From a virus, in IMG/VR virus record IMGVR_UViG_3300042691_023949, positions 1-22,778 of that record: 22,778 bases of DNA. One strand, given 5' to 3'. Below, piece after piece: positions 1-22,778 of this stretch. The notes under the pieces were generated by a model. It did not search any database, was not told the origin of the DNA, and saw nothing but the letters and a program-made list of their open reading frames with translations. The position numbers and the translations under genes are program-made. Positions within the stretch are counted from its first letter, which is position 1, and each line of letters opens with the position of its first letter.

Positions 1-2
1 TT

Positions 3-575
3 GATCTTAAATGTTGGGGTAAGTGGGCTGAAGAGAATAAGCTAGATGGTCGTTGTATTAACTTCTTATTAATGCATCCAGAATTAGTTACTAAAGAAAT
101 TAACAGTAGAAGTGTTAGTATGTTCTTTAACAGTATCAGTTCAATTAAAACATTTGAAGACCAGTTACCACTAATTCAAATGATTGGAGAGGGTTCAGTT
201 GGTAGTGAGTTTAGTACTTTGTTTACTATGTTCATTAACAATAAATTGGATAAGATGATTTCACCAGAAAATATCATGTCACAAGATGAACAATATGTAA
301 TGAACACACTTAAGAGTCTAGTAGGTAAAGACAAAGCATACCGTGCAGATATCGCCTCAACATTAGGTACAAGGGTTGCTAACTATTTAGAGTTCTACGC
401 TAAAGAAAATACAGTTGAAAAACCATTAATTGAATGTATTGGTAAAATTATCACTGAGAAAATATTTGCCACTGACGTTTGTTATAATATGATTAAGTCA
501 ATCTATAATAGTAATCCAGGCAAATTTAAATTAATGATGTTAAATAAAGAATTGGTTAAATATATTACTAAATAG
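3..575 (+). CDS. MoxR-type AAA+ ATPase, C-terminal part (partial, 5' end outside window)
   Basis: The reading frame is open from base 3, well upstream of the first ATG at 72, so this is the 3' portion of a longer gene and not one starting at 72. About 190 residues are visible. The segment W-A-E-E-N-K-L-D-G-R-C-I-N-F-L-L-M-H-P-E, then N-S-R-S-V-S-M-F-F-N-S-I, and then G-S-V-G-S-E-F resemble from memory the lid and C-terminal helical region of phage MoxR-like AAA+ ATPases. There the helix after the 'FL.LHPE' stretch is followed by an Arg-containing segment and a (G/S)xVGxE motif. The Walker A and B motifs would lie upstream of the window. Such ATPases usually act as chaperone-like remodelling enzymes; no target can be named here. 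It is followed by a hairpin terminator. The end is certain, the family assignment moderate. Confidence 0.55.
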   Translation, partial: DLKCWGKWAEENKLDGRCINFLLMHPELVTKEINSRSVSMFFNSISSIKTFEDQLPLIQMIGEGSVGSEFSTLFTMFINNKLDKMISPENIMSQDEQYVMNTLKSLVGKDKAYRADIASTLGTRVANYLEFYAKENTVEKPLIECIGKIITEKIFATDVCYNMIKSIYNSNPGKFKLMMLNKELVKYITK

Positions 576-595
576 TTGTTGATGCTTAGTAGCTT

Positions 596-621
596 GAGGG
601 GTGAGCTACGGCTCGCCTCTC
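596..621 (+). terminator. Hairpin terminator with UACG tetraloop
   Basis: The stem GAGGGGTGAGC (596-606) pairs with GCTCGCCTCTC (611-621) through 11 base pairs, two of them G-U, closing on loop TACG. C(UACG)G is one of the extra-stable UNCG-type tetraloops. An AT-rich tract (TTATATATTTATATAT) follows directly. This is by far the most GC-rich palindrome in an AT-rich window and lies 21 nt after a stop codon, so it probably ends transcription of the ATPase gene. The following tract is not pure T, so it could instead be an mRNA-stabilising 3' end. Confidence 0.75.
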
Positions 622-625
622 TTAT

Positions 626-634
626 ATATTTATA
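626..634 (+). promoter_or_regulatory. ATATTTATA motif, putative late-promoter-like element
   Basis: First of seven + strand copies of the 9-mer, placed right after the terminator hairpin and 79 nt before the glutaredoxin start. A 23-codon ORF begins 1 nt after it. It would be the natural promoter for the 714-3004 cluster if the motif is a promoter. It also overlaps the AT tract that follows the hairpin, so part of the match may reflect terminator composition. Confidence 0.4.
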
Positions 635-635
635 T

Positions 636-707
636 ATGACTAATAGAAATAAGTTTGGAAGCCCAAATATTTTTCCATATTTTTTATATACACTAATAAA
701 TAATTAG
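636..707 (+). CDS. Possible 23-aa leader peptide (doubtful)
   Basis: An ATG at 636 opens 23 codons ending in TAG at 705-707, seven bases before the glutaredoxin start. The peptide begins MTNRNKFGSPNIFPYF and is hydrophobic and aromatic in its second half. It fills most of the otherwise empty gap between the terminator and the next gene, which is the only reason to record it. No family is recognised, there is no ribosome binding site, and a chance ORF of this size is likely in this composition. Confidence 0.15.
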   Translation: MTNRNKFGSPNIFPYFLYTLINN

Positions 708-713
708 TTACTT

Positions 714-1022
714 ATGAGTAATGAGAATGAGAAAGTAGGAGTAAGGTTATTGACGTTGGGTGACTGTGATTATTGCACTTGGTTGAAAAGTGAATTAGAC
801 GGTTGCGGAATAGCCTATACTAATATTGATGCTGATCAATTTTCTGATTTCGCTGATCAGATTGAGGATAAATTTAAAACAGAAGTATATCCAATTGTAT
901 TCATAGACCTTGGAGATAAAGTAATCACTATTGTCCCAGAAACAAAGTTGGATACATCAGTTACTTTACGTACATTCAACACTATACCCGAACTAGTAAA
1001 TATTATAAAAGAATATATATGA
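714..1022 (+). CDS. Glutaredoxin
   Basis: A 102-aa protein with the thioredoxin-fold redox motif C18-D-Y-C21 at the end of the first beta strand and the start of helix 1 (G-D-C-D-Y-C-T-W-L-K). Further on is E-V-Y-P-I-V-F-I-D, where the proline is in the position of the conserved cis-Pro of the fold. Phage glutaredoxins and thioredoxins typically supply electrons to ribonucleotide reductase in the cytoplasm; no reductase gene is visible here, so the partner is inferred. It heads a five-gene cluster running to the sigma factor. Its TGA overlaps the ATG of the next small gene (ATGA). The leader before the ATG (TTAGTTACTT) has no Shine-Dalgarno sequence. Confidence 0.85.
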   Translation: MSNENEKVGVRLLTLGDCDYCTWLKSELDGCGIAYTNIDADQFSDFADQIEDKFKTEVYPIVFIDLGDKVITIVPETKLDTSVTLRTFNTIPELVNIIKEYI

Positions 1023-1198
1023 GATATAAACAACCAGTTGAACACAAATTAAATCAACTTGAAAACATGTTAAATGGTTTTGGAGCTAGATTTTCCGATC
1101 CTACATTTAATATCAACATTGCTAAGGAAATGCTTAGCGCTCTAAAAGATAAAGTGGAAGAAATTCGTACTTTAATTAACGCCGAAGAACAAAATTAA
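1019..1198 (+). CDS. Small hypothetical protein, 59 aa
   Basis: A short gene fitted exactly between glutaredoxin and the HD-domain gene. Its ATG overlaps the glutaredoxin stop by 4 nt (ATGA) and its TAA ends 6 nt before the next ATG, which is strong positional support for a real translated gene. The product starts MRYKQPVEHKLNQLENMLNG and ends in a charged helical stretch (KEMLSALKDKVEEIRTLINAEEQN). It has two predicted amphipathic helices around a short loop with F-S-D-P-T-F, no cysteines and no membrane segment. It could form a small helical-bundle or coiled-coil partner of a neighbouring protein. I do not recognise a family, so function is unknown. Confidence 0.7.
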   Translation: MRYKQPVEHKLNQLENMLNGFGARFSDPTFNINIAKEMLSALKDKVEEIRTLINAEEQN

Positions 1199-1204
1199 AC
1201 AGTT

Positions 1205-1984
1205 ATGTTAACTCCAGAACAAATTAAATCTAATTGGGATAAGTTCCTAAACACTATTGACACTCATATCTCAGGTGAACGAGGTGATAAACTTAAACAA
1301 TTCTACCTTAAACATGAAGAACGTTTTGTCATGATGCCTGCTTCTCACAAGTCACAATACCACAACTGTTTTCCAGGTGGTTATATTGATCATGTGAATC
1401 GTGTAGTTGAAGCCGCTCTTAAAATAGATGAGGTATGGCGTTCATTTGGTATGGTAGATACTTATACAACCGAAGAACTAATATTCTCAGCTATCAATCA
1501 TGACTTAGGTAAATTTGGAGATGAACAAAACGCTTCATATATTGAACAAACAGACCAATGGAGACGAGATAAGTTGAATGAAACTTATATGTTTAATGAT
1601 AGACTAGAATACATGACTGTACCTGATCGTGGTTTATACTTACTAATGAGTAATGGTATTGAGTACACTAAAAATGAATTCTTAGCTATCAGAACTCATG
1701 ATGGTTTATATGAGGAAGCAAATAAAGCTTACTTAATGGGTTTCACACCAGAAACTAAACCTCGCACTTCTATTATGTTTGTAATTCATCAAGCAGATTT
1801 AATGGCTGCTAGGATTGAATTTGAAAAAGAGTGGTTACCTAAGTTGTTAGGTCCAAAGCAAGAACAATCTAAAGAATCTAAAACAAACAATTTTAAATTA
1901 AATAAAAATAATTCGGCTGTAAAGCAGAAGGCGCTTAAAACAATGATTAATCCTGCTTTAGCCGACATAATGAAAAATATATGA
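1205..1984 (+). CDS. HD-domain metal-dependent phosphohydrolase
   Basis: A 259-aa protein with the ordered metal ligands of the HD superfamily: H53 and H63 (H-N-C-F-P-G-G-Y-I-D-H-V-N-R), the H99-D100 doublet in A-I-N-H-D-L-G-K-F-G, H165 in I-R-T-H-D-G-L-Y, and D198 in V-I-H-Q-A-D-L-M-A-A-R. HD enzymes hydrolyse phosphomono- or diesters, commonly of nucleotides. The exact substrate cannot be read from sequence, but a role in nucleotide metabolism next to glutaredoxin is plausible. After about residue 215 the protein becomes Lys/Asn/Ser-rich and probably disordered before a short C-terminal helix. Its stop overlaps the next start by 4 nt (ATGA), so the two are probably translationally coupled. 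Confidence 0.85.
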   Translation: MLTPEQIKSNWDKFLNTIDTHISGERGDKLKQFYLKHEERFVMMPASHKSQYHNCFPGGYIDHVNRVVEAALKIDEVWRSFGMVDTYTTEELIFSAINHDLGKFGDEQNASYIEQTDQWRRDKLNETYMFNDRLEYMTVPDRGLYLLMSNGIEYTKNEFLAIRTHDGLYEEANKAYLMGFTPETKPRTSIMFVIHQADLMAARIEFEKEWLPKLLGPKQEQSKESKTNNFKLNKNNSAVKQKALKTMINPALADIMKNI

Positions 1985-2253
1985 TATTAGGAATTATTTC
2001 AATCGGATTATGGGTAGCTACTATTGTTGGTTACATTATTTGGAATCTAAATACCAAAGTAGTTAAACTAGAGCAAATAGCTGCTAAACAAAAGATCATT
2101 ATTGACAGTGTAACTGCCATTGTTGAGGAATCAAATAAACAACTTAACCAAGTTGAATTAACTGAAGCATTTAAATCAGATGATCAAATTGGTTTCTTCT
2201 TTCGTAATTTACAAAATATTCAAGATTCATTAAACCACTATTTAAGAAGCTAA
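1981..2253 (+). CDS. Small single-pass membrane protein
   Basis: A 90-aa protein with one clear N-terminal hydrophobic segment, about residues 2-22 (ILGIISIGLWVATIVGYIIW). It is followed by a Lys-rich flank and a soluble helical region (KVVKLEQIAAKQKIIIDSV) likely to form a coiled coil. The charge pattern suggests the N-terminus out and the C-terminal part in the cytoplasm. It overlaps the HD gene by 4 nt and ends 1 nt before the sigma-factor ATG, so it is part of the same operon. A holin or spanin-like role is possible for any small phage membrane protein, but nothing specific supports it. No family is recognised. Confidence 0.7.
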   Translation: MILGIISIGLWVATIVGYIIWNLNTKVVKLEQIAAKQKIIIDSVTAIVEESNKQLNQVELTEAFKSDDQIGFFFRNLQNIQDSLNHYLRS

Positions 2254-2254
2254 G

Positions 2255-3004
2255 ATGAGTGAAGAGGTATTACTAACGAAGAAGGGGACTGTCCGTAAAC
2301 GAAAACCAAAACAATCAATTAACTATTTTACTCAGGAAACTGAGAATGCTATCATTGAGTATTTGAAATTAAGAAGTCCCAAAAAACGAAATAAACTTTT
2401 TAACGAAAAAATCAATTATGCCTTTCATAAACTGGCTGAGAATATCATTCACACTTTTAAGTTTTACTACACAGAGGTTGATACAATCCCTGAACTTCAA
2501 CATGAGGTTGTTGCCTTTCTTCTCGAGAAGCTACACCTATATGATCAAAGTAAAGGAAAAGCTTATTCTTACTTTGGTACTATTGCTAAACGCTATCTTA
2601 TTTTATATAATAATACAAATTATAAGAAGCTAAAAGATAAAGCACCTGTTGAAGCTGTTGATGAAGATAAATCAATATTAATTGACTTAGTGAATGTTAG
2701 TGAGGCTAGCCATGATATTCAACCTGTTTCATTTTTAAAACAGTTTACTAAGTATGTAGATCATAATATGTTCATATTGTTTCCTAAACAACGTGATGCT
2801 CAAATTGCTGATGGTATAATGGAACTATTTAGAAAAAGTGAAAACTTAGATATATTTAATAAGAAAGCCTTATACATCTATATTAAGGAAATGACAGACG
2901 CATCTACTCCACAGATTACTAAAATTATTAAGCGTCTAAAGATCATATATGTTCGTAAGTATAATGAGTTTTACGAACATGGTCGTATCACTATGGCGTT
3001 ATAA
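2255..3004 (+). CDS. Late-transcription sigma factor, T4 gp55-like
   Basis: A 249-aa protein. After a basic N-terminus (KKGTVRKRKPK) comes a region resembling sigma region 2. F-N-E-K-I-N-Y-A-F-H-K-L-A-E-N-I-I-H-T-F, the E-V-V-A-F-L-L-E-K-L stretch and Y-D-Q-S-K-G-K-A-Y-S-Y-F-G-T-I-A-K-R-Y match what I recall of gp55-type sigma factors in T4-like phages, including the aromatic/basic 'KAYSYFGTIAKRYL' segment expected to contact the -10 DNA. The C-terminal half has helices including P-Q-I-T-K-I-I-K-R-L-K, which could be a helix-turn-helix-like or RNA-polymerase-binding end. T4 gp55 (185 aa) directs host RNA polymerase to late promoters with the sliding clamp. It sits directly before the structural genes and close to the repeated ATATTTATA motifs. 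Final gene of the 714-3004 cluster. Confidence 0.7.
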   Translation: MSEEVLLTKKGTVRKRKPKQSINYFTQETENAIIEYLKLRSPKKRNKLFNEKINYAFHKLAENIIHTFKFYYTEVDTIPELQHEVVAFLLEKLHLYDQSKGKAYSYFGTIAKRYLILYNNTNYKKLKDKAPVEAVDEDKSILIDLVNVSEASHDIQPVSFLKQFTKYVDHNMFILFPKQRDAQIADGIMELFRKSENLDIFNKKALYIYIKEMTDASTPQITKIIKRLKIIYVRKYNEFYEHGRITMAL

Positions 3005-3019
3005 CTCTTTCCGTCTTCC

Positions 3020-3028
3020 ATATTTATA
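3020..3028 (+). promoter_or_regulatory. ATATTTATA motif, putative late-promoter-like element
   Basis: The copy reads ATATTTATATAAAACA, sharing this 16-mer with the copies before 17422 and 22221. It lies in the 35-nt gap after the sigma-factor gene, 11 nt from its last base to the ATG at 3040, and would start the structural-gene transcription unit. Confidence 0.55.
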
Positions 3029-3039
3029 TAAAACATAAT

Positions 3040-3399
3040 ATGGATTTTAATCAAGTTATATTTAAGGATAAAACTTTTTCAAGCCTTCTTGAAGATATAT
3101 ACAAGAACGCAAACCGTAAAGAAAAAGAAATCAAATCATTAATCGACCAGCTCAAACCAATGATTCAAGAGCCAGGTGATGCAATGATGCTTGTTCCATT
3201 GCTTAAAGAGTATATGGAAATAGCTGTTAAGAATGATGAGGCCCTAATTAAAATGGCTGGTATTGTTCAACGAGCTATGTCTGGTGGACCAAGTGATGGT
3301 GGTGATGGTGGTATATTAAGCGAGCGTGATAAAGAATTATTATTCCAAGAAATTAGTGGTATTAAACTTGATGAGCCTAAGCAATTAAGTAATGGGTAG
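3040..3399 (+). CDS. Conserved-looking hypothetical protein, probable tail/baseplate-associated
   Basis: A 119-aa, mostly helical protein. The first 85 residues form charged amphipathic helices (KNANRKEKEIKSLIDQLKP; LVPLLKEYMEIAVKNDEALI). A Gly/Ser-rich linker, G-G-P-S-D-G-G-D-G-G, follows near residue 92, and then a short C-terminal helical tail. There are no cysteines, no signal peptide and no membrane segment. It is the first gene after an ATATTTATA motif and overlaps the next ORF by 8 nt, so it belongs to the baseplate/spike operon. The helical repeat resembles small proteins I associate with this position in T4-like phages of non-enteric hosts, but I cannot name a function. Confidence 0.65.
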   Translation: MDFNQVIFKDKTFSSLLEDIYKNANRKEKEIKSLIDQLKPMIQEPGDAMMLVPLLKEYMEIAVKNDEALIKMAGIVQRAMSGGPSDGGDGGILSERDKELLFQEISGIKLDEPKQLSNG

Positions 3400-3907
3400 A
3401 GAAAATACTATAGTAACAGGTGCAGCTATACCTAAACGCTCAATGTCTTCAGCTGTAGCTAGACCATCTAGAAGACAAACAGACGATAAAAAGTTTGTTA
3501 GAGTCATAGCTGTTGATTCTAATAGTAGAATAATTTGGTATGAACAAACCATTAATAATTTTGCTCCAACAGGTGCTCCTGTTGATATGAATGTTACTGG
3601 AAGTAAATTAAGTATTGAAGAATTGAATAATCAATATCCTAAAGCACTACCAGAAGATGCTTCTCAAACTAGGTTACCTATTATAAATGAGTGGGTTGAG
3701 TTAAAATCAGTTCCTGATTATACATCAGGTATTAGAAATGGACAATATAACAGAGTGACTGTTTATAGAACATCACCCATCACCGCTCAATTTAATACTA
3801 ATGATAATAGAGTACCACAAGCTGAAGCTTATAAACAAGCAAATCCAGATGATATAAATCAAAATTTAAATAGAAGAAACTATATCAATAATAATATAGG
3901 TATATAA
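3392..3907 (+). CDS. Probable baseplate spike OB-fold protein (gp5 N-terminal-domain-like)
   Basis: A 171-aa protein. After a disordered basic N-terminus (residues 1-32) comes a beta-rich stretch (FVRVIAVDSNSRIIWYEQ). Then L-P-I-I-N-E-W-V-E-L (95-104) and V-Y-R-T-S-P-I-T-A-Q-F-N (124-135). The pattern 'planned loop - (Y/L)PxxNExVxL - Y..(P/S)P(I/V)..(W/F)N' is what I recall of OB-fold baseplate/spike proteins (gp5 or VgrG N-terminal domain) in Bacteroidetes phages. The C-terminus is Asn/Gln-rich and likely flexible. It overlaps the previous gene by 8 nt and is followed 2 nt later by the lysozyme-like ORF and then the needle-like ORF, which fits a gp5 split into separate proteins. The OB assignment rests on pattern memory plus context. 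Confidence 0.45.
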   Translation: MGRENTIVTGAAIPKRSMSSAVARPSRRQTDDKKFVRVIAVDSNSRIIWYEQTINNFAPTGAPVDMNVTGSKLSIEELNNQYPKALPEDASQTRLPIINEWVELKSVPDYTSGIRNGQYNRVTVYRTSPITAQFNTNDNRVPQAEAYKQANPDDINQNLNRRNYINNNIGI

Positions 3908-3909
3908 AC

Positions 3910-5925
3910 ATGGCTGAAGAAAATAAATCAATACAAACCCCTCAATATTATCCTACAGTAAACCCAGGATATAAAATGTCTGTTGGAGCCAATGGGCAAG
4001 GCACTGTTTTTGATACTAATGGAAATATATTCCATTTTACTTCACCAGATGAAGCTTTACAAAGTGCTCTACAAGAAGCTAATTATCAAGGTAATGTTGA
4101 ATTAACTGCTGATAATAGAACAATGATAGCAGCTGGTAAAGACTTATTATCAACTCCTTTCTTTAAACTAAATGTTTTAGGCTCAATTAATTATGAAACT
4201 AGTGATGAAGAATTAGAAAGTAATAATTTTATAAATATTCCTCCTACCCCTGACCCTGAAGTGACTTATCAAAAAACAGGTGATGTTTGGGAGTTTAAGT
4301 TTCTTGAACAAAACCGAGGTATATCAGGATTTAATTTAACAGGTCAGTCAGCGACAGGACAAGATGCTATACATCAATTATCAAATATAGCTGCTAATGT
4401 TGTTGGACAAGATTTAAAACAACTATATAATAGTAGTAAGTTTTATAAAGTTGATATGACTGGTATTAAAATGGATTATGGAAAAGATACTAATAATAAA
4501 ACATATTACATCATAACTATACCTTTAATATCTGTAAAAGATGATAAGTCCGCTTATGTTAATTTTGAACATAAAGGCTCTTGGAGTACTAATAAAAGAG
4601 ATAATAAAACAGCTAGACAAAACGCCTTAACTAATATATATGGTGATACTCCTTTTGATAAATCATTAACTAATAGTGGACCTTTAGATACATGGAATTT
4701 TCCAGTCACAGATGTTAATTCAACTGGTACTAATAAAGGATGGCCATTTTTTAATACTATAAAGCAAAATTTTCCAACATATGAGTTTGTAGAAACAACA
4801 ACAGGACTTGATAATAACATATATGAAATTTGGTTTCAATGGTTTGATCCATCAACAATTGGGAAATTAAGTATTCCTCCACCATCTACTCCAACACCCA
4901 CATCAGAAGAAACAGATGAACTTGATGTAGAAGGACAAATATTTGAATCACTTCCATTTAATGAAAATGAAGATCCTATTAGAAAAAATCTTGGTAAAAC
5001 ATATGAGATTGAAGAACCACCATTAACACAACAAGAAGTTGAAGATATAACATTCAACATCAGAGAAATTCAAGCTAAAGTTAATAATGGTTCTTATTCA
5101 ACTATTAGTAAGGCTGTATTAGGTGAGGCTGGAAAAACTCCTGATGGTAAATTATATCTAGAATGGATTGCTTACCAGATGAAACATGAAGGTGCTGGTG
5201 GTGTTTCTGATCCAAATGATAGTGGAGGATTAACAACATGGGGAGTAACAATAGGACATTGGAAAAAATATGCTCCTATAGTTTATCCAGGAAAATATCA
5301 AGGAACAGCAGAAGAATTAAAATCATTAAATACAGAAAAAGCTAGAGATGAGGTGATGATTCCTTATATTAAGGTAACTGATTGGGATTCATTAGGTAAT
5401 AATACATCTACTGCTCCTGATTTATATAAGGTGATGGTTTATAAGTGGAAATTTGGAGGAACTCCAAAATCATCATGGGTTGGAAAATCAGCCGCTGATA
5501 ATTTTTATAAAGATACAGGTGGAGATCCAGTTACAGCTTTTTGGGAATTTTGGGCTTGGAGAAGAAGATGTAGGAATGTAAAATTAAATAAATTAAATTA
5601 TTTATCTTTTGGTATAGGATGGCACCGAGCTATAGGTGTTTGTTGGTTAGTAAAAGATCCTAGAAAAAAAATTAATGGGGTAGCTAATCCTAATTTTGGT
5701 AAACCATTACCAAAACCAACATGTTTTAAAATTGTTGGTACATCAAGAAGTAATAGTTCTCTTTATAATTGGGCTTTAAGTAAAGGATTTTTTCAACCAT
5801 TTCATGAATATGAACTTAATGACTCTGATAAAAAGAATTTTATAAGTAATAATACAGAATTTGTTGATTTCTCAGCAGGTAATGTTAGTGTGAATGGTAT
5901 ATCTTATAACTTTAGAACAGATTAA
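3910..5925 (+). CDS. Large baseplate/spike protein with a GH108-like lysozyme domain
   Basis: A 671-aa protein. Residues 1-370 are beta-rich and unrecognised, followed by a Pro/Thr/Glu-rich linker (about 320-370). From about residue 415 there is a muralytic signature: M-K-H-E427-G-A-G-G-V-S-D-P-N-D-S-G-G-L-T-T-W-G-V-T. This resembles the catalytic region of glycoside hydrolase family 108 muramidases (E-GG-x-n-DP-DPGG-T-x-GIT), with E427 as candidate general acid. The 'EGAGG' spacing carries two extra residues relative to the usual EGG. The region after it is Trp- and basic-rich (F-W-A-W-R-R-R-C-R) and lacks a recognisable peptidoglycan-binding repeat. In T4, gp5 carries a lysozyme inside the spike that perforates peptidoglycan during injection. 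The position between an OB-like protein and a needle-like protein suggests the same job. Confidence 0.6.
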   Translation: MAEENKSIQTPQYYPTVNPGYKMSVGANGQGTVFDTNGNIFHFTSPDEALQSALQEANYQGNVELTADNRTMIAAGKDLLSTPFFKLNVLGSINYETSDEELESNNFINIPPTPDPEVTYQKTGDVWEFKFLEQNRGISGFNLTGQSATGQDAIHQLSNIAANVVGQDLKQLYNSSKFYKVDMTGIKMDYGKDTNNKTYYIITIPLISVKDDKSAYVNFEHKGSWSTNKRDNKTARQNALTNIYGDTPFDKSLTNSGPLDTWNFPVTDVNSTGTNKGWPFFNTIKQNFPTYEFVETTTGLDNNIYEIWFQWFDPSTIGKLSIPPPSTPTPTSEETDELDVEGQIFESLPFNENEDPIRKNLGKTYEIEEPPLTQQEVEDITFNIREIQAKVNNGSYSTISKAVLGEAGKTPDGKLYLEWIAYQMKHEGAGGVSDPNDSGGLTTWGVTIGHWKKYAPIVYPGKYQGTAEELKSLNTEKARDEVMIPYIKVTDWDSLGNNTSTAPDLYKVMVYKWKFGGTPKSSWVGKSAADNFYKDTGGDPVTAFWEFWAWRRRCRNVKLNKLNYLSFGIGWHRAIGVCWLVKDPRKKINGVANPNFGKPLPKPTCFKIVGTSRSNSSLYNWALSKGFFQPFHEYELNDSDKKNFISNNTEFVDFSAGNVSVNGISYNFRTD

Positions 5926-5927
5926 TT

Positions 5928-6368
5928 ATGGCAGATCCAATAAGAGAATATACAGGTGAACAAATAATATTAGCATCAAATCAATTATTTTTTAATGCTA
6001 GAAAGGACAATGTTGAGTTATTGTCTGGAAAGACTATTCACTTAGCTGCTAATAAAACAATTCAACTTGATGTTGGATTAAAAGGTAGTACAGATAAAAG
6101 TAATAAATTTGTTGTTAACGCTCCTAATATTCAACTTGGATTAACAATAAAAGGTAGAACATTAGAACCAATAGTTAAAGGAGATAAATTAGAAGAAATA
6201 TTAATAGAATTAATAGATATTTTAAGCACATATAGTGATATAGTATCTGCCTCTGTTCCTCCATTTTCAGGACCATTAGCGGCAGCAGCTTCAGCATTAA
6301 AATTAGAATTAAATAATTTAAAAATAGATTTTCCTGAAATGAAATCTGACACATCATATACTATATAA
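5928..6368 (+). CDS. Central-spike needle protein (gp5 C-terminal beta-helix-like)
   Basis: A 146-aa protein. Residues 13-48 show short alternating beta repeats with small loops (I-I-L-A-S-N-Q-L-F-F-N-A; N-V-E-L-L-S-G-K-T-I-H-L-A-A; N-K-T-I-Q-L-D). F-V-V-N-A-P-N-I-Q-L-G (61-71) and E-P-I-V-K-G-D-K-L (80-88) follow. This order, 'sdriifNAk.d.ilLss.ksI.l.a..si.ld...fvv.AP.I.LG...~EP.v.G..l', is the typical triple-stranded beta-helix tail of phage spike/VgrG proteins. The C-terminal half is a helical trimer-like segment and a short P-P-F-S-G-P-L loop seen in many spike tips. It starts 2 nt after the lysozyme ORF and its stop overlaps the next ATG by 1 nt (TAATG). Confidence 0.7.
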   Translation: MADPIREYTGEQIILASNQLFFNARKDNVELLSGKTIHLAANKTIQLDVGLKGSTDKSNKFVVNAPNIQLGLTIKGRTLEPIVKGDKLEEILIELIDILSTYSDIVSASVPPFSGPLAAAASALKLELNNLKIDFPEMKSDTSYTI

Positions 6369-7453
6369 TGAGTATTACTTCATCAAACATATCATCACAA
6401 GAATCAATTAATCAAGCAAAAGCTAAAGCTGAGTCACTTAAAACAGGTGCTCAAGCTAAAACTGATCAGTTAAAAAAACAAGCTGAAGAGAAGAAAGCTG
6501 CTCTAGAACAAAATAAAAAACAACTAGAAGATGCTAAAGATAAAGCTAATGAAGCTAAAGAAAAATTTAGTGAAGCTGGAAAAAATACTAAAGGTTTTTT
6601 AAAAGGTATACAAGGAAAAGATATTAAGAATATAATTCAACCTTTATTACTTCCTATATTATTACAATTTATTAGAACACTTTCTATAGCTAATTTAATT
6701 ATTAAAAAAATAGAAAGACAAACTAGAGAACAATTAAAAAATAAAGGAAAATTAAATGTTGATGGAGGTATATTTACATTCATTCCTTCCAATCCAGGTA
6801 ACTATGAAGTTTATAAGAAAAATTTTGAAAGTAGAGTTAATAATGTTAGGCGTGCTATTGAAAAATTAAAAAGTCTTTTAAACACACTAAATAATGTTAT
6901 TAAAATACTTAATATTGCTTTATCAGTTATTAACATCTATATCAGAGTTAAACAAAAAATATTAAAAATTAAATTAGCTAAAATATCAGCTGAATTAGCT
7001 TTACCAACACCTTCTAAACCAACTGTAGGGATTGATTTAGTTGATATTGTTGATAAATTACAAAAATTAGAAGACAGTAAAAAGAAAGTAAGTGATATTC
7101 AACTATATATACTTTCCGCTCAACAATTCTTAAAAATATTTAATAACTCATTAAATAAACTAACAAATAAATTAAATCGTCTTAAATTTATTATTGATAC
7201 TAATAATAATGGCATGAACCAAAATAATGAGTTAAATAGTGCTATAGACAATGCTTCAAAAACATCACCTAATGAAGACTACATCAGTTCATCAGGTCGT
7301 TCTTATATATTAGAATTAGTAATTTTACCTAATAAATTTAGACAATATCAAGCATTAGATTCATTTAGTAAAATGAAAGTGACACAAACAGCACCTAGTA
7401 TTATTAAAACTGAGGATCAATTACTTGATGAAATTAAGTCAATACTTGGATAA
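6368..7453 (+). CDS. Coiled-coil structural protein, tail/baseplate
   Basis: A 361-aa protein. Residues about 14-80 are a long, Ala/Lys/Glu-rich heptad-like coiled coil (repeats of KAxAESLKTGAQAK, KKQAEEKKAALEQNKK and DAKDKANEAKEKF). A hydrophobic stretch, L-L-L-P-I-L-L-Q-F-I, sits near residue 95. The remainder is largely helical with several leucine/isoleucine-rich segments (LNTLNNVIKILNIALSVINI), so it could be an extended tail or baseplate component. It is not the size of a tape measure. It is very AT-rich, using AAA/AAT/TTA codons heavily, as are its neighbours. Its start overlaps the needle gene stop by 1 nt, which suggests translational coupling with the spike proteins. No family is recognised. 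Confidence 0.65.
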   Translation: MSITSSNISSQESINQAKAKAESLKTGAQAKTDQLKKQAEEKKAALEQNKKQLEDAKDKANEAKEKFSEAGKNTKGFLKGIQGKDIKNIIQPLLLPILLQFIRTLSIANLIIKKIERQTREQLKNKGKLNVDGGIFTFIPSNPGNYEVYKKNFESRVNNVRRAIEKLKSLLNTLNNVIKILNIALSVINIYIRVKQKILKIKLAKISAELALPTPSKPTVGIDLVDIVDKLQKLEDSKKKVSDIQLYILSAQQFLKIFNNSLNKLTNKLNRLKFIIDTNNNGMNQNNELNSAIDNASKTSPNEDYISSSGRSYILELVILPNKFRQYQALDSFSKMKVTQTAPSIIKTEDQLLDEIKSILG

Positions 7454-7458
7454 CGAAA

Positions 7459-7467
7459 ATATTTATA
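7459..7467 (+). promoter_or_regulatory. ATATTTATA motif, 3 nt before a start codon
   Basis: The sequence GAAAATATTTATAGACATG places the motif end only 3 nt before the ATG at 7471. That is too close for a typical -10 box with a leader (start site normally 5-8 nt downstream), so this copy argues for either a leaderless transcript or a different function. Confidence 0.4.
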
Positions 7468-7470
7468 GAC

Positions 7471-7923
7471 ATGAAAGCCGATACATTTGTAAAATTATTA
7501 CGCAAGGTTATACGCGAAGAAGTACAAGCTGTTGTAAGGGAAGAGCTTGGAATATTGCTTGAGGCACCAGACCCTAAGCCAGTGGTGGCAGAGGCCAAAC
7601 AAACCACTGTAAAAAATTCCATGGTTGAATCTATAAAACCTGCCAAACCTACACAGCCCACTAAACCAACCGCGTTTACTAGTAATAATGTTTTAAACGA
7701 GATTTTAAACCAAACTGCACAAGCCGGTGAGTGGCGCTCAATTGCTGACATGAACTCAAATCATGTTACTGGTTTTGGAGGTACTGAACCAACTGTAGTT
7801 AATAGTGTTGATGCTATGTTAGCCAACACTAGACCAGCAGGAGATATCAATGCTGTTAGAATTGATACAGTCCCTGATTTCTCAGGATTAATGCAAACAA
7901 TGAAATCTAAAGGACAAATTTAA
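7471..7923 (+). CDS. Conserved-looking hypothetical virion-associated protein
   Basis: A 150-aa protein. An N-terminal amphipathic charged helix (F-V-K-L-L-R-K-V-I-R-E-E-V-Q-A-V-V-R-E-E-L) is followed by a Pro/Lys/Thr-rich linker (about 47-70, K-P-T-Q-P-T-K-P-T) and a helical/loop C-terminal half ending V-P-D-F-S-G-L-M-Q-T-M-K-S-K-G-Q-I. I recognise the N-terminal helix followed by a disordered linker as a common arrangement next to gp25 in this phage type, but no function is known to me. Its first 250 nt are richer in G+C than the preceding genes. The stop overlaps the gp25 ATG by 1 nt (TAATG). Confidence 0.6.
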   Translation: MKADTFVKLLRKVIREEVQAVVREELGILLEAPDPKPVVAEAKQTTVKNSMVESIKPAKPTQPTKPTAFTSNNVLNEILNQTAQAGEWRSIADMNSNHVTGFGGTEPTVVNSVDAMLANTRPAGDINAVRIDTVPDFSGLMQTMKSKGQI

Positions 7924-8345
7924 TGTTAAATAGACCAACATATAGAATTAATCCTATTGATACTGGCCAAAAACGAGGTATTGGAATTAGTGTTCTTTTT
8001 AATAATGATAACAATATATTTAACACTACTACAACTACTAAAGAACAAGTTAAAGCTAATTTAATTAACTATATATTAACAGATAAAGGAGAACGTTTTT
8101 TTGACCCAACATTTGGCGGGAATTTAAGAGCATCTTTATTTGAACCAGATTCAAATTTTGATAGCATATCAGCCCGTTTAGAAGCTGAAATAATAGCTTA
8201 TATACCTAACATTGTTGTTAAGAATATATTTGTTAAAAAAAGTTCTGATGAAAATATAGTTAATATAGTCTTAGAATACTCAGTAAGTAATCAAGATGAT
8301 AACTTAGTAATTAATGTATCAACAAACGATTTAAGTAAACAATAA
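7923..8345 (+). CDS. 25: Baseplate wedge protein, gp25/GPW family
   Basis: A 140-aa protein, the usual length of gp25-like wedge subunits (T4 gp25 is 132 aa). The family core E-R-F-F-D-P-T-F-G-G-N-L-R (57-69) corresponds to the conserved 'ER..rP.fG..l' motif, after N-L-I-N-Y-I-L-T-D-K-G. The downstream L-E-A-E-I-I-A-Y-I-P-N-I-V-V-K-N-I fits the alpha-beta end of the fold. gp25 joins gp6 and gp53 in the wedge and resembles the T6SS TssE protein. It is followed by gp6 through another TAATG overlap, which matches the T6SS-like gp25-gp6 gene order. Confidence 0.9.
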   Translation: MLNRPTYRINPIDTGQKRGIGISVLFNNDNNIFNTTTTTKEQVKANLINYILTDKGERFFDPTFGGNLRASLFEPDSNFDSISARLEAEIIAYIPNIVVKNIFVKKSSDENIVNIVLEYSVSNQDDNLVINVSTNDLSKQ

Positions 8346-10228
8346 TGGCGACTCAACCAGATATAAAATATTTTGATAAAGATTTTGGATCATTAAAACA
8401 AAATCTTATTAATTATGCTAAAACATACTTCCAAAACAGTTATATGGACTTTAGTCCTTCTGCTCCTGGAAACATGTTTATTGAAATGGCATCATATGTA
8501 GGTGATGTTTTATCATTCTACACCGATACTCAGTTACAAGAGGCATTATTATTATATGCTCAAGAGCGTAAAAATATAATTGCTTTAGCTTATGCTTTAG
8601 GTTATAGACCTAAAATAACAACAACTTCATCAGTTTTATTAGACATATATCAAGTTGTTCCATCAGATGTATCTAATACTTTTAGACCTGATTATAGGTA
8701 CGCTTTAAGAGTTGATAAAAACGCTTCTATTAAATCTATATCTAGACCTGATATTACTTTTATAACCCAAGATAATGTTGATTTTAAATTTTCATCTTCA
8801 TTTGATCCAACATTTGTGACTGTATATCAAAAATATACAACTGGACCTTATATTGGTGATCCATCATATTATTTACTTAGAAAACAAGTAGAAGCTATTT
8901 CAGGACAAATTAGAACAACAACCTTCACTTTTGGTAACCCTGAGCAATTTCCAACTGTCACTATAACTGATTCAAACATTATTCAAATACTAAGTGTAAC
9001 TGATAGTGATGACAATCAATGGTATGAAGTACCATACTTAGCCCAAGACGCTATATTTGATGAATCATTAAACATCCCATCTAATGAGCCTAATTACTAT
9101 CAAGAAGAAGACAGCGCACGTTTCTTATTACGTCTTAAAAAAGTTGATAGACGTTTTGTCACTCGCTTTGATGATGACAATAACTTAATATTAGAATTTG
9201 GTAGCGGAGTAACATCATCACCAGATGAGGTTATTATTCCAAATCCAGACAATGTTGGTATAGGATTAGTAGATGGGGTTAGTAAGATGTTTATGGCTTA
9301 TGATCCATCAAACTTCATGTACACTAATGAATATGGTGTTGCTCCTTCAAATACTACTTTAACTGTTACTTATTTAGCTGGTGGTGGTATTGAAACTAAT
9401 TTACCATCAGATGATATTGGATTAAATGATGTTGTTAATACATTTATTGATTCATATAATTTAAATTCTAATATTATTTCAACAGTTCAAGGATCAGTTA
9501 GATTTAATAATCCACAACCATCTTCAGGTGGTGGACCAGGTGAAACAACAGAACAAATTCGTTTACAAGCTTTAGCTAACTTTCCTACTCAAAATAGAAA
9601 TGTAACTAAAGCTGACTATTTAGTTAGAACACTTTCAATGCCCGCTAAATTTGGTTATATAAGTAAAGCTTATGTGACACAAGATTATTTAGTAGCTAAT
9701 GATACAGATAGACAAAATTTTATAAATAATAATCCATTAGCTCTTTCAATTTATGTTCTAACAACTGACATAAATAATAAATTAACTAGAACAACTAATG
9801 TTATTAAACAAAATTTAAAAACATACTTATCATATAATAAAATGATGAGTGATGCTGTTTTAATTAAAGACGCTTATTACGCCAATATTAAAGTAAATTT
9901 TGATATTTCTGTTCTACCAGCTTATAACTCACAAGAAGTATTAACTAAATGTATTACTGAACTTCAAAATTATTTTGATACATCTAAATGGCAAATTAAT
10001 CAACCAATTATATACTCAGACATTTATAATTTGATTGGTACTGTTAAAGGTGTTCAATCAGTATTAAAAGTAACTATTGATAACTTAGCTGGAGGGAATT
10101 ATTCTCCTTATGGTTATGATATTATTTCAGCCACAAAACAAGGTATTATATATCCATCAATTGATCCAATGATATTTGAAGTAAGATATCCTGACACTGA
10201 TATTTATGGTAAAGTAGTAACTTATTAA
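8345..10228 (+). CDS. 6: Baseplate wedge protein, gp6/gpJ-like
   Basis: A 627-aa protein, near T4 gp6 (660 aa). The N-terminal signature F-S-P-S-A-P-G-N-M-F-I-E-M-A-S-Y-V-G-D-V and the following helix A-L-A-Y-A-L-G-Y-R-P-K (residues about 37-90) are typical of gp6/baseplate J proteins ('D.s.g.p...lie..A.v.d.l..y.d..l.Ea.l..A......i..lA..lGy.pk'). A loop with S-S-G-G-G-P-G-E-T-T-E-Q (about residues 392-404) precedes the 'Rnv.T.~DY' region (N-R-N-V-T-K-A-D-Y-L). gp6 is the core wedge component controlling sheath initiation. It is directly downstream of gp25 (1-nt overlap). Confidence 0.85.
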   Translation: MATQPDIKYFDKDFGSLKQNLINYAKTYFQNSYMDFSPSAPGNMFIEMASYVGDVLSFYTDTQLQEALLLYAQERKNIIALAYALGYRPKITTTSSVLLDIYQVVPSDVSNTFRPDYRYALRVDKNASIKSISRPDITFITQDNVDFKFSSSFDPTFVTVYQKYTTGPYIGDPSYYLLRKQVEAISGQIRTTTFTFGNPEQFPTVTITDSNIIQILSVTDSDDNQWYEVPYLAQDAIFDESLNIPSNEPNYYQEEDSARFLLRLKKVDRRFVTRFDDDNNLILEFGSGVTSSPDEVIIPNPDNVGIGLVDGVSKMFMAYDPSNFMYTNEYGVAPSNTTLTVTYLAGGGIETNLPSDDIGLNDVVNTFIDSYNLNSNIISTVQGSVRFNNPQPSSGGGPGETTEQIRLQALANFPTQNRNVTKADYLVRTLSMPAKFGYISKAYVTQDYLVANDTDRQNFINNNPLALSIYVLTTDINNKLTRTTNVIKQNLKTYLSYNKMMSDAVLIKDAYYANIKVNFDISVLPAYNSQEVLTKCITELQNYFDTSKWQINQPIIYSDIYNLIGTVKGVQSVLKVTIDNLAGGNYSPYGYDIISATKQGIIYPSIDPMIFEVRYPDTDIYGKVVTY

Positions 10229-10240
10229 AAATAAAAAAGT

Positions 10241-10840
10241 ATGAATTTAGACAAATTAAAAGGTCATATCCCTGACAAAGTGATTAGCCAAATTCCAGGA
10301 GTAATGGAAAAATTCCAAATCAATACTCCATTACGCTTAGCCCACTTTTTAGCTCAATGTGGTCATGAATCAGGTGGATTCCGTTTAACTAAAGAAAATT
10401 TAAACTATAGTGCTAAAGGTTTAGCGAATACATTTAAAAAATACTTCCCAACTGAAGCTGCCGCTGCATCATATGCTAGACAACCTGAAAAAATTGCCAA
10501 CAAAGTATATGGTAATAGAATGGGTAATGGTCCTGAAGCATCAGGTGACGGCGCTAAATTCTGTGGTCGTGGATATATCCAATTAACTGGTAAAGATAAC
10601 TACACAGCATTTGGTAAGTCCATTAATGAAGACTTAACAAAAGATCCATCATCAGTAGCCGACAAATATGCTTTATTATCAGCTGCTTGGTTCTTCTCTA
10701 AAAATGGTTTACATAAGATGGCTGACGAAGGTGCTACTGACGCAGTTGTAACTAAAATTACAAAACGTGTTAATGGTGGTACTATTGGATTAGCAGATCG
10801 TATTAAACACTTTAAAGAATACCATCACTTACTAGCTTAA
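10241..10840 (+). CDS. GH19 chitinase-like lytic enzyme (endolysin)
   Basis: A 199-aa protein covering a complete glycoside hydrolase family 19 domain. A-H-F-L-A-Q-C-G-H-E43-S-G-G-F-R holds the candidate catalytic acid in the HESGG context, and E52 in K-E-N-L-N-Y is the possible second acid. The family signature F-C-G-R-G-Y-I-Q-L-T-G-K-D-N-Y (107-121) and the late N-G-G-T-I-G-L-A-D-R segment are all present. GH19 enzymes in phages cleave peptidoglycan glycan strands and often act as endolysins. There is no signal peptide. Leader TAAAAATAAAAAAGT lacks SD and has no ATATTTATA motif, so it is probably read from upstream. It is placed unusually between baseplate genes, 12 nt after gp6. Confidence 0.9.
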   Translation: MNLDKLKGHIPDKVISQIPGVMEKFQINTPLRLAHFLAQCGHESGGFRLTKENLNYSAKGLANTFKKYFPTEAAAASYARQPEKIANKVYGNRMGNGPEASGDGAKFCGRGYIQLTGKDNYTAFGKSINEDLTKDPSSVADKYALLSAAWFFSKNGLHKMADEGATDAVVTKITKRVNGGTIGLADRIKHFKEYHHLLA

Positions 10841-10856
10841 TCTCTATAAACGTCCC

Positions 10857-10865
10857 ATATTTATA
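10857..10865 (+). promoter_or_regulatory. ATATTTATA motif, putative late-promoter-like element
   Basis: The motif is in the 45-nt gap after the lytic-enzyme gene, 20 nt from its last base to the ATG at 10886, in context CGTCCCATATTTATACTAGA. The distance fits a conventional promoter and short leader. Confidence 0.5.
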
Positions 10866-10885
10866 CTAGAATAATACTAATATAA

Positions 10886-12001
10886 ATGGGTGTTTATAAA
10901 ATATTTCCATCACAGGATACTACAATATATTCAGAATACGAAACTCTGAATGCAGGATTAGACTCAATTTTAGATTTATCTAAAAATGCCTCTAACATTT
11001 ATGCTTCATCATCAGTTAGTCGTGTATTAATTAAATTTGACAATGCGGATATTGCTGACGCTGTATCTAAATCAGGAGCTAACTTTACAGCTTCATTAAA
11101 ACTATACAACGCTAATGTTGATAGTATTCCTACTAATTTTAATATAGAAGTACACCCAATTTATGAAAGTTGGGATATGGGTACTGGTAGATTTGCTAAT
11201 ATCCCTATTACAACAGATGGTGCTAGTTGGAAATTTAGAAATTCAAATCAAACTTCTTTATGGACAACATCTGGTTTACCATCAGGAGTTACTTCATCTT
11301 ATTATAACCCAGCTTTAGGTGGTGCTAACTGGTATACATCTTCAGTTACTCAATCATTTAATTATTTTTCAACTAAAGATATTGATATTAATGTAACTAG
11401 ATTTGTTGGTTGGTGGACAGGAAGTGTTATTAATAATAACGGATTTGTTATTATGAATAGCACATCAGCATCAGTCACTGGTACTGGATCATTTGAATTT
11501 GATCCTAATTATATATTTACATTTAATTTCTTTTCTAGAGATACTAACACTATTTATCCTCCTTGTTTGGAGTTTAAATGGAATGATAGTACATTCGCCA
11601 CAGCATCAAGTGTGTTTATTACTGATGAACAAATAAACATTGCTATTAGTAATAACAAAAATATATTTTATGATAATGAGTATGTAAAGTTTAGAGTATA
11701 TGCTAGAGAAAAATACCCTCAACGCATATACACTACTTCTACTCTTTATAAGTATAATAAATGCCTACCAGCTACTTCATACTATTCTATTATAGATTTA
11801 AATACTAATCTTAAAATAGTTGATTTTGATGATATAGCTACTAGATTAAGTATTGATGCTACTAGTAGTTATTTTAGATTATATATGAATGGTTTAGAAC
11901 CTGATCGTTATTATAAAATACAAATTAAGTCTATCATTGATGGTGGTACTTATATTTTTGATGATGATTATTATTTTAAAGTTTTACAAACTGTTGAATA
12001 A
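10886..12001 (+). CDS. Tail/baseplate structural protein with DNRLRE-like N-terminal domain
   Basis: A 371-aa protein. The N-terminus F-P-S-Q-D-T-T-I-Y-S-E-Y-E-T-L-N-A-G, with L-D-L-S-K and S-R-V-L-I-K-F-D at about residues 32-53, is the 'aDt.i......N.G....l.v......~R.ll.Fd' pattern of DNRLRE-type beta domains, which are carried by many surface and tail proteins. The central part is beta-rich with W-Y-T-S-S and G-W-W-T-G. The last 150 residues form another beta-rich domain rich in Tyr/Asp (D-P-D-R-Y-Y-K-I-Q-I-K-like). No signal peptide. Its stop overlaps the next ATG by 1 nt, so it likely works with that small protein. Position after gp6 suggests a wedge- or fibre-associated component, but I cannot assign it to gp7 or gp8. 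Confidence 0.6.
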   Translation: MGVYKIFPSQDTTIYSEYETLNAGLDSILDLSKNASNIYASSSVSRVLIKFDNADIADAVSKSGANFTASLKLYNANVDSIPTNFNIEVHPIYESWDMGTGRFANIPITTDGASWKFRNSNQTSLWTTSGLPSGVTSSYYNPALGGANWYTSSVTQSFNYFSTKDIDINVTRFVGWWTGSVINNNGFVIMNSTSASVTGTGSFEFDPNYIFTFNFFSRDTNTIYPPCLEFKWNDSTFATASSVFITDEQINIAISNNKNIFYDNEYVKFRVYAREKYPQRIYTTSTLYKYNKCLPATSYYSIIDLNTNLKIVDFDDIATRLSIDATSSYFRLYMNGLEPDRYYKIQIKSIIDGGTYIFDDDYYFKVLQTVE

Positions 12002-12354
12002 TGGCTGAACAAGTTAATATACAAAAAACTATTTATTCTAGAGAGCAATTAGAAAATGTTATAAATACTAATTTTACAGAATTAGTTCCACCATCATCTT
12101 CTATTCTTCCTATTACTCCTGACATTAGTGTTAGTGATTTTTTCACTCAATACAACACTATATTTTTTGATATTCCTCCTTCAGGATCAGATGAATCTCA
12201 TTTAGGATTAGCCTCTAGAAGTTTAGAATATTTAGGTTTATCATTAGAAGATTTACAAAGTGAAATAGATTTTTTAAGACAAGAAAATGCTGAATTAAAA
12301 AATCAAATTATACAAATTTCTAACATAAATCCAGGAGATTTAGAAGATATTTAA
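12001..12354 (+). CDS. Small hypothetical structural protein with C-terminal coiled coil
   Basis: A 117-aa protein. The first 75 residues are Pro/Ser/Asp-rich with mixed loops (V-P-P-S-S-S-I-L-P-I-T-P-D). Residues about 76-108 form a heptad-like coiled coil, L-E-Y-L-G-L-S-L-E-D-L-Q-S-E-I-D-F-L-R-Q, then E-N-A-E-L-K-N-Q-I. The heptads suit trimer or dimer attachment of a fibre or wedge part. It overlaps the previous gene by 1 nt (TAATG) and ends 1 nt before the following 1670-aa gene, so all three are probably translated together as components of one substructure. I recognise no family. Confidence 0.6.
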   Translation: MAEQVNIQKTIYSREQLENVINTNFTELVPPSSSILPITPDISVSDFFTQYNTIFFDIPPSGSDESHLGLASRSLEYLGLSLEDLQSEIDFLRQENAELKNQIIQISNINPGDLEDI

Positions 12355-12355
12355 T

Positions 12356-15300
12356 ATGCCAACTAAAGTAACAAAAATACCATCACCAAATACTTTTCTA
12401 ACAGGATCAGCTTCAAATTTAGTTGTTTCTAGAGAAATGGTTAGGAATTTTAATCTAACCACTGATTATGTTGAAATGTTTGTTTTAAATCCTATTAATC
12501 AGGTTGTACTTTCTATACCTGATTTTAAAGGATATCAAATCCCAGCTTTAGGGCCTCAACCTCAATTAAGTCAACAAAATCAAGAAGTTAGTACACAAGA
12601 AATAATATTTGATCCTGCTAATGATTTAAAAAATGTAGGAGTAAATAATGGTGATTTTACTGTTCAATACAATATTTTAAGACCACAAATTATATCAGGA
12701 AATAATAAGCCATTCTTTATTAAAGAAATATCTCCAAGTAGAACAGAAATTAGATTATCTTCTAATACTGTTTCTCCAGGTGATTTACAAGGAGGTTTTT
12801 ATACATTTCTACTCAGTCTTACAGCTAATAATTATTTTAGAGAATTTTATATAAATTTAGGGAATAATGTTTTACTTCCTTGTATTAATGCTTCTCTTGA
12901 TTTAGGACCATCTACCCAAACTATTAATCCTAACACAGGAGTAGCTACATCTACTCTATCAGGTCCTCCAACAATATTAATTAAATTATTGAATCCACTT
13001 CCATCTAATTTTGGAGTTAATTCATTACTTAGTATTGTTGATCTCTTATCAAACCCACAAAGATTTAGTGTTTTAATAACTCCAGATCCAATTCTAGTAA
13101 CTTTTCCTACTTTACGTGGGGCTAATTTTGATTTAGATTTAGATAATTTAAGAGTAGGACCAACACCATATTATAACTTTAATCAAATTACTAGTTCACA
13201 AGCCGCTTTTGGACCATTACAACAATTGCTTGGTCAATTAAGCGCTTCTAACTTTACTATTAATATTGATTATAATAAAGCAGAATATGATGAATGGGTT
13301 CATTTTTCATCTGCTGCTCGTAGATTAGAAGGATTTCAATATAAAACAACTAATATTGAATTATTTGTATCCGCCTCAGCTTCATTAGCTACTAGCACAT
13401 CCCCATCTGCTCAACTAGATGCTCAAAATTATAGAAACAAAGCTAATGATATACTTCAAAGCTTTGATGGTTGGGAATCATATCTTTATTATGAAAGTGG
13501 AGCATATGCTTATCCAAAACAAAACTCTACTAAACCATATATTAATTATTCAGTAACATCATCTCAAGCCATAAATTGGTATAGTGGTAGTTATGCTACT
13601 GCTTCTTTATATGATGATAATAACCAGAACTATTTGTTATACGCTATGCCTGGTTATATAGCTGAAAATGATAATAATGAATTAGTATTTAAATTTGTTG
13701 CTTCATTAGGTCAAATGTTTGATGATGTTTGGATTCATATTAAAGCAATATCTGATTTATATAAAGCAAAAAATGCTTTAGATAAAGGTATATCTAAAGA
13801 CTTAGTATACTTTGCTCTTCAATCTATGGGTATTGATACCTATACAGATGAAGATGGTGAAAATGTATTCCGTTATTTATATGGTATAAGTCCTGATGGT
13901 AGTTATCTACCAATGACTGGTTCGTATGACACTTTAGTTAGTGCATCTCAGTACCAAATGTCAGGACAAGACTTACAAAAAGGTATATACAAACGTATGT
14001 ACCACAACTTACCTTTATTACTTAAATCTAAAGGTACAACTCGTTTTATTCAGTACTTGAATACTGTATTTGGTATTCCTGATACTGTGATGAGTTATCT
14101 TGAATATGGTGGTGTTGATAAAGTAACATCTTCATTTGAATATGAATATGATAGATTTGCTTATGCTTTAAATATTAGTGGTTCAAACACTATAAATGTA
14201 CCTTGGACTTATACTTCACAAAGTGCAGTTAGAACAGGTAACACTGATATAGCTCCTAACGGTATTGAATTTAGATTTAAAGCTTATCCAACATCAAGTT
14301 TCACAACTCAATCATTATTTTATAGTGGTTCTGATATTCAATTTAATTTATTATTTGCCAATACAGCATCTAATGACTCAATATACTCAGGTAGTACTGG
14401 TGAATTTGGATATTTCCAATTTAAATTAGGTGGTTTATCTGTTACCTCATCCACAGTACCTGTTTATTATACAGGTTCAAATAGTGATTCTGATAATGAC
14501 ACTGATTGGTATTCAGTATTAGTTCAAAGAACAAATCCTGACTTAAGAATAGGACAAACAAGTACTTCTCAAACATATCAATTCTTTGTTAAGAATAATG
14601 TGTGGGGAGAAATAGGACATAAAACAAGTGCTAGTTTAACTACTAACACAGCTGCTTCTAACTCATTATGGTATAGTCAAGGTACTATAACATTTGGAGG
14701 TGGATCTTATCCATTCAGTGGATCATTACAAGAACTAAGATTATGGTCTAATTATGTATCTGAATCTGCTTTTAATTCTCATGTTTTAAATCCTGAATCA
14801 ATTGAAGGTAATACTTATAGTTCTTCATTTTCAGATTTAACAGCTAGATGGCCATTAGGAAATAATTTATACACTAGTAATCATAGTGTAGTAACAACAA
14901 CAGCATCAGTTGCTCCAGACCAAACAATTCAAGGATGGACAGCTTCATTTACTAACTTCCCTAATAGAAATAATTACTATTCATTTACTGAGACATATTA
15001 TGCCGATGTAGCTAACTCAGGTTTAGCTAATCCAGTGACTGATAAAGTGAGAATTGTAAGTGGAAGTACTTATGGTAATTTATTATTACCAAATAAAAGT
15101 ATTGAGATACAACCAATAATTCCTTTAACTAAGGATATTCATATACTTGATGCTAGTTTATCTCCACAAGATGAAGTTGATAGAGCTATTATCGCCGCGT
15201 TTGGTTCTACTTATGATTTAGATAATATTATAGGTAATCCAGCTACAGGTTCATATCAAAACTTACAACCACTACAAGCTGAATTTTTTAAGAAGTTTGT

Positions 15301-17368
15301 AAACAAATATAATTATAAAGACTTTATTCGTTTAATTGAGTTTTTCCATAACTCATTATTTAGAACACTTAAAGACTTTACACCTGCTAGAACTAATTTG
15401 TCTACAGGTATTGTTATTAAACCTCACTTACTTGAAAGACCAGTAATATATAGACCAGAACCTGAGTTTATTAATTTAGAATATAGTCAATCTATTGATA
15501 CTGCTTTTATCTCAGGAAGTAATGGTGGTAATTATAGTCAATCAATTTATGGATACACTATAGAAGGTAATATGGGTCCTGTATCTCTAACTTCTGACGC
15601 TAGAGATTTCTTTACTGGAGTATTTCCAAGTGGAACACTTGATACATTTGTTAGTCAATCTAATCCATTCACTACTTACAGACCTAGTAACACAAGTTCA
15701 TATTCAGAATCTATTTGGAATTATGACTATAATCCACTTTTAAATAATGTATCTAGTGTTATAGAATCAAATATTAGACGTAAATCAGAATTTATAACAA
15801 GCGGAAGCAGATTAGTACAAATTTTATCTAGTGGTTCTATACAAGATTTCACTTACACTTATACTCGTCATATTAGACCAAGATATGAAGGTTCACAAAC
15901 TAATAGTAAAAACTATAATTTCTTTGAAGATGATGATCTTAATTTATGGAAAAACAGTGTTGGACCGTATGGTAGAAATGCTGTAATTGATAGAAACACT
16001 ATTCAATTTGCTTTCTTCTCTGAGGCAGTAGCTACAGGATCTTTCTTGATAGCAATGCCTGAACGTACAAATCTTTATGTTAAATATTTAATTGATGCTA
16101 CAGGTTCATTAACAGAACTCACTCAACGTAATTATAATGTTACTAGAAATAATGAATTTTGGAATTTATATCAAGTACAAAATATATTTAAATCAAGTGA
16201 GGTTTATAATGTACCTGGTGTAATAAACATATCCTTATTTGATAACCAAACACCATCAAATCAAAAATCATTAGATGGTAATAAAACAATATTTGATAGT
16301 GGATATAAGTATATTCCAACATTATGGAGAATAGCTCCTGGTGTTATTCAAAATTATTATGTACCTTCAGGTATAAGTAGTATACCATCTTTAAATAGAT
16401 CTAACTATTTAACTAATGTTAATAATAGATTAATAATACATTATCTTTGGAGAGAAACTATTCTTGAAGGTACACTTCAATACACAGGCGGTGGTAATGT
16501 ACCTTATGATATTGATATTCTTTTCCTTGTTAAAACTACTCCAACATCTACAGGTAATGGTATAACATTCCCTTCTTTTCCTCTTATATATTCTCCATCT
16601 TATTACGCTCGTACTTTTGGTGTTATTCCTGTTTTTATAACTATGAGAGTAAACACCAACTCAGTTAATTGGAGAGTTGATTGTGGAGATAATATACGAA
16701 TTGAAGGTGGATCACCTCCATTTATAATTTATAGTGTTAAACCAACAGTTGGATCAATATCAGGACTTAGTTTTAATGATAGAGATCAAAACTCATGGTT
16801 AACAGTTCACTCTGAATCAATAGGTGGAAATTATCAACCAACAAATATAATTTCATGCTCCGCTCAAATGAGTGATTATTATGATGATTTACTTTACTTC
16901 TCAGGAAGTATTACAGCTGGTAATATAACTGAAATAGATAAATTAAATAATGTATATAATAAATTCACAATACCTGAATTACCATTCACTATAAATCCAG
17001 GTGATGTTGTAAGATTTGATAGTACAGGATCAACACATCCAACATATACTTTCAAACCAGAAAATGAATATACAATTCTTGAAGTATCATTACCATCAGG
17101 AAGTACTCCATTATTGTTTAAAGTTGATAGAAAGGTGGATACCGCAGTGACCTCCAGTACATTTGGTAGATTAGATCGTTATGTATTTTCTAAAAAAGTA
17201 CCTGATGAAACAAATATTATAATTCAACATACTAAAGCAATAGGACCAACATCTGCTGGTATTATTAAGAAAAATAACTTAAAACTAGAAATAGATAATA
17301 ATGTAGGTAACATTGTTAGTGAACTGAAGAGCAAGATATTTAGTACTATCTTAACTTTAGGAAACTAA
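12356..17368 (+). CDS. Very large tail/baseplate protein with LamG-like domain (1670 aa)
   Basis: The largest gene here. Regions: a beta-rich N-terminal third; a helical segment at about 446-500 (F-V-A-S-L-G-Q-M-F-D-D-V-W-I-H-I-K-A-I); M-Y-H-N-L-P-L-L-L-K-S-K-G-T-T-R-F at 548-564 and G-I-P-D-T-V at about 572-577. A concanavalin-A/LamG-like jelly roll spans about 600-815, ending in F-S-G-S-L-Q-E-L-R-L-W (787-797) and H-V-L-N-P-E-S-I-E-G-N. The 'HNLPLLLKSKGT...GIPD' block is one I recall from large baseplate-associated proteins of T4-like phages outside the enterics. LamG domains often bind glycans, so host-surface recognition or wedge scaffolding is plausible. Only three cysteines were seen. 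The C-terminal half is Ser/Thr/Asn/Tyr-rich beta structure. A gp7-like position is possible but unproven. Confidence 0.7.
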   Translation: MPTKVTKIPSPNTFLTGSASNLVVSREMVRNFNLTTDYVEMFVLNPINQVVLSIPDFKGYQIPALGPQPQLSQQNQEVSTQEIIFDPANDLKNVGVNNGDFTVQYNILRPQIISGNNKPFFIKEISPSRTEIRLSSNTVSPGDLQGGFYTFLLSLTANNYFREFYINLGNNVLLPCINASLDLGPSTQTINPNTGVATSTLSGPPTILIKLLNPLPSNFGVNSLLSIVDLLSNPQRFSVLITPDPILVTFPTLRGANFDLDLDNLRVGPTPYYNFNQITSSQAAFGPLQQLLGQLSASNFTINIDYNKAEYDEWVHFSSAARRLEGFQYKTTNIELFVSASASLATSTSPSAQLDAQNYRNKANDILQSFDGWESYLYYESGAYAYPKQNSTKPYINYSVTSSQAINWYSGSYATASLYDDNNQNYLLYAMPGYIAENDNNELVFKFVASLGQMFDDVWIHIKAISDLYKAKNALDKGISKDLVYFALQSMGIDTYTDEDGENVFRYLYGISPDGSYLPMTGSYDTLVSASQYQMSGQDLQKGIYKRMYHNLPLLLKSKGTTRFIQYLNTVFGIPDTVMSYLEYGGVDKVTSSFEYEYDRFAYALNISGSNTINVPWTYTSQSAVRTGNTDIAPNGIEFRFKAYPTSSFTTQSLFYSGSDIQFNLLFANTASNDSIYSGSTGEFGYFQFKLGGLSVTSSTVPVYYTGSNSDSDNDTDWYSVLVQRTNPDLRIGQTSTSQTYQFFVKNNVWGEIGHKTSASLTTNTAASNSLWYSQGTITFGGGSYPFSGSLQELRLWSNYVSESAFNSHVLNPESIEGNTYSSSFSDLTARWPLGNNLYTSNHSVVTTTASVAPDQTIQGWTASFTNFPNRNNYYSFTETYYADVANSGLANPVTDKVRIVSGSTYGNLLLPNKSIEIQPIIPLTKDIHILDASLSPQDEVDRAIIAAFGSTYDLDNIIGNPATGSYQNLQPLQAEFFKKFVNKYNYKDFIRLIEFFHNSLFRTLKDFTPARTNLSTGIVIKPHLLERPVIYRPEPEFINLEYSQSIDTAFISGSNGGNYSQSIYGYTIEGNMGPVSLTSDARDFFTGVFPSGTLDTFVSQSNPFTTYRPSNTSSYSESIWNYDYNPLLNNVSSVIESNIRRKSEFITSGSRLVQILSSGSIQDFTYTYTRHIRPRYEGSQTNSKNYNFFEDDDLNLWKNSVGPYGRNAVIDRNTIQFAFFSEAVATGSFLIAMPERTNLYVKYLIDATGSLTELTQRNYNVTRNNEFWNLYQVQNIFKSSEVYNVPGVINISLFDNQTPSNQKSLDGNKTIFDSGYKYIPTLWRIAPGVIQNYYVPSGISSIPSLNRSNYLTNVNNRLIIHYLWRETILEGTLQYTGGGNVPYDIDILFLVKTTPTSTGNGITFPSFPLIYSPSYYARTFGVIPVFITMRVNTNSVNWRVDCGDNIRIEGGSPPFIIYSVKPTVGSISGLSFNDRDQNSWLTVHSESIGGNYQPTNIISCSAQMSDYYDDLLYFSGSITAGNITEIDKLNNVYNKFTIPELPFTINPGDVVRFDSTGSTHPTYTFKPENEYTILEVSLPSGSTPLLFKVDRKVDTAVTSSTFGRLDRYVFSKKVPDETNIIIQHTKAIGPTSAGIIKKNNLKLEIDNNVGNIVSELKSKIFSTILTLGN

Positions 17369-17394
17369 ATTTAGTACAAATTTAACACAGTAAT

Positions 17395-17403
17395 ATATTT
17401 ATA
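17395..17403 (+). promoter_or_regulatory. ATATTTATA motif, putative late-promoter-like element
   Basis: Located in the 53-nt gap after the 1670-aa gene, 18 nt from its last base to the ATG at 17422. The surrounding 21 nt (17391-17411) are identical to those at 22196-22216, including the shared ATATTTATATAAAACA, which argues for selection on more than AT content. Confidence 0.55.
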
Positions 17404-17421
17404 TAAAACAACATATTTAAA

Positions 17422-18090
17422 ATGGCGTATTTAAATAACCAATATGTAACAATTGACGCGGTTCTTACAAAAAAGGGCCGTGAATTACTAGCTCGTAATG
17501 ATGGATCATTCCAAGTTACACAATTTGCTTTATCTGATGATGAAATTGATTATACTTTATATAACCCAAATCATCCATCAGGTTCAGCTTTCTTCGGTGA
17601 AGCTATTGAAGCTATGCCTTTATTAGAAGCATTTGTTGATGAAACACAATCAATGAAATATAAGTTAGTTACTTTACCACGTGGTACAAGTAAATTACCT
17701 GTATTGAATCTTGGTTTAGCTGCTGTTAACTTACGCCAAGCCGCCTCTATTAATATCACTCCTCAAACATTAAATTACTTAGGTGCTACTACAACTATTG
17801 AACCATCAGGTTATATGATGACAATTGGTGATAGTAGATTTGTGAGTACATTCACTGGAGCTGGTATTGATACAACTGGATTGAATTTAACTCAACCCTT
17901 ACCAAATTCAAGTGGTGCTAGTTTGTCTAAGAGCCAAATTGGTACTTCATTCTCACTTATAGCTACTACCACAAACATATTATTCCCAATAACAGCTTTA
18001 GCTGGTTCTCAAATATCAACTACTCTTACTGTTATGGGTAGAGATAGTGGTGCTAGAATTACTATACCTTTTACATTAATTAAAACCTAA
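17422..18090 (+). CDS. Conserved phage tail structural protein
   Basis: A 222-aa protein. The N-terminus contains L-T-K-K-G-R-E-L-L-A-R-N-D-G-S-F-Q-V-T-Q and then F-A-L-S-D-D-E-I-D-Y-T-L-Y, a pattern ('lskkGre.la.n.g.f.it.FaLsDDEvDY.ly') I recall as widespread in tail proteins of non-enteric T4-like phages, with unknown exact role. The middle is rich in G-Y-M-M-T-I-G-D-S-R-F and the C-terminus is a beta-sandwich-like stretch with V-M-G-R-D-S-G-A-R-I-T. No cysteines. The gene is preceded by a strong ATATTTATA motif and its first 60 codons use more GC-rich codons than the previous gene. It ends 7 nt before the next tail gene. Likely virion component of the distal tail or a fibre attachment site. 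Confidence 0.7.
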   Translation: MAYLNNQYVTIDAVLTKKGRELLARNDGSFQVTQFALSDDEIDYTLYNPNHPSGSAFFGEAIEAMPLLEAFVDETQSMKYKLVTLPRGTSKLPVLNLGLAAVNLRQAASINITPQTLNYLGATTTIEPSGYMMTIGDSRFVSTFTGAGIDTTGLNLTQPLPNSSGASLSKSQIGTSFSLIATTTNILFPITALAGSQISTTLTVMGRDSGARITIPFTLIKT

Positions 18091-18097
18091 TTAACAT

Positions 18098-19189
18098 ATG
18101 TCATTTGGAGCATATAACCCTGAAGATCAGGTCCTCAGTTCAGACGTTCTTGTCGCCCCAATGTGGAGCGGAAATGAAACTCAACTAAAAACTTTTTTTA
18201 GTTGGTCATTACAAGAAACAACAGTGCCACAAGGTAGATTTTATCTTAATGTATTTAAAGATAATATTAACAACCCAGCTAGCCAGAGTGCCGAATCTCA
18301 ATTCTCAATTGCTTATGGTCACGTAAGTGGATCAGGATCATCTTATTTCAATCCATTAGTACCAGATAAAACTCCAACAAGAGATATCTATGGTCAATAT
18401 AGATCATTGATTTATGGAGATGAAAACTCTGCTTTCTATTTTGGTGGTACACAATATGTTTCAAAAGATATTATTGTACTTTCTGTTAATAGAGCAAGAT
18501 TCAAAGAATCATTTAATCCTGGTTCTTTCTTCTTACGTATTACAAGTGGTAGTACACCAGTATCAATTGGTTTAGTAGATGATTCTACTGTATCAACCAC
18601 TTCAACTTATATTGGTACATCTCGTGTTTATCAATTATTAAGTGGTTCTTATAATCCAAATACTCAAACAACTGTACCTTCATCTTCTAACTACACAGTT
18701 AGTGGATCTTATGGTTTAATGATTCCTGATGAAGGATTAATTATTTTAAATCCACGTGCTTTAGCTTTATCAGCTGGTGCTTTGGGTGGTGTAGGAGCTG
18801 TATTTAATGAGTTTAGTTCATCTCAAGCAGCTACTTATTTCAATACTACAACAACACATAATATTAATAATAGAATGATATTCCAGATGATTTCTTCATC
18901 TGCTGTTTCTCAGTCATTATTTAATTTCCAAAACTCAGAAACAATTTCATCACGTTATTTCTTCACACGTGTTAAAAACTCTGAATTCAATTATACTTCA
19001 AACCCAACTGTAATTGATAATAATGGTAATTTATTATACACCCAATTAATTTATAATCCACAAACATTTATTACAACTGTTGGATTGTATAATAATACAG
19101 GTGATTTATTAGCTGTTGCTAAATTAAATAAACCATTAGTAAAAGATTTCACTAAAGAATTATTAGTAAGAGTTAAATTAGACTTCTAA
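18098..19189 (+). CDS. Conserved tail protein with C-terminal 'EFN...TTVGLYN' module
   Basis: A 363-aa protein beginning MSFGAYNPEDQVLSSDVLVA. Ser/Gly/Thr-rich beta structure runs through most of it, with D-K-T-P-T-R-D-I-Y-G-Q-Y-R-S-L-I-Y-G-D near 90-110. The C-terminal module has V-K-N-S-E-F-N-Y-T-S-N-P-T (292-304), T-T-V-G-L-Y-N (326-332), then L-L-A-V-A-K-L-N-K-P. I recall such a module ('EFNyS.NPT...tTvGLYn....LLAvaKLs.P') in tail proteins of T4-like phages. A diverged copy lies near the N-terminus of the protein at 21218. No cysteines. The first 100 nt of the gene are richer in G+C than the rest. Likely a tail/fibre-base component; it ends 10 nt before the first of three stalk-repeat proteins. 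Confidence 0.65.
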   Translation: MSFGAYNPEDQVLSSDVLVAPMWSGNETQLKTFFSWSLQETTVPQGRFYLNVFKDNINNPASQSAESQFSIAYGHVSGSGSSYFNPLVPDKTPTRDIYGQYRSLIYGDENSAFYFGGTQYVSKDIIVLSVNRARFKESFNPGSFFLRITSGSTPVSIGLVDDSTVSTTSTYIGTSRVYQLLSGSYNPNTQTTVPSSSNYTVSGSYGLMIPDEGLIILNPRALALSAGALGGVGAVFNEFSSSQAATYFNTTTTHNINNRMIFQMISSSAVSQSLFNFQNSETISSRYFFTRVKNSEFNYTSNPTVIDNNGNLLYTQLIYNPQTFITTVGLYNNTGDLLAVAKLNKPLVKDFTKELLVRVKLDF

Positions 19190-19199
19190 TGTTACGCCC

Positions 19200-20489
19200 A
19201 TGTCAGCAAACATCTACAAAAGACTTAATGTATCTGATACTTTCGTAGTACCTTATACAGCGAATAAAAGCTGGGATATATCATCATCTTCGTTTGCTGA
19301 GAGTAGAATTGTAGTTAATATTGGTGTAAATAAAAGTGGATCTATATTCGATCCAAATGTTGAATATGTTACTAATGGACAATATGAGCGTTTAGTATAT
19401 AATTCAATCAATTTATCTTACTACCCAAATTTTCTACCAACATCATCTCAATTATATCTAAGTGAAAGAATAAACTCATACTATAATGATGGTACTTTAA
19501 CTACTCAATCATATTATAATGGATTTGTAAATCCAGGTAACTTAGATACTGTAAAATTCTTCCCAACAAACTCTAATGATGTTATTTATGTTTTAAACAT
19601 ACCTAAAACATTAACTAGTGATAAAATATTACCAACAACATTTGAGGTATTTTTTAGTAGTGGATCAACATATACCGCTAAAATATATGATGACGGAAAC
19701 TATAATTTATTTTATAGTGGTAGTCCTGTAGCATCATCACTTGGTACAACATTAACTAATGGTGCTTATATTGGTAATATATTTTATGAGCAAAATGTAG
19801 CTATTTTAACTATTATACCTAATACTATAAGATTAACTGGATGGAGAGGAGCTAATCCATATTGTATTCAAACTTCTCCTTCACCAACTCCAACAGTAAC
19901 TCCTTCTATTAGTGTGACACCAAGTGTTACTCCTTCAATTAGTGTGACTCCTAGTGTAACTTCATCTCCAGGAGCTAGTGTAAGTGTTACCCCATCAGTT
20001 AGTATAACGCCTAGTATAACAATAACACCTAGTGTGACCCCTACAGCAACAATATCTTCAACACCTAGTCCTACTATTAGTGTGACACCTAGTATGACAC
20101 CAACTATAACACCATCTCCATCAACTCAAGTAATTAGACTTGATTGGGCTACAGGCCCAGGTAATGGAGGAGCAGGTATATTACAAGTACAAAATGCTAA
20201 TGGAACTCAAGTATTAAATGAAACAACAATAGCAACTTCTAAGAGTGGTACACTTTATTTCACCCCATCTGAAGTTCCATTCTCAATAACTGGTTCTTGG
20301 GGTGCTGGATCAGGAAATATTGTTCGTTACAGAGTATGTAATATAACAAATCTAAGTGAATTATATTATAGCGGAGATATAGATAATATGGTGGTTAGTT
20401 TATCTTACCTTGTTGATCCAACACCATTACATACATCAGTTGAATTAACATCAGGAACAGGTGCTACTCCACTAGCATGTCCAATATAA
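19200..20489 (+). CDS. Stalk-repeat fibre-like protein 1
   Basis: A 429-aa protein in three parts. Residues 1-224 are a beta-rich N-terminal module rich in Tyr/Asn/Ser. Residues 225-309 are a low-complexity stalk with a period near six (S-V-T-P-S-I and variants), preceded by a Cys (Y-C-I-Q-T-S-P). The 120-aa C-terminal head starts V-I-R-L-D-W-A-T-G-P-G-N-G-G. The start ATG has context GTTACGCCCATG. Head sequence resembles a beta sandwich but no family is recognised. The design of anchor, Pro/Thr/Ser stalk and variable head fits an adhesin or fibre tip; direct evidence of location is lacking. The two next genes share only the stalk. Confidence 0.6.
   Translation: MSANIYKRLNVSDTFVVPYTANKSWDISSSSFAESRIVVNIGVNKSGSIFDPNVEYVTNGQYERLVYNSINLSYYPNFLPTSSQLYLSERINSYYNDGTLTTQSYYNGFVNPGNLDTVKFFPTNSNDVIYVLNIPKTLTSDKILPTTFEVFFSSGSTYTAKIYDDGNYNLFYSGSPVASSLGTTLTNGAYIGNIFYEQNVAILTIIPNTIRLTGWRGANPYCIQTSPSPTPTVTPSISVTPSVTPSISVTPSVTSSPGASVSVTPSVSITPSITITPSVTPTATISSTPSPTISVTPSMTPTITPSPSTQVIRLDWATGPGNGGAGILQVQNANGTQVLNETTIATSKSGTLYFTPSEVPFSITGSWGAGSGNIVRYRVCNITNLSELYYSGDIDNMVVSLSYLVDPTPLHTSVELTSGTGATPLACPI
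19872..20126 (+). repeat. Ser/Thr/Pro/Val/Ile stalk repeat 1 (period about 18 bp)
   Basis: About 85 codons encoding variants of S-V-T-P-S-I, i.e. an 18-nt unit with imperfect copies such as AGTGTGACACCTAGT and CCTTCAATTAGTGTGACT. Codons are mixed AGT/TCA for Ser and CCT/CCA for Pro, so the unit is kept at protein level with only short exact nucleotide identities. Confidence 0.9.
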
Positions 20490-20491
20490 AA

Positions 20492-20500
20492 ATATTTATA
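20492..20500 (+). promoter_or_regulatory. ATATTTATA motif, 4 nt before a start codon
   Basis: In the 15-nt gap between stalk proteins 1 and 2, context AAAAATATTTATAAAAAATG. The motif ends only 4 nt before the ATG at 20505, as at 7471, which leaves no room for a normal leader. Confidence 0.4.
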
Positions 20501-20504
20501 AAAA

Positions 20505-21215
20505 ATGAGTAACACAGGATTTAAAGCATATACAGACCTTGAACAATACTATTTAGATAATGGTGTTGCTACTGGTGTTACTAAACCTAACACCATAGGG
20601 GATCCTGATTATATTGCTCCTGTTTTAGATTTAGTATTTTGTCCTTTACCATCAGCTAGTCCTAGTGTGACTCCAAGTATTAGTGTAACACCAAGTATTA
20701 GTGTAACACCAAGTATAACTCCAACAGTTACTCCTTCAGTTACACCATCAATCACAGTGTCCTTAAGTGTGACACCAAGTATTAGTGTAACACCAAGTGT
20801 TCCTTCTAGTATTAGTGTTACACCTTCAATTAGTATCACACCTAGTACAACTGTAAGTGTATCTGTAACACCTAGTATAACGCCAAGCTCCACTCCTGGA
20901 TTTGCTCCTAATGTGATAGCAGCTCAAGGTTATACAGATCCTTGTGGAGGTGGCTGTAATGAATATCTAGGTTGGTATATCACATTAGACCAACCAGTGG
21001 TTAACAACACATACTACACTTTAAATATTGAATTATATTTCTTTGGAACATATCAATACACTTATACAGCTTATGGTATGATTCCCGCTGGTTCAAATAA
21101 TGATAATGTTAATCCATGTACTGGTGGTACTTATATAGGATGTGGATATAATGTAAACAATACTTGTGTAGCTACAATTGATGCACCTGTTGATAGATCA
21201 GCTTATGCTTGTTAA
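20505..21215 (+). CDS. Stalk-repeat fibre-like protein 2
   Basis: A 236-aa protein. A short N-terminal segment (1-48, with T-D-L-E-Q-Y-Y-L-D-N-G and G-D-P-D-Y-I-A-P-V) is followed by a Cys (V-F-C-P-L) and then a stalk of six-residue repeats (49-131). The C-terminal head of about 105 aa has seven cysteines (D-P-C-G-G-G-C-N-E-Y; N-P-C-T-G-G-T; G-C-G-Y; N-T-C-V) and ends in A-Y-A-C. Many cysteines in an otherwise Cys-poor virion region suggest disulphides and exposure outside the cell. The N-terminal 'DPDYIAPV...CP' resembles short segments I remember in Bacteroidota surface proteins, a weak hint to the host. No fold assignment. Confidence 0.6.
   Translation: MSNTGFKAYTDLEQYYLDNGVATGVTKPNTIGDPDYIAPVLDLVFCPLPSASPSVTPSISVTPSISVTPSITPTVTPSVTPSITVSLSVTPSISVTPSVPSSISVTPSISITPSTTVSVSVTPSITPSSTPGFAPNVIAAQGYTDPCGGGCNEYLGWYITLDQPVVNNTYYTLNIELYFFGTYQYTYTAYGMIPAGSNNDNVNPCTGGTYIGCGYNVNNTCVATIDAPVDRSAYAC
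20649..20897 (+). repeat. Ser/Thr/Pro/Val/Ile stalk repeat 2 (period 18 bp)
   Basis: About 83 codons of SVTPSI-like units. Lines of exact tandem identity are visible, e.g. CCAAGTATTAGTGTAACA repeated head to tail near 20682-20717. This copy is more uniform at DNA level than stalk 1. The antisense strand gives a shadow ORF of V-T-L-I-L-G repeats, which is not a gene. Confidence 0.9.
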
Positions 21216-21217
21216 TT

Positions 21218-22198
21218 ATGAATAGTAGAACATTAAATACAAACATTACCAATATAAGGTTCAAAAACAATCATATTGTTTATGAGAACTTTATCAAATG
21301 TACTATAAAGGATTATGAGTTTAATTTAAGTTATAATCCAACTCTACTATCTGGTTCTCAAGCTGTATTAGTACCATATAGTAGCTCAATTAATAGTAAT
21401 GTATTTTATAATGTAACTAGTTCTAGATATTTTGGTATACTAAAAGATTTTACAACTGGATCTATCTCAGGTTCAGAATTTTCACCGTATGTTACAACTA
21501 TTGGTTTATACAACGATGCTCAAGAGTTATTAGCTATAGCTAAAATGTCAATACCAACACCAATATCACCTAATAGTGATATGACATTTTTAATTAAGTA
21601 TGATACTCAATGGGTACCAAAACCTTATTTTACACCATCATCTACTCCATCTGTAACTCCAACAATAACACCATCAGTTAGTGTTACTCCAAGTATCACT
21701 CCAAGTGTCACACCTTCCATTAGTATTACACCTAGTACTCCACCATCAGTTAGTGTGACACCTAGTATTACTTTGTCTCCTAGTGTAAGTGTTAGCACAA
21801 CGCCAAGTGTGAGTGTGACACCATCAATTAGTATAACACCAAGTGTTACACCAAGTATTTCAATCACACCTAGTATAAGTCCATCACCTTCTGCTCCATC
21901 TGGACAATTATTTGTTTATGGAAAGTATATTAATTCAAGTGATGAATTAGGTTACACATTAAATAGTGGTCCTTACTTAGGTATTGGATATCCAACATCA
22001 ACTTGTCAATATATGGCTGTTATTAATGGAGTTAGTAACGGTGATCAATTTGTTTTCTCAACATTGTTAAGTAGAGCAATATCAGGTGACACATCAGATT
22101 GTCCTGTTGGTGCTGGTAGTTGTACTTATAGCTACACATTCACTGGAACAGGAGCTAATTACGTCTATATAACAATGGACGGAAACGATGCTTGTTAA
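21218..22198 (+). CDS. Stalk-repeat fibre-like protein 3 with N-terminal tail module
   Basis: A 326-aa protein. I place the start at ATG 21218 rather than the in-frame TTG at 21209: the ATG follows the previous stop by 2 nt (TAATT-ATG) exactly as at 5928, while the TTG overlaps the upstream gene. Residues 30-42 read I-K-D-Y-E-F-N-L-S-Y-N-P-T and 93-99 T-T-I-G-L-Y-N, then L-L-A-I-A-K-M, matching the C-terminal module of the protein at 18098-19189. The stalk spans 139-227. The head of about 100 aa has four cysteines and ends D-G-N-D-A-C. The N-terminal module probably attaches the fibre to the same tail site, and the stalk projects the head. Function inferred. Confidence 0.6.
   Translation: MNSRTLNTNITNIRFKNNHIVYENFIKCTIKDYEFNLSYNPTLLSGSQAVLVPYSSSINSNVFYNVTSSRYFGILKDFTTGSISGSEFSPYVTTIGLYNDAQELLAIAKMSIPTPISPNSDMTFLIKYDTQWVPKPYFTPSSTPSVTPTITPSVSVTPSITPSVTPSISITPSTPPSVSVTPSITLSPSVSVSTTPSVSVTPSISITPSVTPSISITPSISPSPSAPSGQLFVYGKYINSSDELGYTLNSGPYLGIGYPTSTCQYMAVINGVSNGDQFVFSTLLSRAISGDTSDCPVGAGSCTYSYTFTGTGANYVYITMDGNDAC
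21632..21898 (+). repeat. Ser/Thr/Pro/Val/Ile stalk repeat 3 (period about 18 bp)
   Basis: About 89 codons of imperfect S-V-T-P-S-I units, with variants such as S-T-P-P-S and S-V-S-V-S-T-T. It shares short exact stretches with stalks 1 and 2 (e.g. AGTGTTACTCC, ATTAGTATAACACC), providing local homology between three neighbouring genes. Confidence 0.9.
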
Positions 22199-22199
22199 T

Positions 22200-22208
22200 A
22201 TATTTATA
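22200..22208 (+). promoter_or_regulatory. ATATTTATA motif, putative late-promoter-like element
   Basis: Lies just after the stop of the third stalk protein, 12 nt from its last base to the ATG at 22221. The 21 nt from 22196 to 22216 are identical to those upstream of the tail gene at 17422. Confidence 0.55.
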
Positions 22209-22220
22209 TAAAACAATGTT

Positions 22221-22646
22221 ATGAAATGGAAACATTGGGATATAATTAATCCTGAGAAATATTATGGTTTTGTTTATAAAATTACCAACAACATAACTGG
22301 TAAGTTTTATATTGGTAAAAAAGTGTTTTGGAATAATAAGAAACACAAACTCACTAAAAAACAACTTGCTGAACAAACAGGCCCTGGTCGTAAACCAACT
22401 CATGAAGTAATTAGAGTTGAGAGCGATTGGAAGACATATTGGGGTTCTAATAAACAACTTCTTGAAGACATTAAACAACATGGAGAAGAAAATTTTAGTT
22501 GTTGGATTTACATTCAATGTCTAACTAAAAAACAACTCACATACTACGAAATGCACCATCAGTGTAAAGAGGAAGTGTTAATAGGTAGAGACAGATCTTA
22601 CAACGACAATATACTAGGTAAGTTTTTCACTAAAGATTTGGCCTAA
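22221..22646 (+). CDS. GIY-YIG endonuclease
   Basis: A 141-aa protein. G-F-V-Y-K-I-T-N (16-23) and K-F-Y-I-G-K-K (28-34) make up the GIY-YIG first-strand pair. The catalytic Glu is likely E110 in L-T-Y-Y-E-M and the conserved Asn N130 in S-Y-N-D-N-I-L-G. E-S-D-W-K-T-Y-W-G-S-N (67-77) is a signature I recall from small phage GIY-YIG nucleases. The family cuts DNA through a single-metal mechanism and includes homing endonucleases and DNA-degrading enzymes. There is no extra DNA-binding domain, so target specificity is unknown. It sits between the fibre genes and the primase, carries its own ATATTTATA motif, and could be a free-standing homing nuclease or a resident repair/host-DNA nuclease. Confidence 0.85.
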   Translation: MKWKHWDIINPEKYYGFVYKITNNITGKFYIGKKVFWNNKKHKLTKKQLAEQTGPGRKPTHEVIRVESDWKTYWGSNKQLLEDIKQHGEENFSCWIYIQCLTKKQLTYYEMHHQCKEEVLIGRDRSYNDNILGKFFTKDLA

Positions 22647-22673
22647 TAAAATAATTTAGTTATATTATTGGTT

Positions 22674-22778
22674 ATGATCAATGCTGCCTTACTACATACT
22701 GTAAATAGTGTACTTGGAAAAGGAAAAGAAACGAGTAGTAATAACTACGCGTACAAGTGTCCTTTCTGCAATCATCAT
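22674..22778 (+). CDS. DNA primase, N-terminal start (partial, 3' end outside window)
   Basis: Thirty-five codons from ATG 22674 to the window end, still open. The sequence has V-N-S-V-L-G-K-G-K-E-T followed by N-Y-A-Y-K-C-P-F-C-N-H-H. This is the N-terminal zinc-ribbon start of phage primases, where 'GKG...NY(A)(F/Y).CPFCNHxK' precedes a second CxxC. The first Cys pair is seen and the second would lie outside. Primase lays RNA primers for lagging-strand synthesis with the replicative helicase. This marks the transition from late structural genes to replication genes. There is no ATATTTATA motif in front, consistent with a different (earlier) expression class. The gap of 27 nt holds only AT-rich sequence. 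Confidence 0.7.
   Translation, partial: MINAALLHTVNSVLGKGKETSSNNYAYKCPFCNHH

Follow-up and report, generated by a model that had tools for sequence, protein, structure and literature searches.

Three consecutive genes of an uncultured aquatic phage related to Flavobacterium phage vB_FspM_immuto (MW353175) probably form a modular adhesin cassette that ends the baseplate block of an immuto-related myophage and combines a split scaffold, stalked heads and replacement of those heads between phages. The three open reading frames are present as originally predicted (Table 1) in the window, by which we mean the whole 22.8-kb fragment analysed (22,778 nucleotides; its host assignment is taken from relatives). 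A gp25-like ORF at 7923 and a gp6-like ORF at 8345 provide the baseplate setting. We compared the locus with about 20 related contigs (designated by L numbers), in which the N-terminal anchors are conserved and the heads vary. At the level of sequence, these comparisons document the split, anchor conservation, head replacement and the movement of heads between anchors and lineages.

Table 1 Features of the cassette and its surroundings (window coordinates).
Feature	Position	Strand	Basis or remark
Contiguous 363-aa tail-block protein (ORF 18098)	18098..19189	+	full-length paralogue of N1 + N3
Gene 1	19200..20489	+	429 aa
Anchor N1 (gene 1, aa 1–215)	19200..19844	+	first half of ancestral scaffold; 57–85% identity with clade relatives
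Stalk 1 (Ser/Thr/Pro/Val/Ile), 93 aa	19857..20135	+	composition, TRF
Head 1 (family F8)	20136..20486	+	81% DNA identity to L127 over 20132–20520
TATTTATA intergenic signal, gene 1/gene 2 junction	20493..20500	+	7 of 8 plus-strand copies intergenic, yet intergenic sequence makes up 1.6% of the window
Gene 2	20505..21215	+	236 aa
Anchor N2 (gene 2, aa 1–46)	20505..20642	+	48–93% conserved in the window's clade
Stalk 2, 95 aa	20634..20918	+	composition, TRF
Head 2 (family F5)	20919..21212	+	occurs in window, L003, L008, L011, L122
Gene 3	21218..22198	+	326 aa from ATG; 329 aa if TTG at 21209 is used
Anchor N3 (gene 3, aa 1–135)	21218..21622	+	second half of ancestral scaffold; 65–81% identity in clade
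Stalk 3, 96 aa	21614..21901	+	composition, tetrad counts
Head 3 (family F2)	21902..22195	+	predicted small beta-sandwich, tentatively CBM56-like
SegE-type GIY-YIG endonuclease, adjoins cassette	22221..22646	+	PF19835, E 5.5e-25

Tripartite genes on a split scaffold

Each gene encodes an N-terminal anchor, a central Ser/Thr/Pro/Val/Ile stalk and a C-terminal head. The N-terminal parts measure about 215–219, 43–46 and 132–135 residues in genes 1, 2 and 3, and the heads 117, 98 and 98 residues, respectively. The stalks, originally given as 83–89 residues, span 93–96 with the edges used here, the earlier figure having relied on stricter ones. Neither the N-terminal parts nor the heads of the three genes resemble one another. 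The original prediction had described the N-terminal parts as unlike, which holds for resemblance, but N1 and N3 are two halves of one ancestral protein. The split scaffold, the less familiar part of the system, had gone unremarked.

N1 and N3 occur contiguously as one protein in L020/L021, L039, L042, L050, L052, L067 and immuto (immuto_166), and also in L129, L131 and L133, so a contiguous ancestor is known for two halves that are conserved as separate genes, the mark of gene fission. The ancestral scaffold itself is a full-length paralogue of ORF 18098, apparently a duplicate that was later cut into the N1 and N3 genes; its profile matched that of ORF 18098 end to end over 273 columns (hhalign of family alignments A2 and A4, probability 99.3, E 8.4e-21). 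Orthologues of ORF 18098 were found in 28 viral contigs and in immuto. L021 has a contiguous scaffold, yet is placed inside the split clade; the history may therefore comprise a single split followed by a single re-fusion, or several separate splits. The interruption also varies: in L061/L062 the cut falls after residue 26 of N1, and in L013, L016, L019 and L132 the scaffold is interrupted in frame. In L008, N2 is joined onto N1 as a fusion.

The conservation of both halves suggests that they may reassemble. Searches of PHROG, Pfam and PDB with the three proteins and the scaffold returned only phrog_15511 (unknown function), and a PDB fold search with the scaffold model, which is of moderate quality (pLDDT 72, pTM 0.59), gave no significant match. 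We tentatively propose, as plausible if somewhat short of probable, that this conserved virion protein of Flavobacteriia-type myophages is a 'fissile' display scaffold, cut at differing sites or interrupted in frame, with every cut or loop bearing an exchangeable and mostly stalked head, and with the pieces reassembling on the virion.

For the cassette as a whole, we envisage that the duplicated ancestral virion protein was cut into two genes, that a stalk with a small head was attached at this cut and a second at the N3 C terminus, and that the N1 and N3 genes came to enclose a further anchor, N2, which has a stalk and head of its own. On the virion, the N1 and N3 halves would presumably fold with each other and carry as many as three stalked heads, whose ligands would be glycans of the host or the environment. 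The heads would come from a pool common to related phages and would be replaced either through the homologous recombination usual in phages or by illegitimate joining. Conserved anchors, stalk/head junctions and gene ends would mark the edges of the exchanged tracts.

Exchange of heads between anchors and phages

Gene-1 anchors are 57–99% identical across the compared pairs, yet only 12 of 171 pairs have homologous terminal heads; the corresponding counts were 21 of 55 for gene 2 and 16 of 78 for gene 3. In L006/L028 and L009/L028, gene-1 anchors that are 95–96% identical carry unrelated heads. The same head families also recur on different anchors. Family F2 is found on N3 in the window, L008, L014, L022, L030 and L122, on N1 in L017, and on unrelated anchors in L113, L117, L120 and L121; F20 is on N1 in L006 and L009 and on N3 in L028; and F18 is on N3 in L003 and on N1 in L010. 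Head 1 recurs in L127 on a different, stalkless anchor with 81% DNA and 75% amino acid identity, whereas the flanking DNA is 63–66% identical and N1 only 32% identical in amino acids. Mosaic receptor-binding proteins are otherwise non-homologous proteins that share a fragment at 50% identity or more (PMC10684548), and head 1 is such a fragment. Because F2 also sits on N1 and on unrelated anchors, and head 1 recurs in L127, the head shuffling foreseen in the original prediction is borne out between anchors, gene positions and distant phages, as is the modular arrangement of conserved anchors with exchangeable heads in the related contigs.

A recent replacement tract is visible in L023/L024, where ORF 18098 is 99.9% identical in DNA, gene 1 drops to 63–95% over distal N1, stalk and head, and identity returns to 95–100% past the stop codon; we looked for a donor of this tract and identified none (best 77–80%). 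Some heads at the same position are graded in similarity (gene-2 heads 43–73%), and L115–L117 differ from L113 at 6–8 head residues and 0–1 elsewhere, as expected if diversifying selection on point mutations made heads diverge quickly, with no exchange. We give this explanation almost no credence: single head families recur on more than one kind of anchor, and the contrast between head 1 and its flanks in L127 refutes point mutation as the sole process. A search with head 2 yielded no new viral contigs, and heads 1 and 3 had no match among named phage records. We set head family F1 aside, since the L007 heads include contaminating stalk residues.

What the heads bind is suggested by their position and by head 3, a small predicted beta-sandwich that is tentatively CBM56-like. 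CBM56 is a beta-1,3-glucan-binding family. Head 3 gave a weak PDB profile match to BglH (Big_2–CBM56 construct, E 0.005), and CBM56 and CBM25 entries were among the non-significant fold matches; the Pfam gathering cut-off for CBM56 (27 bits) was missed, the best score being 21.2 bits (E 3.5e-4) for the L014 head. These observations would fit a receptor-binding role. Alternatively, rather than binding a host receptor, the heads could decorate the virion and tether it to mucus, algal glycan or particles, or they could form a spacer coat. The CBM56-like profile would suit such a role, as would the length of stalk–head proteins in relatives (up to 3,617 aa), but the cassette follows baseplate genes and is not among capsid genes, and host recognition fits frequent head replacement equally well. 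We regard decoration as rather unlikely and favour binding to glycans of the host or the environment.

Stalk repeats, recombinases and the endonuclease neighbour

The original prediction attributed exchange to recombination between stalk repeats, which would reshuffle heads and stalk lengths among the three genes inside one genome. Each stalk holds 10–12 SVTP/SITP-type tetrads, but the 18-bp units that had been described do not form a regular array; TRF yielded just three 18-bp copies (20663–20716) and two short 30-bp doublets. Exact matches between stalks of different genes were at most 14–19 bp long, comparable to codon-shuffled stalks (means 15–17 bp), and synonymous codons of shared hexapeptides differed almost as much inside one genome as across genomes (0.52 versus 0.48). 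Within-genome sharing of stalk amino acid 6-mers in clade A did exceed the null (0.229 versus 0.157, p 0.0005), and close relatives differ in their whole stalk dialect (SNTP in L005, ASPAASPE in L007), as the model would predict. However, sharing of DNA 18-mers in the 88–93% identical subclade was not significant (p 0.16); because homogenisation was significant in amino acids and not in the DNA of close relatives, we rejected it as proof of stalk recombination. Near-identical contigs share identical stalks, with the sole exception of L023/L024, and thus show no sign of a rapid in-genome switch; head 1, moreover, has moved between lineages without a stalk. The evidence therefore does not favour stalk repeats as the recombination substrate, and we consider this model improbable. 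The visible exchange edges lie at anchor/stalk junctions, stalk/head junctions and gene ends.

The original observation that no reverse transcriptase or recombinase is in view extends to the 20 related contigs. Reverse transcriptase (PF00078) was absent from all 20, which are fragments, and present in 3 of 14 control genomes; together with variation by whole-head replacement, this led us to reject a diversity-generating retroelement. An invertible tail-fibre switch of the Gin/Cin/Ein type was likewise rejected, as resolvase (PF00239) and tyrosine integrase (PF00589) profiles had no match in these contigs, only weak, imperfect inverted repeats were found, and the heads lie on one strand. A RecA-like match was present in 5 of the 20; these include all four contigs above 100 kb, in one of which the match scored below the Pfam cut-off.

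The SegE-type GIY-YIG gene is mobile in its own right. It lies just downstream of the cassette in most loci that extend far enough. Between the window and L037 it is 84% identical in amino acids and 81% in DNA, bounded by the gene, with flanks at about 64%; and it is 96% identical within each of the pairs L005/L006 and L007/L010 and 40–43% between them, in genomes about 88–91% identical. A review covers the free-standing seg endonucleases of T4 and how they spread (PMC2988022). Such proximity and swapping would be expected if the endonuclease drove exchange by cutting rival phage DNA nearby, with the repair tract replacing the cassette. Yet the same gene also adjoins the contiguous, stalkless scaffold, and we looked for co-movement with gene-3 heads and did not find it: L005 and L010 share head F26 and differ in GIY type. 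We thus judge the endonuclease an unlikely driver, and favour replacement by ordinary phage recombination or illegitimate joining.

Known systems and significance

Because head swapping is already known in phage adhesins (PMC10684548, PMC3797505, PMC13195805), calling the cassette an undescribed adaptive system was too strong; the swapping is known adhesin modularity, and the split scaffold is the unusual part. Phage tail proteins that are otherwise non-homologous have domains in common through recent exchange, with tail fibres and spikes as hot spots of this domain mosaicism (PMC10684548, Nat Commun 2023). The cassette proteins follow this pattern, but two of their anchors are halves of a single divided structural protein, and several exchange points adjoin one another. 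In T4 fibritin (wac), C-terminal module swapping is described as ancient and as having ceased (Letarov and Krisch 2013, PMC3797505). The cassette shares with it a conserved N-terminal part, an exchanged C-terminal domain and a T4-type phage, whereas its exchanges include recent cases and we detected no resemblance to fibritin in sequence or fold; nor did PHROG, Pfam or PDB searches reveal homology to T4 gp34–37, gp12 or wac. Collagen-like prophage tail fibres (PMC3368898) also recombine modularly and place a low-complexity rod between anchor and head, but they are built from Gly-X-Y. We rejected a collagen-like fibre, as the cassette stalks are Ser/Thr/Pro/Val/Ile-rich without Gly-X-Y repeats, and no sign of recombination in stalk DNA was found. 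Pectobacterium carotovoricin exchanges tail fibres by homologous recombination and also shuffles them with the invertase Ein (PMC13195805); conserved flanks and N terminus with a replaced distal part are common to both systems, but no resolvase or tyrosine recombinase was found in the contigs related to the window.

Phage immuto shares the gene order of the window, its ORF 18098 homologue being followed by the scaffold and, further on, a GIY-YIG gene; unlike in the window, the immuto scaffold (357 aa) is contiguous and lacks stalk or head. In phage Aeh1, nrdA is a split gene with mobE. There too, one ancestral gene was divided, both parts were kept and a homing-type endonuclease lies nearby, but in the cassette the insert consists of stalk–head modules and the protein, whose reassembly we infer, is structural. 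Homing endonucleases of T4-type phages are reviewed in PMC2988022.

The locus offers a natural head-exchange series, in which backbones 95–100% identical carry different heads, in an uncultured aquatic phage group. It also indicates that a structural protein tolerates division into separate genes, with binding modules attached where it was divided. Should the halves reassemble, gene splitting would let phage structural genes gain attachment sites, and the many uncharacterised Ser/Thr/Pro-stalk proteins in metagenomes could be interpreted as exchangeable binding modules in which anchor, stalk and head can be delimited. If the scaffold is indeed fissile, gene fission would be a recurrent route to new binding heads.

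Gene order and relatives of the stalk locus

The window spans the complete 22,778-base virus record, which is itself probably a genome fragment. Its genes form part of a T4-type contractile-tail block, in which the baseplate ORFs are followed by a 1670-aa ORF, ORFs of 222 and 363 aa, the three stalk genes, a GIY-YIG endonuclease gene and a primase-like ORF, only the start of which lies within the window (full orthologue in related contig L003). Two separate lysozyme-like ORFs lie on either side of the baseplate genes. The three predicted ORFs and their stalks are present as described; for gene 3, ATG 21218 is a more likely start than TTG 21209. TATTTATA occurs eight times on the + strand of the window and seven of these copies are intergenic, although intergenic DNA makes up 368 of 22,644 bases. 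It also occurs at two cassette junctions and is probably a promoter or gene-start signal.

Features of the window and of related contigs (L-numbers)
Feature	Location	Strand	Match
671-aa ORF	window 3910-5925		GH108-like stretch
gp25-like ORF	window 7923
gp6-like ORF	window 8345		baseplate wedge
199-aa ORF	window 10241-10840		endolysin-like
GIY-YIG ORF	window 22221-22646		SegE-type; PF19835, E 5.5e-25
TATTTATA	window 627, 3021, 7460, 10858, 17396, 20493, 22201	+
3617-aa stalk-head protein	L096 7835-18688
2350-aa stalk-head protein	L037 1586-8638
1728-aa stalk-head protein	L013 10470-15656

The named phages closest to the window are Flavobacterium phage immuto, Microcystis phage Mel-JY01 and Rhodothermus phage RM378. 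Homologues in bacterial assemblies all came from metagenome-assembled genomes, and because four of the seven are labelled Flavobacteriaceae, Flavobacteriales or Winogradskyella, a host among the Flavobacteriia is likely. Searching with ORF18098, the 363-aa paralogue upstream of the stalk genes, yielded 28 orthologous loci, and the gene-3 product retrieved further, more distant ones. Domain mapping revealed a fairly fixed order: ORF18098 homologue, the gene carrying the gene-1 anchor (N1), other stalk genes, the gene carrying the gene-3 anchor (N3), GIY-YIG and primase. The exceptions were early-ending contigs and stalkless relatives. Separately, a phage-contig ORF (L127 7027-8354) resembles, as judged by eye only, a Bacteroidota TonB-dependent (SusC-like) outer-membrane receptor.

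A split and interrupted scaffold protein

N1 and N3 form a single continuous stalkless protein of 318-357 aa in L020/L021, L039, L042, L050, L052, L067 and the immuto protein immuto_166, and are likewise continuous in L129, L131 and L133. In an hhalign comparison (probability 99.3, E 8.4e-21, 273 columns), the N1+N3 and contiguous ORF18098 families match along their whole length; the contiguous scaffold is therefore ancestral and the split in the window derived. In the ORF18098 protein tree, contiguous L021 is surrounded by split genomes, with a minimum of two changes, and may represent a re-fusion of the split halves.

The scaffold is also interrupted elsewhere. N1 is cut after residue 26 in L061 (10316-14768), where the 26-residue piece bears a stalk and head and the remainder lies in the next gene; L016 and L019 (11058 onward) carry an in-frame head-like insert of ~60-70 aa at about residue 154 of N1; and inserts of ~200 and ~230 aa lie within N3 in L013 and between the two scaffold halves in L132, respectively. 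We infer that the scaffold pieces reassemble. The contiguous L021 protein gave an AlphaFold model of moderate quality (pLDDT 72, pTM 0.59) with no significant PDB match. Mel-JY01 (L111 3327-12273) has an enlarged form of the scaffold family: five ORFs with ORF18098-like domains lie in tandem, and some of them contain long inserts.

Exchange of heads between phages

The original prediction of head shuffling held up, as the same head families sit on different anchors. F2, the family of head 3, is found on N3 in the window, L008, L014, L022, L030 and L122, on N1 in L017 and on unrelated anchors in L113, L117, L120 and L121; F20 and F18 each occur on both N1 and N3. Within the window's clade, identity between gene-1 anchors ranges from 57 to 99% (median 65%), and homologous terminal heads are shared by 12 of 171 pairs for gene 1, 21 of 55 for gene 2 and 16 of 78 for gene 3. 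L006 and L028 share a 96% identical gene-1 anchor and have unrelated gene-1 heads, DNA identity being ~95% near the stalk start, then dropping and recovering where the next gene starts. Head 1 of the window is also present in L127 (75% amino-acid and 81% DNA identity), where it lacks a stalk and sits on the middle gene, whereas flanking DNA is 63-66% and the N1 protein 32% identical; the common tract runs from the stalk/head junction to just past the stop codon. Between L023 and L024, ORF18098 DNA is 99.9% identical, gene 1 falls to 63-95% across distal N1, stalk and head, and identity returns to 95-100% past the stop codon.

The proposed route, recombination between 18-bp stalk repeats, found no support. 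The DNA repeats are irregular (TRF reports an 18-bp unit in three copies and two doublets of 30 bp), and no stretch longer than 19 bp is identical between the stalks of two different genes, a length that codon-shuffled stalks also reach. Synonymous codons were not homogenised within genomes, 18-mer sharing between stalks was not significant among close relatives, and the TPTP clade gave no excess. Clade A stalks do show higher within-genome likeness at the amino-acid level (p 0.0005); selection on a common stalk chemistry, or co-inheritance, accounts for this likeness as well as recombination does. Stalks are unchanged among near-identical contigs (L025-L027; L113-L117), so exchange seems to proceed by replacement between phages on an evolutionary timescale and not by rapid switching. 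No reverse transcriptase, resolvase or tyrosine integrase family was present in 20 related contigs, themselves fragments. Five of the 20, among them all four longer than 100 kb, have a RecA-like match (one match being below Pfam's cut-off), which indicates that ordinary homologous recombination is available.

The adjoining GIY-YIG gene is itself mobile and swaps alleles, a pattern noted in the window, L005, L006, L007, L010, L037 and L104. Among the close relatives L005, L006, L007 and L010, its identity is 96% within pairs and 40-43% between pairs, and its 81% DNA identity between the window and L037 is confined to the gene bounds. The gene and the gene-3 head do not travel together. GIY-YIG may start some of the exchanges, a role that free-standing endonucleases can play in T4-type phages (PMC2988022). 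Its 'NAD synthetase' name in the PHROG family and the immuto record looks like a misannotation.

Two further observations concern the heads. The near-identical contigs L113-L117 show 6-8 residue differences in the head of one gene (~3488-4291) and 0-1 in its anchor and stalk, suggesting that change is concentrated in the head. Giant stalk-head proteins carry several heads in series.

Possible ligands and relation to known systems

Head 3 is modelled as a seven-stranded beta-sandwich (pLDDT 78, pTM 0.73). A Pfam match below the cut-off (best E 3.5e-4), a PDB profile match (E 0.005) and non-significant fold matches that include CBM56 and CBM25 entries weakly link it to carbohydrate-binding module family 56. 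Glycan binding is plausible but unproven.

Phage adhesins are well known to exchange their distal domains (PMC10684548, PMC3797505, PMC13195805, PMC3368898), and head swapping itself is therefore of a known kind. Within the open-access literature searched, the apparent novelty lies in a structural scaffold that is both split and interrupted and that bears stalk-head modules where it is cut.
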